A DNA stretch of 64,000 nucleotides from Varibaculum cambriense (GTDB lineage: Bacteria > Actinomycetota > Actinomycetes > Actinomycetales > Actinomycetaceae), in the NCBI RefSeq assembly GCF_022133705.1, contig NZ_JAKNHJ010000009.1:1-64000 (forward strand). Direction: 5' to 3'. The translations under genes and the position numbers were made by a program. The first letter of the stretch is position 1, and each line of letters starts with the position of its first letter. The notes beneath the pieces are model-generated. The model was given only the letters and a program-made list of their open reading frames with translations, was not told the DNA's origin and did no database searches. Below are positions 1-64,000 of the stretch, piece by piece.

Positions 1-101
1 GGAATCACGAGCGCCTACACGAGGCACTCGGATACAGAACTCCCAACGAGATAATCACCAGCTATAATCAAACACGGGTCAACGAACTGACCCCCGTATA
101 A
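1..101 (+). CDS. IS3-family transposase, C-terminal end (partial)
   Basis: Only the last 32 codons are in the window; the gene starts upstream of base 1. The frame beginning at base 3 reads NHERLHEALGYRTPNEI and runs on to a TAA at 99-101. The pattern N-x-x-R-L-H-x-A-L-G-Y-x-[TS]-P is the typical C-terminal end of the rve integrase domain of IS3-type OrfB transposases. A terminal repeat follows at 107-129, so the element seems complete at this end. Whether the rest is intact cannot be seen. Confidence in the family is good; the subgroup is not assigned. Confidence 0.75.
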   Translation, partial: NHERLHEALGYRTPNEIITSYNQTRVNELTPV

Positions 102-106
102 GAAGC

Positions 107-129
107 GGAACAAAACCCAGTACGGTTCA
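107..129 (+). repeat. Right terminal inverted repeat of the IS3-like element
   Basis: The stretch ending AAAACCCAGTACGGTTCA lies a few bases after the transposase stop. Read on the minus strand it begins TGAACCGTACTGGG, the TG-starting end style of IS3-family elements. The matching left end is outside the window, so this rests on position and family style only. Confidence 0.5.
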
Positions 130-236
130 CATCTACTTCTTTTTTCATCGCTCTTACGGCAGCTAGCACTCTAATATCCGCTCGTTGCCTAAAATAACCG
201 ACAACTACCTCTAGTACCCAACTAGCATCCCGGGAA

Positions 237-343
237 GCGCGGGGGATAGATTTTATCCGAGTAGGCGCGGTGGGCATAAGAATTTGGAAAACGTCGCTAC
301 GTTTTCCAACTCCTTGGGCGGGAGGAAAAACTTTTCCCTCGCG
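237..343 (+). repeat. Structured repeat family A, copy 1
   Basis: The element has an outer stem (about 238-254 with 326-343), the conserved strand ATCCGAG-GGCGCGGTGGGC, an inner hairpin at 284-309 (TTGGAAAACGT, loop CGCT, ACGTTTTCCAA), then the conserved strand TTGGGCGGGAGGAAAAA. The same plan recurs at 14703, 40281, 40457, 43056, 43460 and 43601. It lies just beyond the IS3 end and downstream of the minus-strand FKBP gene, so it could sit in that transcript's 3' tail. There is no T-run as in a plain terminator. Confidence 0.75.
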
Positions 344-363
344 TCCTCAAGATATAGGAACTG

Positions 364-1350
364 TTACCCGAGGCGGGTGCTGGTTTGCTTGGCACCAATA
401 TCGTAGATAGCGATGCGAGCGGGATGCGCCTTTGCCCCTTGGCGCTCGCCCTCGGCAGGCTCTAACATCACCATCCGCGAGCCAACCGGCACCCCTAGGA
501 ATTGTGGGGTGGTCTGCACAGTAGAGGGAGTAGAAACCATTTTGCCGCTGAGCCACGAACTGGACACTTTTGACCATTGACCTTGCTCGAAGGTGGCGGC
601 AGTCAAATGTACCCCGGGAAAGTCATCTGGCTCCAGGTTTTCCCCTTTACCTTGATACAGCATTATTACCTGTTTCGTTTTCGGGGCAGGCAGCGCAGGA
701 TCGATAGTTACCCGTGGCTGGCTGCCGGGAGCCCCGCTAATCTTTAACCCTTTAGGTAACTTGTCAAAAGATTTATCTATTTTCTTGGCCTGTTTCAGCG
801 CGGAAACATTACTTAGATCCATGGCGCTAATCAGGTCGATCACGAACACCATCGTGGAGTTGGCGGGAATGCGTTTCGCGGCTTCGCCTTGGAATCCCAG
901 TTGCGGAGGCACCGTGATCTGTACCCGGGAACCGAGCTTCTTGCCGATTAATGCCTGTTTCCAGCCCGGGATAACTTCGCTCATCGCGTATCCTTGGGCG
1001 GAGTCACCGACTCGGAAGGTACTCATCACGGTCTTGCCGTCCCACAAGTTACCTAAAGTATCCATGAGTACTTGGTCTTTGGCGGTCACGCTGCGCCCTT
1101 CGCCCTCGTATAGTACCCGTACCTGCAAACTGGTTGGTGCTTTCCCCGCACCGGACTCCATCTGGGGGGCTTGGCCTAACTCCCCGGTTACTGCCGGGAA
1201 TTTTCCTTTTACCTCAGGAGCCGAGGCGTCGGAAGCGCTAGATGAACATCCGGAAAGTAGGGATATCGCTAAGGCAGCGACCAACGCCAAGACTATTACC
1301 CGAGCTGACCGTATCCGCTTCGGTTGGGAAGGAATGTTTTGAGTTTGCAT
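364..1350 (-). CDS. FKBP-type peptidyl-prolyl isomerase lipoprotein (second of a tandem pair)
   Basis: This is a likely extracytoplasmic prolyl isomerase or chaperone that is secreted and lipid-anchored. After a basic N-terminus and a hydrophobic segment (about residues 17-31) there is a lipobox LLSGC with Cys35, followed by a Ser/Ala-rich linker. Residues about 75-172 form an FKBP domain with VIPGWKQALIGKKLGSRV and IPANSTMVFVIDLI. The usual L-x-Y-G near the active site reads LGFQG, so the pocket is less canonical than in the neighbour. The C-terminal 150 residues resemble a second, degenerate FKBP-like module, as in the upstream paralogue. It follows the homologous gene at 1369-2265 by 18 bases on the same strand, so it is probably co-transcribed and a tandem duplicate. 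Confidence 0.85.
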   Translation of the reverse strand: MQTQNIPSQPKRIRSARVIVLALVAALAISLLSGCSSSASDASAPEVKGKFPAVTGELGQAPQMESGAGKAPTSLQVRVLYEGEGRSVTAKDQVLMDTLGNLWDGKTVMSTFRVGDSAQGYAMSEVIPGWKQALIGKKLGSRVQITVPPQLGFQGEAAKRIPANSTMVFVIDLISAMDLSNVSALKQAKKIDKSFDKLPKGLKISGAPGSQPRVTIDPALPAPKTKQVIMLYQGKGENLEPDDFPGVHLTAATFEQGQWSKVSSSWLSGKMVSTPSTVQTTPQFLGVPVGSRMVMLEPAEGERQGAKAHPARIAIYDIGAKQTSTRLG

Positions 1351-1368
1351 GGCGGTGTCTACCAGCTC

Positions 1369-2265
1369 TTAGAGGGTACCCACGATATCCATTACTAGGG
1401 CGACCGCCTGCCCATCTTGCATCGTGCTTAAAGCCAGGCGGGAACCGACGTTTTTACCGACTAGTTCTTTGTCCAACTTCAATTCTGCCAGAGTTTTTTC
1501 TCCCTGCAGCGTCATCGGGGTGTTACTATCCCAGGTGGACACAGTCTTTCCTTGCTGATCTAGCCAACTTTGATGCACAATCACCACGTCATCGGCTTTC
1601 AGCGCGGCCCCGTTTCCGGTAGCAAGCACGCTCACGGCACGGTCTTTGGCGAGCTGCCCAGCGTTAACCTTCAATACGGGTTTCTCCCCCAATTTTCCGC
1701 TAACTTCTAGGCCGGGGAGAGTCTTTCCGGTAGCTTTGGCCTGTGCCAGCTGCTCTTCACCTTTCTTCATTTGCGAGGCAGAGAAACATTTCAAGGTATC
1801 GACCACGAACACCAGGGTTGATCCAGCAGGAATATCACCCATTGCCTGCTCCCCGTACCCCAATTCGGGTGGAATAACCAGGAGGGTGCGCGATCCCGGC
1901 TTGGCATTTTTAAGTCCCTGTCCCCAACCGGGAACTACTTGTTTTAACGAGAAAATAGCGGGATTTCCCCGGTCGAAACTGGAATCAAATTTCTTCCCGT
2001 CCCACAACTGGCCGTGATAGTTGACTTTCAGCACTGCGTCGGCACCGCAAGCCTCGCCCTCGCCAGCTTTAACGGTGCCAACTTTCAATTCTTTCGGTGC
2101 AGTCCCCTCTCCCGCACTGACTGTGGGGGTTTTCCCGTATTCGCCCTCAACTTTGACTCCGAAATCTGAGAAGGAACCATCGCTACTGCAGCCGGTGAGC
2201 CCTGCACCTAATAATGCACCTAGCAGGGCAATAGCAGCAACAGATGTAGAAAGTCTACGTTTCAC
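1369..2265 (-). CDS. FKBP-type peptidyl-prolyl isomerase lipoprotein (first of a tandem pair)
   Basis: The protein is a predicted lipoprotein: basic start, hydrophobic core, lipobox GLTGC with Cys26. The FKBP domain (about residues 70-160) is canonical, with KVNYHGQLWDGKKFDSSF, VVPGWGQGLKNAKPGSR and IPPELGYGEQAMGDIPAG, matching the family's FDSS, VIPGW and IP-LGYG motifs. Residues about 180-298 form a second weak FKBP-like region without those motifs. The two FKBP genes share this two-module plan, so a duplication is likely. It lies 19 bases downstream of erpA in the same direction. Expected role: folding of exported proteins at the cell surface. The substrate is unknown. Confidence 0.9.
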   Translation of the reverse strand: MKRRLSTSVAAIALLGALLGAGLTGCSSDGSFSDFGVKVEGEYGKTPTVSAGEGTAPKELKVGTVKAGEGEACGADAVLKVNYHGQLWDGKKFDSSFDRGNPAIFSLKQVVPGWGQGLKNAKPGSRTLLVIPPELGYGEQAMGDIPAGSTLVFVVDTLKCFSASQMKKGEEQLAQAKATGKTLPGLEVSGKLGEKPVLKVNAGQLAKDRAVSVLATGNGAALKADDVVIVHQSWLDQQGKTVSTWDSNTPMTLQGEKTLAELKLDKELVGKNVGSRLALSTMQDGQAVALVMDIVGTL

Positions 2266-2284
2266 AGCAAGATCCTAACTGTTT

Positions 2285-2644
2285 TTAGTGGAACGATTGG
2301 CCGCAGGCGCAAGAACCTACCGCATTCGGATTATCGATCGTGAAGCCTTGGCGTTCAATGGTGTCGGAAAAATCAATCGAGGCTCCGTCTAAGTAGGGGT
2401 TGGACATTTTATCTACCACTACCTCCACCCCGGGGGCGAACTCGACTACTGCGTCGCCGTCTAAGAGGCGCTCATCAAAATAAAGCTGATAGATCAGTCC
2501 CGAGCATCCTCCCGGCTGCACCGCTATCCGCAGGCGCAGATCATCGCGCCCTTCCTGGTCTAGCAGTGATTTCACTTTTTCAGTGGCGGCATCGGTCAAA
2601 GTTACTTTGTGGGTAGCTGTCTTTTCAGCCTGTTGTTCACTCAT
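2285..2644 (-). CDS. erpA: Iron-sulfur cluster insertion protein (HesB/IscA/ErpA family)
   Basis: This is an A-type Fe-S carrier that hands clusters to apo-enzymes. Its 119 residues are typical of the family. The three conserved cysteines are present: Cys47 in QPGGCSGL and the C-terminal pair Cys112 and Cys114 in GSCACGQSF. The start ATG follows the upstream sequence TGAGGAACAGAT, a weak Shine-Dalgarno. It sits between the glycerate-kinase-like gene and the FKBP pair on the same strand. The erpA name follows actinobacterial usage; the fold cannot separate ErpA from IscA. Confidence 0.92.
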   Translation of the reverse strand: MSEQQAEKTATHKVTLTDAATEKVKSLLDQEGRDDLRLRIAVQPGGCSGLIYQLYFDERLLDGDAVVEFAPGVEVVVDKMSNPYLDGASIDFSDTIERQGFTIDNPNAVGSCACGQSFH

Positions 2645-2712
2645 ATCTGTTCCTCAAAATTTTCTAGATCAACTAAGTTAGTCCTTAGCCTAGTCCAAGG
2701 TGGCTCTAGTGG

Positions 2713-3714
2713 CTATTGCGACCAGGTACGCGCTAAGCGAAGTCCGGCCTCTTCCATACCGCCAGTATCGGTAGGGAATTGGTAGACGCCATCTATTCCC
2801 CGCTCGGCAATCTCGCCTCTACTCAGATTATTTTCACTGGTAACTACCACTATCGGCACCCCGAAGCGGTTGGCGAGGTCGCATAAATGCTCCAAGGGAG
2901 AGCCGGGAAGATTCCAGGGGGATAGCTCTTCAGTATTCGCCACTAGCAAATCTGTGGTTTCTAAAACTTGCGGCAGACTGGTTTGCTGATCCAGGAAATC
3001 TGCCGCAAAATCCAGGCGGGCTCCCAGCCTGCCTAATAGTTCTCCCACTCCCCAAGCGCATCCTCCTGTGGGCAGAACCCCCACTTGGGTACCTGGTGCA
3101 GGTTTTTTGCCTGAAAAATCCGAAATCTCAAGGTAGCGGCGGGTTCCGTATTTTTCGGCTTCTTTAAGCACGCTTTCCCAGTTTTCTTTAGTTTGTTGCG
3201 CAATCTTCGGGCTAGTTTTAGCGATCTGAGCTAGCACCCCGGAATTTGTTAGCAACGGTTTCTGGCTGCCGGTAACTACCGTCGCCCCAGCCAGATCCCG
3301 CGCTAAAGATTCCCAAACCTGTGGGCTCATTTGACCCGCGCCGTAAGTGGCCGCCACTCCCGTTAAGAATTGCCCAGGAAACGCCGGTAAATCCTCTAGA
3401 TCCCCGGGAGGAAGCGCCCCCAGCGGCGAGTACTCACTTTGCAGGTTTTCTTTCCCGCAGACGGCGGGCAGATAGAGGCCTTTACCCGCTTTAAGTAGCA
3501 TCGGTAAGGTGCTACCTGCCTTAGCAGGATCACTCGTCCTCGAAAATAGATCCGCTAGCGGATAGCCAGCGGCAACTTCCGGATACGCCCACGAATAGGG
3601 GACAACCTGCAGCTGGTCGCGACTTTTATGCTTTAGCCAGCCTGTCTTAAAGGCTTGCCCCCCTTTGCGGGCGCTGGTCTGCAGCGTGCTGGCTACTGCC
3701 AGAAGTATCTGCAC
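2713..3714 (-). CDS. Glycerate-kinase-like protein
   Basis: The 333-residue protein shares the plan of the GlxK-type glycerate kinase family. It has an N-terminal LLAVASTLQTSARKGGQAF (family pattern: P-D-S-F-K-G-S-L-x-A near the start) and a C-terminal stretch GGCAWGVGELLGRLGARL followed by DLLVANTEELS, which parallels the family's G-G-A-x-G-G-L and D-x-V-I-T-G-E-G segments. Those key motifs are weakly kept (TGEG reads ANTEE), so catalysis on glycerate is doubtful and the call is only to family level. The GTG start abuts the stop codon of the M20 peptidase gene at 3715, so the two are probably translationally coupled. Confidence 0.5.
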   Translation of the reverse strand: MQILLAVASTLQTSARKGGQAFKTGWLKHKSRDQLQVVPYSWAYPEVAAGYPLADLFSRTSDPAKAGSTLPMLLKAGKGLYLPAVCGKENLQSEYSPLGALPPGDLEDLPAFPGQFLTGVAATYGAGQMSPQVWESLARDLAGATVVTGSQKPLLTNSGVLAQIAKTSPKIAQQTKENWESVLKEAEKYGTRRYLEISDFSGKKPAPGTQVGVLPTGGCAWGVGELLGRLGARLDFAADFLDQQTSLPQVLETTDLLVANTEELSPWNLPGSPLEHLCDLANRFGVPIVVVTSENNLSRGEIAERGIDGVYQFPTDTGGMEEAGLRLARTWSQ

Positions 3715-5064
3715 TTAAATCTTTCCACCTAAACGAGCCAGGAACAGCGCCTCGGCGGTAATAGCATTCTTCAGGTCGCCTAAATCCTGGGATTCATTTT
3801 CTGAATGTGCGTTAGTGGCAGGATCTTCCACTCCGGTGATTAAGATATCGGCCTGCGGGAAAACCTGTGCCAGGTCAGCGGTCATGGGGATTGCTCCCCC
3901 GCACCCAATATCTACCGCGTCCTTATCCCAAGCACTTGATAGCGCCCATTTCATATCTTTTTCCGCCGCCGATGCTTGGGCTTGGTAGGACGGACCGCAT
4001 TCGAGAATCTCGGTTTCTACCTCCGCTCCGAAGGGGGCATTTTCTTTCAAGAACCTGCTTAATGCTTGGGCACATTCGGCGCTATCGGTTCCGGGAGCAG
4101 TGCGCAAGGACAGCCGCAAACAGGTTTCCGGCACCAGGGCATTAGCGCTTTCGGCGCGAGAACGCTGATCCCAACCGATAACGCAAAGTGCCGGTTGGTT
4201 CCATAAACGCGCGGCCACATCCCCCTTTCCAGCTAGCTCAAAGCTCTCCACTACCTGGGCATCCGCCTTGAACAAGTCTTCCGGATAGTGAACATCAGCA
4301 CTGGTAGATCCCCCAAGACCGGGTACTGCCAAGCTGCCATCGGGATTAAAGCATTTCGCGAGCAACAGGCTAGCAACCGTGACTGCATCTAGCACCGGGC
4401 CTCCAAAAGCTCCCGAATGCAGGGCAGTGTTCATTACTTTAACTTTCACATCCATACTGGCGACTCCCCGCAAAGTTGCGGTCAGAGCGGGTTCGCCTAC
4501 CCGCCAGTTATCGGAATCGCAAACAATGATGGCATCAGCGGCTAAATCTTCCCGATATTTTTCAATAAAGTTCCGGAACGAGGGCGAGCCGATCTCTTCT
4601 TCGCCCTCAATAAAGCAAGTTACGTTAACCGGGCAGTTATCTGCCAAAGCGAGGAGCGTCCCGTAGTGCACCATTACCCCCGCTCCATCATCGGAGGTAC
4701 CGCGCCCATACAGGCGGCCATTCTTTTCGGTAGCTACAAAGGGCTCAGTATTCCAGCGCTCGGCAGGTCCGGCCGGTTGGACATCATGGTGAGCATAAAG
4801 CAATACCGTTTTGGCCTGCGGATCTACAATCTTGCGGGCAATAACTGCCGGCATTCCTTCCTCACCAGTGGGGGTTGGTGCGGTTTTTACTTCCGTTTCC
4901 ATCCCCAGGTTTGAAAATAACTGCGCCACATGCCGAGCCGATTTTTCTACTTCCGCGCGGGATGCAGAAGAAACTGAAGGAATCGCTACCAGTTTGGTTA
5001 GCTCACTCTTAACATCATCAAAAATACGGTCAGAAGCCGCTTTATAATCCGAAATATCACTCAT
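3715..5064 (-). CDS. M20-family dipeptidase / metallopeptidase
   Basis: This is a zinc aminoacyl-dipeptidase of the M20 clan, probably cytosolic. The metal and catalytic motifs are visible in order: LLYAHHDVQPAG (His, Asp) near residue 90, GRGTSDDGAGVM near 125, EGEEEIGSPSF near 160, CDSDN after it and TNAHSENE near the C-terminus. The dimerisation domain lies between. I chose the ATG at 5064 (449 residues), because the protein from MSDISDYKAA onward matches the family, while the open frame upstream to 5421 runs through the divergent promoter and codes for nothing family-like. It precedes the glycerate-kinase-like gene with no gap. Confidence 0.9.
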   Translation of the reverse strand: MSDISDYKAASDRIFDDVKSELTKLVAIPSVSSASRAEVEKSARHVAQLFSNLGMETEVKTAPTPTGEEGMPAVIARKIVDPQAKTVLLYAHHDVQPAGPAERWNTEPFVATEKNGRLYGRGTSDDGAGVMVHYGTLLALADNCPVNVTCFIEGEEEIGSPSFRNFIEKYREDLAADAIIVCDSDNWRVGEPALTATLRGVASMDVKVKVMNTALHSGAFGGPVLDAVTVASLLLAKCFNPDGSLAVPGLGGSTSADVHYPEDLFKADAQVVESFELAGKGDVAARLWNQPALCVIGWDQRSRAESANALVPETCLRLSLRTAPGTDSAECAQALSRFLKENAPFGAEVETEILECGPSYQAQASAAEKDMKWALSSAWDKDAVDIGCGGAIPMTADLAQVFPQADILITGVEDPATNAHSENESQDLGDLKNAITAEALFLARLGGKI

Positions 5065-5181
5065 GCTTGCCAGGTTACCCCGATACGCCCTCTTGAGGGA
5101 AAGGACAGCCACTACCGGCAAACTATCCCTGCAAACTAGGACAGATTTCCCCTGCCCGTCCTCGGCCGATAACCTGGACAG

Positions 5182-5811
5182 GTGAAACTTTTTGGACGTA
5201 ACGAAGATGAAGAGATTGAGGCTCCGCTTGATAAGGGAGAGGGCAAAGGCCGCCCTACCCCAAAACGTAAAGAAGCGGAGGCAAAGAATCGCCGCCCCCT
5301 GATTGTAGACAAGAAAGAAGCCCGCAAGCGTCGCCGCGAGCAACGCGATAAGCTCTACAAGAAACAGCAAGCCGCCTTGGATGGCAAGGGAGATGAACGT
5401 TACCTTCCCTACAATGACCAAGGCCCGGTGCGCCGTTATATTCGCGATTTTGTAGATTCCCGTTTTGCTATCGGCGAGCTATTCATGCCGATAGTACTAG
5501 CCTTCCTAATCCTTTCGATCGCGTTTTCTCGCAACCAACAGTTGAACGCGATTTTGCTGTTTTCCATGTGGGCCTTACTGCTATTGGCGATTATCGAAGC
5601 CGTGGTCACCACCATGATAATTAATCGGGCGCTCCTGGGGGTTACCGGGGGGGATAAACGGGTAAAGAAAGGAAACGGGCGTTATATTCTGATGCGCCTG
5701 GCAAGTCCGCGCAGAATGCGTCGGCCGCGCCCTTCTGGCCCGCGCGGTCCGCGTCCCGATATTAATGAATACGCTGGTGATATTCGCTCCTATATGCGTT
5801 CTCGCGTCTAA
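5182..5811 (+). CDS. DUF3043 membrane protein
   Basis: This is an actinobacterial integral membrane protein of unknown function. The first 80 residues are highly charged (RKRRREQRDKLYKKQQ), followed by the family hallmark GPVRRYIRDFVDSRF. Two hydrophobic segments follow, about residues 97-115 and 120-145. The tail is basic and Pro/Arg-rich and ends NEYAGDIRSYMRSRV. The start is a GTG at 5182. The gene is divergent from the M20 peptidase, and its last four bases overlap the end of the convergent pyrD. Confidence 0.85.
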   Translation: MKLFGRNEDEEIEAPLDKGEGKGRPTPKRKEAEAKNRRPLIVDKKEARKRRREQRDKLYKKQQAALDGKGDERYLPYNDQGPVRRYIRDFVDSRFAIGELFMPIVLAFLILSIAFSRNQQLNAILLFSMWALLLLAIIEAVVTTMIINRALLGVTGGDKRVKKGNGRYILMRLASPRRMRRPRPSGPRGPRPDINEYAGDIRSYMRSRV

Positions 5812-6884
5812 CGGGTTTTCCGCATCGGCAGAGCGGGAAGCTCTCTAGAAAGCTGTTTATTTAGCTTTCCCGCAAAGGAGGGCCCCTTATAGATCATGGC
5901 GGTAAACGCCTCTAGTAAGTCAGCTCCCGCGTCCAGGAACTGACGGGCACTGGTCTCGTCCTCAATTCCCCCGCACCCGATAACCAGGTAGTCATCTCCC
6001 AGTTCCTGGCGCAATAAACGCACCACTTCTAGGGCACGTTCTTTTAAGGGGGGTCCTGACAGCCCGCCCTCACCAAAATCGTGGTTAATGGTGGTGTTAG
6101 TGGCAATCACTCCCGCCAGTCCCACTTCTTTAACGATTTGCGCTAGTTCTTTTAACTGATCATTCCCTAAATCGGGAGCCAGCTTTACCAGCACCGGGAC
6201 TTGCCTGCCCGCACTCTGCCTTCCCGCGGCAACTACCGCTTGCCCGATCTGCCGCAGTTGCTCGCTAGCTTGCAGGCTACGAAGTCCCGGCGTATTGGGA
6301 GAAGAAACGTTAATCACTAAATAGTCCGCATATTTCGCCAATTGCCACGCGCTGACGCGGTAATCTTCGGCTGCGTCAGCCAGCTCGGTAGTCTTATTCT
6401 TCCCTAGATTTACCCCCAAAATTAGGGATCTACCTGCCGCGCCACTTCTGAGCTTCTGCAGGCGATGCGCCATTTCCCGGGCACCCTGGTTATTGAAACC
6501 CATCCGGTTCCGCACTGCCCGCAGCGGTAATATCCTCCACAGGCGCGGCTTATCGTTTCCGGGTTGAGGACGCGGAGTTACCGTCCCAACCTCAACGAAT
6601 GCGAACCCGAACGCTCCGAACTGCAGCGGAGCTAAGGCATCTTTGTCCATCCCCGCTGCCAGACCCAAATATCCGGGAACAGGCCTGGCCAGGGATTTCA
6701 ATCCCCGCTCATCGCCTACCCAACCGCCTTTCAAGGTTCCTACTGATCCGGAGAAAAATATCCTGATCAATCCGGTTAGGCCGGGAACTCGAGAGATTAG
6801 ATACAGGGCTTTCATCGTGGCGTTGTGACATTTTTCGGCATCGAAGCGCGCAATCAGGTGTTTGTATAAAAATCGGTACAGCAC
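5808..6884 (-). CDS. pyrD: Dihydroorotate dehydrogenase (quinone), class 2
   Basis: Catalyses the FMN-dependent oxidation of dihydroorotate to orotate in pyrimidine synthesis, with quinone as acceptor at the membrane. It is class 2: about 45 N-terminal residues form the membrane-associating helices (LYRFLYKHLIARFDAEKCHN), then GLAAGMDKDALAPLQFGAFGFAFVEVGTVTP. NVSSPNTPGLRSLQ carries the catalytic serine region, and VIGCGGIEDETSARQFLDAGADLLEAFTAMIY is the C-terminal FMN-phosphate site. Length 358 fits the class. The start is a GTG. It is convergent with the DUF3043 gene (4-base overlap) and not near other pyr genes; pyrH at 50968 is far away. Confidence 0.95.
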   Translation of the reverse strand: MLYRFLYKHLIARFDAEKCHNATMKALYLISRVPGLTGLIRIFFSGSVGTLKGGWVGDERGLKSLARPVPGYLGLAAGMDKDALAPLQFGAFGFAFVEVGTVTPRPQPGNDKPRLWRILPLRAVRNRMGFNNQGAREMAHRLQKLRSGAAGRSLILGVNLGKNKTTELADAAEDYRVSAWQLAKYADYLVINVSSPNTPGLRSLQASEQLRQIGQAVVAAGRQSAGRQVPVLVKLAPDLGNDQLKELAQIVKEVGLAGVIATNTTINHDFGEGGLSGPPLKERALEVVRLLRQELGDDYLVIGCGGIEDETSARQFLDAGADLLEAFTAMIYKGPSFAGKLNKQLSRELPALPMRKTR

Positions 6885-6973
6885 GCTTTCAATTGTACTG
6901 AAAAGCTGACGCCTCTACTTACGCGTAGCCGGGCTAGGTGCTTCACCTTTGCTGACTTTGGTGCTTTTGCGGA

Positions 6974-7606
6974 CTAATCCCACCACAGGCACCAGCCAGG
7001 ATGAGCCCACCGCGGATCCGCGCTATAGAGCTCATCGGGAGCACAAGCCTTGCCTAAAGCTAGTTTTTCCTGGTAGGTTTGCCAGATTTTTCGCTTCTGC
7101 TGGGATGCCGGCTCGCTCGCTCCTTCGGCTAAAGCTTCCACTACAAACATGGTGTCGACACTAACGCGTTCGTCCCAACGCGAAGAGCCGATCATATATC
7201 CCGAAAGATAAACCCGTCCCGGATTGGCAATACAGGCATTTAAGAAAGCTAGCAAAGTAGGGGCATCGTTTTGCCTATCGGCTAATGCGACTCGAGGAAG
7301 CGCGGCTCTAAGTTTTGCTGCCCCCTCAGCATCTAAACCGTGGAAACGCTGGTAGTCTCCGATTCCCTGTCCGGTAGCTAAATAGTTCTTTAAAATATTG
7401 GGAATCTTAGTCTCAGCTAACCAGCCGAGCGGCCCGTAAAGGCCGGAGGGTAGCTCCGGGTCGTCGTCCAACATATCTAGGACAATCTTGTCGCCATCCT
7501 CCCCCAAAAATTCCGGGGTAGACAGGGCGAAAAAATCGGATCCTTCCAGGCGTTCCCCCAGGACCGGTTTTTCGGATTTGCGGGTAGGTGGCGAAGTGGT
7601 GGTCAT
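6974..7606 (-). CDS. Conserved hypothetical protein, 210 residues
   Basis: I do not recognise the family. The protein is soluble and acidic, with no signal peptide or membrane segment. Residues 20-60 contain LSTPEFLGEDGDKIVLDMLDDD, the middle carries a helical stretch (IPNILKNYLATGQGIGDYQRF), and it ends with a Trp-rich tail WAHPGWCLWWD. The ATG has a strong AAGGAGT Shine-Dalgarno. It is divergent from the SpoU methyltransferase gene. The coding quality is clear from the ribosome site and even codon use; no function is offered. Confidence 0.75.
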   Translation of the reverse strand: MTTTSPPTRKSEKPVLGERLEGSDFFALSTPEFLGEDGDKIVLDMLDDDPELPSGLYGPLGWLAETKIPNILKNYLATGQGIGDYQRFHGLDAEGAAKLRAALPRVALADRQNDAPTLLAFLNACIANPGRVYLSGYMIGSSRWDERVSVDTMFVVEALAEGASEPASQQKRKIWQTYQEKLALGKACAPDELYSADPRWAHPGWCLWWD

Positions 7607-7753
7607 GGTTACTCCTTGTTAGTTGGTGGTTGAAAACAACTTTGGCGCGAACCTTAATACGGATGTAAATAAGAAATAACCAGACCAGGAAAACTTTTCG
7701 GGCTAAAAAATGTGGAAATCTTTCTGGCGGATTTAAGGTTCTAAACTAGTATC

Positions 7754-8626
7754 GTGTTGATTCCGCTTGCAGATTTGTCAGATCCTCGGGTACGTGATTT
7801 TACCCAGTTAAAAGATGTGAACCTGCGCAAGAGTTTAGAGGCCAAACACGGCCTGTATTTAGCGGAGAGTTTCTCCGTGATTTCCCGGGCGCTTGCTGCC
7901 GGACATAGGCCTCGCTCTGTACTAACCAGTGAGCATTGGTTGGATCGCTTGCAGGAGACCCTGGGAGAACGCGCTAGCGACATCCCTATTTTTGTGGCTG
8001 AAGATAAACAGATAGTCCGCCTTACGGGGTTCAGTATGCATCGCGGAGCTATCGCCGCGATGGAACGTCCTGCCCTGCCGGAACTGGGAACGGTATTGGA
8101 GGGGGCACGAGCAGTGTTGATCTTAGAAGATTTAGTAGACCATACTAATGTCGGCGCCGCGATTCGCTCGGCCGCTGCGATGGGATTTGATGCCATCCTG
8201 ACCAGCCCTCATTGCGCTGACCCGCTCTATCGGCGAGCGGTTAGGGTTTCCATGGGAACTGTGTTTTCGCTACCTTGGACCCGGATTGATCAATGGCCCG
8301 ATACTTCTGCTCTAAAAGAGCACGGTTTTACTGTCGCGGGACTAGCGCTGTCTGAACAGGCGATTTCCCTGCCAGATTTTTGCGCCTACCTACAAGGCGA
8401 GGTCGCGCAGGGGCTGAAACCGAAAGTGGCGCTAGTACTGGGCACGGAAGGCCCAGGCATGAGCGAGCCGGCGCTGAACCAGTGTGACCAGCTAGTGAAA
8501 ATCCCGCTTAGTCATGGAGTAGATTCTTTGAATGTGGCTGCCGCGGGGGCAGTTGCTTGTTACGCAGTCAGCCAGGCATTAGCGGCAAAACCTGATAGGT
8601 TTACTCCTCCTAGCAGCGTTAGCTAA
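7754..8626 (+). CDS. TrmH/SpoU-family RNA 2'-O-methyltransferase
   Basis: A SPOUT-fold enzyme that methylates a ribose 2'-OH in rRNA or tRNA using S-adenosylmethionine. The N-terminal substrate-binding part (residues 1-95) has NLRKSLEAKHGLYLAESFSV. The catalytic domain shows the three SpoU motifs: LEDLVDHTNVGAAIRSA, LVLGTEGPGM and KIPLSHGVDSLNVAAAGAV, the knot region. The start is a GTG followed by TTG. The target nucleotide cannot be told from sequence alone. Confidence 0.9.
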   Translation: MLIPLADLSDPRVRDFTQLKDVNLRKSLEAKHGLYLAESFSVISRALAAGHRPRSVLTSEHWLDRLQETLGERASDIPIFVAEDKQIVRLTGFSMHRGAIAAMERPALPELGTVLEGARAVLILEDLVDHTNVGAAIRSAAAMGFDAILTSPHCADPLYRRAVRVSMGTVFSLPWTRIDQWPDTSALKEHGFTVAGLALSEQAISLPDFCAYLQGEVAQGLKPKVALVLGTEGPGMSEPALNQCDQLVKIPLSHGVDSLNVAAAGAVACYAVSQALAAKPDRFTPPSSVS

Positions 8627-8940
8627 TTAGCTGCCTCCTTGTCACGATGCCCTGCGGGGCGCCTTCCGCGCAAACCGCCGGCATATCAGCAAACATCCCC
8701 ATCCCAATAGCCGGCGTATACGCCATAATTATCCGTATTGTGTCCTCCATGACTGTCGACTGCTCTGATTAGACGCAGTAGGCTGCGAAACCTTTCAGAT
8801 ATCTCAACTCCTTATTGATGGGACAAAACAATTGTTAAATCTCAATTGCTTAGAGCCAAAGTAATCCCGCCCACCAATTTTTAGACGAAAACATTCACAT
8901 CGTGAGAGTGCCTTTAGGTGCGGAGCAACGATAAAAACAT

Positions 8941-8977
8941 TTTTCTCCCGCTAACCGGGCAGGTCAGCGGGAGAAAA
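8941..8977. terminator. Inverted repeat between the SpoU gene and RNase E/G
   Basis: TTTTCTCCCGCT pairs perfectly with AGCGGGAGAAAA around a 13-base loop. It lies just beyond the stop of the minus-strand RNase gene, and on that strand a T5 run follows the stem after a short A-run, so it may end that transcript. The rest of the 370-base gap 8627-8996 holds no open frame or RNA that I recognise. Confidence 0.5.
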
Positions 8978-8996
8978 CCCGGATATTATGCGCTAT

Positions 8997-11489
8997 TTAG
9001 GCAGTTACTGCGGCGTGACGTCGAGGGGGCTGCTCACCTGGCTCCTCATCGGAATCTGTTTTCTTTTCCCAGGTGGGGCTACTCGCCCCTAACTGTTCTA
9101 AACTCACGCTCTTGGCAGCCCCACTGCTGGGAATCGTCATCACTGCGCCCTCGGAAGCAGGGGTAACCGTGCCGGAGGTGGCTGCTGCTCGAGTTTGCCC
9201 ATTAGCGCCCTGTTTGGCTTTCTTATGTACCTTTTTGGCGCCAGCTGTCTTTGAGCCAGCTTTAGTTGCCGGCTTCTCAGCTGCGGCCGCGTCCTTGTTG
9301 TCGCGTTCTTTAGGCGCTGTAACCGCGTCCTGCTGATTTGCAGGTTCTTTAGCTTCCCTCTCCCCCAGATTCTGAGAGTGATGCTTGTCAGCTGGAGAAG
9401 CTGGCTGCTCTTCCAACTTAGAGCGATCCATATCTGGTTGCTCCTGGTGAGCCTTACTGGCAGCCGCCGCTACTTTAGCCATAGAGGCGCGGTTCTTCGA
9501 ATCTGTTTTTGAGCGTTTCTCCTCCTTGCGCTCGCGTTTCTGCCCCTGAGCGCGCAGATTTTCATCGCTATTTGCCCCGTTTTCTACCGGGTGAGTGTGC
9601 ACAATAAACCCGCGGCCTTCACAATGCTCACAAGGAGTCGAAAAGGCTTCTACCAGGCCTTCCCCTACCCGCTTGCGGGTCATTTGCACCAATCCCAGAG
9701 AGGTGACTTCGGTGACCTGATGGCGAGTACGATCCCGACCCAAGCATTCCACTAGGCGGCGCAGCACCAGATCTCGATTAGATTCCAGCACCATATCCAC
9801 AAAGTCAATGACTACGATTCCGCCGATATCGCGAAGTCTCAGCTGCCGTACTATTTCCTCAGCAGATTCTAAGTTATTGCGGGTGACAGTCTCCTCTAAA
9901 GTCCCCCCGGAACCAGTGTATTTACCGGTGTTAACGTCAATAACCGTCATTGCTTCGGTACGATCAATAATCAGGTAGCCACCCGAAGGCAGCCACACCT
10001 TCCGATCCATCCCCTTCGCGAGTTGTTCATCAACGCGATGCGCCGCGAAAATATCGTCCGCACCCACCCATTGTTCAACTCGATCCCGCAGATCAGGGGC
10101 AAACTCTTTCACATAGGAATCAACCTGACCAAACGTTTCCTTGCCCTGCACAATCAGTTTTTGGAAATCTTCATTGAAAACGTCACGCACTACCCGCAAA
10201 GCTAGCTCAGGTTCACCATGCAGCAGGTAAGGAGCCGATTTTGAGGACGCCGCGTTCTTTTCAATTTTCTCCCACTGTTTTTGCAGGCGCTCCACGTCTT
10301 GGCGCAGTTGCTCTTCACTAGCCCCCTCAGCGGCGGTGCGGATAATTACCCCAAAATCCTTGGGGACAATAACTTTTAAGAGTTTTTTAAGCCGGCGCCG
10401 TTCTACCTCGGGTAATTTGCGGGAAATACCGGTCATCGACCCGCCTGGCACCAAAACCAGGAAACGCCCCGGCAAAGTTACTTGGGAGGTAAGCCGGGCT
10501 CCTTTATGTCCGATCGGATCTTTAGTTACCTGCACGGTAATCGAATCGCCGGATTTCAAAGCCTCCTCGATCCGCCGCGGCCGGCCTTTCATTCCCGCAA
10601 CGTCCCAATTGACTTCCCCGGCATAGAGCACTGCGTTACGCCCGCGCCCTAAATCAACGAATGCCGCCTCCATAGAGGGCAACACGTTTTGCACTTTGCC
10701 GCGGTAAACCGACCCGACCATAGTGGTTTGAGTGTGGCGGGAAACATAGTGTTCCACTAACACGTTATCTTCCAGCACTGCTATTTGATTTAGCCCATCC
10801 TTAGAGCGGATCAGCATGGTGCGATCAACTGCTTCTCGCCGCGCCAAATACTCCGACTCGGTAATAACTTTGGGTCGGCGCCCTTCTTTGCGCCCCTCCC
10901 GGCGCCGCTGTTTCTTGGCCTCTAAACGGGTTGAACCTTTAACCTGTTCGATCTGGTCACTAGCATCTGCTGTTCCCCGGCTACGGCGCCGCCGGCGACG
11001 ACGGCTGCTACCGTTATCGTCCTCGTCCGCCCCGCTGGGAGTGTTATTGGAGCGAGCGTTCTCGTCCCCTTCTTGCTTCGACTCTGATTGATCTGTGCGA
11101 TTATCTTTGCCTTTGCCTGAGGACGCGGTCTCACTTTCGGAATTGTCGCTCTTACGAGACTTTTTCGTCCCGCGCGTCTTTTTGTCAGCTTTTGAGCTGT
11201 TAGACTGCGCGTTTTTCTCCCCTTGGTTATCGGCCTTTTTCTTGCTGTGCCGTTGCGGCTTAGCATCCTTTTCTATGTCCGCTTCTTCTGAGACACTCGG
11301 CTCAAAAGTAGGAGCGGCCGCGAACATGGGAGCCCCGAAAGCCGGAGCCGCCGGGAGCTGAGCGGGAGCTGGCGGAGCGGACTCAATCTTCTTGGGGGCA
11401 GAAAAAGTAGGCCCAGAAAAAAGCGTAGCTCCACTATTTTGAAAAGATTCTGTTTCGTTATTATTAGGGTTCTTCACCACTGATCTCAC
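8997..11489 (-). CDS. rne: Ribonuclease E/G family endoribonuclease
   Basis: The main RNA-decay and rRNA-processing endonuclease of actinobacteria. The 830 residues have three parts. An N-terminal extension of about 200 residues is low-complexity, with Lys/Ser/Glu-rich stretches and an Arg run (SSRRRRRRRSRG). The catalytic core includes an S1 domain (MVGSVYRGKVQNVLPSMEAA, GRNAVLYAGEV), the DNase-I-like site (VIDVNTGKYTG, GGIVVIDFVDM) and the zinc-link CEHCEGRGF. The C-terminal tail of about 200 residues is charged and probably disordered. Such disordered arms act as scaffolds in actinobacterial RNase E. No other gene shares the transcript on the 3' side. Confidence 0.93.
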   Translation of the reverse strand: MRSVVKNPNNNETESFQNSGATLFSGPTFSAPKKIESAPPAPAQLPAAPAFGAPMFAAAPTFEPSVSEEADIEKDAKPQRHSKKKADNQGEKNAQSNSSKADKKTRGTKKSRKSDNSESETASSGKGKDNRTDQSESKQEGDENARSNNTPSGADEDDNGSSRRRRRRRSRGTADASDQIEQVKGSTRLEAKKQRRREGRKEGRRPKVITESEYLARREAVDRTMLIRSKDGLNQIAVLEDNVLVEHYVSRHTQTTMVGSVYRGKVQNVLPSMEAAFVDLGRGRNAVLYAGEVNWDVAGMKGRPRRIEEALKSGDSITVQVTKDPIGHKGARLTSQVTLPGRFLVLVPGGSMTGISRKLPEVERRRLKKLLKVIVPKDFGVIIRTAAEGASEEQLRQDVERLQKQWEKIEKNAASSKSAPYLLHGEPELALRVVRDVFNEDFQKLIVQGKETFGQVDSYVKEFAPDLRDRVEQWVGADDIFAAHRVDEQLAKGMDRKVWLPSGGYLIIDRTEAMTVIDVNTGKYTGSGGTLEETVTRNNLESAEEIVRQLRLRDIGGIVVIDFVDMVLESNRDLVLRRLVECLGRDRTRHQVTEVTSLGLVQMTRKRVGEGLVEAFSTPCEHCEGRGFIVHTHPVENGANSDENLRAQGQKRERKEEKRSKTDSKNRASMAKVAAAASKAHQEQPDMDRSKLEEQPASPADKHHSQNLGEREAKEPANQQDAVTAPKERDNKDAAAAEKPATKAGSKTAGAKKVHKKAKQGANGQTRAAATSGTVTPASEGAVMTIPSSGAAKSVSLEQLGASSPTWEKKTDSDEEPGEQPPRRHAAVTA

Positions 11490-11750
11490 CTGGACGCGCC
11501 CGCATCAACGAATCCTATTTATTACGCCGCCCTCTAGGACGGAAGCCCTTGTTTACGCGAGGACATTCACCCCACGCCAAAGAGTTTTCCTAGGAAAATA
11601 GTCCCTCTGGGGTGACTCCCCCCGCGATGCGACGACAGAAATCAACCAAGATCATTATTCCATATTTCTTAATTCTGTCGTAAAACTGAGCTAATTCTTA
11701 GGGAATCCTGAAAAATGCTTAGCGACCGCCTGAAAAACAAGCTAATCTAA

Positions 11751-11766
11751 GTGACAACGTTGTCAC
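11751..11766. promoter_or_regulatory. Perfect 16-bp palindrome upstream of cydA (operator candidate)
   Basis: GTGACAACGTTGTCAC is a perfect palindrome with an AACGTT centre, the style of LacI-family operators. It lies 75 bases before the cydA ATG and just after a possible -10 box (TAATCT at 11743-11748). A repressor bound there would block the cyd promoter. The known actinobacterial Rex box (TGTGAAC-type halves) does not match it. The -35 box is not convincing. The remainder of 11490-11840 shows no gene. Confidence 0.5.
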
Positions 11767-11840
11767 TATGGACTTTGGTATCAGCAAGCTCATATCGGGC
11801 AACGACTTCTAAACCGACTAGAAACGGAAAGGCGAGCAGA

Positions 11841-13376
11841 ATGACTATTGCTTCAACAGCATTAGATGCCACTATGTTGGCGCGATGGCAGTTCGGTATT
11901 ACTACCGTCTACCATTTCATCCTGGTTCCGTTCACCATCGGCATGTCCCTCCTTGTTGCCATTATGCAAACGAAATGGCACAAAACCGGTGAGGAATATT
12001 GGCTGAAGGCGACACGGTTCTTCGGGAAACTGTTCCTAATTAACTTTGCACTCGGTGTGGCTACCGGTATCGTGCAAGAATTCCAGTTCGGTATGAACTG
12101 GTCTGAGTACTCCCGCTTCGTGGGCGACATCTTTGGTGCGCCGCTAGCGTGTGAGGCTCTAATCTCTTTCTTTATGGAGTCCACCTTCCTCGGATTGTGG
12201 ATCTTCGGTTGGGGTCGACTATCAAAGAAAGCCCACCTCACCTGCGCCTGGCTAGTATTCGTAGGGGTAAACACTTCTGCCCTCTGGATTATCGGGGCAA
12301 ACTCCTGGATGCAGCATCCGGTAGGCGCAACTTTCGATCCGGAAACCGGCCGTGCACAGCTGGACGGCCTATCCGGCTTCTTCCAGGTACTGCTTAACCC
12401 GGTACTATGGGCGGCCTACACTCACGTCCTGACTACCTCCTGGTTGCTGGTCGGTACCTTCGTTGCCGGCATTGCTATCTGGTGGATGGTTCGCTCGGCC
12501 AATGCCGGCGCCGAAACCGAGGCTCGGGATATTTGGCGTCCGATTGCTCGCTTCGGCATGGTGGTCATGATCGTTGGTGGCCTGTTAACTGCAGTCACCG
12601 GACACATTCAAGGCCAGCTAGTTGCCAAGGATCAGCCTGCAAAGATGGCTGCCGCCGAGGCTCTATGTGAGACTCCGAATGCCGGGCAGGGCGCACCCTT
12701 TACTATTGCTGCTTTTGGGCCACTGGACGCCACTTGTAAGGACATCACCAAGATTGGTGAAGTTCCCGGAGTCTACTCCTTCATGGCTACCAATAGCTTT
12801 ACCGGCAAGGTAGAGGGTCTGGACACCCTGAACCAGAAGTACGGATCCATGTTCTCTGAGATCCTCAGCCAGCGCGGATACGATATGCACTCACAGCCGG
12901 TTGATTTCAGCCCGAACATTATCTTCAGCTTCTGGAGCTTCCGCTTGATGATGCTATTCGGCATCTTCTCGGCGGTTCTGGCGATTTGGGGTCTGGTTGC
13001 TACCAAGAACGGCAAGATTTCCAAGTCCACCGGATTGGGCAAGTTCGCAATCTGGTGTTTGCCGATGCCCTACCTCGCCACCACCTTTGGCTGGCTATTT
13101 ACCGAATGGGGTCGTCAGCCCTTCATCGTGCATCCAGTCGATATGGAAGTCGATGGATCCTCGGTATTTATGCTTACCGAACATGGGCTCTCGTTCGCAG
13201 TCCCCGCATGGCAGGTACTGGTTACCCTGCTGGGCTTCACGCTTATCTACCTGGCACTAGGCATCGTCTGGTTCCTGTTGATTAAGCGTTACGTTAAGGA
13301 AGGTGTCCACGTCACTGCCAATGAAAAAGCAGTACATGGTGAGGACGCCGGCAAGAACCTCAGCTTCGCTTACTAA
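11841..13376 (+). CDS. cydA: Cytochrome bd ubiquinol oxidase subunit I
   Basis: Heme-carrying subunit of the high-affinity terminal oxidase that reduces oxygen to water at low oxygen. I chose the ATG at 11841 (511 residues) because GGAAAGGCG precedes it and MTIASTALDATMLARWQFG matches CydA N-termini. The upstream frame to 11751 runs through the operator palindrome. Visible family marks: ARWQFGITTVYHFILVPFTIG, FGMNWSEYSRFVGDIFG, LACEALISFFMESTFLGLW and the hallmark GWLFTEWGRQPFIVHP. The periplasmic Q-loop (about 250-340) is short. First gene of cydABDC. Confidence 0.97.
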   Translation: MTIASTALDATMLARWQFGITTVYHFILVPFTIGMSLLVAIMQTKWHKTGEEYWLKATRFFGKLFLINFALGVATGIVQEFQFGMNWSEYSRFVGDIFGAPLACEALISFFMESTFLGLWIFGWGRLSKKAHLTCAWLVFVGVNTSALWIIGANSWMQHPVGATFDPETGRAQLDGLSGFFQVLLNPVLWAAYTHVLTTSWLLVGTFVAGIAIWWMVRSANAGAETEARDIWRPIARFGMVVMIVGGLLTAVTGHIQGQLVAKDQPAKMAAAEALCETPNAGQGAPFTIAAFGPLDATCKDITKIGEVPGVYSFMATNSFTGKVEGLDTLNQKYGSMFSEILSQRGYDMHSQPVDFSPNIIFSFWSFRLMMLFGIFSAVLAIWGLVATKNGKISKSTGLGKFAIWCLPMPYLATTFGWLFTEWGRQPFIVHPVDMEVDGSSVFMLTEHGLSFAVPAWQVLVTLLGFTLIYLALGIVWFLLIKRYVKEGVHVTANEKAVHGEDAGKNLSFAY

Positions 13377-13397
13377 GTCAGATAGGAGATCAAAGAG

Positions 13398-14534
13398 ATG
13401 ACTATTCTTCAAGTTATTTGGTTCATCCTGATCGCCGTCCTGTGGACTGGCTATCTGGTATTGGAAGGGTTCGGCGTAGGCGCCGGTATGGTAATGCCGA
13501 TGGTGGCCAAGACCGACCGGGAACGCACTCAGGTACAGAAAACCTTCGGCCCAGTTTGGGATGGTAACGAGGTTTGGTTGCTGACCGCTGGAGGCGCGAC
13601 TTTCGCGGCCTTCCCGGAATGGTACGCCACCATGTTCTCTGGCATGTACCTGGCTCTGTTCCTCATCCTGTTCTGCTTAATCGTTCGTATCTGTGCGATT
13701 GAGTGGCGCACTAAGGTATCCTCGGCTGCCTGGCGTGGCCGCTGGGATAGCTGGCAGTCCATCGTAGCCTGGCTAGTTCCGATTCTGTTCGGGGTAGCAT
13801 TTGCCAACCTGGTGCAGGGGATGAATATTGCGGTCACCCAGTTCAACACCCCAGGTGAAGCCGTGGCGGGAGCTGCTGACCTCAGCAAGCACGTACATAA
13901 CTTCACTTCCCAGGGCGCTCCCCTAGGTAGCGTATTCCTATCGCTGCTCACCCCCTACACCATTGCGGGTGGGGTCATGCTAGCGTTGGTCTTCGCTACT
14001 CAGGGCTTGGCTTTCTTGGCGCTGCGCACTACCGGTGAAGTTCAGAACCGCGCTAAGAACCTGCTCGGAAAATTCGCGATTGCGGACACCGTGCTGGTAG
14101 CGATTGCCGCGCTATGGGGACAGTTCCTATACGCCTCCCAGGCTATGGCTTGGATCCCGCTGATCATTGCGGCTCTGGCTTTCATCGTTACCGTTATGAT
14201 GGCGCTTCGCGGCTCCGAATGGGGTACTTTGCTCGCCCACTCCGTCGGGATCGCGGGAGCAGTAGCGTGGATCTTTACCGCGATGGCACCTAATGCGATG
14301 AAGTCTTCCATTAAGCCAGAGTTCTCTCTGACTATCTGGGATGCTTCCTCCTCGCAGTCCACTTTGGCGATTATGCTAGTGATCGCCCTGGTAGTAGTGC
14401 CCATCGTTTTGGGTTACACCTACTGGAGCTACACGCGGATGCCGCTGAAAGTTACCCTTGAGGAACTCGATGAAAACCCGGGCTTGCCTTGGGACAAGAT
14501 TCGTCAGGGTGCTTCTTTCCTCGCGGAAAGCTAA
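13398..14534 (+). CDS. cydB: Cytochrome bd ubiquinol oxidase subunit II
   Basis: Membrane partner of CydA. At 378 residues with about eight hydrophobic segments it fits the family. The conserved N-terminal stretches LEGFGVGAGMVMP and GNEVWLLTAGGATFAAFPEWYATMFSG are clear. It starts 21 bases after cydA, with AGGAGATC before the ATG. A strong terminator follows at 14594, so cydAB may be transcribed separately from cydDC. Confidence 0.97.
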   Translation: MTILQVIWFILIAVLWTGYLVLEGFGVGAGMVMPMVAKTDRERTQVQKTFGPVWDGNEVWLLTAGGATFAAFPEWYATMFSGMYLALFLILFCLIVRICAIEWRTKVSSAAWRGRWDSWQSIVAWLVPILFGVAFANLVQGMNIAVTQFNTPGEAVAGAADLSKHVHNFTSQGAPLGSVFLSLLTPYTIAGGVMLALVFATQGLAFLALRTTGEVQNRAKNLLGKFAIADTVLVAIAALWGQFLYASQAMAWIPLIIAALAFIVTVMMALRGSEWGTLLAHSVGIAGAVAWIFTAMAPNAMKSSIKPEFSLTIWDASSSQSTLAIMLVIALVVVPIVLGYTYWSYTRMPLKVTLEELDENPGLPWDKIRQGASFLAES

Positions 14535-14593
14535 ACAAGTTATCAGTACCTATCAGGTAACTCCCAACTAGGTGCTCATCGATAAAACTAAAT

Positions 14594-14640
14594 AAATAGT
14601 GCTGGTCTTGGCTATTTAGCCAAGACCAGCACTATTTTTA
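14594..14640 (+). terminator. Rho-independent terminator of cydAB
   Basis: A perfect 20-bp stem (AAATAGTGCTGGTCTTGGCT and its complement, ending at 14637) with loop ATTT, followed by a TTTTTA tract. It sits 60 bases after the cydB stop and is the clearest intrinsic terminator in the window. It separates cydAB from the repeat-filled gap and cydDC. Confidence 0.9.
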
Positions 14641-14702
14641 CCTCCTGGAGACTATCGACCGCATAGAGGGGCTGGGGTAGAAAAAGCACTCGGAAAGAAG
14701 GC

Positions 14703-14806
14703 GCGGGGGTTAGGTTTTTCCTCCCGCCCAAGAATTCAGAAAACGTAGCGACGTTTTCTGAATTCTTATGCCCACCGCACCCACTCGGATAAAACCTAGC
14801 CCCCAC
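14703..14806 (-). repeat. Structured repeat family A, copy 2
   Basis: Read on the minus strand: outer stem GTGGGGGCTAGGTTTT, conserved ATCCGAG-GGTGCGGTGGGCATAAG, inner hairpin (14731-14766, 16 bp perfect with loop AGCG), then CTTGGGCGGGAGGAAAAA and the returning stem AACCTAACCCCC. The outer stem differs from all other copies yet still pairs, with one mismatch. It lies in the 560-base gap between cydB and cydD, next to a family B copy. Confidence 0.8.
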
Positions 14807-14818
14807 ACCCGGGTAACC

Positions 14819-14972
14819 GGTCTGGGTGAAAAAAGATGCGAGAGGGGACAAGCTATAAATCATTACCTTCAGAATCGGATACGTTCCTCTTTAGATGGCT
14901 TTCTATTCTGCCCTTGTCTTATATCTTGCAAGGCTCACCGGGGTCCCCCGAGCGCTTTTTTCACCCAGACCC
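14819..14972 (+). repeat. Structured repeat family B, copy with a long inner loop
   Basis: The outer stem GGTCTGGGTGAAAAAA (14819-14834) pairs with TTTTTTCACCCAGACCC (14956-14972). Inside are the family B strands GATGCGAGAGGGGAC and CTCACCGGGGTCCCCCGAGCGC. The insert between them (about 14850-14930) is not recognised. The same strands occur at 31661-31750 (minus) and 43424-43743. It lies about 125 bases upstream of cydD, so it would be in the leader if cydD is read through from cydB. Confidence 0.7.
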
Positions 14973-15095
14973 GGAATGAGCGTGGGAGGAGAAAACCCTC
15001 TCCCGCGCACAACCTCAGCCTAGATTGGGATGCGTTTAGAGTTTTCAGGTTCGTGTGGGAAAATAGTCCCATTAAATGCACGGAGGATACTTGCC

Positions 15096-16877
15096 TTGAA
15101 ACCACTTGATCCGAAACTGCTGAAATATGCTCGGTCAGCGCGTCTAGCCATCGCCATCACCGCAGTCACCGGCATTATGCAAGCAGGATTAGTTATCGCC
15201 CAATGTTTCCTAATTTCTGCCTTAATTTCTCCGGTAATATCTTTACGCCAGTCCTGGGATCAGGTTGCTCATTTCGCTTTTTGGCTGGCGATTGTTTCCC
15301 TGGCACGGGTAGGACTTACCTATTTTCGCTCCAATCATCAGCATAGAGCGGCTAAGAAAGCGATTCGCGAGCTGCGATCCCAAGTACTTGCCCACTGTCT
15401 GAAACTGGGGCCGCGTTGGCTGGCACGTAAAGGTACCGACACGGTAACGCTAGCTACCCGCGGCCTAGAAAAACTGGGGCCATATTTTATCGACTATATT
15501 CCGCAATTGATTTTGGCGGTTACAGTCACTCCCCTGGTTTTAGTAGTCATGGCGGTCATGGATTTTTGGTCAGCTCTGGTGGCGCTGATAACTATCCCCT
15601 TGATACCGGTTTTTATGGTGATTATCGGGATGATGACGCAAACTGCTTCGGATCGCCGCCTGGCCACAATGCAGCATTTAGGGCGGCAACTACTGGATCT
15701 TATTGCCGGTCTTGCCACTTTGAAAAGCCTGGGCAGGCACCGCGGACCGGAAAAACAGATTTCCTCCATTGGGAAAACCTATACCCAAACTACAATGGCG
15801 ACTCTACGAATCGCGTTCTTGTCAGGAGCAGTACTGGAGTTTATTTCTATCCTGTCAGTAGCAATTGTGGCAGTTACCGTAGGTTTGCGGATGGTCAGTG
15901 GCGGCCTCGATCTGTATACCGGATTAATCGCAATTATGCTGGCTCCCGAGGTGTATGCGCCGGTACGAGAAGTTGGTAAATTCTTCCACGCTTCAGCTGA
16001 TGGGCTGGCAGCTTCCCAATCGGCCTTTGAAATTCTGGAAACCCCGCCTGCTACCGGGGGCGACCAGCCGGCTCCTAATTTAAAAGAAACCACTATTACC
16101 TTGAGTGATCTGGGGATGCGCGCGCGGGGAGCCTGGGCGCCTAATGCCGTGAACTTGGTGATTGAACCGGCGACTATCACGGCCTTGGTAGGTAAATCCG
16201 GGGAAGGTAAAACCACTACCGTGATGGCGTTATTAAAACAGCTCTCTGCTGATCGCGGTCAGATTACCTTGACCACTTCTTCAGGTGAAACCATGGATTT
16301 AGCTGAGGTTACTGCGGATTCTTGGTGGGAGCAAACTTCCTGGCTACCCCAGATGCCGCTGCTATTGCCGGGAACGTTAGCCCAAAATATTGCGGAGAGT
16401 CCCACCCACTTGAAGGAACTATTTCCAAATGGGGAACCAGGTGAACAGGTGCGCCGTGCCGCTAGTCTTGCCGGCTTTGCAGAGGTAGTAGCAAAACTAC
16501 CTGAAGGCTGGAACACGTTCTTGCGCGCTGGGGGCGAAGGCCTTTCGGTAGGTCAACGCCAGCGCCTAGCTTTGGTGCGCGCCCTGCTGTCCACCAAGCA
16601 GTTAATCGCCCTCGATGAGCCTTCTGCCCACCTAGATGCCCACTTGGTTTCCCAGGTGGCACAAGTAGTTGAGCAACTAAAAGATGCGGGTAAAACCGTG
16701 GTTTTAATTGCCCACCGCAAAGAACTAGCCCAGATAGCAGACCAGGTAGTACGGATATCCTCGGCGGCCTTTACCGCTGCGGAGACCGAGAAATATCAGG
16801 ATAGCGAGCCGCAGGCAGCACGTGCCAGTGAAGCGGAGATTCCTGAATTCTTAGGATCGACCCGGGGGTTGGAATAA
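15096..16877 (+). CDS. cydD: Cytochrome bd assembly ABC exporter, subunit CydD
   Basis: Half-transporter that exports cysteine or glutathione, or handles heme, for bd oxidase assembly together with CydC. I chose the TTG at 15096 because GGAGG lies 9 bases upstream; an upstream in-frame ATG at 15030 has no such site. The membrane domain covers residues 1-300 with six helices. The nucleotide domain has Walker A GKSGEGKTTT, signature LSVGQRQRLALVRALL, Walker B LIALDEPSAHLD and the switch AHR. cydC follows without a gap. Confidence 0.93.
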   Translation: MKPLDPKLLKYARSARLAIAITAVTGIMQAGLVIAQCFLISALISPVISLRQSWDQVAHFAFWLAIVSLARVGLTYFRSNHQHRAAKKAIRELRSQVLAHCLKLGPRWLARKGTDTVTLATRGLEKLGPYFIDYIPQLILAVTVTPLVLVVMAVMDFWSALVALITIPLIPVFMVIIGMMTQTASDRRLATMQHLGRQLLDLIAGLATLKSLGRHRGPEKQISSIGKTYTQTTMATLRIAFLSGAVLEFISILSVAIVAVTVGLRMVSGGLDLYTGLIAIMLAPEVYAPVREVGKFFHASADGLAASQSAFEILETPPATGGDQPAPNLKETTITLSDLGMRARGAWAPNAVNLVIEPATITALVGKSGEGKTTTVMALLKQLSADRGQITLTTSSGETMDLAEVTADSWWEQTSWLPQMPLLLPGTLAQNIAESPTHLKELFPNGEPGEQVRRAASLAGFAEVVAKLPEGWNTFLRAGGEGLSVGQRQRLALVRALLSTKQLIALDEPSAHLDAHLVSQVAQVVEQLKDAGKTVVLIAHRKELAQIADQVVRISSAAFTAAETEKYQDSEPQAARASEAEIPEFLGSTRGLE

Positions 16878-18689
16878 ATGAAGACTTGGTTTATTACTGC
16901 CGAAGAACGCCAAGCACTCAAGCGGTCAATCAAACTATTGGAGCTTAAACCGCGAACTTTGTTCCTCGCCTGTTTCTTAGGTGCCGCGGGATTGGGTGCC
17001 TCGATTGCCCTGGGTGCTACCGCCGCCTGGTTGATTGCGCGTGCCTCGCAGATGCCTCCCGTCCTCTACCTAGAGGTTGCAGTAGTATCGGTGCGTTTCT
17101 TTGGGATTTCTAAAGCAGTTTTCCGCTATTTAGAGCGCTTGGCCTCCCACCAGTTGGGGGTCTCGGGGATGACTACTTTGCGCACTAATCTCTATAAGAC
17201 CCTGTCCCACTCTGATACTGCCCGGATCGCAAGTTTGCGGCGCGGAGATATTCTTGACCGGATGGGAACCGATGTTGATAATATCGGCGATTTTGTGGTC
17301 AAAAGCCTGCTGCCAGCAATGGTAGCCACTATCGTGGGGGTAATTACGGTAGTGGGGATCTCGCTAGTAGATTGGCGCGCCGGCCTATTTTTGGCTCTGG
17401 GGCTGTTGCTTTCGGGAGTGGTAGGACCCCTATTTACTATTCGTTCTACCCGGATTGCCCAGCGCCAGGAAACTGAAAGCCGCTCCCGTATCTCCGAAGT
17501 GGCAATGACTATTGTTGATGGTGCCGCTCAAATCACGGTTGATGGGCAAACCCAGCAGGTACTGTCGGGATTATCCGAGCTTGAAGATCAGCTTTATGAC
17601 GCTAAAGATGCTAGCGCAAAACCAGCAGCTTGGGCGGCTGCTATAGATGTGTTTGGCATGCTCATGGCGGTGATCATGGCCGCTTATTTCGGGATTTTTG
17701 CGGTCAATGAGCAAGCGATCCCCGAAGTTATGTTGGCGGTGCTGGCGCTTACTCCCCTGTCTGCTTTCGAGGGAACCGCCCAGTTGGGGCCGGCCGCTCA
17801 GCAGCTTGTTATCTCGGCAACTTCGGCGGTGAGAATCATGAATATGCTGCCGGCGGAAGCAGAAATAAAGGCGGAACAAGAGGAAGAAGAAAACGCTAAT
17901 ACCACTCTCGATCCCAGTGCAGCCCACATTTTAGAGGCTAAAGATCTTGCTATCGGCTGGCCTGGCGGCCCGGTGGTGGCTACTGATATCAATCTGCGTT
18001 TGGCTCCCGGGGATCACTTGGCAATTGTCGGCCAGTCGGGCATTGGGAAAACTACTTTGCTTTATACCCTGGCTGGCCTGTTGAAACCAGTTTCTGGCAG
18101 CGTAAAAATTGATGGGGTTGATGTTTTCTTGCTGCCCCGTCTGCAAGCGGCCGGAAGTTTCGTGATTACTCCCGAGGATGCCCATATTTTCGAGACCACC
18201 ATTTTAGAAAACCTGCGGGTAGCCAATGGGGAGCTTACTGCTGCCGAGGGCGAAGAACTGCTCAAAGAAGCAGGCTTAGGCGAATGGCTAGCTTCTCTAC
18301 CGGCAGGTATAGAAACCGAGTTAGGATCCGGAGCTACTACTATTTCGGGTGGAGAACGACGCCGTATTCTCTTGGCTCGCGCCTTGGCAGCGAAAGCACC
18401 GCTATTGGCGCTTGATGAGCCCGGAGAACACTTGGACCCCGAAACCGCTGATGCCTTGCTGCGAGATTTACTTACTGCCGGAAGTGAGGAACATAAACGC
18501 GGAGTCATCCTGGTAACCCATCGTCTCACCCCGCTCGACCAAGCTGACCAGGTGTTTATCATGGATAAACCGCATGGACGCCTAGATGAACCGGCTGCTT
18601 TCGTAGCTCAGGGAACCCATCGGGAGTTGGCCAAAAACCACCCCGGATATGCTTGGAGCCTACGTCAGGAGCAAGTCGATGCCTTCTAA
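16878..18689 (+). CDS. cydC: Cytochrome bd assembly ABC exporter, subunit CydC
   Basis: Partner of CydD. The ATG directly follows the cydD stop codon. Residues 30-330 hold the membrane domain (GASIALGATAAWLIARASQMP, the CydC-typical N-terminal helix). The nucleotide domain has Walker A GQSGIGKTTLLYTL, signature ISGGERRRILLARAL, Walker B LLALDEPGEHLDP and VTHR. A Glu-rich linker (about residues 335-350) joins the two domains. The next gene starts inside its last 11 bases. Confidence 0.93.
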   Translation: MKTWFITAEERQALKRSIKLLELKPRTLFLACFLGAAGLGASIALGATAAWLIARASQMPPVLYLEVAVVSVRFFGISKAVFRYLERLASHQLGVSGMTTLRTNLYKTLSHSDTARIASLRRGDILDRMGTDVDNIGDFVVKSLLPAMVATIVGVITVVGISLVDWRAGLFLALGLLLSGVVGPLFTIRSTRIAQRQETESRSRISEVAMTIVDGAAQITVDGQTQQVLSGLSELEDQLYDAKDASAKPAAWAAAIDVFGMLMAVIMAAYFGIFAVNEQAIPEVMLAVLALTPLSAFEGTAQLGPAAQQLVISATSAVRIMNMLPAEAEIKAEQEEEENANTTLDPSAAHILEAKDLAIGWPGGPVVATDINLRLAPGDHLAIVGQSGIGKTTLLYTLAGLLKPVSGSVKIDGVDVFLLPRLQAAGSFVITPEDAHIFETTILENLRVANGELTAAEGEELLKEAGLGEWLASLPAGIETELGSGATTISGGERRRILLARALAAKAPLLALDEPGEHLDPETADALLRDLLTAGSEEHKRGVILVTHRLTPLDQADQVFIMDKPHGRLDEPAAFVAQGTHRELAKNHPGYAWSLRQEQVDAF

Positions 18690-20472
18690 GCAATCATCTT
18701 TCCCGGATCCCTCCTTAGAGCCAGAACCAAGGGAGACGCTTTCGTCTTCACAGCCAGATTCTTCTGCTGGGGAAAACCTTGATCTAGCACACCGCTCTCC
18801 CCTACCAGAAGATAGCACCCGTCTAATTTCCTCCGTGCTGCAAATGATGGGCAACCTGGAGCAAGATAAAGTCTTGCAGTCTTTTGTAGACCAAGCTTGT
18901 GAAGTTACTTCCTCTCCCTATGGCGCATTGTCTATTTTGGGTTCTCGCGGCGAAACTAGTGCTTTCTATACTCATGGGGTCAGTAAGCAGCAGCGCGAAT
19001 CACTTGGTGAGCCTCCGGTAGGTCGCGGGATCATCGGGGACATTCCCCTGGATAACGGCATTATTTCCAATAATTTGCACTCCAATCCTCATTTCACTGG
19101 TTACCCGCCCACTCACCCGGAGATGACCAATTTTTTGGGAGTACCCCTGCGGATCCATGAACAGGTTTATGGACGCCTCTATTTGTGTAACCGTCCGGGC
19201 GGCTATAGCCAGCAAGACTTAGCTTATGTGTCGGGATTAGCGATCTTGGCGGCGGTAGCAGTAGAGAATTCGCGTCTCTACGAAGTCTCGCGATCCCGCG
19301 AACGTTGGACCCGAGTTTCTCAACAGCTCACTACGATCCTATTAGAGGGAACCGAAGAAGAGGACGCGCTCCAGTTCATTGCGAAATCTGTCCGGGAAGT
19401 AGCGGAGGCCGACACCGCGTTATTGATACTCCCTTCAGTGGGAGATTCCTGGGTGTGCGAAATTGCGTCTGGTTATGGTTCCGCAGACCTAATTGGAGTC
19501 ACCTTTCCCCCGCATGGGCGGGCGCGCACGGTATTAGCAGAAGGTCAGGGTTTAATCGTCGATTCCTTAGCGCGAGCCACCACCCTACGGGTAAAGGAGT
19601 TATCTCGATTTGGGGCGGCGCTATATGCTCCCCTCCTGGCGGGTTCCCACGCGATTGGCGTTTTATTGCTGCTGCGTCTGCCGGATAAACCCGAGTTCGA
19701 TCCGGCAGTATTAGAAATGGCGGAGCAGGTCGCGACCCAGGCAGCTTTAGCTTTGGAGATCGCCGGTGCCAAGCACGCTGCCAATATTGCCACATTGTTA
19801 GATGAGCGCGCCAAGATTGGTGAAGACCTGCATGATCTGGCAATTCAACAGCTTTTTGCAACTGGTATGCAATTGGAACGCATCCGAGCCGACTTCGCTA
19901 GGGGAGCCGATCTGGATGCGGAACGCGCTGAATCTTTGATGCAAGATGCTTTAGCTAGCGTTGATGATTCGGTTAAACAGATCCGCGCAATTGTCCACAA
20001 CCTGCGAGAACCTGATGCGGCAGTGGATTTAGTGGAGCGGTTGCGCCGTGAAGCATCCTTGGCGCGTCGCCTGTTGGGGTTCGCGCCCTCTTTCGTTTTA
20101 AATATTGATGGCGAGACTCTCTCTGCCTCCGGTCCTTCCCATGAGGAAATATTGATTGCAGAGGCCGATCAACGGGTGGGACACGATATTTCTGATGACG
20201 TGGTGGCGGTGGTTCGCGAAACTTTATCTAATACCGCCCGCCATGCGGGCGCATCCTCGGCGCAAGTAGTGGTGAGCATTAACGGTATTGGCGCCAACGG
20301 CTGCGTACGGGTGGTGGTAACCGATGATGGTCACGGCCTAGATCCGGCAGTTACCAGACGCTCGGGCCTCGATAACCTGAAAAGTCGTGCCCGCCGCCAT
20401 GGAGGCATCTGTTTTACCCAGCCCGCGTCTCCGCATGGCTTACAGGTAGTCTGGGAAGTGCCCCTAGGTTAG
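18679..20472 (+). CDS. GAF-domain sensor histidine kinase (NarL-type, DevS/DosT-like layout)
   Basis: A cytosolic sensor kinase with no membrane segment. A Ser/Pro/Glu-rich N-terminus is followed by two GAF domains (about residues 45-195 and 215-365), a HisKA_3 dimerisation segment with the likely phospho-accepting His in GEDLHDLAIQQLFATGMQLE, and a HATPase domain with VVRETLSNTARHAGAS and DDGHGLDP. The layout equals that of oxygen and redox sensors such as DevS/DosT, but I cannot identify a heme ligand. The ATG at 18679 has AGGAGCAAG before it and overlaps cydC by 11 bases, so it is in the cyd operon. No response regulator gene is adjacent. Confidence 0.88.
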   Translation: MPSKQSSFPDPSLEPEPRETLSSSQPDSSAGENLDLAHRSPLPEDSTRLISSVLQMMGNLEQDKVLQSFVDQACEVTSSPYGALSILGSRGETSAFYTHGVSKQQRESLGEPPVGRGIIGDIPLDNGIISNNLHSNPHFTGYPPTHPEMTNFLGVPLRIHEQVYGRLYLCNRPGGYSQQDLAYVSGLAILAAVAVENSRLYEVSRSRERWTRVSQQLTTILLEGTEEEDALQFIAKSVREVAEADTALLILPSVGDSWVCEIASGYGSADLIGVTFPPHGRARTVLAEGQGLIVDSLARATTLRVKELSRFGAALYAPLLAGSHAIGVLLLLRLPDKPEFDPAVLEMAEQVATQAALALEIAGAKHAANIATLLDERAKIGEDLHDLAIQQLFATGMQLERIRADFARGADLDAERAESLMQDALASVDDSVKQIRAIVHNLREPDAAVDLVERLRREASLARRLLGFAPSFVLNIDGETLSASGPSHEEILIAEADQRVGHDISDDVVAVVRETLSNTARHAGASSAQVVVSINGIGANGCVRVVVTDDGHGLDPAVTRRSGLDNLKSRARRHGGICFTQPASPHGLQVVWEVPLG

Positions 20473-20483
20473 GGGCACTTCCC
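20453..20483. terminator. Hairpin between convergent kinase and ldh genes
   Basis: GGGAAGTGCCCCT and AGGGGCACTTCCC form a perfect 13-bp stem with loop AGGTT. It overlaps the kinase's last codons and stop, in the 26-base gap between convergent genes. Neither strand has a T-run, so it is either a weak bidirectional terminator or a 3'-end protecting stem. Confidence 0.5.
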
Positions 20484-20498
20484 GCAAACTGACTGCTT

Positions 20499-21491
20499 CT
20501 AGAGTCCTACAGTTTTAGCGACCTCGGCGAGTTTTTCGGCGCTACGGGTCAGCGCGTCACGTTCGTCGAGGGTGATGGGCGGATCTAACACCCGCCCTAC
20601 CCCGGAGCGCCCCACCAGGGTGGGAGCTGCCATACATACTCCAGAAATCCCATTCCAGTTATCTAGCAGTGACGATACCGTCAGCACCCGATCCTCATCA
20701 CGCATAACTGCAGAAATAATATTGGTAACTGCCAAACCGATCGCGAAGTTAGTTACCCCTTTACCGTCGATAATCCGATAGGCCGATTCTACGACGTCTT
20801 TGGAGATCCGTTTACGCAACTTATCATCGAAGATTCCGCCGTTGATTGTGGCTCCCCAACGCGACAGCGGCACGTTCCCAATCTCAGCGCTGGACCACAA
20901 AGGTACCTCTGAGTCTCCATGTTCACCGGCGATATAGGCGTGAACATTTTGGACGGCCACTCCCGTTTCTTGGGAGATCAGGTAGCGCATCCGGGAAGTA
21001 TCGAGCACGGTACCGGATCCAAATACCTGGTGCGAGGGCAAACCGCTCATCTTTAAGGCCATATAGGTGGCGATGTCTACCGGGTTAGAAACCAGAATAT
21101 AGATGGCATCGGGCGCCACGTTTAACACTTTAGGCAGGATCGAGTTCATGATGTTCGCCATTGCCTGCACCATATCCAGGCGTGACTGTCCAGGTTTTTG
21201 CTGGGGACCGGCGGTAATCACGATGACGTCGGAGTCGCGGAGCACTTCCACATCATCGGATCCAGAGATTGAAGCTGCGGGGGTGAATTGGATCCCGTGG
21301 GCAAGGTCTAGCGCCTCCGCCTCAACTTTGGCTCTATTAATATCAAAGAGGGCGATTTCGCGCGCCGCGCCCTTGATTTGGCAGGCGTAAGCCAGTGCGG
21401 TTCCCACGAATCCGGCCCCTACAATCCCGACTTTTGAGCGGCGAGTAAGCATCGACGCGGGATAGAGGGAATTGGCACGTTCTTTGGACAT
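20499..21491 (-). CDS. ldh: L-lactate dehydrogenase
   Basis: NAD-dependent interconversion of pyruvate and L-lactate, the usual fermentative end step in this family. Visible: dinucleotide fold VGIVGAGFVGTALAY, substrate loop PQQKPGQSRLDMV, NPVDIATYMALKMSG and the catalytic His in GEHGDSEVPLW. I chose the ATG at 21491 (330 residues) because AAGGAG lies just upstream. An in-frame start ten codons earlier would place that ribosome site inside the gene. It is convergent with the sensor kinase. Confidence 0.95.
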   Translation of the reverse strand: MSKERANSLYPASMLTRRSKVGIVGAGFVGTALAYACQIKGAAREIALFDINRAKVEAEALDLAHGIQFTPAASISGSDDVEVLRDSDVIVITAGPQQKPGQSRLDMVQAMANIMNSILPKVLNVAPDAIYILVSNPVDIATYMALKMSGLPSHQVFGSGTVLDTSRMRYLISQETGVAVQNVHAYIAGEHGDSEVPLWSSAEIGNVPLSRWGATINGGIFDDKLRKRISKDVVESAYRIIDGKGVTNFAIGLAVTNIISAVMRDEDRVLTVSSLLDNWNGISGVCMAAPTLVGRSGVGRVLDPPITLDERDALTRSAEKLAEVAKTVGL

Positions 21492-21626
21492 TTTTTCTCC
21501 TTGGGGCGAATTAACTCTCACCTCATATTTTATCGTCGATGCCCTGCTGCTGTCGCCATATAAAGTCCTGGTGGCGAGGTGATATTGGATTCATTTCTTT
21601 CGCCAGGTCTGTCTTTGACAGTTTTA

Positions 21627-23621
21627 CTATCCCTTTTCTTTCAGGCGCTTTAGTGCTCCGATAACTGTGCGATGATCAGTGGTGCGCCAAAATGGGGGCA
21701 GAGATTTTAGTAGATAGCCCGCATAGCGGGCACTAGTTAGACGTTGATCTAGCACGGCTACCACGCCTTTATCGCTGCGGGTACGGATTAATCTGCCGGC
21801 TCCCTGCGCCAATAGTAAGGCCGCGTGAGACAGAGATACCTCGGCAAATCCGCTGCGCCCAGCGGCCTCAGCCGCTCGGGTGCGGGCAGAAATATAGGGG
21901 TCATTTGGACGAGGGAAAGGGATACGATCGATGAGGACGAGCCGGCATTTATCGCCCGGTAAATCTACCCCCTGCCACAGGGAAAGAGTACCGAATAGGC
22001 AAGAGTTTTTACTGTCCGCAAAATCGGATATTAGCTGGTTTATTGGCGCTTCTCCCTGCAGAAAAACCTGTAAATCACTTTCTTGGGCGAAATATTCGGC
22101 GGCTTGCTCGGCAGCTTTAAGGGAAGAAAACAGCCCTAAAACCCCACCACCGGCGGCTTCAGCCAGTTCTAGGGCTCTTTCTAGCGCCGCTTCGCTGATC
22201 CCGGAGCGCCCTGGTCGCGGTAAATCTGCGGCCACATACAGTATTCCTTGCTTCCGATAGTTAAAGGGACTGCCCAGGTCACTTCCTTGCCAAACGTTCT
22301 TATCCCGGAATCCTAAACGAGTCGCAATCGCCTCAAAAGATCCCCCTAGTTGCATTGTGGCTGAGGTGAGCACGCAGGAATGCCCCTTAAATAGGTGGGC
22401 ATAAAGATCCCCGCCCACATCCAAAGGGCCGCTATAGAGGCGGCGACTTCCAGATTTTTCTTCCGCAATCCAGGCGGCCGATTTTTCCGGGTCAAAGGCG
22501 GCAATAATCTCGCAAGCATCTAAGGCTTCTTCAATCTGCGCGAGGACGATGCGCTGCTTTACTCGTTTTTCATCCTCCTCGGCGCTGCTGGTTACTTCCG
22601 CGGAAATATCGGATAGCTCTATTTGCGCAGCGGTCAAGGTAGTTTCTAGTTTCTTTGGTAATTCGCTTAGTTCGCCCTCGTCAAGTCCCTCTATGATTTT
22701 CGTAAAATCCTTGGCCACTTGTTCTAAGGCAGTTACCGGTAGCTGGAAATGTTTACTGACTCCGCGCGCTACTTTTTCCATGGTGCTAGCTGCGAGGCTT
22801 ACGCAGGCTTGAGAGCGGGCGCGAGAGGGCAGCTCGTGGGCTTCATCTACGATCAAGAGGTCAAACTCTGGTAGTAGCTCCGCGTGGGTAAGAGCCTCGA
22901 TGGATAGCAATGCATGGTTGGTGATGATGATATCGGCGTCTTGGGCTTTCAGGCGGGCGTCGCGGGGGAAACAGTCCGTATAGAAACGGCAGGTTTTCCC
23001 TTGACATTGATTCGGGGAAATCGAGGCTTGCTGCCAGGCCGCTAGGGACACTCCGCGATCGAGTTCATCACGGTCACCACTTTCGGTTTCCTCTGCCCAG
23101 TCTCGCAGCCGCTGTAGCTGTTTACCGATATTGCTGGGTGAATATTCGGCGGCCTCATAACTGGGAAACAGCCCTTCGATTTCCTCGGGAGCCGCTAATT
23201 TCCAGCGGCAAATATAGTTTGACCAGCCCTTTAATACTGCTACCGTAGGGGGTGGATAACCGAGTTCGCGGCAGGCACCCACTACCGTGGGGATATCGCA
23301 GGTAAGCAGTTGCCGCTGCAAAGCCAGGGTGGCAGTAGAGATTACTACCCGGTCTCCGTGTTCGATTGCCCGTTGGAAGGCAGCCGCCAGGTAGGCGAGA
23401 GATTTTCCGGTACCGGTTCCTGCCCCCACCAATTGGCTGCCAGGAAGGGAAAACGAGCGGGCAACCAGGTTACACATCTGTACCTGTTCTGCCCTTTCAC
23501 TGCCGCCAATCTGGTTAATGCAAGTACTGAGGATTCGCCGCGCCGCCTGGGCGTCTTTACCGCCGCCACCTTTGCCTTTATCAGCGGTGGCAACTAACGG
23601 GGAGGCTCCGGGACTGTCCAT
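21627..23621 (-). CDS. dinG: DinG/XPD-like ATP-dependent DNA helicase
   Basis: Superfamily 2 helicase of the XPD/DinG group (5'-3' unwinding in repair). Residues about 50-70 hold Walker A GAGTGTGKSLAYLAAA. The cysteines at ICRWKL and in NQCQGKTCRFYTDCFPRDA form the likely Fe-S cluster site. Walker B is LLIVDEAHELP, followed by the C-terminal helicase motifs FGTLSLWQGVDLPGDKC and QGAGRLIR. Length 664 fits. It lies one base after hflX on the same strand, so the two are coupled. Confidence 0.9.
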   Translation of the reverse strand: MDSPGASPLVATADKGKGGGGKDAQAARRILSTCINQIGGSERAEQVQMCNLVARSFSLPGSQLVGAGTGTGKSLAYLAAAFQRAIEHGDRVVISTATLALQRQLLTCDIPTVVGACRELGYPPPTVAVLKGWSNYICRWKLAAPEEIEGLFPSYEAAEYSPSNIGKQLQRLRDWAEETESGDRDELDRGVSLAAWQQASISPNQCQGKTCRFYTDCFPRDARLKAQDADIIITNHALLSIEALTHAELLPEFDLLIVDEAHELPSRARSQACVSLAASTMEKVARGVSKHFQLPVTALEQVAKDFTKIIEGLDEGELSELPKKLETTLTAAQIELSDISAEVTSSAEEDEKRVKQRIVLAQIEEALDACEIIAAFDPEKSAAWIAEEKSGSRRLYSGPLDVGGDLYAHLFKGHSCVLTSATMQLGGSFEAIATRLGFRDKNVWQGSDLGSPFNYRKQGILYVAADLPRPGRSGISEAALERALELAEAAGGGVLGLFSSLKAAEQAAEYFAQESDLQVFLQGEAPINQLISDFADSKNSCLFGTLSLWQGVDLPGDKCRLVLIDRIPFPRPNDPYISARTRAAEAAGRSGFAEVSLSHAALLLAQGAGRLIRTRSDKGVVAVLDQRLTSARYAGYLLKSLPPFWRTTDHRTVIGALKRLKEKG

Positions 23622-25223
23622 CTAGTTAGCCGCCTCAAGGATGGCTTGGGCGAGGGCGGGACCGGCGCGTCCTACTATGTGAGTACCGTTTTCTAAGTAT
23701 TCCACTTTGTCTACGATTCCTTCCTCATGGAGCCTCGCCACCAGCGCTGATTGGTCATAGGGGATCACATAATCGATAGGTTTTGCTGGAGATGGTAAGG
23801 CGTTAGCGATTGCTTCGCGCAACTGAGCAATTCCCTGCCCGGTGCGAGTAGATAGCGGGATTCCCCCACCAATCGCAGACTGCAGGGCTCGCAGGTGCAG
23901 GGCGTCTACCAGGTCGGCTTTATTGAGGACGATAATCTCGGGGATCTGGGAAACCTGGGGTAGATCCGCTAACACTTCATGTACGGTTTCAACCTGTTGG
24001 ACGGGATTGTGGTGACTGGCATCCACCACATGCACAATCAAATCGGCGTATTCGACTTCTTCCAAAGTGGAGCGGAAGGCTTCTACCAGTTCGTGCGGAA
24101 GTTCATCGATGAAACCTACGGTATCGGACAAAGTGTAGGCACGGCCATCAGGAGTTTCTGCTTGCCGTACCGTGGGATCCAGGGTGGCAAATAGAGCATC
24201 TTGCACCATTACATCCGCGTCTACCAGTACGTTTAACAGGGAAGATTTTCCGGCGTTAGTGTATCCCACGATCACTACCGAAGCCAGGGAGCTACTAAGA
24301 CGCCCTTCACGTTTAGTGTCTCGGGATTTTTTCATCTGCTTGATTTCGCGGCGGAGTTTCGCGATTCGCTTGGTAATCCGGCGCCGGTCGGTTTCCAATT
24401 TGGTTTCGCCCGGGCCGCGCGCACCAATTCCCGCACCCCCGGATACGCGCCCTCCGGCTTGGCGAGACATTGACTGTCCCCAGCCGCGCAGACGCGGCAG
24501 TAAGTATTGCAGCTGCGCCAGTTCCACTTGGGCTTTACCTTCACGGGAGGAGGCATGCTGGGCGAAGATATCCAAGATTACCGCGGTACGGTCAATGACT
24601 TTCACTTTGACTTGGTCTTCTAGTCCCCGCCGTTGCGAGGGCTGTAACTGCGCATTTACGATCACAGTATCGGCTTCAAGCGCTGCTACCTGCTCAGCTA
24701 GTTCCTTGGCTTTCCCGCGCCCTACGAAAGTTGCAGCATCAGGGGAACTGCGTCGCTGCAGAGCCGCGCCTACTAGCTCGGCACCTGCAGTTTGGGCAAG
24801 CGCCGCCAGTTCCGATAGAGAATGTTGCGCCTTACGGCGATCGGAATCATAAATACCTACTAGGAATACTTTTTCGAGCTGTACCCGCCGATATTCGACT
24901 TCGGAAATATCTAGGTCGGAGGCTTGGTTACGTTGGAATTCTTCGCGTAGCTTTCGCGAGAAATCTCCGCCATGCGAACTTTGTTTCGTCAGGGCGGTAC
25001 TCGCCCAATCCAGCAGCTCTAAGCCCCCTTGGGGGGTGTTTGCGTCTGCATAGTAAGAATAATGAGGGTTTTCGGGGGAATCCTTGAGGGCAGATCCGAG
25101 GTCGGAATCAGTTTCGCTCCGGTTCAAACTCCGACTACGCACGCGGCGCACCAGATCGTAGGCTCTATCCAGCTCTTGCTTACTGACTTCCGTTTCCGCA
25201 GGTATTTGTGCCGCCTCCCTCAC
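23622..25223 (-). CDS. hflX: Ribosome-associated GTPase HflX
   Basis: GTPase that splits stalled or heat-damaged ribosomes. The N-terminal domain ends in QVALEADTVIVN-type helices and the linker RGWGQSMSRQAGGRVSGGAG. The G domain shows G1 GYTNAGKSSLLN, G2/G3 DPTVRQ and DTVGFIDELPHELVEAF and G4 NKADLVD. At 533 residues it has a longer N-terminus than the E. coli protein (first 60 residues charged and variable), as is common in actinobacteria. It is followed directly by dinG. Confidence 0.93.
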   Translation of the reverse strand: MREAAQIPAETEVSKQELDRAYDLVRRVRSRSLNRSETDSDLGSALKDSPENPHYSYYADANTPQGGLELLDWASTALTKQSSHGGDFSRKLREEFQRNQASDLDISEVEYRRVQLEKVFLVGIYDSDRRKAQHSLSELAALAQTAGAELVGAALQRRSSPDAATFVGRGKAKELAEQVAALEADTVIVNAQLQPSQRRGLEDQVKVKVIDRTAVILDIFAQHASSREGKAQVELAQLQYLLPRLRGWGQSMSRQAGGRVSGGAGIGARGPGETKLETDRRRITKRIAKLRREIKQMKKSRDTKREGRLSSSLASVVIVGYTNAGKSSLLNVLVDADVMVQDALFATLDPTVRQAETPDGRAYTLSDTVGFIDELPHELVEAFRSTLEEVEYADLIVHVVDASHHNPVQQVETVHEVLADLPQVSQIPEIIVLNKADLVDALHLRALQSAIGGGIPLSTRTGQGIAQLREAIANALPSPAKPIDYVIPYDQSALVARLHEEGIVDKVEYLENGTHIVGRAGPALAQAILEAAN

Positions 25224-25393
25224 TGTTCTTGGCTTATCTCATTTTCGCATGACCCCACGTAAGCTGCAAAAAGACGCGCGGTAAGTGCGGACGAATGATA
25301 TCTTGCGGTCTATCGGGATGACCAGGTTAGATGCATATCACAGCCTGGGAAATTTGTTTCTTTCGCGCGATTAGGTATTCTTTAACAGGTCTA

Positions 25394-25467
25394 GGGCCTA
25401 TAGCTCAGTTGGCTAGAGCGCCACGTTTACACCGTGGATGTCGGGGGTTCGAGTCCCTCTGGGCCCA
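25394..25467 (+). tRNA. tRNA-Val (anticodon TAC)
   Basis: Cloverleaf: acceptor stem GGGCCTA with TGGGCCC, D arm AGCTCAGTTGGCTAGAGC, anticodon stem CCACG/CGTGG around loop TTTACAC (anticodon TAC, valine), and T arm GGGGGTTCGAGTCCCTC. The 3' CCA is not encoded. The accessory ABC-exporter island begins directly after it; tRNA 3' ends are common integration targets, but no integrase is seen here. Confidence 0.95.
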
Positions 25468-25479
25468 CAATGAGGAACC

Positions 25480-25561
25480 CGAACGGCACGAAAACCGTTC
25501 AGGTTTTCGTATTAGTGAGGGTGACGAAATTGTGTGTAATCCCGCAGGGATTACTAACACC
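25480..25561 (+). repeat. Structured repeat family C, unit 1
   Basis: The unit starts CGAACGGC, then a hairpin ACGAAAAC/GTTTTCGT, a spacer TTAGTGAGGGTGACGAAAT, and a second hairpin GTAATCCC-GCA-GGGATTAC ending TAACACC. The next unit repeats this with a different first hairpin. It starts 12 bases after the tRNA, so it would lie in the tRNA's 3' trailer. Confidence 0.75.
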
Positions 25562-25570
25562 AGGAGAGCT

Positions 25571-25648
25571 CGAACGGCAAGCAAGTTTACTTGCTTGCTA
25601 GTGAGAGTGAGGAAACGGCGCGTAATCCCGCCAGGGATTACTAACACC
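25571..25648 (+). repeat. Structured repeat family C, unit 2
   Basis: Same plan as unit 1: CGAACGGC, a first hairpin of other sequence (GCAAGCAAGT with ACTTGCTTGC), spacer AGTGAGAGTGAGGAAA, second hairpin GTAATCCC-GCCA-GGGATTAC, and end TAACACC. The stem sequence changed while pairing was kept; the flanks are nearly identical. A small extra hairpin (ATGTTGC/GCAACAT, 25659-25675) follows. Confidence 0.75.
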
Positions 25649-25707
25649 ACGTAGGCGTATGTTGCGAAGCAACATTACAGACACAATTAAGAGTAGGGGC
25701 TAGTCTT

Positions 25708-27636
25708 GTGCATCGTCTCGTTCGTGGTGTGGGTGTTTTCCTCGGTCTCGTGATTGTGTGTCTAGCTTTTCTGCGGGCGGTTCAGCTGGAAAACATGCTT
25801 CCTCTGGACAGTGACGATGTTGGATACATTAACTTTCAGCACACATCCCTATCAACAGCACAGATTGATAAGGGGTTAGCGCAGCTTGGTAAAGAAAGTG
25901 GTGTAGAGCTCTTACAACTGTCTGGAACGGTTGGTACCCGGGAGGTTACTATTACCTCTCGGGCGGCCAATCAACCGTCGGCACCGCAGGCCATTAGCTT
26001 TTTTAGGCCTGGCAAGACAGGAACTTTATATCCTGCTGCAGGGCAGCCGACTCTGTCCCGATCTGGGATTTATACTGTCAAAGGCGATGGTGAACAAATT
26101 ACGGCTATGAAGGCTTGGCTTAGCGGTGTGGGCGCTATCCATACCTGGGAGAACTTCACAGCCTTTCAAACCTATTTTCTTCCGTTGGCCTATCAAGGCA
26201 TTATTCTTATCTTGGCGGTAGCCGTATTCTTGGTTGTTGCTATGATTTTTGGTTGGTTTACGACCCGTGCTGATTCTCGTATTGTGCGGCTAAGTGCAGG
26301 GTATTCCAAGACTCAGATAGTAAAAAGCGACAGCATTACACTAGTGTCCTTGGTTTTGTTGCCGACAAGCGTGACAATACTGGCTGGTTTCGGTGTCATT
26401 GCAGTCGTAGTTGGTGCAGCCGCCTTCCAAATGGTTATACCTCTTATAGTGCTTTTTATCTGCGCATTGTGTGCAATAGCGGTAGCAGTAACCATTATTT
26501 CCTATATGACGTTTCCTCGCCTTAGTGACTGGGTGGAGCGGCGATCGCTGGTAGCCGCTTTTTCATGGGTTGGAGCTGCGGTTTGTGCGGTGGCGATTGT
26601 GTTTTCACTGGCGGCGTTGCCTATTGTTTACCGAGCTTTTTTGATTGCTGGTGATAATCGGGAGGCTGCTAGGCAGGCATCGTATTTGCCGGAATATCAC
26701 TCTGTAAGCTTCGGTGGGATTGTGGAAGAGCAGCGTGACTATGATCCGTTTGTTGTCCCCTTTGCTAAGCTAACTTCTCAATTGGAACGAAAGAATCAGG
26801 TCTTTTTGTTTAGCAAACAAAATGTTCCTCCCGAGGAGGCTGACACCCTACTGAAAAGTGGCTATGAGTCTATCGTGATTGTCACTCCTAATAGTTTAGC
26901 TGCGCTTGAAAAGATTCCTAATGGCTGTCGCTTTAGTGAAATAACCGGTGGGGCTCAGAGAGGGGTTGCGCATGATGTTACAGCGGATGCAACCTTGATT
27001 AATTCACAGGTAATGTCAAAGCTGAAGTTCTTCACCTGCAAAAATGATGCTAGCACTATAGCTATAGCTGGTCAGGGAATTTTCGCTCTTGCAAATAAGC
27101 CGTTGGTCGTAGTTGTTCCTGACATAAAGTCTGCATTCACCCCTGACACAGTCACTAGTATGGCCACTCTTGGAGCTATTGTTTTTCGTGATTCTCAAGC
27201 AGTGATAACGCAAGCGTCTTCGATTGGTTTAAACTTGACCAGCGATAGCACAGCGGATTCAATCGCGGTGTACGCTCAAGACCAACAACTGGGCTATTAC
27301 GTGAGTCTGGCCTCGATAGCCACACTCATCTTCGCTGCTGGATTTAGCATGTTCATTAGCGCACAGCTATATGCTGCATCGCGTTTGCGTTCTCTTTTCC
27401 CACTTTATGTGGGAGGAAAGAGCATAGGCGCCCTAGTTCGTCCCCGGCTGGTTCTAGACTTCGTGTTCATCAGTGTTGGCACTGGAGTCTCTATAGTAAC
27501 CGCCTCGACCTTGGGCCTGGAAACGCCATTGTTATACATCTGCATTTGTAGTGCGATTTTGTTTATCGTTGATATTGGCCTCCGTCGCTACGTCACGCAC
27601 GCAACGTTGGCGCGGGTATGCCAAAGGAAGAGCTAA
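25708..27636 (+). CDS. Bacteriocin-associated integral membrane protein (DUF1430 / lactococcin 972 type)
   Basis: A 642-residue permease-like protein. It has one N-terminal helix (about 5-27), an extracellular domain (30-150) and a block of helices (about 157-305) with FFxxR-type loops. A second extracellular domain (310-530) is followed by three C-terminal helices (535-640). This plan and the adjacent ATPase match the multi-helix partner of lactococcin-972 exporters or immunity units (TIGR01654-like). It starts with GTG without a strong ribosome site. The region is lower in GC than its surroundings. The substrate is unknown; an export or self-protection role is inferred from the family. Confidence 0.6.
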   Translation: MHRLVRGVGVFLGLVIVCLAFLRAVQLENMLPLDSDDVGYINFQHTSLSTAQIDKGLAQLGKESGVELLQLSGTVGTREVTITSRAANQPSAPQAISFFRPGKTGTLYPAAGQPTLSRSGIYTVKGDGEQITAMKAWLSGVGAIHTWENFTAFQTYFLPLAYQGIILILAVAVFLVVAMIFGWFTTRADSRIVRLSAGYSKTQIVKSDSITLVSLVLLPTSVTILAGFGVIAVVVGAAAFQMVIPLIVLFICALCAIAVAVTIISYMTFPRLSDWVERRSLVAAFSWVGAAVCAVAIVFSLAALPIVYRAFLIAGDNREAARQASYLPEYHSVSFGGIVEEQRDYDPFVVPFAKLTSQLERKNQVFLFSKQNVPPEEADTLLKSGYESIVIVTPNSLAALEKIPNGCRFSEITGGAQRGVAHDVTADATLINSQVMSKLKFFTCKNDASTIAIAGQGIFALANKPLVVVVPDIKSAFTPDTVTSMATLGAIVFRDSQAVITQASSIGLNLTSDSTADSIAVYAQDQQLGYYVSLASIATLIFAAGFSMFISAQLYAASRLRSLFPLYVGGKSIGALVRPRLVLDFVFISVGTGVSIVTASTLGLETPLLYICICSAILFIVDIGLRRYVTHATLARVCQRKS

Positions 27637-27641
27637 TACAT

Positions 27642-28286
27642 ATGAAACTCAAAGTTGAAGACTTGACCATCAAAGTAGAAAAACGCGTTCTACTTTCCGG
27701 AGTGAACTTCGAGTTTCACGAAAGGCAATTGGTAGGACTAGTGGGCGCGAGTGGCTGTGGCAAGACCACACTGCTCAACACCCTCGGTCTGTTGCTGCCG
27801 GCACACAGCGGATCGATTTTCTACGATGGATCGAACGCTACCAAATGGAAGCAACGTCAAATCAGTAAGTTTTGGCGCGAACAAGCCTCGTTCGTAATTC
27901 AAGATGCGGGTATCGATGACGATGAAACTGTTGTTTACAACGTCACGCTAAAAAAATCCTTCTTTGGGCGAAATCCGGATCAACGTAGCGCTTTAGAAGC
28001 ACTAGAGAAGGTAGGGCTATCGCAACGCGCTCACGATACGGCTCGCGTGCTCAGTGGAGGAGAACAACGCAGAGTTGCAATCGCGCGATCAATGTACCGA
28101 AAATCTTCTATCATCTTTGCTGATGAACCAACAGCCTCACTTGACGAGGAGAATCGTGCATTGGTGGAGTCCCTTCTAACCGAAGAAGCCCAACGAGGCG
28201 CACTCGTTATTGTATCTACTCACGACATGCGCCTCGCACAACACTGCACCTCACTGGTCAACCTCGAAAAATATCGACCAAACTAG
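27642..28286 (+). CDS. ABC transporter ATPase, lactococcin 972-type exporter
   Basis: A single nucleotide-binding domain with Walker A GASGCGKTTLLNTL, Q-loop FVIQDAGIDDDETVVYN (the ENET/DDET-type segment seen in lactococcin-972 ATPases), signature LSGGEQRRVAIARSM, Walker B IIFADEPTASLD and STHD. I chose the ATG at 27642 because GGAAGAG precedes it; the alternative ATG at 27618 overlaps the membrane gene and has no site. It pairs with the upstream 642-residue protein. Confidence 0.8.
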   Translation: MKLKVEDLTIKVEKRVLLSGVNFEFHERQLVGLVGASGCGKTTLLNTLGLLLPAHSGSIFYDGSNATKWKQRQISKFWREQASFVIQDAGIDDDETVVYNVTLKKSFFGRNPDQRSALEALEKVGLSQRAHDTARVLSGGEQRRVAIARSMYRKSSIIFADEPTASLDEENRALVESLLTEEAQRGALVIVSTHDMRLAQHCTSLVNLEKYRPN

Positions 28287-28403
28287 CTCAATAACAACTG
28301 CTACCTTCCTCTTATCAAAGCATCCATAACCCGCATCAGGCTAAGAAAAAGCGGCCTTCAAACATGCGCCAGGTTAATATCCCGTGATTTTAAGGATGGG
28401 ATT

Positions 28404-28499
28404 ATGAAAACATTTACAAGGCGAGGTCCACCAGGAGTCTGTTTTACTCTAACGACTGCGCTCATAGCAGGATCATTATTAGTTACAGCACTTATGTGA
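28404..28499 (+). CDS. Small hydrophobic peptide, 31 residues (candidate truncated leader or bacteriocin remnant)
   Basis: The frame reads MKTFTRRGPPGVCFTL then TTALIAGSLLVTALM and stops. The basic start plus an 18-residue hydrophobic stretch resembles a signal peptide or a single membrane helix. AAGGATGGG lies a few bases upstream of the ATG, a usable ribosome site. It is placed between two exporter units, where lactococcin-972 systems carry or neighbour the precursor gene. No cleavable mature part follows, so it may be a broken precursor or a membrane micropeptide. The rest of 28287-28549 shows no other gene. Confidence 0.4.
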   Translation: MKTFTRRGPPGVCFTLTTALIAGSLLVTALM

Positions 28500-28549
28500 T
28501 ATGTTGCATCCCTCTACCTCTTTAGGTCTATAGCTTTCGAGGAATAGTA

Positions 28550-29215
28550 ATGCGTGTAGATATAGATGATCTCAGATTTAAATATCATGGTAGGGGTGAA
28601 ACGCGTAAAATTTTTGACGGAGCTTCTGTCAGCTTTTCATCGGGTAACTTTTATGCGCTAATGGGGCCGTCAGGTTCAGGAAAGACTACGCTGTTCAGAC
28701 TACTAACTAAAGAGCTAGAACCGGAAGGCGGGCAGATTCTGATTGGGAATAGGGATTTAGAAAAAATTTCTGCCCGCGAACTCCGGACTTCCATTCTTGG
28801 TCGAATTTTTCAAGACTACCTGCTAATTCCTTTCTTAAATCCGATTGAAAATTTGCTGCTGGCGCGAGAGATCAGCCACGGATCCGCAGGTAGGCGCGAA
28901 CGCGATCTTGCCTTGCAGTTGCTGGCACGGGTTGGATTAGCAGGTCATAGCACTCAACCTGTTGAGTTGCTATCCGGTGGAGAACAACAACGCGTAGCTA
29001 TTGCGCGCGCCTTGATGGGATCAGCTCGGATTCTTCTTGCAGATGAACCCACTGGCGCTTTGGATCGGGATAACACTGTTCAAATCGCACAGTTGCTAGC
29101 TAGTTTTGCTCACGACGAGGACATGCTGGTTATTGCGGGTACACATGATATGGAATTCGCTAGTTACGCTGACAAAGTTATTCATATCGGCAATTACGGT
29201 TTTGCTGTGGAGTAA
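28550..29215 (+). CDS. ABC transporter ATPase, LolD/MacB type
   Basis: A 221-residue nucleotide-binding domain: Walker A GPSGSGKTTLFRLL, Q-loop IFQDYLLIPFLNPIENLLL, signature LSGGEQQRVAIARALMG, Walker B ILLADEPTGALD and GTHD. It groups with ATPases that pair with FtsX-type permeases. The permease starts six bases later. It is the second exporter unit of the island; the cargo is unknown. Confidence 0.9.
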   Translation: MRVDIDDLRFKYHGRGETRKIFDGASVSFSSGNFYALMGPSGSGKTTLFRLLTKELEPEGGQILIGNRDLEKISARELRTSILGRIFQDYLLIPFLNPIENLLLAREISHGSAGRRERDLALQLLARVGLAGHSTQPVELLSGGEQQRVAIARALMGSARILLADEPTGALDRDNTVQIAQLLASFAHDEDMLVIAGTHDMEFASYADKVIHIGNYGFAVE

Positions 29216-29220
29216 CGCTA

Positions 29221-31608
29221 ATGGGTAAACAGCGGCTACGTCTGATCTTCAAGATGGCTATACACCGACCTGTGGACGCTTTGGGTACGGTGGTTATCGC
29301 GCTGGTGTTAGTGATGGTGTGCGCAAGTCTTAGTGGCTTTATTTCTGCCTATAGTCACGCCATTCAGCGCGGAGCGCAAAGTAGTTTCGGAGCGTATAGT
29401 CAACAGGTAAACGGCAACGAGGACGTTGCCGCTTTTATGCGGTCTTTACAAGATAAAGGCGAGGCAGTAGCTACTTCATATTCACGTCAGAATCTTCTAA
29501 AAACTAATACGAAAAAGGCTACGAGTGTAGACGTAACGATGCTCAGCGGCGCGGGCGACCTGGGGGTACTAGTTGCTGGACGCTATCCAGATAAGCCGGG
29601 TGAGCTATCGGTTAGCCGGGAGGTTGCTAAGAGATTACAGGCAAAGCCCGGGGATTACCTTGAACTCGTTGACGTAGAGCAAACGAGAAAGCAAGCCGCA
29701 TTTACTCTAGTTGGAATCACCGAGAACCCCGCTTCCATTCATGAAGTCACCGCTATTGCTATTAGCGCTAATCAATCTATATTTAAATCCTCTGAAGTCT
29801 GGCTGACAAATAATGATTTGAAAACTATAGATGAGGTATTGAATCACGGTGGCGGAAATGTCGCGACAGTAACCTCGGTAATAGAGCGTGCTAATGCTAA
29901 TGCGGTCAGCTATCAGGCAATATCGCCACAGGTTGCTTCACTGTTTCTAGGTCTGATTATCGTGGTGCTCTTGGTGGCAATTTATGCTGTCGATCGGCAG
30001 CGACGCCGCAGCGTATTCCAGGTATTGACCGCGTTAGGAGATACGCCAGGGCGAGCTGCTTTGACCACTTGTACCCAAACCACTTTGCTGGCATTAGTTG
30101 GCGGAGCAATTGGTTGGATATTAGCGTGTATATCGCTTCCCACCGTTTCGCGGTGGGTAGCAGCGTTTTTTGAGCAGCGTTGGAATCAGGTGGAATGGAC
30201 TGCCGTGAGCATCGCTGCGCTAGCAACGCTGGTCATGATTACCCTGGGAGGAATACTGAGTGCAGGGGTAACAGTTTTATCTCTAAAACACCACAAGCGC
30301 GCTCACAGCGAGAGACTGTCACCTCGGGTACTGCTAATAGTAGGTATTGCGGGCACGGTAGCAACATTACTCCTGATAGTTTCTCGACAATTATTGATTT
30401 TTCCGCTGGGTCACCGCCTAGCGATGATTGTCGGAGCTCTAAGTATCCCCACCCTGGCATACGCACTCACATTATTTACGCGCAAGCGTAAAGTGACAGC
30501 TCGTTTAGGCAATCGCTTACAACAACTTACTTTAGGAGCGCTTGCAATAGTATTTGCTTTGAACTATTACGGAGCGCTCTATGCAAGTGGAGTAGCAGAT
30601 TGGACTAATTGGCTAGGTCGGCAGATTAATGGTGAGGAAAGCTATCTGCAGGTCACAAGTGCTACCGAGCAGGCCGTAGACAATCTTTTGGAAAGATTAC
30701 CCCAGTTAAAACCGCGCACCGCGGTATTTGGTGATGTCTCTACCAATGAGCAAATGTTCCGGATTACCGATAGCGAAGGTACTCAATGCTTTAAAACCGC
30801 TAAGTCTGTAGATGACTGTCCTCAATCTAACCTGGATTTTATTTATGTTGCCTCTGGAGGATTGGTTGATAAGAGTTTTATTAACCATGCTCCCAAAAGT
30901 TATGTAACCAATAAAGGTGCAGTTACTTTGATTGGCATCGGTATCGCTGACTCGACCATCACCAAAATGTCTACGGTAGGGGGACTTATCGGTGATCGTA
31001 ACTTGGAAAATAACATTCTAAGCGGGTTGGTTATATCACCTGACTCCCCACTGCTTAACCAGTTAGGGGTCAAGAAACCTCAGTCTTACACTGCGATTAT
31101 CACCGGTTTTGCCGCCTTACCCGATGAGGTGCAAGACGAGATACGTGCAAACCTGCTCATACAGGCTCCCTTCGCAACCATAACTGATTCTGAAGATCCG
31201 CAGGTTAGGCAAATACGTGCGCAAGCGGTAGCTCGCCAACTTTTAGCGGTAATCGTTTCCGGCGCGATACTACTAACCTTAGCGGCCGCTTTGGTCTCTA
31301 ATCAGCAAATTGAACGGCGTCTAATCGAACTCACTGGCGGCGGTAGCAAGATTAAAGTCCGACTAGTTAAATCACTACTTATCTCCTACACGGTTTCAGT
31401 GGCTTGCGCAGTAATTTTAGGGCGTCTAGCCGCGATGGATCGAGTCCCCTTTATCCGCCTGAATTCAGCCGTTTCTCATGACTACGGTCTGGTGTGGACA
31501 ATAGGATTGTCTAGCCTACTGTTCCTAATCCCCGCCCTCGTTATCGCAATTCGATCTAGCAATACTATCCCGCTAACCGGTTCGCCCAAATCTCCAAATA
31601 ATCCTTAG
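29221..31608 (+). CDS. FtsX-like ABC transporter permease
   Basis: A 795-residue permease. It has an N-terminal helix (about 20-42), an extracellular domain (45-235) with SVDVTMLSGAGDLGVLVAGRYPDKPGELSVS, the typical FtsX/MacB 'grants-permission' fold signature, then three helices (240-355), two or more (378-450), a second extracellular domain (470-670) and a C-terminal helix group (about 680-785). Such permeases move peptides, lipoproteins or antibiotics, or transmit force. A family C/B repeat begins two bases after the stop. Confidence 0.88.
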   Translation: MGKQRLRLIFKMAIHRPVDALGTVVIALVLVMVCASLSGFISAYSHAIQRGAQSSFGAYSQQVNGNEDVAAFMRSLQDKGEAVATSYSRQNLLKTNTKKATSVDVTMLSGAGDLGVLVAGRYPDKPGELSVSREVAKRLQAKPGDYLELVDVEQTRKQAAFTLVGITENPASIHEVTAIAISANQSIFKSSEVWLTNNDLKTIDEVLNHGGGNVATVTSVIERANANAVSYQAISPQVASLFLGLIIVVLLVAIYAVDRQRRRSVFQVLTALGDTPGRAALTTCTQTTLLALVGGAIGWILACISLPTVSRWVAAFFEQRWNQVEWTAVSIAALATLVMITLGGILSAGVTVLSLKHHKRAHSERLSPRVLLIVGIAGTVATLLLIVSRQLLIFPLGHRLAMIVGALSIPTLAYALTLFTRKRKVTARLGNRLQQLTLGALAIVFALNYYGALYASGVADWTNWLGRQINGEESYLQVTSATEQAVDNLLERLPQLKPRTAVFGDVSTNEQMFRITDSEGTQCFKTAKSVDDCPQSNLDFIYVASGGLVDKSFINHAPKSYVTNKGAVTLIGIGIADSTITKMSTVGGLIGDRNLENNILSGLVISPDSPLLNQLGVKKPQSYTAIITGFAALPDEVQDEIRANLLIQAPFATITDSEDPQVRQIRAQAVARQLLAVIVSGAILLTLAAALVSNQQIERRLIELTGGGSKIKVRLVKSLLISYTVSVACAVILGRLAAMDRVPFIRLNSAVSHDYGLVWTIGLSSLLFLIPALVIAIRSSNTIPLTGSPKSPNNP

Positions 31609-31609
31609 C

Positions 31610-31808
31610 CGAACGGTACGAAAACCGTTTTGCCTATCCCCAATCACCGCTATACAAGAGGTCTGGGGTGGGGAAAGCGCTCGGGGGACCCCGGTGAGCC
31701 TCGCTGCGCTCAGCTCAAGCCCCCTCTCGCATCTTTTCCCGCCCCAGCACCCAGGGATTGAATGAGGGGGGACAAAATTGTGTGCAATCTTGCCAGGGGG
31801 ATTACTAT
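31610..31808 (+). repeat. Structured repeat family C, unit 3, split by a family B element
   Basis: The left part CGAACGGTACGAAAACCGTTTT equals the start of unit 1, and the right part (GAATGAGGGGGGACAAAAT, TGTGCAATCTTGCC, then GGGGATTAC) equals its end. Between them lies a family B element at 31661-31750 on the other strand. So this copy was interrupted by, or grew, a family B insert. With units 1 and 2 it brackets the ABC island in direct orientation. Confidence 0.7.
31661..31750 (-). repeat. Structured repeat family B, short copy
   Basis: On the minus strand: stem GTGCTGGGGCGGGAAAA, then GATGCGAGAGGGGGCTTGAGC, a short inner loop, GCTCACCGGGGTCCCCCGAGCGC, and the returning stem TTTCCCCACCCCAGAC. 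The inner GAGC/GCTC also pair. This is the most compact B copy and shows that the element does not need a large insert. Confidence 0.7.
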
Positions 31809-31814
31809 CGCTTT

Positions 31815-32177
31815 ATGTATTACAGGTGGATACCGTTATTTTCTTCGCTGACGCTTACCGGGTTGATCGGCGGGTTATGGTGGTATGCCTTGGAGTCCAC
31901 CACTTCTACCCCCACTTGGGTACCGGCTAGCGTGCTAGTTCTCGCATTTCTGTTTGCAGCTATAGGGATTGTTTTTGCGAGCAAAACTACCGCTTCCAAG
32001 GGCGCAAAAACTACTTACCTGACCGGAATGACGCTTTTCCTTGCGGGATTCGCGTCCTTTTATTTATTTTCCCAGCCTACAACGATAAACATTTTTGGGT
32101 TTATAGCAATTACAGCAGGCTTAATAGTCGCGAATCTAGCCGCGGGTTACCTTTACCGGGGTTCTCGGCAAAAGTAA
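31815..32177 (+). CDS. Small integral membrane protein, 120 residues
   Basis: I do not recognise the family. There are four hydrophobic segments (about residues 6-25, 38-55, 67-85 and 90-112) with short loops; both ends are basic (MYYRW; YRGSRQK). I chose the ATG at 31815 because codons upstream of it lie inside the repeat at 31610-31808. The ribosome site is poor. The gene is convergent with DUF3052. It may be an ordinary resident gene or the last gene of the island. Confidence 0.6.
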   Translation: MYYRWIPLFSSLTLTGLIGGLWWYALESTTSTPTWVPASVLVLAFLFAAIGIVFASKTTASKGAKTTYLTGMTLFLAGFASFYLFSQPTTINIFGFIAITAGLIVANLAAGYLYRGSRQK

Positions 32178-32189
32178 ATATTTCGCTGC

Positions 32190-32618
32190 TTAGCGGCCGC
32201 GGGAAACTATTTGGGTGCCCGCCCACTGGGGGGAAACCACGTCAGAGGTGGTGGGATTCATACCCGCCGTTTTCGCGGCCTCTTCGATTAGACGCGGATC
32301 AACCGCACCGGGATCGGAGGCAATCGGGCTGAGCACCCAGATCAATCCTCCCTCATCCATATTGCCCATCGCGTCCATCAACGCATCGGAGAGATCATCG
32401 GCCCCACCATCGTCATCGCGCCACCAGATCAGGGCACCATCGGTCATCGCGGTGAAATCTTCATCTTGGAGATCGTCGTCTATTTGATCCATTATGGCTT
32501 GGCGAAGATCTTCGTCGACGTCCTCGTCCCAACCAAATTCCTGAATGACTTGTTCTTTCTTAAACCCCATCTCCGATACGGATAGGGAACTTTCATGCCT
32601 TTCGCGTGTGGTTTCCAC
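32190..32618 (-). CDS. DUF3052 family protein
   Basis: A small acidic actinobacterial protein of unknown function. Typical stretches: GFKKEQVIQEFGWDEDVDED, DDLSDALMDAMGNMDEGGLIWVLSP and GMNPTTSDVVSPQWAGTQI near the end. In actinobacteria it is encoded divergently from aceE, as here. Start: ATG reading METTRERHES; a second in-frame ATG (MGFKKEQ, residue 17) is also possible. The 320-base divergent gap 32619-32939 holds no other gene that I can support. Confidence 0.85.
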   Translation of the reverse strand: METTRERHESSLSVSEMGFKKEQVIQEFGWDEDVDEDLRQAIMDQIDDDLQDEDFTAMTDGALIWWRDDDGGADDLSDALMDAMGNMDEGGLIWVLSPIASDPGAVDPRLIEEAAKTAGMNPTTSDVVSPQWAGTQIVSRGR

Positions 32619-32939
32619 GCTCTCTAAGTTACATGATTAAAGCGTAAGGGGGAAACACGGACGCCAATATATAGAAAACTGCCAACTCTTTTACCTAGGT
32701 TTAGTAGCTTTAGCCTATTGCGCGCTCTTGCGCCCTCGTCATCTCCCCTACCTTCGGCTCTAAGGTTTTAGCGATCCTGGGGAACTCGCTTGCGCCGGAT
32801 CTTGAGGTCTTGAGTAACTTCTGGGAACCCCTAGTGTCTACGGGTTCTCTACCGACCGGTTGGCTCCAGTAGCCAAAGCGCGAAAAATAGTTAACAATTG
32901 GCGAGTATGGTCTTTTCTGTTGGAGGAGCAACGAAACCT

Positions 32940-35687
32940 ATGAGTGAGAATAAGGCGTCCCTGGACTCTGTACACCAGTTAGCTACCGCCCTGCCGGATC
33001 CGGATCCCCAAGAAACCCGCGAGTGGCTGGATTCTTTGGATGATTTGATTAAAGAGCGCGGTCCGGAGCGTACTCGCGATATTTTGTTGCGGATGCTTTC
33101 TCAAGCCGGCGAACAAAATGTGGCGGTGCCTGCCAATTTAAATACGCCTTTCACTAACACGATTAAGCCGCATGATGAACCGACTTTCCCCGGGGATGAA
33201 CGCATCGAGCGGGACTATCGTCGCTGGATGCGCTGGAATGCCGCCGTGCAGGTTACCCGCGCGCAACGCCAAGGGGTGCATGTAGGGGGTCATATTTCTT
33301 CCTACGCCTCTATCTCTACTCTTTACGAGGTCGGGTTTAACCATTTCTTCCGCGGCAAGTCGCACCCGAGCGGCGGGGATCACGTCTTCTTCCAAGGGCA
33401 CGCCTCCCCCGGTATTTACGCGCGGGCGTTCCTAGAGGGTCGGCTGTCTGAGGAGGATATGGATGGTTTCCGTCAGGAACTATCTCAAGCCCCTCACGGC
33501 CTGCCTTCTTACCCGCATCCGCGGCACCTGCCCGAGTTTTGGGAATACCCCACCGTGTCTATGGGGCTGGGACCGGCCGAGGCAATTACCCAGGCCTGGT
33601 TTGATACCTATTTAACTAACCGCGGAATCAAAGACTGTTCTGACCAGCACACTTGGGCTTTCCTGGGTGATGGAGAAATGGATGAACCGGAATCGCGGGG
33701 AATGTTGCAGCTAGCGGGGCAGCAAAAGCTCGACAACCTCACATTTGTCGTCAACTGCAACCTACAGCGCCTGGATGGCCCGGTGCGCGGTAACGGACAA
33801 ATTATTCAGGAGCTTGAGGCATTTTTCCGAGGCGCCGGCTGGAACGTTATCAAAGTAATTTGGGGTCGCGGCTGGGATCGGCTGTTGGCTAAGGATCATG
33901 ACCATGCGCTACTGAAAGTGATGACCGAATGCCTGGATGGTGACTACCAGACTTTCAAAGCTAATGATGGCGCTTACGTGCGTAAACATTTCTTCGGCCG
34001 GGATCCTCGCACCGCGAAAATGGTGGAAGATTGGACCGATGAGGAGATTTGGGATTTGCGGCGGGGCGGTCATGATTACCGCAAGGTTTACGCCGCCTAT
34101 CATGCGGCGATGGCGCATAAGGGACAGCCGACTGTTATCTTGGCGCACACCATTAAGGGATATGTGCTGGGTGAGACCTTCGCGGGACGCAACTCCACTC
34201 ACCAGATGAAGAAGCTGACCTTGAAAGATTTGAAGGCGCTACGCGACCGGCTGCATATTCCGATTACTGACGAGGAGCTGGATAAAGATCCGCAGCTACC
34301 TCCCTACTACCGTCCTGCCGAGGATCATCCATCCTTGCAGTATATGTTTGAGCGTCGCGAAAAGTTGGGCGGTTTTTTGCCTTCGCGTCCTAAAGAACGC
34401 AACCAGATGCAGCTTTCTTTGCCAGATGATTCCGTTTATGACGTCCTCAAAGGGGGTTCTGGGAAGCAGAAAGTTGCCACCACCATGGCGCTGGTGCGTC
34501 TAATGAAAGAGTTTTTGAAGGATGAAGACTTCGGCAAGCGGATTGTGCCGATTGTGCCGGATGAGGCGCGGACTTTCGGGATGGATTCTATGTTCCCCTC
34601 CGCGAAGATCTATAACACTTTGGGGATGAATTACACCGCAGTCGATGAAAATTTGATGCTGCATTATTCCGAGGGTAAAGATGGCCAGATTCTGCACCCC
34701 GGGATTAATGAGGCGGGAGCAGCGGCCGCTTTCCAGGTGGCTGGCACTTCCTATATGTCTAATGGGGAACCCACAATCCCGTTCTACCTGTTTTATTCAA
34801 TGTTTGGTTTCCAGAGGACGGGTGACCAGTTCTGGGCAGCCGGAGACCAGTTGGCACGAGGTTTCGTGATTGGGGGAACCGCGGGGCGTACTACTTTGAC
34901 CGGTGAGGGTCTGCAGCATGCCGATGGGCACTCCCCGATTATTGCCGCCACGAACCCGGCGTTTGTGCAATACGATCCGGCCTATGCTTACGAGTTGCGC
35001 CATATTATTCGTGACGGAATGCAGCGGATGTATGGAGATGGCTCCGATGGGCGCGACCAGAACGTCATGTACTATTTGACGGTTTACAACGAGGCGATTC
35101 ACCAGCCCGCAGAACCCGAAGGAGTCGATGTTGAGGGAATTCTGCGCGGCATGTATGCCTTGACCGGTCATTATGAAAATGGCGGGCCGAAGGTAGAACT
35201 GCTGGCTTCGGGGATTTCGGTTCCTTGGGCGCTGCAGGCGCAAAAACTTTTGATGCAGGATTGGGGGGTTGATGCAGCAGTCTGGTCGGTGACCAGCTGG
35301 CATGAGCTGCGCCGGGACGGTATGGACAGCGATCGCCATAACCTGCTTCATGCGGATGAAGAGTATCGCTTGCCCTATGTTACTCAGCGGCTCCGTAACG
35401 CCACTGGACCGGTGATTGCGACTTCGGATTATGACCATCTGGTTCCCGATATGATTCGCCCCTGGGTGCCGGGACGATATAAGGTGCTGGGTGCTTCGGA
35501 TTTCGGGTATTCCGATACCCGTGCCGCCGCGCGCCGCCACTTCTTGATTGATGCCGAATCCCTGGTGGTTCAGGCCTTGGAGGCTTTAAATGAGGACGGG
35601 ATTCTGCAAGATCGTTCGGTGGTAACTCAGGCCTTGAATCGCTATGACCTACTAAATCCGAACGCTGGTTCTTCTGGCGAACAGTAA
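32940..35687 (+). CDS. aceE: Pyruvate dehydrogenase E1 component (homodimeric)
   Basis: Thiamine-diphosphate enzyme that decarboxylates pyruvate and passes the acetyl group to lipoyl-E2. At 915 residues it is the long homodimeric type. Visible: [20 protein letters not shown], the TPP motif [10 protein letters not shown] continuing to [17 protein letters not shown], and [18 protein letters not shown] of the second domain. I chose the ATG at 32940 because GGAGGAG lies 11 bases upstream. A terminator follows. No E2 or E3 gene is nearby. Confidence 0.96.
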
Positions 35688-35707
35688 TAGCTGATACTGA
35701 TCGCTTC

Positions 35708-35746
35708 CTGGGGGCGCCCATTTTCCAATGGACGCCCCCTACTTTT
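35708..35746 (+). terminator. Rho-independent terminator of aceE
   Basis: GGGGGCGCCCATT pairs with AATGGACGCCCCC (one mismatch) around TTCC, followed by TACTTTTT. It lies about 20 bases after the aceE stop, so the next gene is transcribed on its own. Confidence 0.85.
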
Positions 35747-35826
35747 TGGAGCTGACACCCCTTAGAACGCCCGCCAGAAATAACTATAGATACGCAGCTG
35801 CAGGTGAGATGTGGGAGGATAGCGCT

Positions 35827-36171
35827 ATGGAAAAAACTGAAGTTTGTGCGGAGCAAATTGAGCGCGTATCGCAGATGGAGGCGGCGCTGGTGCGTCTCAA
35901 TGACGCGATTGCAACTGTCGAGGGCGCCCTCGACACCTATGAACAGATGTGGGACGATTACCGCGCTTTGGATAAGTATTATTCCGGGAAAGCCTGGTGG
36001 GAGGATCTAGAAGCCGATAACCAGGGACTTTTGCCGGAAGATTTACCGCGCGGGGTTCTTTCCGAGGATGCACTCTATGACGCCCTCGGCGAGGCCGAAG
36101 CCCTCCGCCAGCGCCTAAAAGAAATCGCGTTAACTAGCCGAGTGTGCGAAAAACACCATCTCCCCGACTGA
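35827..36171 (+). CDS. DUF4298 family protein
   Basis: A small helical protein of unknown function (114 residues). It has a coiled-coil-like N-terminal half (ERVSQMEAALVRLNDAIATV), a YYSGKAWWEDLEADNQGLLP segment and the family's LPRGVLSEDALYDALGEAEAL. I chose the ATG at 35827 because GGGAGGATAGC precedes it; the upstream frame lies in the aceE terminator region. It is a single gene between terminators. Confidence 0.85.
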   Translation: MEKTEVCAEQIERVSQMEAALVRLNDAIATVEGALDTYEQMWDDYRALDKYYSGKAWWEDLEADNQGLLPEDLPRGVLSEDALYDALGEAEALRQRLKEIALTSRVCEKHHLPD

Positions 36172-36174
36172 AAG

Positions 36175-36306
36175 TTACCTCCACGTCTCAACTACCGGGT
36201 AGAGCTCTGGACTTTCAGCGCCTATACTCTGTGAAACACCGCCGGTCAAAACCAGACTAGTGATTACCAGGAGCACAAAAATGCGCTTAAGTAAATTTTT
36301 TACCAT
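36175..36306 (-). CDS. Small secreted peptide, 43 residues
   Basis: The reading frame starts MVKNLLKRIFVLLVITSLVL, a textbook signal peptide: basic, then hydrophobic. It continues TGGVSQSIGA, with possible cleavage after GA at residue 30, then ESPELYPVVETWR. A strong GGGAGGTG ribosome site lies 8 bases before the ATG. The open frame extends upstream to 36633, but that part has no ribosome site and no protein-like features. I do not know a family. A short exported peptide of 13 residues could be a signal, toxin or fragment; this is inference. Confidence 0.5.
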   Translation of the reverse strand: MVKNLLKRIFVLLVITSLVLTGGVSQSIGAESPELYPVVETWR

Positions 36307-36637
36307 TTGAAAACACCTCCCTTGATTTTTATCGATTCCGCATATTGATATGCGCCTGACACTTGCTGCATTGCGGCTTAACGGGTTAGCTGTACCCAAG
36401 AAAATGAACATTCTGGGTAGAAGGTGTTCGCGGTGGCAAATGCTCCGCCTAGTTACAAAGCGCCTCTTCTTTTCCAGCTCCTCCATCGCGCAAAAAGATG
36501 CGTGGAATACCGGTGGGGAGCGGGTAACTCCGACCTTGTAAGCCGGAGCTAGTTCGTCCCTCTCGTGAGAAACGAAAAAATCAGCAACCAACCTGAAATC
36601 GAGGTCTTTCATAAGATTTTGATTTTCTTGCATACTC

Positions 36638-36675
36638 CCTATGTAGGGCGCGAGCGCAAAAACCCAGGTGAAAGC
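36638..36675 (-). promoter_or_regulatory. Repeated promoter-like block, copy 1
   Basis: On the minus strand this reads TTTTTGCGCTCGCGCCCTAC followed by ATAGG, nearly the same as the block at 38780-38817 upstream of the lipoprotein gene. TACATA could serve as a -10 box. It lies about 330 bases before the 43-residue peptide gene. 36307-36736 otherwise shows no gene I can support. Confidence 0.4.
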
Positions 36676-36736
36676 TAAATTCCCACTGTGTAGTATTGGA
36701 AGTTTTGAGGAAAAGAGATTTTGTTAAGATTTCTGT

Positions 36737-37129
36737 GTGCGCAAGCAAAATTGGGATGATTGCCTTCCAAACGGGGATTACCAGATACCGCCTAGAACAA
36801 GATGCGAGAAGTACCCAATCAGCGACATTGTGCCCTGCGATATAGAACACTTGCGAATCCAAGGTAACCGTTGGACTCAGGCCGGAAGATTAACCGAATT
36901 TGTTTTTGTGCTCCAGGTCAGAAACGAAAACACTGGCAGGTGGCAAACGCACCTTTCGATAGACTGCACCCACTCCAACGCCCACATCCACTACTACAAA
37001 GACGGGGAGAGGGATGGGAACCCGCGCGAAACGATTAAGGTCCTTAACCGGGCAAGGGATGTTCAGGACGCATTGGGAATGGCTATACTAAGAATCAGGC
37101 AAGAAATTAATAAATTGGTGGAGGTGTGA
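36737..37129 (+). CDS. Hypothetical protein, 130 residues (first of an overlapping pair)
   Basis: Family not recognised. It is a soluble protein with several Cys (residues 9, 23 and 34) in the first third, a beta-rich middle (FVFVLQVRNENTGRWQTHL, IDCTHSNAHIHYYKDG), then an ending helix RARDVQDALGMAILRI. The start is a GTG with a weak ribosome site, so the start is uncertain. It shares four bases or a short gap with the next gene, which suggests translational coupling and a two-gene unit. It is flanked by minus-strand secreted-protein genes. Confidence 0.6.
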   Translation: MRKQNWDDCLPNGDYQIPPRTRCEKYPISDIVPCDIEHLRIQGNRWTQAGRLTEFVFVLQVRNENTGRWQTHLSIDCTHSNAHIHYYKDGERDGNPRETIKVLNRARDVQDALGMAILRIRQEINKLVEV

Positions 37130-37131
37130 AA

Positions 37132-37521
37132 GTGAACAAGGAATTGGCAGACTTCGAGAACGAAGTCCTCTACAACGTCATGCTCGGAAACACTACTCCA
37201 AAAGTTATTGATTCTAGGGGCCATACCCCGCTTATCGCTTGCCTAGAAAGCGAGACTGTTGGCACCCTGCTGGCTAGAATCGAAAGAGCCGGGGGCTGCG
37301 GAACCATCTACGCCCTATCCGAAACCGGCAAAGTAAGGGTAGTAGCCGCGCAAGACAAAGGGGCTAAGGCACCCAGCCTCACCGATCTAGAAGCAAGCAC
37401 CTTAAGTGAGAACTCCTCTATCGGAATGTTCATCGACTATATCTCCACCCAAGAAGACGGGGTATATCTTACCGACGCAAAAATGCGTTCTTACGGCACC
37501 GCCGAACTGGCCAAGGTCTAA
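37132..37521 (+). CDS. Hypothetical protein, 129 residues (second of an overlapping pair)
   Basis: Family not recognised. No signal peptide or membrane helix. It contains FENEVLYNVMLGNTTPKVID near the start and FIDYISTQEDGVYLTDAKM near the end, with a small-residue-rich centre. I chose the GTG at 37132 because GGAGG lies about 7 bases upstream; a GTG at 37126 overlaps the previous stop but is too close to that site. Its end overlaps the end of the convergent interrupted gene by four bases. A two-gene unit such as a toxin-antitoxin or immunity pair is possible but unsupported. Confidence 0.6.
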   Translation: MNKELADFENEVLYNVMLGNTTPKVIDSRGHTPLIACLESETVGTLLARIERAGGCGTIYALSETGKVRVVAAQDKGAKAPSLTDLEASTLSENSSIGMFIDYISTQEDGVYLTDAKMRSYGTAELAKV

Positions 37522-38063
37522 TTCCCGCAATTCCAACTGCCGCTTACCGATCCATCAGCCGTGCGCGTAGCCACAAACGCGCCATTCCAAGGCAGACTTA
37601 GGCTCGCCCCCCCATGTCTGCCACCTACCGATATAGAAGCGTTAGTCCCAGAAGCATAGATAGTGAGCGTTCCGTTGCATGATCCAGTAAGGGTGGTACT
37701 TGCCCGCCTATCTACTGACGCTGGAGTCGGGGTCCTATGATCTGCCACAGCCGGCGGGTTATCTCGGTTAGTTACTGCCTTTGTAGCTTCAACCGCTCAT
37801 GGTTTTCTCTTGCCTCGCTTCCGCGAATAGGAGCCATTCCCAGAAACGAAAAGAGCCAATTGCGTTTCCGGCATTCTCCCCTGACGGTGATTAGCTGGAT
37901 ATGCGTAAAAGTTCACCTCTCCGACCCGCACCTGTTCCCTAATCTCCGCTACTAAACCGGATCCTGGATTGTCACCGCCTGGAGCGATTGGAACTATTAC
38001 GCTTAAGGCTAACGCCCCTAGGGCAGCTAGCAGCACCAAGCGTTTCGATACTCTTTGCATCAT
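37518..38063 (-). pseudogene. Secreted protein gene interrupted by one in-frame TGA
   Basis: From the ATG at 38063 (strong AAGGAGGG site) the protein begins MMQRVSKRLVLLAALGALAL, a signal peptide, and runs 88 residues to a TGA at 37797-37799. The same frame then continues without a break for 92 codons (AVEATKAVTNRDNPPAV onward) to a stop at 37518, ending GSVSGSWNCGN. So a single stop splits an otherwise intact reading frame of about 181 codons. This is a nonsense mutation, a sequencing error or, less likely, readthrough. A GTG at 37748 could restart the tail. Family not recognised; the mature part is Ser/Thr/Gly-rich with two Cys near the C-terminus. Confidence 0.6.
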
Positions 38064-38188
38064 CTTGGAAAACCCTCCTTACGTCTATTTAGTGTTTCCA
38101 CTATGGGTAATGCGTAAATAGGTTTCCAAGAATAAAAGCGCTGGTGGAAAGGTTTTGAGGTCGGGCGGGAATTGCGCCCAGATACACT

Positions 38189-38216
38189 TGTAGCCCCAGC
38201 AAAACGCCGGGGCTAC
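38189..38216 (-). terminator. Hairpin after the lipoprotein gene
   Basis: GTAGCCCCGGC pairs with G-CTGGGGCTAC on the minus strand around GTTTT, 23 bases after the lipoprotein stop. There is no T-run, so its strength as a terminator is unclear. Confidence 0.5.
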
Positions 38217-38238
38217 GAGGTATTAAGCGTTCAGTTTT

Positions 38239-38739
38239 CTAGCAGGGCCAGGTGTTGCCCTCGCTATCTCCGCATCCGGAAACTTCGAATTGGTTATTTC
38301 CCTTGTACGTCCATTTCGAGCTGTCATCTTTGTAGCTTTTGCTTTCCCCGACTTTCCATTCGCCAGAATTGCCTGCCTTAGCCTTAGTCCCGGAGCGGCG
38401 AGGAGCTTGGTACTGCCGCTTAGGCTGAGCTTTCTTCTGGTAGGTGCGTGACTTGGGCTGAGCTTTCACCGGGGCAGGAGCCTGTGCCTTATTAGCCTTA
38501 GCAGGAGCCTCCGCCTCTGCCTTAGCTTTAGCTTCCGCCTCCGCTTTCGCCCTCGCCGGATGGTCCCGAGCAATCTTCTTATCACGCTCAGCGTTCAAAG
38601 CCTGCTTTTCCCTATCCATATCAGAGACAGTCGGCACCTTGTACACCGGAGCACTCACATTAGCATTACCCGCGCACCCAGCAAGCCCCACCCCCAACGC
38701 CACGCTTGCCAGCACTAACATAAGTTTTTGAGTTTTCAT
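38239..38739 (-). CDS. Lysine/alanine-rich lipoprotein with cysteine-bearing C-terminal tail
   Basis: MKTQKLMLVLASVALGVGLAGC gives a signal peptide with lipobox LAGC (Cys22). Residues about 55-85 are repeats of AEAKAKAEAEAPAKA; then a Pro/Gln/Lys-rich basic stretch; the last 35 residues (KWTYKGNNQFEVSGC, then GDSEGNTWPC) look folded and carry two Cys. The AEAK repeat likely spans the cell wall, as in wall-crossing lipoproteins. An AGGAATGGAG site precedes the ATG. No family is known to me. It shares a promoter-like block with the 36175 region. Confidence 0.7.
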   Translation of the reverse strand: MKTQKLMLVLASVALGVGLAGCAGNANVSAPVYKVPTVSDMDREKQALNAERDKKIARDHPARAKAEAEAKAKAEAEAPAKANKAQAPAPVKAQPKSRTYQKKAQPKRQYQAPRRSGTKAKAGNSGEWKVGESKSYKDDSSKWTYKGNNQFEVSGCGDSEGNTWPC

Positions 38740-38779
38740 TTCTCCATTCCTTTCTTGAGCCTAAATGTTTACCTCACCA

Positions 38780-38817
38780 CCTATGTAGGGCGCGGAGACA
38801 AAAAGCCTGGCGAGAAC
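38780..38817 (-). promoter_or_regulatory. Repeated promoter-like block, copy 2
   Basis: On the minus strand this reads CTTTTTGTCTCCGCGCCCTA followed by CATAGG, 40 bases before the lipoprotein ATG. It is the same block as at 36638-36675, including the CCCTACATAGG core. The shared core, the position and the AT-poor surround suggest a common promoter or operator. No clear -35 hexamer at 17 bases spacing. Confidence 0.45.
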
Positions 38818-38993
38818 CTTATGGCATCATTGTAGTTTTTTAAGAATAGGATAATTGGCAAACCACGTTACTAGTTCGAGAAAGACCCCAGGAAAAACGG
38901 TCGCGACATGCCGAAATAATGCGATTTACCCATGGTCAAAACCGGTTAAGACTCCTGGGGGAACCAGTTTCTTTCCTTAGATGCCACCCCTTG

Positions 38994-39035
38994 TTGCATA
39001 TACGCAACTCAGGTAGTTTTATTGCATTTATGCAA
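38994..39035. promoter_or_regulatory. Two 14-bp palindromes, 28 bases apart
   Basis: TTGCATATACGCAA (38994-39007, one mismatch) and TTGCATTTATGCAA (39022-39035, centre T/T only) start exactly 28 bases apart, near three helical turns. Both are followed by CTC-A/C-[TG]G-type sequence, so the whole unit is partly repeated. This looks like a paired operator. No gene directly downstream is convincing. The gap 38740-39131 holds no gene that I can support. Confidence 0.5.
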
Positions 39036-39131
39036 CTCCTGATGTGAAAAACCCCTGCCAAGCACCCCTAAAGCGCTACTTATCCTCGAGATATGAATTG
39101 TTTTTGCGAGTACCACCTAATTTGATGCTTA

Positions 39132-39563
39132 TTACCCGTGATACAGGCTCACCAGCTGCCCCAGAGTTTCACATTCGGCGATCTGGGTATCGGAACGTTT
39201 TTCACCCAGTTCTCCCTCAAGCCGTGCTATCACCGCGTACAGAGACAGATCGTCGAAATCCAACTGCGCCCTCAACTCCGTCGCCGGCTGCAGATCCGCC
39301 TGTTCACTGCCAGTTTCCGCGGCAACGGCCTCTAGCAGAGAAGCTATAACCGCTGGTTCACCACTAAAGTTTTCCCAGGCAGGAGGAATATTTCCCGAGG
39401 ACGCATCCGAATTACTAGCGTTACTTTCCCCAGAAACCGCCTCAGATTCCGGGGCAGCACCAGACCCAGTTGTGTCCTCTCCCCCGGTTTCATTCACCGC
39501 GCCGCCGGGCAGGTTTTTACCAAAATCGGCGAGCGCCGCTAGCGCATCAGCATCTAGCGCCAT
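39132..39563 (-). CDS. Acyl-carrier-protein-like protein lacking the carrier serine
   Basis: 143 residues. A linker rich in Gly, Ser, Glu and Asn (20-62) leads to a C-terminal ACP-like domain (70-143). Helix II reads LDFDDLSLYAVIARLEGELG; in true ACPs (for example L-D-I-D-S-L-S-M in AcpM) Ser at this place takes the phosphopantetheine. Here residue 105 is Asp, so it cannot be a normal carrier. The ATG is one base after the DUF3145 stop, so the two are coupled. DUF3145 genes often sit by the FAS-II genes fabD, fabH, acpP and fabF, so this may be a relic or a re-used ACP. I chose the ATG that gives MALDADALAAL. Confidence 0.65.
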   Translation of the reverse strand: MALDADALAALADFGKNLPGGAVNETGGEDTTGSGAAPESEAVSGESNASNSDASSGNIPPAWENFSGEPAVIASLLEAVAAETGSEQADLQPATELRAQLDFDDLSLYAVIARLEGELGEKRSDTQIAECETLGQLVSLYHG

Positions 39564-39564
39564 C

Positions 39565-40062
39565 TCAGCCCACTCGATGTAGCCAGCGCACGGGAGCGCC
39601 CGCTCCCGCGTAGCGGAAAGGTTCGAGTTCTTCGTCCCAAGCGGTTCCCAGCGCCAAATCCAGTAGGCGACGCAATTCTTCTTGACTGCCTTGGGCAAGC
39701 GCCGAGCGCACGCGATCTTCCGGGATCACCACATTGCCCACCACATCGGTTTGGGCATGAAAAATCCCCAAGTCTGGAGTGTATGACCAGCGTCCCCCAT
39801 TGTTGTTTACGGAGGCGTCCTCGGTAACCTCGAAACGCAAATGTTCCCATCCGCGCAGTGCGGAGGCTAGTTTAGCACCAGTCCCAGCCCTGCCGACCCA
39901 GGAAAGCTCCGAGCGGAACATCCCGGGTTGAGCCGGTTGTTCCGTCCACTCTAGGTTGACGCGTTGATCTAGAACTGCTCCAACCGCCCATTCCACGTGA
40001 CTAGACAGCGCACGAGGGCATGAGTGTACGAAAAGTACACCGCGGGTGTAATCCTTGTTCAT
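39565..40062 (-). CDS. DUF3145 family protein
   Basis: A 165-residue actinobacterial protein of unknown function. It begins MNKDYTRGVLFVHSCPRAL and contains HVEWAVGAVLDQRVNLEWTEQP and AQTDVVGNVVIPEDRVR, all typical. The ATG at 40062 has AAGGAG before it; the open frame further upstream is not coding-like. In streptomycetes it lies beside fatty-acid synthesis genes; here only the ACP-like gene accompanies it. Confidence 0.88.
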   Translation of the reverse strand: MNKDYTRGVLFVHSCPRALSSHVEWAVGAVLDQRVNLEWTEQPAQPGMFRSELSWVGRAGTGAKLASALRGWEHLRFEVTEDASVNNNGGRWSYTPDLGIFHAQTDVVGNVVIPEDRVRSALAQGSQEELRRLLDLALGTAWDEELEPFRYAGAGAPVRWLHRVG

Positions 40063-40280
40063 CGCTTCTCCTTTAGTGATCGCAAGGTTCGTCTTCCCCA
40101 ACGGCCTGTGCACACTACAGAGTGATGACACGCGGTGTCTCAGTTTCTATTTTGCCCTCGATAGCGATTTTCAACAACCCCAAAAGCCTCTGACCGGCAA
40201 TTTTGTGACTACTGAGGCCAATGTGGCACCTGTGGTTTACCGATCGAGAGAAAACACGAGAAGAGGCTTGAGCGATAGCT

Positions 40281-40382
40281 CGGGGGCTGGGTTTGATCCG
40301 AGCAGGTGCGGTGGGCATAAGAATTCGGAAAACGCCGCTACGTTTTCCGAATTCCTGGGCAGGAGGACAAACCCAGCCCCCG
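40281..40382 (+). repeat. Structured repeat family A, copy 3
   Basis: The outer stem CGGGGGCTGGGTTT pairs perfectly with AAACCCAGCCCCCG. Conserved strands: ATCCGAGCAGGTGCGGTGGG and CTGGGCAGGAGGAC. The inner hairpin at 40321-40354 is GAATTCGGAAAACG, loop CCGCTA, CGTTTTCCGAATTC. Just upstream (about 40240-40275) are family B left-strand remnants (CACGAGAAGAGGCTTGAGC). Confidence 0.85.
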
Positions 40383-40456
40383 CGCTAACTAACAGCCACC
40401 AGGCTCATAGCACGGGTCGAGGTCGGGAAAAGATACGAGAGGGGGCTTGAGCATAA

Positions 40457-40563
40457 GCGTGGAGGCGGATTTATGCCGAGGGGTAGGCTCCGGGCACTAA
40501 ATCCGTGAAAATGCCAAAGCATTTTCCGGATTTCGGGGCGCGAGGCAAAATCCGCCTCCGCGC
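40457..40563 (+). repeat. Structured repeat family A, copy 4 (variant b)
   Basis: The outer stem GCGTGGAGGCGGATTT pairs with AAATCCGCCTCCGCGC. The conserved strands differ from copies 1-3: ATGCCGAGGGGTAGGCTCCG and TTCGGGGCGCGAGGCAAA. The inner hairpin at 40499-40533 is AAATCCGTGAAAATGC and its near-complement. A family B left strand (GATACGAGAGGGGGCTTGAG) precedes it at 40434-40452. The plan is the same; both strands and stems are changed together. 40063-40586 contains these two copies and no gene. Confidence 0.85.
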
Positions 40564-40586
40564 TCCCCACAACAAGCTTTTACCAG

Positions 40587-41078
40587 CTACAGACCTTTTT
40601 CGCGAATCTCTTTAAAGGCTTTCCGACGCGTTAACCGATCGAGGCGATCAAGATAAAGATGACCATCTAAGTGGTCACATTCATGCTGAATGCAACGCCC
40701 CATAAGCTCTTCGCCTTCGACCACTTTCGGCTTGCCATCCAGGTCAATCCCTTCGGCACGCGCATACCAGGCGCGCTGACAGGGGAAGAACAGTCCCGGC
40801 ACCGACAGGCAACCCTCGTCGCCATCTTGGTATTCGTCTTTTGAAACCTCTACCAGACGGGGATTAAGAATATAGTCGACTTCCCCGTCAATGTTCCAGG
40901 AGAAAGCCCGCAGCCCCACGCCAATCTGATTAGCGGCCAGCCCGGCACGCCCATCGGCATCTACCGTTTCTAGCAAGTCTTCTACCAACTGTTTTATATG
41001 TTCATCGATTTCGCCCACCGGTTCACAGGGGGTGCGCAAAATCGGATCTCCGATTACTCTGATTTCTCGAAATGCCAT
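40587..41078 (-). CDS. def: Peptide deformylase
   Basis: Metalloenzyme that removes the formyl group from the N-terminal Met of new proteins. The three motifs are present: [11 protein letters not shown] (residues about 42-52), EGCLSVPG with the metal Cys, and QHECDHLDG with the two metal His and catalytic Glu (Cys replaces the usual Ile, common in actinobacteria). Length 163 fits. It lies 3 bases after proS on the same strand. Confidence 0.95.
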
Positions 41079-41081
41079 TTC

Positions 41082-42935
41082 CTATTCCTCCTCGCTGCCC
41101 GCTGCCGCCGCAGCCGGAACGATTTTTTCTGCCCGCGCATAGGCTTCCGCGAGATCCTGGTGCACCTGGTCATTTACATATTGGAAGGCATCTACAACTG
41201 CGATTTCACGGCGTTCACCAGTGGCACGACACCGTACTTCCACGGTTCCTTCTTTCAATCCGCGCCCGATCACTACCAGCCAGGGCATGCCCAGCAGTTC
41301 CGCATCCTTGAATTTAACCCCGGCAGAGACTTTCTTGCGGTCATCGATCAAAGTATCGATCCCGGCGGCGGTGAGCTGGTCGCCTAGCGTTTGCGCGGCC
41401 TCGAAAAGTTCTGTCCCTTTGCCGGTCACCAGTGCATGCACTTGGAAGGGCGCCACATTAGTTGGCCATTTCAGCCCGACCTCGTCGTGGTATTCCTCGG
41501 CGATAGCGGCCATTACCCGGGAAACCCCGATTCCGTAGGATCCCATGGTTACTACCTGGGATTTCCCGTTTTGATCGAGCACGTTTAGCCCTAGCGCCTC
41601 GGAATATTTTGTTCCGAGGGCGAAGATATGCCCGATTTCGATTCCGCGGGCGGTCTGCAAGGCTCCAGAACCATCGGGAGCCGGATCCCCATCTCGCACT
41701 TCCGCAGCTTCAATAAAGCCGTCAGCGCGGAAATCTCTGCCCGCCACCAAGTGATAAAGGTGGGTGTCTTCTTTGCCGGCGCCCGCGATCCATTCGGTAC
41801 CTTCTACTACCCGCGGATCTAGGAGGCAGCGGGGGCTGCCAGAAATGTTTCCGTCCTCATTAATTTTGCGATCCGGATGGTCTGGCCCGGCGCAGGTAGG
41901 CCCAGTAAAGCCCGGTACGATATTGGGGTAGGCGGCCATATCTTCCGGGGTCGCCATTTCTACGTCTGCCCCCAAGGAGGCTTCGAGGCGCCGCATATCA
42001 ATTTCGCGATCTCCGGGTACGCCCAGGAGCAGCACTTCCCGTTTACCATCGGCATAAGTCGCGGCAACCATGAAGGCTTTCAAAGTGTCAGCTTTAGTCC
42101 ATGCTCTGCCATCTTCGCGGGGGAAATGCTCGTTCGAGTAATCCACCAATGCTTCTATAGTGTGTGCACCGGGGGTTTTACGTTCAATCGCGGCGGGAAG
42201 TTGCGAATAATCTTGCGGCTCGGGGGCAATAGTGGTCACGGCCTCCACATTGGCGGCATACCCGCCCTCGGAGCGCACAAAAGTATCTTCCCCAATAGCA
42301 CAAGGGAAAATGAACTCTTCAGAGCGCGATCCTCCCATAGCGCCCGCCATCGCGGAACAAATCACGAAATCTAGCCCTAACCGCGAGTAAATCCGCTGAT
42401 ATGCGCGGCGTTGCTGCTGATAGGATGCCTCTAGCCCCTCGTCGTCAATGTTGAAAGAGTAGGCGTCCTTCATAATGAATTCGCGGCCGCGAATCAGACC
42501 TGCCCGAGGGCGCGCCTCGTCCCGATATTTTTCTTTGATCTGGTAGAGGACGACCGGCAGATCTTTATAGGACGAATAAAAGTCTTTCACCAACAGGGTG
42601 AACATTTCTTCGTGAGTGGGCGCCAATAGATAGTCAGCGCCTTTGCGGTCTTGCAGTTTAAACAGGGAGGGCCCGAACTCTTCCCAGCGGTTGGTCGCTT
42701 CATAGGGTTCGCGGGGCAACAGCGCGGGGAAAGCTACCTCGAGGGCGCCGATGCGATCCATTTCTTCGCGTACTACCTGCTCTACGCGCCGAATCGTGCG
42801 CAACCCTAGCGGGGTCCACGTATAGATTCCGGGTGCAGCACGGCGAATATAACCGGCGCGCACCAGCAGTTTATGGGAATCCACTTCGGCATCTACCGGG
42901 TCTTCCCGCAAAGTCCTAACAAAATAAGTCGACAT
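41082..42935 (-). CDS. proS: Prolyl-tRNA synthetase (bacterial type)
   Basis: Attaches proline to tRNA-Pro. Class II synthetase: motif 1 region [21 protein letters not shown], motif 2 with [25 protein letters not shown]-type core, and motif 3 [18 protein letters not shown] near residue 470. The long insert between motifs 2 and 3 is the editing (INS) domain of the bacterial form. Length 617 with the ATG at 42935; an in-frame GTG four codons upstream is possible. Neither start has a clear ribosome site. def follows at once. Confidence 0.95.
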
Positions 42936-43055
42936 ATTGTAAGCCACGTTCGCCAGTTTAGTAGATGATGCAAAGGAACCTAAACCGCGCCGTTCCGGCA
43001 GGAATCAACAATACTTTTTATCCGGATACCGGTGCTAACGCTAGCCAAAAGTTAC

Positions 43056-43165
43056 GCGCGAGCGAGAAGTTTTTCCTCCCGCCCAAAAACTCGCCGATGC
43101 CCACGGCATCTGCGAGTTTTACGCCCACCTAACCTGATCGGATAAAACTTCTCTCTCGCGCTCGC
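43056..43165 (-). repeat. Structured repeat family A, copy 5
   Basis: On the minus strand: outer stem GCGAGCGCGAGAGAGAAGTT, conserved ATCCGATCAGGTTAGGTGGG, inner hairpin 43085-43120 with AAAACTCGC at the base and GATGCC/GGCATC at the tip, then TTTGGGCGGGAGGAAAAA and the returning stem CTTCTCGCTCGCGC. Stems and hairpin are unlike other copies; the G-rich strands are kept. Confidence 0.8.
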
Positions 43166-43279
43166 GGTTACGGCGGTAGCAAGATACGGAACCCCGGGTT
43201 GAAGCACCAAGAGCAAACTTGCGTTGACAATTCCTGCAAGGAGCAGCGCGGGGAAAAATAAAAAGACGGGCGGGTTAAA

Positions 43280-43422
43280 CGGGGAGAGCTTGGTTTTATT
43301 CGAGCAGGTTGACTTTATTCAAGTGGTTTCAACTTCAGATACCCGGCTATTCAAAAGGAAAGCGGTAAGACCCTTGAGCTTAGGAATTCGGTAAACGTCG
43401 CTAGGGGGTTGGGGTTTTCGTA
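43280..43422 (+). repeat. Decayed copy of family A repeats
   Basis: GAGAGCTTGGTTTTATTCGA matches the left strand of family A, and about 90 bases later AGGAATTCGGTAAACGTCGC and GGTTGGGGTTTTCG match parts of its hairpin and right side. Pairing is lost. This shows that copies degrade in place and that the intergenic region 42936-43754 is largely made of these elements. Confidence 0.55.
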
Positions 43423-43459
43423 GAGGAGTGGGAAAAGATCGGGCTTAGGTTGGCATTAA

Positions 43460-43568
43460 GCGGGGAGGATTGGTTTTATCCGAGCGGGCGCGGTGGGCAT
43501 AAGAATTCGGGAAACGTGGCTACGTTTGCCGAATTCTTGGGCAGGAGGAAAAAACCAATCCTCCCCGC
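43460..43568 (+). repeat. Structured repeat family A, copy 6 (nested)
   Basis: The outer stem GCGGGGAGGATTGGTTTT pairs perfectly with AAAACCAATCCTCCCCGC. Conserved strands ATCCGAGCGGGCGCGGTGGG and TTGGGCAGGAGGAA. Inner hairpin 43501-43538, AGAATTCGG-G-AAACGT with one G-G mismatch. It lies inside the family B element at 43424-43743. Confidence 0.85.
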
Positions 43569-43600
43569 GGGAAAAGATGCGAGAGGGAGAGTGATACTAA

Positions 43601-43708
43601 GCGCGTGGGCAGATTTATGCCGAAGGGTAGGCTCCGGGCGTTAAATCCGTGAAAATGCCAAGGCATTTTCACGGATTTCGGGGCGCGAGGTAAAATCTGC
43701 TCACGCGC
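43601..43708 (+). repeat. Structured repeat family A, copy 7 (variant b, nested)
   Basis: The outer stem GCGCGTGGGCAGATTT pairs with AAATCTGCTCACGCGC (one mismatch). Variant b strands ATGCCGAAGGGTAGGCTCCG and TTCGGGGCGCGAGGTAAA. Inner hairpin 43643-43678 is perfect: AAATCCGTGAAAATGCC with GGCATTTTCACGGATTT. It differs from copy 4 in both halves of the outer stem. Confidence 0.85.
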
Positions 43709-43754
43709 GTTACCGGGGTTCCCCGAGTACTTTTCCCACTCCTGCCTAGAGAAA

Positions 43755-44903
43755 CTAGGCGATTACCTCGACTTCACCGGAGCCTTCTTCTAGACCTAGT
43801 AGCTCGGCTTGACGATGCGCCTCCGCAATCAGGGTAGGCACGATTTCCTCTTCGGGAACCGTCTTAATCACTTCGCCTTTAATAAAGATTTTTCCTTTAC
43901 CGTTACCGCTGGCTACCCCCAGGTCGGCTTCCCGCGCCTCGCCGGGACCGTTCACGATACACCCCATAACCGCAACTCGCAGCGGCACTTTAATCTCGTC
44001 CTTCAGCGCATCAGTAACGGCGTTTGCCAACTTGTAAACATCGACTTGGGCGCGTCCGCAGGAGGGGCAGGAAACAATCTCCAGGGTGCGTTCTTTTAGC
44101 CCCATAGATTGCAGGATTTCAATCCCGACTTTTATTTCCTCCACCGGATCAGCAGATAGCGACACCCGGATAGTATCCCCGATGCCTTGACGAAGCAGCG
44201 CCCCGAAGGCGGTCGCCGATTTGATAGTGCCTTGGAAAGCCGGGCCTGCCTCGGTTACTCCCAAGTGTAGCGGCCAATCCCCCATTTCACTGAGCAGTTC
44301 GTAGGCGCGAATCATAGTCACCGGGTCATGGTGTTTAACCGATATCGCAAAGTCGTGGAAATCGTATTGCTCGAACAGGCGTGCCTCATTAACCGCGGAT
44401 TCTGCCAAAGCCTCCGGGGTAGCTTTCCCATGGCGTGCCATTACCCGCGGATCGAGGGAACCGGCATTAATTCCAATCCGCAGGGCGGTGCCGTGCTGGC
44501 GGGCGCATTTGGTGATTTCTTCCACCTGGTCATCGAATTTGCGGATATTACCGGGGTTTACCCGCACCCCCGCGCAGCCGCCCTCAATCGCGGCGAACAC
44601 ATATTTGGGTTGGAAATGAATGTCGGCGACTACTGGAATAGTAGATTTTTGGGCGATTACCGGCAGCGCCTCCGCATCATCTGCGCTGGGGCAGGCTACC
44701 CGCACAATATCGCACCCGGCGGCCGTTAACGCCGCTATCTGCTGCAAGGTGGCACCAATATCGGTGGTTTTGGTGGTACACATGGACTGTACGCTGATTG
44801 GGGCATCTCCCCCAATACCTACGTCTCCGCAGCGAATCTTGCGAGTTTTTTTTCGCGGGAAACCCGCGGGCTTTACTTCCGGCATTCCTAGTTCAACACT
44901 CAC
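43755..44903 (-). CDS. ispG: 4-hydroxy-3-methylbut-2-en-1-yl diphosphate synthase (GcpE)
   Basis: Fe-S enzyme of the MEP isoprenoid pathway, converting MEcPP to HMBPP. Visible: [20 protein letters not shown] at the start of the TIM barrel, [14 protein letters not shown], and the cluster ligands in [17 protein letters not shown] plus [19 protein letters not shown] (three Cys). Length 382 fits the bacterial short form. It is the last gene of the run dxr-rseP-ispG, so two MEP genes lie close together. Confidence 0.96.
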
Positions 44904-45055
44904 GTTCCTATTATGACGCTTTCAGACACTAAAGCCCTAGTTTCTGGAAAGAATAACGCTTTTACCTGCGCTATTTCCCCGGCCTATTTTACAGTAATCA
45001 CTGAGGGCGAAAGACCGCCAGTATTAAACGATGACCGCTCCCCATAACTCAATAA

Positions 45056-46345
45056 CTAAGGTAAGCGAATGGGGTCAACAATATCCGCCACCATCAGTAG
45101 CACGGTCATCGCTATCAACAGTCCTGCCACCACGTAGGTCAACGGCACAGCTTTCGCGGCATCAATGGGGCCAGGAGCGGGGCGCGAACGGAGCCGCGCA
45201 TAGCAGTTCTTGATTCCTTGCCAGCAGGCACCGGCAATATGTCCGCCATCTAAGGGCGGCAGCGGAATCAGGTTGAATACAAACAGCGCCATATTTAGGG
45301 AAGCTAGCAGGGAAAGTAAGCCTCCGGCGCGACCTGCCAGGGTCACCTGGGTTGAGGGCGCAGAACCGATCTCTCCCGCGATTCTACCTACTCCCAGGAC
45401 TGACATGATTCCGGAGCTATCGCGCGGGGTGTCAGTGAAGACTGCAACTCCCACCTCCCACACTGCTACCGGCAGTTTCAAGACTACTGCTCCGGTTTGA
45501 TAGAACATTTGCCACATGGTTTGCCCGTAGGTGGCCAGCCCCGTGCTTTGACGCACCGAACGCGCATAAAGCCCGGCTTTCCCATCTACCCCGGATAGGT
45601 GCAGTTCAATCACTTCCCCGCCGCGCTGGACTGACACGGTGGCATCCCCATGGGTAGCGTTAGCATATTTTCGCAGGTCTTCCCAGGTGTTAATTTTCTT
45701 ACCATCCCAGGCGACTAACTTATCTCCCGGTTTAATCCCGGCCTTGGCTGCCGGGGAGGGTTGGGCTCCCTCCTGGCCGCAATCAACCACCTGTCCTGCT
45801 TTCAAGCAAACGGCTTTATCAACAGTGGTAGTGGGGGTGGCAATCCCAATCCCCAGCATTGCTATCGCCATCAGTACGAACGCTAAAAATAGGTTCATCA
45901 CTGGCCCGCCGACCATCACCATTAGGCGCTGGGATACCGGCAGGTTGTAAAAGCCGCGGTGGCGCTGAGTTGAAGGAATCTCGGAAAGCGAGGCGTCGCG
46001 GGCTTCTTGCGACCAGGTAGGAACCAAGTTTTCGGCTTCCTCCGGGTCGAGGGCGCGCGCCTGGCGTACTGAAAGTTTCTTGCCGTCCAGTTTGTAGGCA
46101 AACTGATCCGGGTCACCCGGGCCGTACATTCCCAGGATGCGGCAATAACCCCCTAGAAGGAAGGCTTTAACTCCGTATTCGGTTTCCCCGCGTTTACGTG
46201 AAAACAGGGTGGGACCGAACCCAATCATGAACTGGGGAACTAGCGCCCCAAATTTTTTAGCCGGTAGCAGGTGCCCACATTCATGCAGACCAATAGAGAT
46301 AATCAGTCCGATAACCAGAATTATTATTCCCAGCAAAAAAGCCAT
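45056..46345 (-). CDS. rseP: Site-2 intramembrane metalloprotease (RseP/Rip1 family)
   Basis: M50 protease that cuts transmembrane regulators such as anti-sigma factors. The first helix carries the zinc site HECGH, with the typical FGALVPQFMIGFGPTLFSRK after it. The second site is NLIPLPPLDGGH near residue 360. A PDZ domain lies between (about 190-260: AKAGIKPGDKLVAWDGKKIN). Four hydrophobic segments. It lies 10 bases after dxr, the usual actinobacterial order dxr-rip1-ispG. Confidence 0.93.
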   Translation of the reverse strand: MAFLLGIIILVIGLIISIGLHECGHLLPAKKFGALVPQFMIGFGPTLFSRKRGETEYGVKAFLLGGYCRILGMYGPGDPDQFAYKLDGKKLSVRQARALDPEEAENLVPTWSQEARDASLSEIPSTQRHRGFYNLPVSQRLMVMVGGPVMNLFLAFVLMAIAMLGIGIATPTTTVDKAVCLKAGQVVDCGQEGAQPSPAAKAGIKPGDKLVAWDGKKINTWEDLRKYANATHGDATVSVQRGGEVIELHLSGVDGKAGLYARSVRQSTGLATYGQTMWQMFYQTGAVVLKLPVAVWEVGVAVFTDTPRDSSGIMSVLGVGRIAGEIGSAPSTQVTLAGRAGGLLSLLASLNMALFVFNLIPLPPLDGGHIAGACWQGIKNCYARLRSRPAPGPIDAAKAVPLTYVVAGLLIAMTVLLMVADIVDPIRLP

Positions 46346-46354
46346 GGGGATAGC

Positions 46355-47569
46355 CTACCTAGCGTTCATGACAATTTCCTGAGCCTTAGTTTTCGCCCAG
46401 GTTTGCGCAGCCATAATTTGCCCTAAATCTGGATTCTCCACCCCGGTATGTTCGGACAATACTCGCGCTAGCGAATCCACTATTTGCAGGTAGGGCAAGC
46501 TTCCATCCAGGAAGGCATCTACGAATATTTCATTGGCGGCGTTATAAACCGCCGGGTGAGAAGCGGAGGCCGCCACTGCTTGGCGCGCCAGTTTTATTGC
46601 CGGGAAAGTTTCATGATCTACCGGTTCGAATTGCCACTGCTGGACTTGAGTAAAATCCAGGGGGGTAACAGTTTTTTCTAGGCGGTTCGGCCAATCCAGT
46701 CCCAGGGCGATCGGCAGGCGCATATCGGGCGGGGAGGCCTGCAAAATACTGGCGCCATCAATCCAAGTTACCCCGGAGTGAATAATCGATTGGGGATGAA
46801 TCACCGGCACAATATCTTCGGGCGTAACATCGAATAAAAGGTGAGCTTCTATCAGTTCCAAACCCTTGTTTACCAGGGTGGAAGAGTTGATAGTCACCAC
46901 CGGCCCCATTGACCAAGTGGGGTGATTGAGGGCTTGCTGCGCGCTGACCTCAGCTAAATCTGCACGTTTCTTTCCCCGGAAAGGACCGCCAGAGGCAGTA
47001 AGGATAATCTGGCTTACTTCACTGTAACCATCCTGGTTTACGCTGGTTAACCCCTTATGGTGGACACCACTAGCTAAGGCTTGCGCAATCGCCGAATGTT
47101 CAGAATCTACCGGTACGATTTGGCCAGGGCGCTGGCAGGCAGCTTTAACTAAGGCGCCGCCCACAATCAAAGATTCTTTATTTGCCAGCGCTAAGGTAGC
47201 CCCACTATCCAAGGCGGCCAAAGTAGGAGCCAGCCCCACCCCGCCGGTAATCCCATTGAGGACTACCGCTTGCCGGCTGGCTCTCCTCGCTGCTCGGGCA
47301 CTAGCATCGTCTCCTGTCAAAATCTCGGCTTGATATTTATTTGCGCCAGGAAGTTCCGCAGCTAGCGCAGTCACGAATTCCTCGCCCCTATCTAAGGAAA
47401 TCGCCACAATTTCGGGGCGGAAACGGGCAGCTTGCCGCGCCAGTAACGTAAGGTTAGCCCCACCAGCGCTGAGGGCGCGCACACAAAACCGCCCCGGATT
47501 TTGAGCGATTACCTCCAGTGCTTGCGTACCGATAGATCCCGTGGATCCCAAAATGAAAACGTCGCGCAC
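46355..47569 (-). CDS. dxr: 1-deoxy-D-xylulose-5-phosphate reductoisomerase
   Basis: Second enzyme of the MEP pathway, NADPH-dependent, forming MEP from DXP. Visible: NADPH fold ILGSTGSIGTQALEVI, LALANKESLIVGGAL, the metal and substrate residues in VPVDSEHSAIAQAL and ILTASGGPFRGKKR, and HPTWSMGPVVTINSSTLVNK. Length 404 fits. It is followed by rseP and ispG. Confidence 0.96.
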   Translation of the reverse strand: MRDVFILGSTGSIGTQALEVIAQNPGRFCVRALSAGGANLTLLARQAARFRPEIVAISLDRGEEFVTALAAELPGANKYQAEILTGDDASARAARRASRQAVVLNGITGGVGLAPTLAALDSGATLALANKESLIVGGALVKAACQRPGQIVPVDSEHSAIAQALASGVHHKGLTSVNQDGYSEVSQIILTASGGPFRGKKRADLAEVSAQQALNHPTWSMGPVVTINSSTLVNKGLELIEAHLLFDVTPEDIVPVIHPQSIIHSGVTWIDGASILQASPPDMRLPIALGLDWPNRLEKTVTPLDFTQVQQWQFEPVDHETFPAIKLARQAVAASASHPAVYNAANEIFVDAFLDGSLPYLQIVDSLARVLSEHTGVENPDLGQIMAAQTWAKTKAQEIVMNAR

Positions 47570-47623
47570 TGCCCCTCCCCGATTCGAAAGATATTTTGCC
47601 GGTTATTGCCCGAAGGCAAACAG

Positions 47624-48175
47624 TTATTCCACCGCCAGCAGTACTTCTACCGCTCGCGAGAGATAGGCATCGACTACGCCCTCTTTATAAGCCTTTTCAT
47701 TCTTTGCAGTCTTAAAAGTGGCACTGCGAATCTCGGCGGAGGTGATTCCCTTATCCGAGTCAAAATACTGTGCGAGCCGGTCGAGTAGTTCATCCACCTG
47801 GGTGGCGTCATAGCCTTTACCGTTTGGGTGAGCGAAACGTTTGCCCCGCGGACGGAGCATCCGCGGATAAAGGGTAGTTGCTCGCTGCGCTACCCTTTCC
47901 ATCCAGGCTTGCGAACCGTTAACTGCTACATTGTCTGCTCGGTCACGCCGCACGAAAGCGGCTTCCAGACGATCCATAGCCTGGTCGATCGCGGCAGTTT
48001 GATATCCGCGACGCACTAGGTCAAAGTGGGCACCCCGCACCTGGGCGGCCGAGAATTTTTCAGCCGGCACCCCGCCCTCATAGGCTTTGCGAGCATCCGC
48101 AAAAAACTCGTCTACCTGGGAGGGGTCGTATCCCCGCGTAAAAAAACCGGCCCTAGGAAAGTTGTTCTCGCTCAT
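47624..48175 (-). CDS. DivIVA-domain protein
   Basis: Small protein (183 residues) with two DivIVA-like N-terminal motifs: FFTRGYDPSQVDEFFADARKAYE near residues 11-33 and GKGYDATQVDELLDRLAQYF near 120-140. The G-Y-D-x-x-Q-V-D pattern is the membrane-curvature-binding start of DivIVA/Wag31 proteins, but the long coiled coil is missing. A third, weaker repeat (RRGYQTAAIDQAMDRLEAAF) lies between them. Likely a cell-pole or division accessory factor; inference. The ATG overlaps the rlmN stop (ATGA). Confidence 0.85.
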   Translation of the reverse strand: MSENNFPRAGFFTRGYDPSQVDEFFADARKAYEGGVPAEKFSAAQVRGAHFDLVRRGYQTAAIDQAMDRLEAAFVRRDRADNVAVNGSQAWMERVAQRATTLYPRMLRPRGKRFAHPNGKGYDATQVDELLDRLAQYFDSDKGITSAEIRSATFKTAKNEKAYKEGVVDAYLSRAVEVLLAVE

Positions 48176-49497
48176 TTGCCAGTCCTCTCCTTCCGAGATT
48201 TAGTTGCCAATTGACCACACGCTCCGTCAATATCTTGTCCCCGAGTATCGCGGATAGTGGTGGTGATACCTTTACGTTCCAGAGTATCTACAAATTCTGC
48301 TTGCGCGTGGGATTCACTCGCCGTCCAGATAGATCCGGGGGTGGGATTTAACGGAATCGGGTTCACATGCGCCCAGCCGTGCCCGCGAGCATTCAGCAAA
48401 TCTGCGAGCAGTCCCGCTCTCCACGCCTGGTCGTTCATGTTCTTGATCAGGGCGTATTCGATGGAGACCCGCCGGCCGGTAGCTTTAAAATAATCGTAAG
48501 CAGCGTCTAGCAGTTCGCTAACCTGGAAGCGAGAATTTATTGGAATTAGCTCATCACGCAATTCGTCATCGGGAGCGTGCAGGGAAATCGCCAAGGTGAC
48601 CGGGATTTTCTCTTCCGTTAGCTTCTTGATTCCGGGCACCAGCCCCACAGTAGAAACCGTGATTCCCCGCGCGGACATTCCGAACCCTTCCGGGGGCTCG
48701 GCAATCAAGCGGCGAATCGCGCCCAGCACTGCCCGATAGTTAACCATGGGCTCTCCCATCCCCATGAACACCACGTTGGAGAGGTTGCAGGGATCTCCGC
48801 CTAGTTCGCCCTCCTGACACACCTTACGTGCCAGGCGCACCTGTTCTACGATTTCAGCGGTTGAAAGGTTACGGGTCAGCCCCATTTGTCCGGTGGCGCA
48901 AAAGGGGCAAGCCATTCCGCATCCCACTTCGCAAGAAATACAGAGGGTAGCGCGGGAGGGATAGCGCATTAGTACCGACTCTACTTCGGCGCCATCAAAT
49001 AGTCGCCACAGGTATTTGTGAGTCATTCCCTGATCACCGCTACGCTCCACGACTTGCTGAACTAGCTGCGGAAATGCCAGCTCCGCGAGTTTCTCCCGCC
49101 CGGTAGCGGGCAGATCAGACATTTGGCGCGGATCGGTAGTTAGGTGCGTGAAATAGTGACGGGATAATTGGTCGGCTCTAAAGGGCGGAAAACCGGCCTC
49201 TTTTAGCATTTGTTTGCGTCCCGCCAGATCAAAATCGGCCAAATGCGCCGGAGGTTTAGTCCGTTTAGTTGCTTGGAAACGCAGCACGGGGCGCGCATCC
49301 GGGGTGCTAGCTCCCTCAGGGGCCTGGTCGGTGGGCATTACTTGCCAGGGATCGCGCCGCGGTTTGGCTCGGCGCATCAACTCTTTATCGCTCGTGGAGC
49401 CGCTAGCCTTATCAGCGAAGCGTCCGCCCTTCAAAGATGCCCGGGATCCGTCCTTTTGTCGCTTTTGAGCCGATCCTGGTTGCGCTAGCTTTGCCAT
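48172..49497 (-). CDS. rlmN: Dual-specificity RNA methyltransferase RlmN
   Basis: Radical-SAM enzyme that adds a methyl at C2 of A2503 in 23S rRNA and A37 in some tRNAs. The cluster motif is in CEVGCGMACPFCATG (C-x3-C-x2-C); VVFMGMGEPMVNY, ALIKNMNDQ and VNPIPLNP are typical. The C-terminal Cys (GACGQLA) is the methyl carrier partner. The first 85 residues are a charged extension not needed by the family. It overlaps the DivIVA gene by four bases. Confidence 0.95.
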   Translation of the reverse strand: MAKLAQPGSAQKRQKDGSRASLKGGRFADKASGSTSDKELMRRAKPRRDPWQVMPTDQAPEGASTPDARPVLRFQATKRTKPPAHLADFDLAGRKQMLKEAGFPPFRADQLSRHYFTHLTTDPRQMSDLPATGREKLAELAFPQLVQQVVERSGDQGMTHKYLWRLFDGAEVESVLMRYPSRATLCISCEVGCGMACPFCATGQMGLTRNLSTAEIVEQVRLARKVCQEGELGGDPCNLSNVVFMGMGEPMVNYRAVLGAIRRLIAEPPEGFGMSARGITVSTVGLVPGIKKLTEEKIPVTLAISLHAPDDELRDELIPINSRFQVSELLDAAYDYFKATGRRVSIEYALIKNMNDQAWRAGLLADLLNARGHGWAHVNPIPLNPTPGSIWTASESHAQAEFVDTLERKGITTTIRDTRGQDIDGACGQLATKSRKERTGK

Positions 49498-49514
49498 TTA
49501 GAGTTTGCCATCCT

Positions 49515-50405
49515 TTAAAAGATACCCAAGGACACCAGGAAAAAGAGGGGCACGGTGATGAGTAGCGAGTCCAGGCGATCCATCACTCCGCCATGACCAG
49601 GTAGTAAATTACCCATGTCTTTAAGTTGCAGATCCCGCTTTATTAAGGACTCTCCTAAATCTCCGCAGGTAGCAACCATGGGAGTGAGAATCCCTAGCAC
49701 TGCGATTGCCCAAACCTGAGTTCCGGTCGCCCAAACCGCAACTGCGGCGGCGAGTGTACACATCACTACGGAACCGGCGAACCCTTCCCAAGATTTTGCG
49801 GGCGAAACCGCCGGAGCCAGAGGGTGCTTACCTTTAAGTACCCCCGCCGCGTAGCCACCAATGTCATTACATATGGTGATCACAATCCACACTATTATCG
49901 GAGCGGGGTGATGGGGATTATGCAGCATAATGACCACAAAAGATGCCAAGAAAGGCAAATAGATGGCAACAAAACCGGTCACTAAGAGGTCGCGAGTCGC
50001 AAACTTGGAAGGGCCGGAACTCAAGCGCCAGATAGCACAAGCTATCAAAGTAGCTAGTAGCGCCGCCCATACCCCCTCCGGTCCTAAGAGATAGGCGCAG
50101 ACCAGCATCCCGATACTGCCCACCACCAGGGGTGGTAAACACAGTTTTACCCTAATCCGAGATACGGCTCGCGCCATCTCAAATTCGGCCATCACCGCCA
50201 CCACCATGATGAACACCAAAAAACATACCGGTGGTGCCAGGAGCAAGGCTAACACCAAGGCACCCAGGCCTACCCCCACCGCAATCGAGGCCGGTAGGTT
50301 GCGACCTGCCCGCGACTTTTTCGGTTTTGCGAGCGCATTCTTGGTAGGTTCTGGGTTCATCAAAGAGACAGATCCCTCGCCTTGGATCGGGGGACGGTGG
50401 TTCAA
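49515..50405 (-). CDS. cdsA: Phosphatidate cytidylyltransferase
   Basis: Makes CDP-diacylglycerol from phosphatidic acid and CTP at the membrane. It has about eight hydrophobic segments. The C-terminal signature is spread over SPAKSWEGFAGSV and VATCGDLGESLIKRDLQLKDMGNLLPGHGGVMDRLDSLL. The N-terminus is a short hydrophilic stretch. The TTG start at 50405 follows the frr stop directly with GGAG 8 bases upstream; an ATG at 50360 is an alternative. Confidence 0.93.
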   Translation of the reverse strand: MNHRPPIQGEGSVSLMNPEPTKNALAKPKKSRAGRNLPASIAVGVGLGALVLALLLAPPVCFLVFIMVVAVMAEFEMARAVSRIRVKLCLPPLVVGSIGMLVCAYLLGPEGVWAALLATLIACAIWRLSSGPSKFATRDLLVTGFVAIYLPFLASFVVIMLHNPHHPAPIIVWIVITICNDIGGYAAGVLKGKHPLAPAVSPAKSWEGFAGSVVMCTLAAAVAVWATGTQVWAIAVLGILTPMVATCGDLGESLIKRDLQLKDMGNLLPGHGGVMDRLDSLLITVPLFFLVSLGIF

Positions 50406-50963
50406 CTATATCTCCATTAGTTCTTTTTCTTTGGCTTCTAACAGAGCATCCATCGTGTCCACCTGTTTCTTCGTCAAAGCCTCGATTTCTTTTTCTGCAC
50501 GCGTTACTTCGTCCTCGCCGGCATCGCCATCTTTCTTTAGCTTGCCCAGCTGATCCAGGGCTTTACGGCGAATACCGCGAATAGATACGCGACCTTCCTC
50601 GGCTTTTTGTCCCGCAAGTTTTACGTAGTCGCGGCGACGTTCCTCGGTTAGTTCCGGCAAGGTTACCCGAATATGGTTTCCCTCGTCAGTGGGGTTTACC
50701 CCCAGGTCGCTGTCCCGAACCGCCTTGATGACATCGTTAGTGGAGGACTTGTCATAGGGGGAAATCAGCACGGTGCGCGGCTCCGGGATATTGATGGTAG
50801 CTAGTTGCTGCAAAGGCGTGGGCGCCCCATAGTATTCCACCATAATCGGGTTAAACATGGCAGCGTTGGCACGCCCGGTGCGAATCGCAGTGAATTCTTC
50901 CCGGGAGAACTCGATGGCTTTTTCCATCTTCTCCTCAGCTTCGAGCAGAATATCGTCAATCAC
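50406..50963 (-). CDS. frr: Ribosome recycling factor
   Basis: Splits the post-termination ribosome with EF-G. 185 residues, full length. Typical stretches: FTAIRTGRANAAMFNPIMVEYYG, INIPEPRTVLISPYDKS and LTEERRRDYVKLA. It follows pyrH by 4 bases and is adjacent to cdsA, the usual tsf-pyrH-frr-cdsA order. Confidence 0.97.
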   Translation of the reverse strand: MIDDILLEAEEKMEKAIEFSREEFTAIRTGRANAAMFNPIMVEYYGAPTPLQQLATINIPEPRTVLISPYDKSSTNDVIKAVRDSDLGVNPTDEGNHIRVTLPELTEERRRDYVKLAGQKAEEGRVSIRGIRRKALDQLGKLKKDGDAGEDEVTRAEKEIEALTKKQVDTMDALLEAKEKELMEI

Positions 50964-50967
50964 TTGG

Positions 50968-51702
50968 TTACTCCTTGTCAGCAGAAACTAATGTACCGAT
51001 TGTCTCACCTAACAGCGCCGAAGTAACGTTGCCGGGCTCAGACATTCCAAATACCCGAGTATTTAGTTTGTTATCCATACAGAGACTGAAAGCAGTGGCA
51101 TCCATAACCTTCAGTTCCTTCTGGAGAGCTTCTTGATAGGTTAAATGATCAAATCGGGTAGCGGTGGGGTCAGTCTTCGGGTCTGCACTATAAACCCCAT
51201 CAACGCCGTTTTTACCTACCAATAGCTCTTGGCAATGGGTTTCGAGGGCGCGCTGGGCACTTACCGTGTCGGTAGAGAAGAACGGTAGGCCGGATCCGGC
51301 ACCGAAGATTACTACCCGACCTTTCTCCATATGGCGTACCGCTTTTAAGGGGATATAGGGTTCGGCGATTTGTCCCATAGTGATGGCGGTCTGTACCCGG
51401 GTAGTTACCCCTGCCTGTTCTAAGAGATCCTGCAAGGCCAGGGAATTCATTACCGTTCCTAGCATTCCCATATAGTCGGCGCGTGCTCGATCGAGGCCGC
51501 GCTGGGAAAGCTCGGCGCCCCGGAAAAAGTTTCCGCCCCCAACTACCACTGCGACCTGGACTCCTTGTTCAACGGCCGCCCCAATCTGGTGAGCTACCGA
51601 ATTGATTACGTCGAGATCCATGCCAACTTGGCCGCCCCCAAAGACTTCGCCGGACACTTTCAGCATCACTCTGCGTTGTTTATTTCCGACTTCTTGGTTC
51701 AC
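50968..51702 (-). CDS. pyrH: UMP kinase
   Basis: Phosphorylates UMP to UDP; amino-acid-kinase fold. Visible: [15 protein letters not shown] (phosphate-binding Lys), [31 protein letters not shown] and [17 protein letters not shown]. 244 residues. The GTG start has AAGGGG upstream. 185 bases separate it from tsf, with a terminator in that gap, so it probably has its own promoter. Confidence 0.96.
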
Positions 51703-51845
51703 CCTTATCCCCTTAATATTGTTGTTTCCTTGAGGGCAATATGCCTGTTACTACCTTAACCCGAAGCGTTAAAGCTGGGGTGCTTCTCCCTTGCAATCTT
51801 GCTATTTACTGGAGGCAAATCCCCAATTAACTGTCTCGATATAAA

Positions 51846-51878
51846 GATGTGGCCTCAGGATTTCCCTGAGGCCACATC
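51846..51878 (-). terminator. Terminator after tsf
   Basis: GATGTGGCCTCAGG and CCTGAGGCCACATC form a perfect 14-bp stem with a 5-base loop, followed on the minus strand by TTTATAT. It is 10 bases after the tsf stop and closes the rpsB-tsf operon. Confidence 0.85.
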
Positions 51879-51887
51879 ACTATTTGC

Positions 51888-52724
51888 TTAAGAACCTACG
51901 TGGAAGCGGGCGAAAGCAGTAACTTTCCCACCCGAGGCTTTCACTATCTGCCCTACCGACTTCTTCGGATCTTTCGCAAAATCCTGGTCTAGCAGGCAGT
52001 TGTCTTTGTAGAACGATCCCATCCGGCCTTCCACGATCTTGTCAACGATCTTTTCCGGCTTGCCCTCTTTCAGGGTCATTTCCCGCAGAGTTTCGCGTTC
52101 CTTATCCAGTTCCGCCTGGGGAACTTCTTCGCGGTCAATGAAACGGGGGTCATAAGCGGCGATGTGCAGTGCGATATCGTGCGCCACGTCTGCGCCGGCT
52201 TTATCGGTGGCTACCAGTACCCCGACCTGTGCAGGCAGATCCGCGGAGGAGTAGTGCAGGTAGCTGGTTACGGCCTCGCCATCAATCCGGGTTACCTTAC
52301 CCAAAACAATGTTTTCAGAGAAGAGGGCGCCGATTTCCTCTACCTTTTCTTTAACGGTGCCTTCGCCACATTTTGCTTCCAGCAGTTCCTCGCGAGTGCT
52401 TACCCCGCTGTCAACCAGCGCTTGCATGATTTCTTCGGCGGCCTCCACGAACTTGGGGGACTTGCCCACAAAGTCAGTTTCGGAGTTCAGCTCTACCATT
52501 ACGCCGGCCTGTCCGTCCGCGGTGTCCAGCACTTTCGCCATCACCAGACCATTCGCAGTGGAACGATCTTCTCGCTTAGCCAGGGATTTCTTACCCGCTA
52601 AACGGATCGCCTTTACCGCTGCTTCCTTGTCGCCGTTTGCCTCTTCCAGTGCCTTCTTAACTTCCATCAGACCGGCGCCGGTCAGTTCGCGCAGTTCCTT
52701 AATGTCTTGCATCGAAATAGCCAT
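51888..52724 (-). CDS. tsf: Elongation factor Ts
   Basis: Nucleotide exchange factor of EF-Tu. The N-terminal UBA-type module MQDIKELRELTGAGLMEVKK and the signature GKKSLAKREDRSTANGLV are clear, as is ELNSETDFVGKSPKF, the EF-Tu-contact loop. 278 residues. It follows rpsB by 34 bases in the same transcript. Confidence 0.97.
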   Translation of the reverse strand: MAISMQDIKELRELTGAGLMEVKKALEEANGDKEAAVKAIRLAGKKSLAKREDRSTANGLVMAKVLDTADGQAGVMVELNSETDFVGKSPKFVEAAEEIMQALVDSGVSTREELLEAKCGEGTVKEKVEEIGALFSENIVLGKVTRIDGEAVTSYLHYSSADLPAQVGVLVATDKAGADVAHDIALHIAAYDPRFIDREEVPQAELDKERETLREMTLKEGKPEKIVDKIVEGRMGSFYKDNCLLDQDFAKDPKKSVGQIVKASGGKVTAFARFHVGS

Positions 52725-52758
52725 CAGTATGTTCCTCTCGTTAACGATCCTTAGCGGA

Positions 52759-53661
52759 TTATTCAGACTTTTCTGCTTCGACGGGGGCTTTTTCCTCTTC
52801 CGCGGAAGCGGCGGGCTCTTCGGCTTTCTTTTCTTCGCCCTCTTCGCTATTTGCGGTACCCTCTAGCAGTTCCCGCTCCCAATCAGCCAAGGGTTCATCA
52901 CTGGCCGGAGCGGTTTCTTCGCTGGAAGAAGCCTCTTGCTCGCTAGTTTCTTTCTTAGCTGCCGCCTTTTGCGAGCGAGCAATTAAGCCATCGGCGCAGG
53001 CATCGGCAATAATCCGGGTGAGCAGCGCTACCGAGCGGATAGCGTCATCATTGCCGGGAATGCCGAACTCGATCTCATCCGGATCACAGTTGGTATCCAA
53101 AATCGCTACGATCGGGATGTTCAGCTTGTTGGCTTCTGCTACTGCCAAGTGCTCTTTATTGGTGTCAACGATCCAAACAGCGGAGGGGATACGCGCCATA
53201 TCGCGGATACCACCTAGAGTGCGGGAAAGCTTGTCTTTCTCGCGGCTCATCATCAACAGTTCTTTCTTAGTGCGCCCCGAACCGGCTACATCGTCGAAGT
53301 CGATTTGTTCAAGTTCTTTTAGACGCTGCAAACGCTTGTGCACGGTCCCAAAGTTGGTTAGCATTCCGCCCAACCAACGCTGGTTAACATAGGGCATCCC
53401 TACCCGCTCAGCTTGCTCCGCAATGGAGTCTTGTGCTTGCTTCTTGGTGCCGACAAACAGGATATTTCCCCCGCGCAGCACGGTTTGCCGCACGAAATCG
53501 TAGGCGCGATTAATGCCGTCGAGAGACTGCGCCAAATCGATTACATAAATACCGTTGCGATCAGTCAAGATGAAGGGTTTCATCTTGGGGTTCCAACGCC
53601 GGGTTTGATGTCCAAAGTGTACGCCGCTCTTGAGCAGCTCAGACATGGTTACTACCGCCAT
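52759..53661 (-). CDS. rpsB: 30S ribosomal protein S2
   Basis: Small-subunit protein. Residues 1-230 are canonical: [46 protein letters not shown] and [27 protein letters not shown]. The C-terminal 70 residues are an acidic, Glu/Ser/Ala-rich tail, as in several actinobacteria. GAAAGGAAG precedes the ATG. First gene of rpsB-tsf. Confidence 0.97.
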
Positions 53662-53880
53662 GACTTCCTTTCAGTGCGCTAAGGCGCACGTATTTTGGGG
53701 CTATCTGCCCCGCTTACGGTTTCCATTCGGTTCCTGGCACGACGTCCACTGACACCTGTTTCAGCCACAAGATCATTTTTGGGTTACCCCAAAAAGACCC
53801 CACCAAAAACAGGACCGAAGCCAGCGTGACCCAGCTGGGCTGGTAGTCGTACGCGAAGTCACCTGGCAATCCAGGTGCTA
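53662..53880 (-). promoter_or_regulatory. Structured 5' leader of rpsB-tsf
   Basis: Upstream of rpsB on the minus strand lie several stems: CACCTGG-ATTG-CCAGGTG (53860-53877), TTTTTGGG/CCCAAAAA (53776-53795), GGGGCAGATAGCCCC, and GTGCGC-CTTA-GCGCAC next to the ribosome site. S2 operons in other bacteria are autoregulated through leader RNA, so a similar role is likely but unproven here. 53881-54078 holds the divergent promoter region with the M23 gene. Confidence 0.5.
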
Positions 53881-54078
53881 AGAGCTAGCTTAGCGGGAAA
53901 TCATAGCCTACCCCAAGCTGAAAGCGGCACTGAACAGTGTTAACCTGCTGACAGTTTCCCAGATTGTGCCGGTAGGGTTACTTTTTCTAGTTATCCCCAC
54001 AGGCACATAGTTATCGCTTTTGCTTACCAAGTTATTTAGGAGTTTCTCCCAGGGCTTACCGCGTTCAAGCTGGAGGGT

Positions 54079-54624
54079 ATGAAGCGATCTTCTCCCCCAC
54101 CCCTGCTAATACTAGCGGCGCTATCCGCCATTTGTCTGCTGGCATCTGCTCCTGCTCCGCCAGTTGCGGTCGCCGTGCGTACCGCGAGTAACGCCCAGCT
54201 GGTAGATCTGCGACAACTATCCGGCGAAATTGGGTTCTACCATTGGCCCAGTCGCTCTCCCGTGAAGATACTACGCCCTTTCACTCCCCCGGCATCTCCC
54301 TGGGGCAGCGGGCACCGCGGAGTTGATTTAAACATTCCTGCAGGCAGTGAGGTTTATAGCGCCCGCGAGGGAACCGTATTTTTTGTGGGAACCATCGCGG
54401 GCAGCCCCAGCATCTCAATTAAACATTCAGCGCTGATACGTACCACCTATACCCCGGTCAAAAGTGATTTAACGGTAGGGACGGCAGTGGCGGCCGGCCA
54501 AAAGATTGAAACCCTTCAGGCGGGGCACCCGGGGCTGCATTTTGGGGCAAAAATTGATGACCATCACTATCTAAATCCCCTCCTGCTAATCTTTGGACCT
54601 ATCCGACTCCTGCCCGATCCCTAA
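54079..54624 (+). CDS. M23-family peptidase domain protein (secreted)
   Basis: 181 residues. A signal peptide with hydrophobic stretch LLILAALSAICLLASAPAPP is followed by an M23/LytM domain: GSGHRGVDLNIPAGSEVYSA holds the His-x3-Asp metal pair and LHFGAKID the second His (the usual LHFE-V-R is altered). It would cleave peptidoglycan cross-links, or bind them if inactive; the first H in the domain's third site is not obvious. GGAGG is 4 bases from the ATG. The gene sits alone, divergent from rpsB, where actinobacteria usually keep this gene. Confidence 0.85.
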   Translation: MKRSSPPPLLILAALSAICLLASAPAPPVAVAVRTASNAQLVDLRQLSGEIGFYHWPSRSPVKILRPFTPPASPWGSGHRGVDLNIPAGSEVYSAREGTVFFVGTIAGSPSISIKHSALIRTTYTPVKSDLTVGTAVAAGQKIETLQAGHPGLHFGAKIDDHHYLNPLLLIFGPIRLLPDP

Positions 54625-54781
54625 AATCAGGAGCTAGTATCTGCCCCGTTTTCCGGGGATAGCTGTACTGGTATCGGCTGCTACCAGGCCGCTGTCTGCA
54701 GATACCCAGCCACGAGCTTCTCTGACTAAAAACCGGCATTAACTTCCCATATACAGGCACCGAACAGCATTTTTAGGCAGT

Positions 54782-55693
54782 TTAGGCACGGGGAAACGCC
54801 TGCTGATAGGCACCAATTATGCGATGAGCATCCACATGGGTATAACGCTGCGTTGTAGACAGCGCAGAGTGTCCTAACATTTCCTGGATTACCCGCAGGT
54901 CTGCTCCCCCTTCCAACATATGGGAAGCCATTGAGTGGCGCAGGCCATGCGGCCCTAAATCGGGTACTCCCGCCAAGGCACAGGCGCGGTGCAGTCGTCC
55001 CCGCACGATCCTTTCCGAAACTGCTCCCCCTTGTGCCCCCAAAAAGAGGGCGTCACTCGATGCAGACTTTTGGAGCTCTCCCCGCGCCGCTTGCAGGTAA
55101 AACCGGAGGGCTTTGGCGGCCTGAGGGCTGAAGGGGACTATTCGCTCTTTTGAGCCTTTACCCCACAGGCGTACAGTGCGGGCTTCGAAATCAATATCTT
55201 CCGGAAGTAGGGCACATATTTCCCCCACCCGCGCCCCGGTTGCATAAATCAATTCGAAAATCGCCCAATCACGAGCCATGACCGCATCATTATCTGCTTG
55301 GCTTTCGCACCAGGCAAGTAGTTGTTTTGCTTGGTCAATCGACAGCAAGTGGGGCAGATTTTTCGCAGTTTTCGGGGTACGCAATTGTTTCGCAAAATCC
55401 GTTTCCACCACTTGATTCTGTTTCGCCCATTTAGAGAAGGCACGCAACGCAGCTATCTTTCGCGCAATGGTGGTATTCGATTGCCCTTCCGCGCGCAGCT
55501 GCGCTAACCAGTTCCGCGCCGCCGGTAAGGAGCAGGCAGGCAGAATAGATTCTTCTTCTTTGATATGGCAATGATCCAGCCATCCGCGCAGATCTGCCAG
55601 ATACGCTTTTATTGAGGCTTCAGAAAATGCTTTCGCATATTTCAGGTAGTGACGATAATCTTCAAGTACTTGCCCCCGCTTGGCTGCTCGCAT
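54782..55693 (-). CDS. xerC: Tyrosine recombinase XerC
   Basis: Resolves chromosome dimers at dif with XerD. The N-terminal SAM-like domain (residues 1-95) contains YLKYAKAFSEASIKAYLADL. Catalytic residues are in place: Arg in YATGARVGEICAL, Lys in WGKGSKERIVPF, HGLRHSMASH, the second His in LGHSALSTTQ and Tyr in TQRYTHVD. 303 residues with the ATG two bases after the dprA stop. Confidence 0.93.
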   Translation of the reverse strand: MRAAKRGQVLEDYRHYLKYAKAFSEASIKAYLADLRGWLDHCHIKEEESILPACSLPAARNWLAQLRAEGQSNTTIARKIAALRAFSKWAKQNQVVETDFAKQLRTPKTAKNLPHLLSIDQAKQLLAWCESQADNDAVMARDWAIFELIYATGARVGEICALLPEDIDFEARTVRLWGKGSKERIVPFSPQAAKALRFYLQAARGELQKSASSDALFLGAQGGAVSERIVRGRLHRACALAGVPDLGPHGLRHSMASHMLEGGADLRVIQEMLGHSALSTTQRYTHVDAHRIIGAYQQAFPRA

Positions 55694-55695
55694 TC

Positions 55696-56865
55696 TTAGA
55701 CCCCCGCCTTTTTCCATTTACCGGCTACCTGAATCACTCGCCCCTCCATTTCCAGGTTACCCATTGCCGCGACAACTTCCCCGATAGCTGCCCCGCTGGC
55801 ACGCGCAATTGCCTCGATATTGGCGGGGCTGCGTAGCGGAGTAGCATCCAGAATCCGCCCGCTCAAAGGATCTAAACCGTCAAGATAACCGCTTTTCACT
55901 CGGCCTCTTTCAGTATTTACCGTCCCCAAAGGCGCAATCATTTCTAAAACGTCCTCTGCACCGCTAATTAGAGTAGCGCCATCCCGAATTATTTGGTTGG
56001 AGCCTGCCCATTCGGGTTGATTTATTGGCCCGGGCACTGCCCCTACCTGACGACCTAGCTCTATGGCATGCCGGGCAGTATTGAGCGCCCCCGACCGAAA
56101 ACCAGCCTGGATCACTACGGTTGCAGCTGATAGTGCCGCGATTAGGCGATTTCGATCTAAGAATCGCCAGCGCGTAGGACGCGCCCCAGGCGGGTATTGG
56201 CTAAGCAACAGACCGCTGCGAGAAATCTGTTTAAACAGATCACTATTGGCAGCAGGATAGGGACGATCCAGGCCTCCGGCAAGTAGAGCGATCGTAGGAG
56301 CCGAGGCACGCAGGCACGCCTGGTGAATCAGGCAATCCACCCCGTAAGCACCTCCGGAAACCAAAGTGATCCCTTCGCTAGCGCAGCGCCAAGCAAGTTC
56401 GGTGGCGACATCGTGGCCGAGGGCGGAAACTGCACGCGCCCCCACCATCGCAACGGTTTTGCCGCAGTCCCGGTTCATTAGAGAAGTATCCCCGATCGCC
56501 CACAGCGCCCAGGGGGCATTGCTGACGTTATTAAACGCGGTTGGCCAATCGGGATCCCGGCGAGTAACTAACTTAAAACGCCCCTTTGCTAGTAGCTTTT
56601 CTAGCGCCGGTAAGTCGAGTACTTCCAGGCGGCTGCGCCACCGGGCAAAACTCTTATCCCATTTATCAGTGCCGGTGCGCCGCAATAGTTCTACCGGTAG
56701 ATAAGTGTGCCAGCGCTCGGGATCATCACTGGCCGCGCGCCGGGCATTTTTTAACGCGGCAACCGGTCCGAGTTCATTAAGGAGCAAATCGGCGGCCGGA
56801 TCACCCGCCTCAGTCAGCCGGGACCAACTGGCACAAGCCAGACGGTACTGGTAATTATCATCCAT
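55696..56865 (-). CDS. dprA: DNA processing protein DprA/Smf
   Basis: Loads RecA on incoming single-stranded DNA in transformation; also found in non-competent bacteria. The Rossmann-like domain has MVGARAVSALG, SGGAYGVDCLIHQ, ALLAGGLDRPYPAAN and LLSQYPPGARPTRWRFLDRNRLIAALS. A C-terminal winged-helix (about 330-389) follows. I chose the ATG at 56865 because a GAGAGG site precedes it. It lies between yifB and xerC. Confidence 0.93.
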   Translation of the reverse strand: MDDNYQYRLACASWSRLTEAGDPAADLLLNELGPVAALKNARRAASDDPERWHTYLPVELLRRTGTDKWDKSFARWRSRLEVLDLPALEKLLAKGRFKLVTRRDPDWPTAFNNVSNAPWALWAIGDTSLMNRDCGKTVAMVGARAVSALGHDVATELAWRCASEGITLVSGGAYGVDCLIHQACLRASAPTIALLAGGLDRPYPAANSDLFKQISRSGLLLSQYPPGARPTRWRFLDRNRLIAALSAATVVIQAGFRSGALNTARHAIELGRQVGAVPGPINQPEWAGSNQIIRDGATLISGAEDVLEMIAPLGTVNTERGRVKSGYLDGLDPLSGRILDATPLRSPANIEAIARASGAAIGEVVAAMGNLEMEGRVIQVAGKWKKAGV

Positions 56866-56895
56866 ACTTGCCTCTCTTTCCACGATGCGATCCCG

Positions 56896-58449
56896 CTAAT
56901 TGGGGCGCTGTGAATTTCTAAGTGAATACGCCAAACCAAAATCTTCTCGGCTGGGTTTATCGCGTCCTTGTAAATCAGCAACCGTCCAGGCTACCCGGCA
57001 AATCCGGTCAGCTCCCCGCATAGAGATCCGTCCCGAACCCACCAGCCGATCTAAACGTTCTTTCGTGCCCGTATCGAGCGTGTGCTTCAAAACTCGGCTC
57101 GGAACCCGCGCATTAAGGGCGACTCCTTGCTCTTTCCAACGCCGCTGCGCGCGCTGGCGGGCAACTAACACCCGCTCCCGTACTGTTTTGCTGCTTTCTG
57201 GAAACTCGGTAGTGGTTAAATCAGCAATCTTGGGGCGCTCTACCCGGCACTGCAGGTCGATGCGATCCATCAGGGGCCCAGAAAGCTTGGCTAAATAGCG
57301 TACTCGCTGATAGGGGGTACATTTACACTCTTCCCCTAGCTGTCCCCACATTCCGCAAGGACACGGATTTGCCGCAATCACCAACTGGAAAGCAGCCGGA
57401 AAACTGGTTACCGCTCGGGAGCGATGCACCGTGATCTTTGCAGTTTCTAGAGGCTGCCTTAAAGCATCTAAACTGCGGGATTGAAACTCGGGAGCTTCAT
57501 CAAGGAAGAGGACGCCGCGATGCGCTAAGGAAATCGCGCCCGGCGCGGCAATGCCGCTACCTCCTCCGATTAACGCCGGTAGCGTAGCAGAATGATGCGG
57601 GGCGATAAAGGGCGGACAACGCATCAGTCCCTGAGCAGGTATGAAAGTACCCGCTAAGGAGTGAATAGAAGTTACCTCCAGCGCTTCTTCATCATCAAGG
57701 GACGGTAAAATCCCCGGTAGGCAACGCGCCAACATGGTTTTACCAGCCCCGGGAACCCCAATAAAACTCAGGTGGTGACCCCCGGCGGCCGCAATCTCTA
57801 ATGCTTTTCGAGCAAGAAAAGCTCCCCGTACCTCCTGTAAATCTGGGGGATCATCTGGGATTGCCTCTGGATACAGATTCGGCCGCGCTGGCGCTGTTGT
57901 GGCTCTAATTTGTGCGACCCGCGCCTTCATTTTTCGCATACCCAAGTAATGTAGCGCCTCTACCAGGTGCGATACTCCGATAATCTCTATTCCCTCAATC
58001 AGGGATGCCTCTGCGACCGCCTCGGAGGCCACCATTACTTTTTTGAAGCCCGCGCGGCGTGCCGCCAAAACCTGCGGCAAGATTCCTTTTACCCGATAGA
58101 CCCGTCCATCCAGGCCCAGCTCCCCGCAAAACACCATTCCAGCTGCGCGTTTTTGTACCCCGGCACAGCGCGAAGCCACTACTGCCAGTGCAATCGGTAA
58201 ATCGAAACCGGAGCCAGTCTTAGGTAATTCCGCGGGTGAAAGATTAACCGTTAACCGGGTAGGTTCGAAGCGCAGACCCGTAGAAGCGATCGCGGCCTCC
58301 ACCCGGGAGCGGGATTCTCTAAGTGAAGCATCCGGTAATCCTACCAGCGCAAAAGCCGGTAAACCTTGGGTGTGGTGCGCCTCTACTTTAATCAGGTGGC
58401 CACTTAATCCCACCATGCCTAGGGCAAAACAAGTTCCGATTTGTGGCAT
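56896..58449 (-). CDS. YifB/ComM family Mg-chelatase-like AAA+ ATPase
   Basis: ComM-type helicase that aids branch migration in transformation. N-terminal Lon-like domain (LSPAELPKTGSGFDLPIAL), AAA+ core with Walker A IGVPGAGKTMLARCLPGILP and Walker B GVLFLDEAPEFQSR, then a zinc-like Cys patch (NPCPCGMWGQLGEECKC). Length 517 fits. yraN precedes it by one base and dprA follows at a short gap. Confidence 0.94.
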   Translation of the reverse strand: MPQIGTCFALGMVGLSGHLIKVEAHHTQGLPAFALVGLPDASLRESRSRVEAAIASTGLRFEPTRLTVNLSPAELPKTGSGFDLPIALAVVASRCAGVQKRAAGMVFCGELGLDGRVYRVKGILPQVLAARRAGFKKVMVASEAVAEASLIEGIEIIGVSHLVEALHYLGMRKMKARVAQIRATTAPARPNLYPEAIPDDPPDLQEVRGAFLARKALEIAAAGGHHLSFIGVPGAGKTMLARCLPGILPSLDDEEALEVTSIHSLAGTFIPAQGLMRCPPFIAPHHSATLPALIGGGSGIAAPGAISLAHRGVLFLDEAPEFQSRSLDALRQPLETAKITVHRSRAVTSFPAAFQLVIAANPCPCGMWGQLGEECKCTPYQRVRYLAKLSGPLMDRIDLQCRVERPKIADLTTTEFPESSKTVRERVLVARQRAQRRWKEQGVALNARVPSRVLKHTLDTGTKERLDRLVGSGRISMRGADRICRVAWTVADLQGRDKPSREDFGLAYSLRNSQRPN

Positions 58450-58450
58450 T

Positions 58451-58819
58451 TTAAATCCCCTGACAGTGGGTAACTACCGGCACTTTTCCTCCGGAAGCAT
58501 CGATCGCAATCATATCGATGCGCACTCCACCCCTTGACCGCACCTGGGGATGACTGCTGAGCCACAAGCTGACTAACTGGCGCAGGCGGCTATATTTTCC
58601 CCGCCCTATTCCCTGCTTCGCACCCCCATATTCGCGGGTAGTCCGGGTTTTTACTTCCACAAAAACTAGACGGGTAGATTGAGGATCCCGACAGATAATA
58701 TCGAGTTCCCCAAAGCGACACCGCCAGTTACGCTCGATTATTTGATATCCGCTGTCCTTAAGCATGCGGGCGGCAAGCGCTTCCCCGGCCGCACCGATTT
58801 CGCGGTTTTTCGTTCCCAT
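58451..58819 (-). CDS. yraN: YraN/UPF0102 endonuclease-like protein
   Basis: Restriction-endonuclease-like fold of unknown function. Typical: GAAGEALAARMLKDSGYQII, RNWRCRFGELDIICRD (catalytic Asp), LVFVEVKTRTTREYGG (E-x-K) and the late QLVSLWLSSHPQVR. 122 residues fits. It lies between ahpF and yifB. Confidence 0.93.
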   Translation of the reverse strand: MGTKNREIGAAGEALAARMLKDSGYQIIERNWRCRFGELDIICRDPQSTRLVFVEVKTRTTREYGGAKQGIGRGKYSRLRQLVSLWLSSHPQVRSRGGVRIDMIAIDASGGKVPVVTHCQGI

Positions 58820-58980
58820 TCCTTAAGGATTACCCGCTAGAATCGGGAACTAAACTTTTTATTTACCGGTCAAGGAAAACCAATAACTACCTTGCCTGTG
58901 GACAAGCACACCTGCCGAGTCAGGCTCTAGCACCCCCGGTTAGGTACTTAGGTTGTCGTCTACTAAAATCAGAGCCTAAA

Positions 58981-60537
58981 CTATTCAGCTTGTTCCGGAC
59001 TGCGTATCAGATAGTCAAAAGCACTCAATGCCGCATTAGCACCGGCACCCAAGGCAATCACAATCTGCTTATGGGGGGTATTAGTACAATCCCCAGCCGC
59101 GAAAATCCCCGGCGCCGAAGTCGCGCCCCGGTTATCTACCTTGATATAGCCATCTTCCAACTCAACAGTTCCCTGCAACCAATCGGTGTTAGGAATCGAT
59201 CCGATCTGCACAAAAATGCCATCCAACTGCAATTGCTGTGTCTGTCCCGCGGCGTCACGGTATTCGAGACCGGTTACGCGATGACCATCTCCCAAAACCC
59301 TGGTGGCATTGGCAGATTGGATAACTTTAGTATTAGGAAGCCCCCGGAGTCGATCAACCAGTACCTTATCGGCTTTCAGCTGGTCTGATAGGTCAATCAC
59401 GGTAACTTCACGAGCTAGAGCCGCTAAATCAATCGCTGCCTCCAGCGCTGAGTTTCCGCCTCCCATCACCGCTACTTTCCGATCAGCAAATAGCGGAGCA
59501 TCACAGTGGGGACAGAAAGTAACTCCTCGGTTTAAGTATTGTTCTTCCCCGGGGATGTCTAGGCGTCTAAAATTGGTTCCTACGCTGATCACTACCGCGC
59601 GCGCCCGCAGCAGAGCCCCGCCCTCGGTAGTGACTGGAATTAAGCCGTCCTCGCCGCGCTCCCCGATTTTTTCTATCCGAATTCCACTGATCTGATCCAC
59701 CGCGTAATCACGCAGGTTAGCCTGGAAAGTCCCCGCTAACTCTTCCGGTTGAACGCGCTCGAGAGTAATAAGGTTCTCGATCTGCCCGCTCTCTAGGACT
59801 TGACCGCCAATCCGGTCAGCCACCATCCCGACTCGCAACTGTTTGCGCGCCGCATAAACTGCCGCGGCAGTCCCCCCAGGCCCGCCCCCGACTACGAGCA
59901 CATCGAAGGGCTCCAGGGCATTCAAGCGTTTGAGTCGCAGCCCGGTCATTCCCCGCCCAATCTTGGACACAATCTGCTCGAGGGTTACCCTGCCCTGCAG
60001 GAATACTTCCCCATCTTTTATCACTGTGGGCACTGACTGCAGATGGTGATGTTCGAATTCTTCCCAGAAAGTCCCGCCATCGACAGTGGTGTGTTTAATC
60101 AGGGGATTAAGCACCGCCATCGCATTTAAGGCCTGTACCACATCTGGACAGTTCATGCAGGAAAGCGAAACGTAGGTGATGAACTCGGTGGGCTCGTCGA
60201 TCTCTTTAATCGCGGCAATAATATCCGCATCTGCTTTTACCGGATGCCCGCCTACCTGTAGCAGTGCTAACACAAAGCTGTTGAACTCGGTTCCGGTCGG
60301 TACCCCCGCAAATCGTACACTGATATCGGAATCCACGCGCCGGATGGCAAAGGAAGGTTTGCGCGGATTTTCTTCCCATTTGACCTGGATTAGATCCGAT
60401 AATCCCGCAATCTGGTGCAAGATTTCGGAAGTCTGCTTGGATTGTTCACTGTAGTCCAGCGAGGTAGCCAGTTCAATCGGGTATTTAATCAACCCGATAA
60501 CTTGTTTTACCTGATCAAGTATCTTTTCTTCTAACAT
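58981..60537 (-). CDS. ahpF: Alkyl hydroperoxide reductase subunit F
   Basis: NADH-dependent disulfide reductase that recharges AhpC. The N-terminal double-thioredoxin domain carries CMNC in SLSCMNCPDVVQ (about residues 126-135). The reductase part has FAD motif DVLVVGGGPGGTAAAVYAAR, active CxxC in FCPHCDAPLF (about 345), NAD motif VAVMGGGNSALEAAIDLA and GIFAAGDCTNTPHKQIVIA. 518 residues fits. It starts 2 bases after ahpC. Confidence 0.96.
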   Translation of the reverse strand: MLEEKILDQVKQVIGLIKYPIELATSLDYSEQSKQTSEILHQIAGLSDLIQVKWEENPRKPSFAIRRVDSDISVRFAGVPTGTEFNSFVLALLQVGGHPVKADADIIAAIKEIDEPTEFITYVSLSCMNCPDVVQALNAMAVLNPLIKHTTVDGGTFWEEFEHHHLQSVPTVIKDGEVFLQGRVTLEQIVSKIGRGMTGLRLKRLNALEPFDVLVVGGGPGGTAAAVYAARKQLRVGMVADRIGGQVLESGQIENLITLERVQPEELAGTFQANLRDYAVDQISGIRIEKIGERGEDGLIPVTTEGGALLRARAVVISVGTNFRRLDIPGEEQYLNRGVTFCPHCDAPLFADRKVAVMGGGNSALEAAIDLAALAREVTVIDLSDQLKADKVLVDRLRGLPNTKVIQSANATRVLGDGHRVTGLEYRDAAGQTQQLQLDGIFVQIGSIPNTDWLQGTVELEDGYIKVDNRGATSAPGIFAAGDCTNTPHKQIVIALGAGANAALSAFDYLIRSPEQAE

Positions 60538-60539
60538 GT

Positions 60540-61103
60540 TTATAGCTTCCCGGACAGATCAAAAGTCGGGGTGATGGTACTTTCACCCAAATCCCAATTA
60601 GCGGGGCATACTTCATCGGGGTGATCGTAAATATACTGCGCCGCCCGCACTTTCCGCAGTAGTTCTCCCGCGCTACGCCCGACTGCGTCGGAGGTAGTCT
60701 CTACGTATTGAATAATCCCGCTGGGGTCAATCAAGAAAGTACAACGATAGGCACACCCAGACTCTTCATCTAAAGCTCCAAAACCCCGAGAAATCTTGCC
60801 AGTAGGATCAGCCACCATGGGGAAAGAAATCTTTTGAATCCGTTTTGAGCTGTTATGCCAGGCTTTATGGGAATGATGCTTATCGGTAGAAACCGAGTAG
60901 ACCTCCACCCCCATCCGTTGTAGCTGGGCGTAATTGTCCGCCAGATCCTCTAGTTCGGTGGGGCAAACATAGGAAAAATCTGCCGGATAGAAGAAAACAA
61001 TCGCCCATTTATCACGATAATCTTCACTGGATACATCGACAAAGGAATCATTGTAGAACGCTATCCCGGACCAGTCCGGCGCTACAGCATTAATCTTGGA
61101 CAC
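60540..61103 (-). CDS. ahpC: Alkyl hydroperoxide reductase subunit C (peroxiredoxin)
   Basis: Typical 2-Cys peroxiredoxin that reduces organic and hydrogen peroxides. Peroxidatic Cys in PADFSYVCPTELEDLAD (about residue 50), resolving Cys in EVCPANWDLG (about 167). 187 residues. First gene of ahpC-ahpF. The pair is inserted in the rplS-to-xerC housekeeping block between DUF2469 and yraN. A palindrome lies in its promoter region. Confidence 0.96.
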   Translation of the reverse strand: MSKINAVAPDWSGIAFYNDSFVDVSSEDYRDKWAIVFFYPADFSYVCPTELEDLADNYAQLQRMGVEVYSVSTDKHHSHKAWHNSSKRIQKISFPMVADPTGKISRGFGALDEESGCAYRCTFLIDPSGIIQYVETTSDAVGRSAGELLRKVRAAQYIYDHPDEVCPANWDLGESTITPTFDLSGKL

Positions 61104-61157
61104 TGTCAGCCTCTTTCGCCTTTAACCATCATTAGCTGTCTAGTAGTTCTCTTATAT

Positions 61158-61177
61158 GGTAACAGCCAGCTGCTACC
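61158..61177. promoter_or_regulatory. Imperfect 20-bp palindrome in the ahpC promoter region
   Basis: GGTAACAGC-CA-GCTGCTACC pairs 8 of 9 positions and lies next to a minus-strand TATAAG (-10-like) about 55 bases before the ahpC ATG. The palindrome would cover the -35 area. It is a candidate operator for a redox regulator; the regulator is unknown. Confidence 0.4.
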
Positions 61178-61211
61178 CCGGTTTGGTAAATGCCGAAAGC
61201 CGACGAGGATT

Positions 61212-61517
61212 TTAGATAGTTATTTCCGATTCGGGCAGCTTTTCAACGTTAATATCTTTGAAAGAGTAAACCTTCACCCGATTAACAAAGCGGGAAGGAC
61301 GATAAATATCCCACACCCAGGCATCTTGCAAAGTTACCTCGAAGAAAACGTCCCCACCATTGCTGTGCATCTGCACATCTACCTGGTTAGCCAGGTAGAA
61401 ACGGCGATCGGTTTCCACTACGTATTTGAAGATGGAAACCACGTCACGGTATTCGCGAAACAGGGCAAGTTCCTGATGATTCTCGTACGCCTCTAGATCT
61501 TCAATGCCCAATGTCAT
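61212..61517 (-). CDS. DUF2469 family protein
   Basis: A 101-residue actinobacterial protein of unknown function. It contains LGIEDLEAYENHQELALFRE and FKYVVETDRRFYLANQVDVQ near the start. It overlaps the end of rnhB by 4 bases. The rnhB-DUF2469-yraN order is usual, here broken by ahpCF. Confidence 0.9.
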   Translation of the reverse strand: MTLGIEDLEAYENHQELALFREYRDVVSIFKYVVETDRRFYLANQVDVQMHSNGGDVFFEVTLQDAWVWDIYRPSRFVNRVKVYSFKDINVEKLPESEITI

Positions 61518-62353
61518 CCCTTCTGCGTGCTGAATACTAGCGGAGGCTGCACCCGTTTTTCCCGGCGGATCCGCCAGGCTCTAGCGAAAGCTGCGGAGGA
61601 TACCCCCTGCAAATGCCAACTGAGACGATGAGACGAATCAAGTCCCAATTGCGCGATTGCCTGCAGATGTTGCGCGGACGCATAGCCCTTGTTTTTTGCC
61701 CAACCATATCCGGGATCGGATAGGTCGCTCATTAGTCTATCTCGAGTCACTTTTGCTAGCACGGAGGCGGCGGCGATAACTACCGATTTACCATCACCTT
61801 TCACCACGGTGGTAACTTCCCGCGGGATTTCTGCTTGTGAGGACGCGCTTACCGCCGATGCCGACTGATCCGCATTAGCGTCCGCAAATAAATCTGTGGG
61901 AGCGGACAGATAGTCAAAACTGCCATCTAAAAGCAACAGTCGCGGAGAAAAGCCCTGTTCCCCCAGAGCTTCTAAGGCGCGAAAGGCGGCTAGCCTCAGA
62001 GCGGGGGTTAGTCCTTCTTTATCGATTTCCTCGGCACTGGCCATTCCGACTGCCCAGGCTGCTGGCCAGGCAGAAAGCTCGTCAAACATGGCTTCTCGCC
62101 GCCGGGGCGTTAACTGTTTTGAGTCGGTTAAACCGGCAGGCGGCTCTCCTTCGGTGCCATCGATGACTGCTATCCCTACCGCGAGTGGGCCGGCGATTGC
62201 TCCGCGTCCGACCTCGTCAATACCGCCAACGCAACGCATTTGTAAGGGAGGGACTGAGGCAAGTGGATCTGGTAAAACCGAGCCCTGCCCATAGCGGTTC
62301 TCAGCGTCTTTCAGCAGAGATAATTCTAGGTCGCGGGAAGGTATGGTTGCCAT
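61514..62353 (-). CDS. rnhB: Ribonuclease HII
   Basis: Cuts RNA in RNA-DNA hybrids and at single ribonucleotides. The catalytic residues lie in VGGIDEVGRGAIAGPLAVG (D-E), LLLLDGSFDYL (Asp) and VLAKVTRDRLM (near the last Asp). A Ser/Ala-rich insert (about residues 160-185) is unlike short homologues. I chose the ATG at 62353, one base after the lepB stop; the open frame upstream runs inside lepB. Confidence 0.93.
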   Translation of the reverse strand: MATIPSRDLELSLLKDAENRYGQGSVLPDPLASVPPLQMRCVGGIDEVGRGAIAGPLAVGIAVIDGTEGEPPAGLTDSKQLTPRRREAMFDELSAWPAAWAVGMASAEEIDKEGLTPALRLAAFRALEALGEQGFSPRLLLLDGSFDYLSAPTDLFADANADQSASAVSASSQAEIPREVTTVVKGDGKSVVIAAASVLAKVTRDRLMSDLSDPGYGWAKNKGYASAQHLQAIAQLGLDSSHRLSWHLQGVSSAAFARAWRIRREKRVQPPLVFSTQKG

Positions 62354-62354
62354 T

Positions 62355-63107
62355 TTAGGGAGCGGGCGGAACTGCCGCGAAGGCATCGGTATTTTTGATT
62401 GTCGACAGGTGGTTTAGCGGCCACATAATGGCGAATGCCCGTCCGGTGACTTGGTCCAGGGAAACGAACCCCTGGGAGGGTTCTTTCATATGGAAACGCG
62501 AATCCTCTGAATTGGAACGGTTATCGCCCATCACCCAAAGTTTTCCGGCCGGGACAGTAACATCGAATTTGATTAATGAGGGGGCGCTGCCAGGGTTGAT
62601 ATACCCGCTTTCGTCTACGCTAACTCCGTTAACTTTCAAGCGCCCATTGGTGTCGCAGCATTGCACTCTATCCCCGGGTAGGCCTACGATCCGTTTAACG
62701 AGGTGGTTTTGGGAGTCGTCGGGACGCAGACCTACCCAAATCAGTATTTTCCCTGGCAGAGAGGGACTCGGGGTGTCCGCATTCCGTTTCAGCCAGTTAT
62801 CGTCATCTTGGAAAACGATTACGTCCCCGCGGTTAAGTTGCCGGTAGTCAGGCACTAGTTTGGAAACGATAATGCGGTCATTGATTTGCAGAGTTTGTTC
62901 CATCGAAGAGGACGGAATCTGGAAGGCTTGCAGTAAGAAAGCTTTGATTATCGCGGAGATAGCTAATGCCACGAACACCATCATTAGGGTCTCTCGCAGC
63001 ACCAACCACCATTTGGAGGGGGTTTTACGCGCGCGCCGGCCACTTTTTGGGGCGGGGGAATCTGTTCCCGACATCCCTAAATCGTTTGACTCTCGCGCAT
63101 CTTTCAT
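62355..63107 (-). CDS. lepB: Signal peptidase I
   Basis: Cuts signal peptides of exported proteins. One N-terminal membrane helix (about 35-60: LRETLMMVFVALAISAIIKA) is followed by IPSSSMEQTL with the catalytic Ser, and HLVKRIVGLPGDRVQC with the catalytic Lys. The last motif GDNRSNSEDSRF is intact. I chose the ATG at 63107 because GGGAG lies 8 bases upstream. Adjacent to rnhB. Confidence 0.94.
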   Translation of the reverse strand: MKDARESNDLGMSGTDSPAPKSGRRARKTPSKWWLVLRETLMMVFVALAISAIIKAFLLQAFQIPSSSMEQTLQINDRIIVSKLVPDYRQLNRGDVIVFQDDDNWLKRNADTPSPSLPGKILIWVGLRPDDSQNHLVKRIVGLPGDRVQCCDTNGRLKVNGVSVDESGYINPGSAPSLIKFDVTVPAGKLWVMGDNRSNSEDSRFHMKEPSQGFVSLDQVTGRAFAIMWPLNHLSTIKNTDAFAAVPPAP

Positions 63108-63157
63108 CCGTTTATCTCCCGCCGTCAATCAACATTTCCATCATGCCATATATAGCA

Positions 63158-63187
63158 AATCGGCTCTGCCTACAAGCAGAGCCGATT
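63158..63187 (-). terminator. Hairpin terminator of rplS
   Basis: AATCGGCTCTGC pairs with GCAGAGCCGATT around a 6-base loop, followed on the minus strand by TTTGC. It lies 15 bases after the rplS stop and separates it from lepB. Confidence 0.75.
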
Positions 63188-63201
63188 ACTAATTAGCGTT
63201 A

Positions 63202-63552
63202 TTAGGAGTCGCGACGCTCTTTAATGCGAGCCGCTTTCCCGTGACGTTCACGCAGGTAGTAGAGTTTAGCACGCCGCACATCGCCGCGGGTTACTACCTC
63301 GAGAGATTCGATAGTCGGCGAGTTTACCGGGAAGGTACGTTCTACCCCGATCCCGAAACTAACTTTCCGCACGGTGAAAGTAGCGTTCGGCTGGTTCTTA
63401 CCGTGACGGGCGATTACTACCCCCTGGAATACCTGAATACGAGTGTTTCCACCTTCGGTGACCCGCACGTTTACTTTTACGGTGTCTCCGGCGCGGAAAT
63501 CAGGTAGATCCGAGCGCTGGCTCTTCTGATTAATCTCATCGATGATATTCAA
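63202..63552 (-). CDS. rplS: 50S ribosomal protein L19
   Basis: 116 residues, full length. Typical: [50 protein letters not shown] and [20 protein letters not shown]. Last gene before the terminator at 63158. 63553-63687 holds no gene. Confidence 0.96.
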
Positions 63553-63687
63553 TGTAGTTTCCTCATATTGCTTTCGTTCCGCAGGTAACGTCAGCTATCG
63601 GGCCGGTCTAGCCGGCGTATCTAGCATTGCCAAGCGGCATTTGCGGCCCCCTGCGGCAGGTTTCGCAGCCTACTTATGCAACCTTGC

Positions 63688-64000
63688 TTATTGTGCCACG
63701 TTTTGTGCCCAAGACGGAACTTGGCGGGTTGTGAAATCCCTAACCGCTATGACATCTCGGTTTTCAATTCCCCCCACTAGGAAGGTGCGGCGCCCGCATT
63801 TGCGGTATCCGTGGTGGCGGTAGAACTTTAAGGCCCGCCGGTTTGACTGGTTAGTCCCTAAACCAATCTTGGTTAGATGCGGGAAGCGCTCTTGTAGGTA
63901 TGCGTGGGTTACTTCGATCATGGCGCCCGCCAGCCCCGAGCCTTGCCACTGGCTATCGAGATAGCATTTAGACAGGTAGGCACAGTTTTCACCTACTGCT
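63688..64000 (-). CDS. GNAT-family N-acetyltransferase (partial, runs off the window)
   Basis: The frame is open to base 64000 and reads in order: ENCAYLSKCYLDSQWQGSGL, then the acetyl-CoA-binding loop QGSGLAGAMIE, an IGLGTNQSNRRALKFYRHHG segment (the GNAT C-terminal signature N-x-R-A-x-x-F-Y), and a Lys/Arg-rich end. The stop is at 63688. The start lies beyond the window, so length and substrate are unknown. Confidence 0.85.
   Translation of the reverse strand, partial: AVGENCAYLSKCYLDSQWQGSGLAGAMIEVTHAYLQERFPHLTKIGLGTNQSNRRALKFYRHHGYRKCGRRTFLVGGIENRDVIAVRDFTTRQVPSWAQNVAQ

What the first reader, a model, noticed from the sequence alone, without database searches (positions are those of the whole stretch)
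43056..43708. Dispersed structured element (family A) with covarying outer stems
At least seven copies share one plan: outer stem, conserved strand (ATCCGAG...GGTGGGC), inner hairpin, conserved strand (TTGGGC-GGGAGGA), returning stem. The sequence of the outer stem differs between copies (for example CTGGGTTT/AAACCCAG, GATTGGTTT/AAACCAATC, GGCGGATTT/AAATCCGCC, GAGAAGTTTT/AAAACTTCTC) yet both halves change together. The base pairs next to the stem also change in step (TCC/GGA in one variant, TGCC/GGCA in the other). Such compensatory change is the mark of selection for structure, in RNA or in hairpin DNA. Other copies lie at 237, 14703, 40281 and 40457. I do not recognise a known family.
Basis: partly seen in the sequence, partly recalled or inferred. 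Interest (0 to 1): 0.85.

Follow-up and report, generated by a model that had tools for sequence, protein, structure and literature searches.

The report
Varibaculum's paired hairpin repeats between genes
Bacteria of the genus Varibaculum carry dozens of copies of a short folded element at the ends of their genes, whose stems differ from place to place yet still match, which points to selection on the fold; what it does is not known.

Summary
Seven copies lie in the window; 47 copies from six Varibaculum genomes align without gaps: 95.1% of cells pair, 24 of 38 pairs change on both sides, 0 of 500 shuffles reach this. The outer stem is about 18 bp of locus-specific sequence; the internal loop is nearly invariant. 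G·T outnumbers A·C on the element's forward strand (62:27, one copy per locus), in both gene orientations though small in each. This favours selection on one folded strand over DNA-level repair alone. At orthologous sites the stems change less than silent codon sites while the core can be exchanged. Copies lie at gene ends, 3' side toward a stop codon, and close neighbours are mostly head-to-head (33 of 37 pairs in two genomes; the window has two exceptions). All six Varibaculum genomes are full of it; 194 other Actinomycetaceae genomes gave two single copies. No Rfam family matches; the window's genome gave no hit to the Y1-transposase or reverse-transcriptase model. I file it as a new variant of REP/BOX-type structured repeats, perhaps transcript-end barriers; that function is inferred.

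The parts
43460..43568 (+). Type A element, complete: outer stem, ATCCGAG..GGTGGGC strand, inner hairpin, TTGGGC-GGGAGGA type strand, returning stem
43600..43708 (+). Type B element, complete (TGCC/GGCA closing pairs)
43056..43161 (-). Type A element, C (CTAGG loop) subtype, complete
43424..43743 (+). Remains of a type D element: outer arms 43424-43437 / 43730-43743 with D core pieces near 43572-43590 and 43707-43730; A and B lie inside it
   Evidence: (I8)
43280..43420 (+). Degenerate long-form A-like element (GGTTTTATTCGAGCAGG..CAGATACCCGG)
40278..40385 (+). Type A element, complete
40457..40563 (+). Type B element, complete; same direction as its A neighbour, so an exception to the head-to-head rule
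14701..14808 (-). Type A element, complete; head-to-head with the D element that follows
14817..14973 (+). Type D element, long form
237..344 (+). Type A element with poorly matching middle of the outer arms
31659..31752 (-). Type D element, short form

Best explanation
It is a genus-specific family of interspersed, probably once-mobile structured elements of the REP/BOX kind. Shown: the forward strand folds into an outer helix of about 18 bp, closing pairs followed by 5'-GA / GA-3', an asymmetric G-rich internal loop of conserved sequence, and an inner hairpin; both helices covary; copies lie between genes, 3' side toward a stop codon, and close neighbours are mostly head-to-head. Inferred: the copies work in cis. 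In a convergent pair the two head-to-head elements each stand between one gene's stop codon and the transcript coming from the other side, and the forward fold is made in that incoming transcript. The most likely effect is a barrier: it ends, pauses or protects that transcript and keeps it from running antisense into the opposite gene. Also inferred: copies spread by an unknown route, and cores are later exchanged between copies by conversion while the locus keeps its own stem.
For: Covariation in both helices. G.T over A.C on the forward strand, one copy per locus: outer stem 62:27 (p = 0.0003), inner stem 18:5 (p = 0.011); also in ++ (12:3) and -- (11:3) settings. Constraint in place: in 49 orthologous pairs chosen by a conserved flank the arms differ at a median of 3 of 28 letters (mean 16%, four outliers) while silent third positions of the adjacent gene differ by 37%. 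Position: in convergent gaps the element is nearer the gene on its 3' side in 26 of 32 loci (p = 0.0005), and in codirectional gaps the stop codon is 54.5 nt away if it faces the 3' side and 242 nt if it faces the 5' side (p = 0.03). Head-to-head: A-D 17 of 19, A-A/B 16 of 18 neighbour pairs, none tail-to-tail. Locus-specific stems with swapped cores, e.g. elements 13/71 against 30/104, 15/69, 64/107, 100/124.
Against: No transcript data were available. There is no run of U after the 3' arm, and terminator-like sites in 42900-43800 are 3 against 1.5 expected by chance. The element alone is not strongly oriented in codirectional gaps (20 against 16 loci, p = 0.62). Some window neighbours (A and B at 40278/40457 and 43460/43600) run in the same direction. 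D shows G.T:A.C of 6:11, against the trend. The flank filter could favour loci where whole intergenic stretches were exchanged between species. Compensated changes at orthologous sites include 11 transversions to 14 transitions, which template switching explains more easily.
Confidence: 0.4

Rival explanations
1. A purely selfish, non-autonomous hairpin element: the folded forward strand, as single-stranded DNA, is the substrate of an enzyme in trans. Position at gene ends is what is left after harmful insertions were lost, and head-to-head pairs are the units or traces of insertion.
For: High copy number in one genus; presence/absence between species; one filled/empty pair with a 13-bp repeat-like duplication and one copy flanked by a 22-bp duplication; strand asymmetry would also hold for single-stranded DNA; BOX, RUP and SPRITE repeats are also concentrated between convergent genes (PMC3049150, passages).
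Against: No Y1 transposase or reverse-transcriptase match in the window's genome. The stems of resident copies are constrained between species, unlike dead insertions. Direct repeats of score 12 or more flank only 3 of 80 loci, and two of those come from other repeats.
Confidence: 0.3
2. No selection on structure: template switching in replication keeps rewriting one arm from the other, so palindromes persist by mutation alone.
For: Template switching can create and maintain stems with compensatory changes (PMC8794818, abstract); 11 of 25 compensated changes counted at orthologous sites are transversions (pairs are not independent).
Against: It does not predict the G.T over A.C excess on one strand, nor the conservation of non-palindromic loop strands, nor low divergence of the arms.
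Confidence: 0.1
3. A family of trans-acting small RNAs or ligand-binding RNAs, each transcribed from its own promoter.
For: Conserved internal loop and longer forms with an extra conserved domain look like a binding site.
Against: Flanks of the copies show no shared promoter in the listing (judged by eye); one promoter-like site in 42900-43800 against 0.7 expected; about 50 copies per genome; no Rfam match.
Confidence: 0.07
4. A classical MITE moved by a DDE transposase that recognises terminal inverted repeats.
For: Short, palindromic, interspersed, intergenic.
Against: The outermost base pairs are the least conserved part (columns 1-4), the reverse of what such a transposase needs; no consistent target duplication.
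Confidence: 0.05

Closest known systems
REPINs / REP-BIME repeats with TnpA-REP (RAYT) transposases (PMC3116915, passages; PMC8266576, PMC2817692, listings only)
   Same: High-copy, extragenic, hairpin-forming; compensatory changes in the hairpin part are reported for REPINs; clusters of units in inverted order.
   Different: No Y1-transposase match in the window's genome. Here the conserved strands lie inside, between two variable helices, and are not inverted copies of each other over their length; the outer ends vary.
BOX, RUP and SPRITE repeats of Streptococcus pneumoniae (PMC3049150, passages)
   Same: Structured, modular, under 200 bp in most cases, many between convergent genes; SPRITE sits near gene 3' ends.
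   Different: Unrelated in sequence by Rfam-style search here only (no direct comparison made); the Varibaculum elements have locus-specific covarying stems and a head-to-head pairing rule.
ERIC/IRU and RU-type enterobacterial repeats (PMC2759123, listing; recalled otherwise)
   Same: About 100-130 bp imperfect palindromes between genes.
   Different: Host range and sequence; no comparison run beyond Rfam and phage/plasmid searches.
Integron attC sites (recalled, no call)
   Same: Folded single strand recognised by structure; arms vary in sequence but keep pairing.
   Different: attC has conserved outer core sites; here the outer ends are the variable part.

Membership tests
REPIN / REP with TnpA-REP | A Y1 (HUH) transposase gene in the genome | tested here: not met
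   PF01797 gives 0 matches in the window's genome, rings in 5 of 14 control genomes; only this one Varibaculum genome was tested
REPIN / REP with TnpA-REP | High-copy extragenic hairpin with compensatory changes | tested here: met
DDE-transposase MITE | Conserved terminal inverted repeats | tested here: not met
   outermost pairs vary most (columns 1-4)
DDE-transposase MITE | Constant-length target duplication | tested here: inconclusive
   3 of 80 loci above the permuted background, lengths differ; one filled/empty pair with a 13-bp imperfect duplication
Known Rfam RNA family | Match at the family's gathering score | tested here: not met
   only a tRNA in the window; weak, sub-threshold matches to unrelated families; none at E 0.5 or less in seven other loci
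Intrinsic transcription terminator | GC-rich hairpin followed directly by a run of U | tested here: inconclusive
   3 sites against 1.5 expected. A loose scan of gene ends flags 30 of 79 facing elements against 9 of 150 ends without one, but most hits are the inner hairpin's own T-rich arm read on the reverse strand
BOX element | boxA, boxB and boxC modules | not tested
   no BOX sequence was compared directly
Structured RNA element | Transcription of the folding strand | not testable with these tools
   no expression data held

The most novel reading that the evidence does not exclude
A new class of paired, structure-selected transcript-end elements: two head-to-head folded modules per gene junction, each read in the transcript arriving from the opposite gene, with a shared G-rich internal loop (possibly a quadruplex or protein site) as the active part, long forms carrying an extra domain, and cores renewed by conversion while each gene end keeps its own stem.
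Probability: 0.25. Interest if true: 0.8.

Novelty: new variant of a known kind. Interest (0 to 1): 0.6.

Why it matters
Short structured repeats are common in bacteria, and whether resident copies serve the host is an old question. This family offers measurable handles: locus-specific stems under apparent constraint in place, a strand-specific wobble signal, a fixed head-to-head arrangement, and six related genomes for comparison. If the copies do separate convergent transcripts, a genus has built its gene ends from a repeat. If they do not, the data still show how far template switching and copying alone can mimic selection for RNA structure, which bears on how covariation is read in general.

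Tried and rejected
Rfam match: none at gathering score except a tRNA; weak matches are far below the families' scores, and those lie on an ordinary hairpin after cydB. Hit in a clostridial contig (RUG409): a chance match of the pattern, no element there. Phage and plasmid records: no match at E 1e-5; one IMG/VR contig carries a complete copy. Autonomous version with a gene inside the hairpin: paired half-elements 112-295 nt apart turned out to be long or nested forms; two pairs about 3 kb apart have weak arm matches and were not taken as real. Replication-strand bias: strands by chromosome half are 10+/6- and 17+/14- in G003, 13+/16- and 9+/12- in G004, no sign of bias, but the origin was not located. 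Reverse transcriptase and Y1 transposase: no match in the window's genome. First register for type B was wrong and is replaced. The first count of the structure failed on length and was repeated. Alignment A2 used wrong coordinates for one row and was discarded in favour of A3. Background gaps come from loci fetched around elements, so I do not use them as a neutral expectation. Outer-arm divergence (10.2% against 27.6% in flanks, 35 pairs, 14 loci) was filtered on the arms themselves; one search uses a filter on the flanks instead. Papers: searches showed no paper on these repeats among the rows listed (10 of 101 for Varibaculum plus repeat); two Varibaculum genome papers were searched inside for repeat terms and say nothing on them.

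Full report
What is there. The region 42948-43754 lies between proS and ispG, both on the minus strand. It holds three complete elements and pieces of others. A BLAST search of the own genome with the region gave 86 matches. With the covariance model, two genomes scored more fully gave 70 and 78 matches (150 of 1277 and of 1359 candidates scored); leaving out reverse-strand echoes and matches below 49 bits I count 47 and 50 places, all but one in each spanning the whole model. These include types A and B.

Structure. Forty-seven complete type A copies, one per locus group, align without gaps over 108 columns. RNAalifold on its own finds nearly the same fold, with 22 of 38 pairs changed on both sides. 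Pairing of the outer arms ends sharply: among 83 copies Watson-Crick pairs number 69 at position 17, 54 at 18, 23 at 19 and 15 at 20. The closing pairs are TCC/GGA, TGCC/GGCA or GTC/GAC, each followed by GA on the 5' strand and preceded by GA on the 3' strand, which by established RNA chemistry could form tandem G-A pairs. The 5' loop strand is nearly invariant at its GG steps while the letters between vary (that set was found with patterns that require part of the strand, so its conservation is partly built in).

Selection or mutation. Compensatory change by itself can come from template switching (PMC8794818, abstract). Three results speak for selection on one strand. First, mismatches on the forward strand are G.T more than A.C: 103:35 in all 137 copies, 62:27 with one copy per locus group (83), 18:5 in the inner stem. 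Second, the excess is seen where the forward strand is sense to both neighbours (12:3) and where it is antisense to both (11:3, p = 0.057), so direction of transcription is not the cause, though numbers are small; in the -+ setting it is 4:3. Third, at orthologous sites chosen by a conserved flank, 49 pairs, the arms differ at a median of 3 of 28 letters (mean 16.0%, four pairs at 13-20) against 37.0% at silent third positions next door. Against this: D shows 6:11, the reverse; compensated changes at orthologous sites are 14 transitions and 11 transversions, in pairs that are not independent.

Stems and cores are separate units. Grouping 139 copies by neighbouring genes gives 83 groups, 34 with more than one member. 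In many, the stem is the same across species while the core differs: elements 13/71 against 30/104, 15/69, 64/107, 100/124. Some groups mix different elements of one gap. Conversion between copies would do this; it is inferred.

Place and pairing. Of 139 copies, 129 have a called gene on each side: 61 convergent, 35 with the stop codon only on the 3' side, 23 only on the 5' side, 10 divergent. With one copy per locus (73): 32, 20, 16 and 5; in convergent gaps the gene on the 3' side is the nearer in 26 of 32 (p = 0.0005); in codirectional gaps the stop is at a median 54.5 nt on the 3' side and 242 nt on the 5' side (p = 0.03), while the split 20:16 is not significant. In G003 and G004, 19 of 32 D elements have an A-like neighbour within 250 bp: 17 head-to-head, 2 in the same direction; A-like neighbours within 300 bp: 16 head-to-head, 2 same; no tail-to-tail pair. 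In the window the pair 14701-14808 / 14817-14973 follows the rule; A-B at 40278/40457 and 43460/43600 do not.

Mobility. At proS-ispG, A is present in 4 of 6 genomes, absent in G001, and a 3' half only in G003; at cydB the minus-strand A is in 4 of 6, with another A nearby in G002 and a half in G003. One filled/empty pair shows an imperfect 13-bp duplication with extra bases on both sides; one further copy has a 22-bp duplication. Most loci show none.

Range. BLAST: 6 of 39 genomes, all Varibaculum. Model of A: 8 of 200 Actinomycetaceae genomes, six Varibaculum and one copy each in two other genera (strict filters); a fuller search confirmed one copy each and none in a sister genome of one of them. 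Model of long D: 6 of 151, all Varibaculum.

Longer forms. D and A exist in forms with about 50-60 further nucleotides at the loop, sharing a motif like TCGGA(T/A)AC. An alignment of 15 long D copies gives 12 of 33 predicted pairs changed on both sides. Whether the short forms derive from the long ones is open.

Mechanism. I commit to a cis role at transcript ends, for the reasons above, at 0.4; the purely selfish reading is close behind at 0.3. No expression data could be used, and the terminator scans are inconclusive.

Noticed in passing
L210:1821-1978, L116:403-573, L158:2281-2455, L246:1427-1601: Long form of the A element with an extra conserved domain (CTAGACA .. TTCGGATACC(T/C)GGTTATAAATCAGAA) in place of the short loop; no Rfam match in three of the source loci tested.
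   Followed up: partly
window 14817-14973 and 31659-31752; alignment A3: Type D elements, short and long, with their own covarying outer stem, only in Varibaculum genomes.
   Followed up: partly
L198, L208, L098, L099 (places): Type E: closing pairs GTC/GAC without the bulged A, same internal loop.
   Followed up: no
L221 (G150:C7) and L222 (G190:C1): Single complete A copies in two other genera of the family, one at a contig end, the other near an ORF that reads by eye like a serine recombinase; possibly horizontal transfer or, for the contig end, contamination.
   Followed up: partly
L283 (IMGVR_UViG_2786546869_000001), 515-610: A complete A copy in a contig filed as viral; not settled whether phage or host DNA.
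   Followed up: no
   Followed up: no
window 237-344: A copy whose two outer arms match poorly in the middle, as if made of two different copies.
   Followed up: no
G003 proS-ispG gap (L122): Half of one element and a whole one in the opposite direction, next to a 3' half of A: looks like an inversion between repeats.
   Followed up: no
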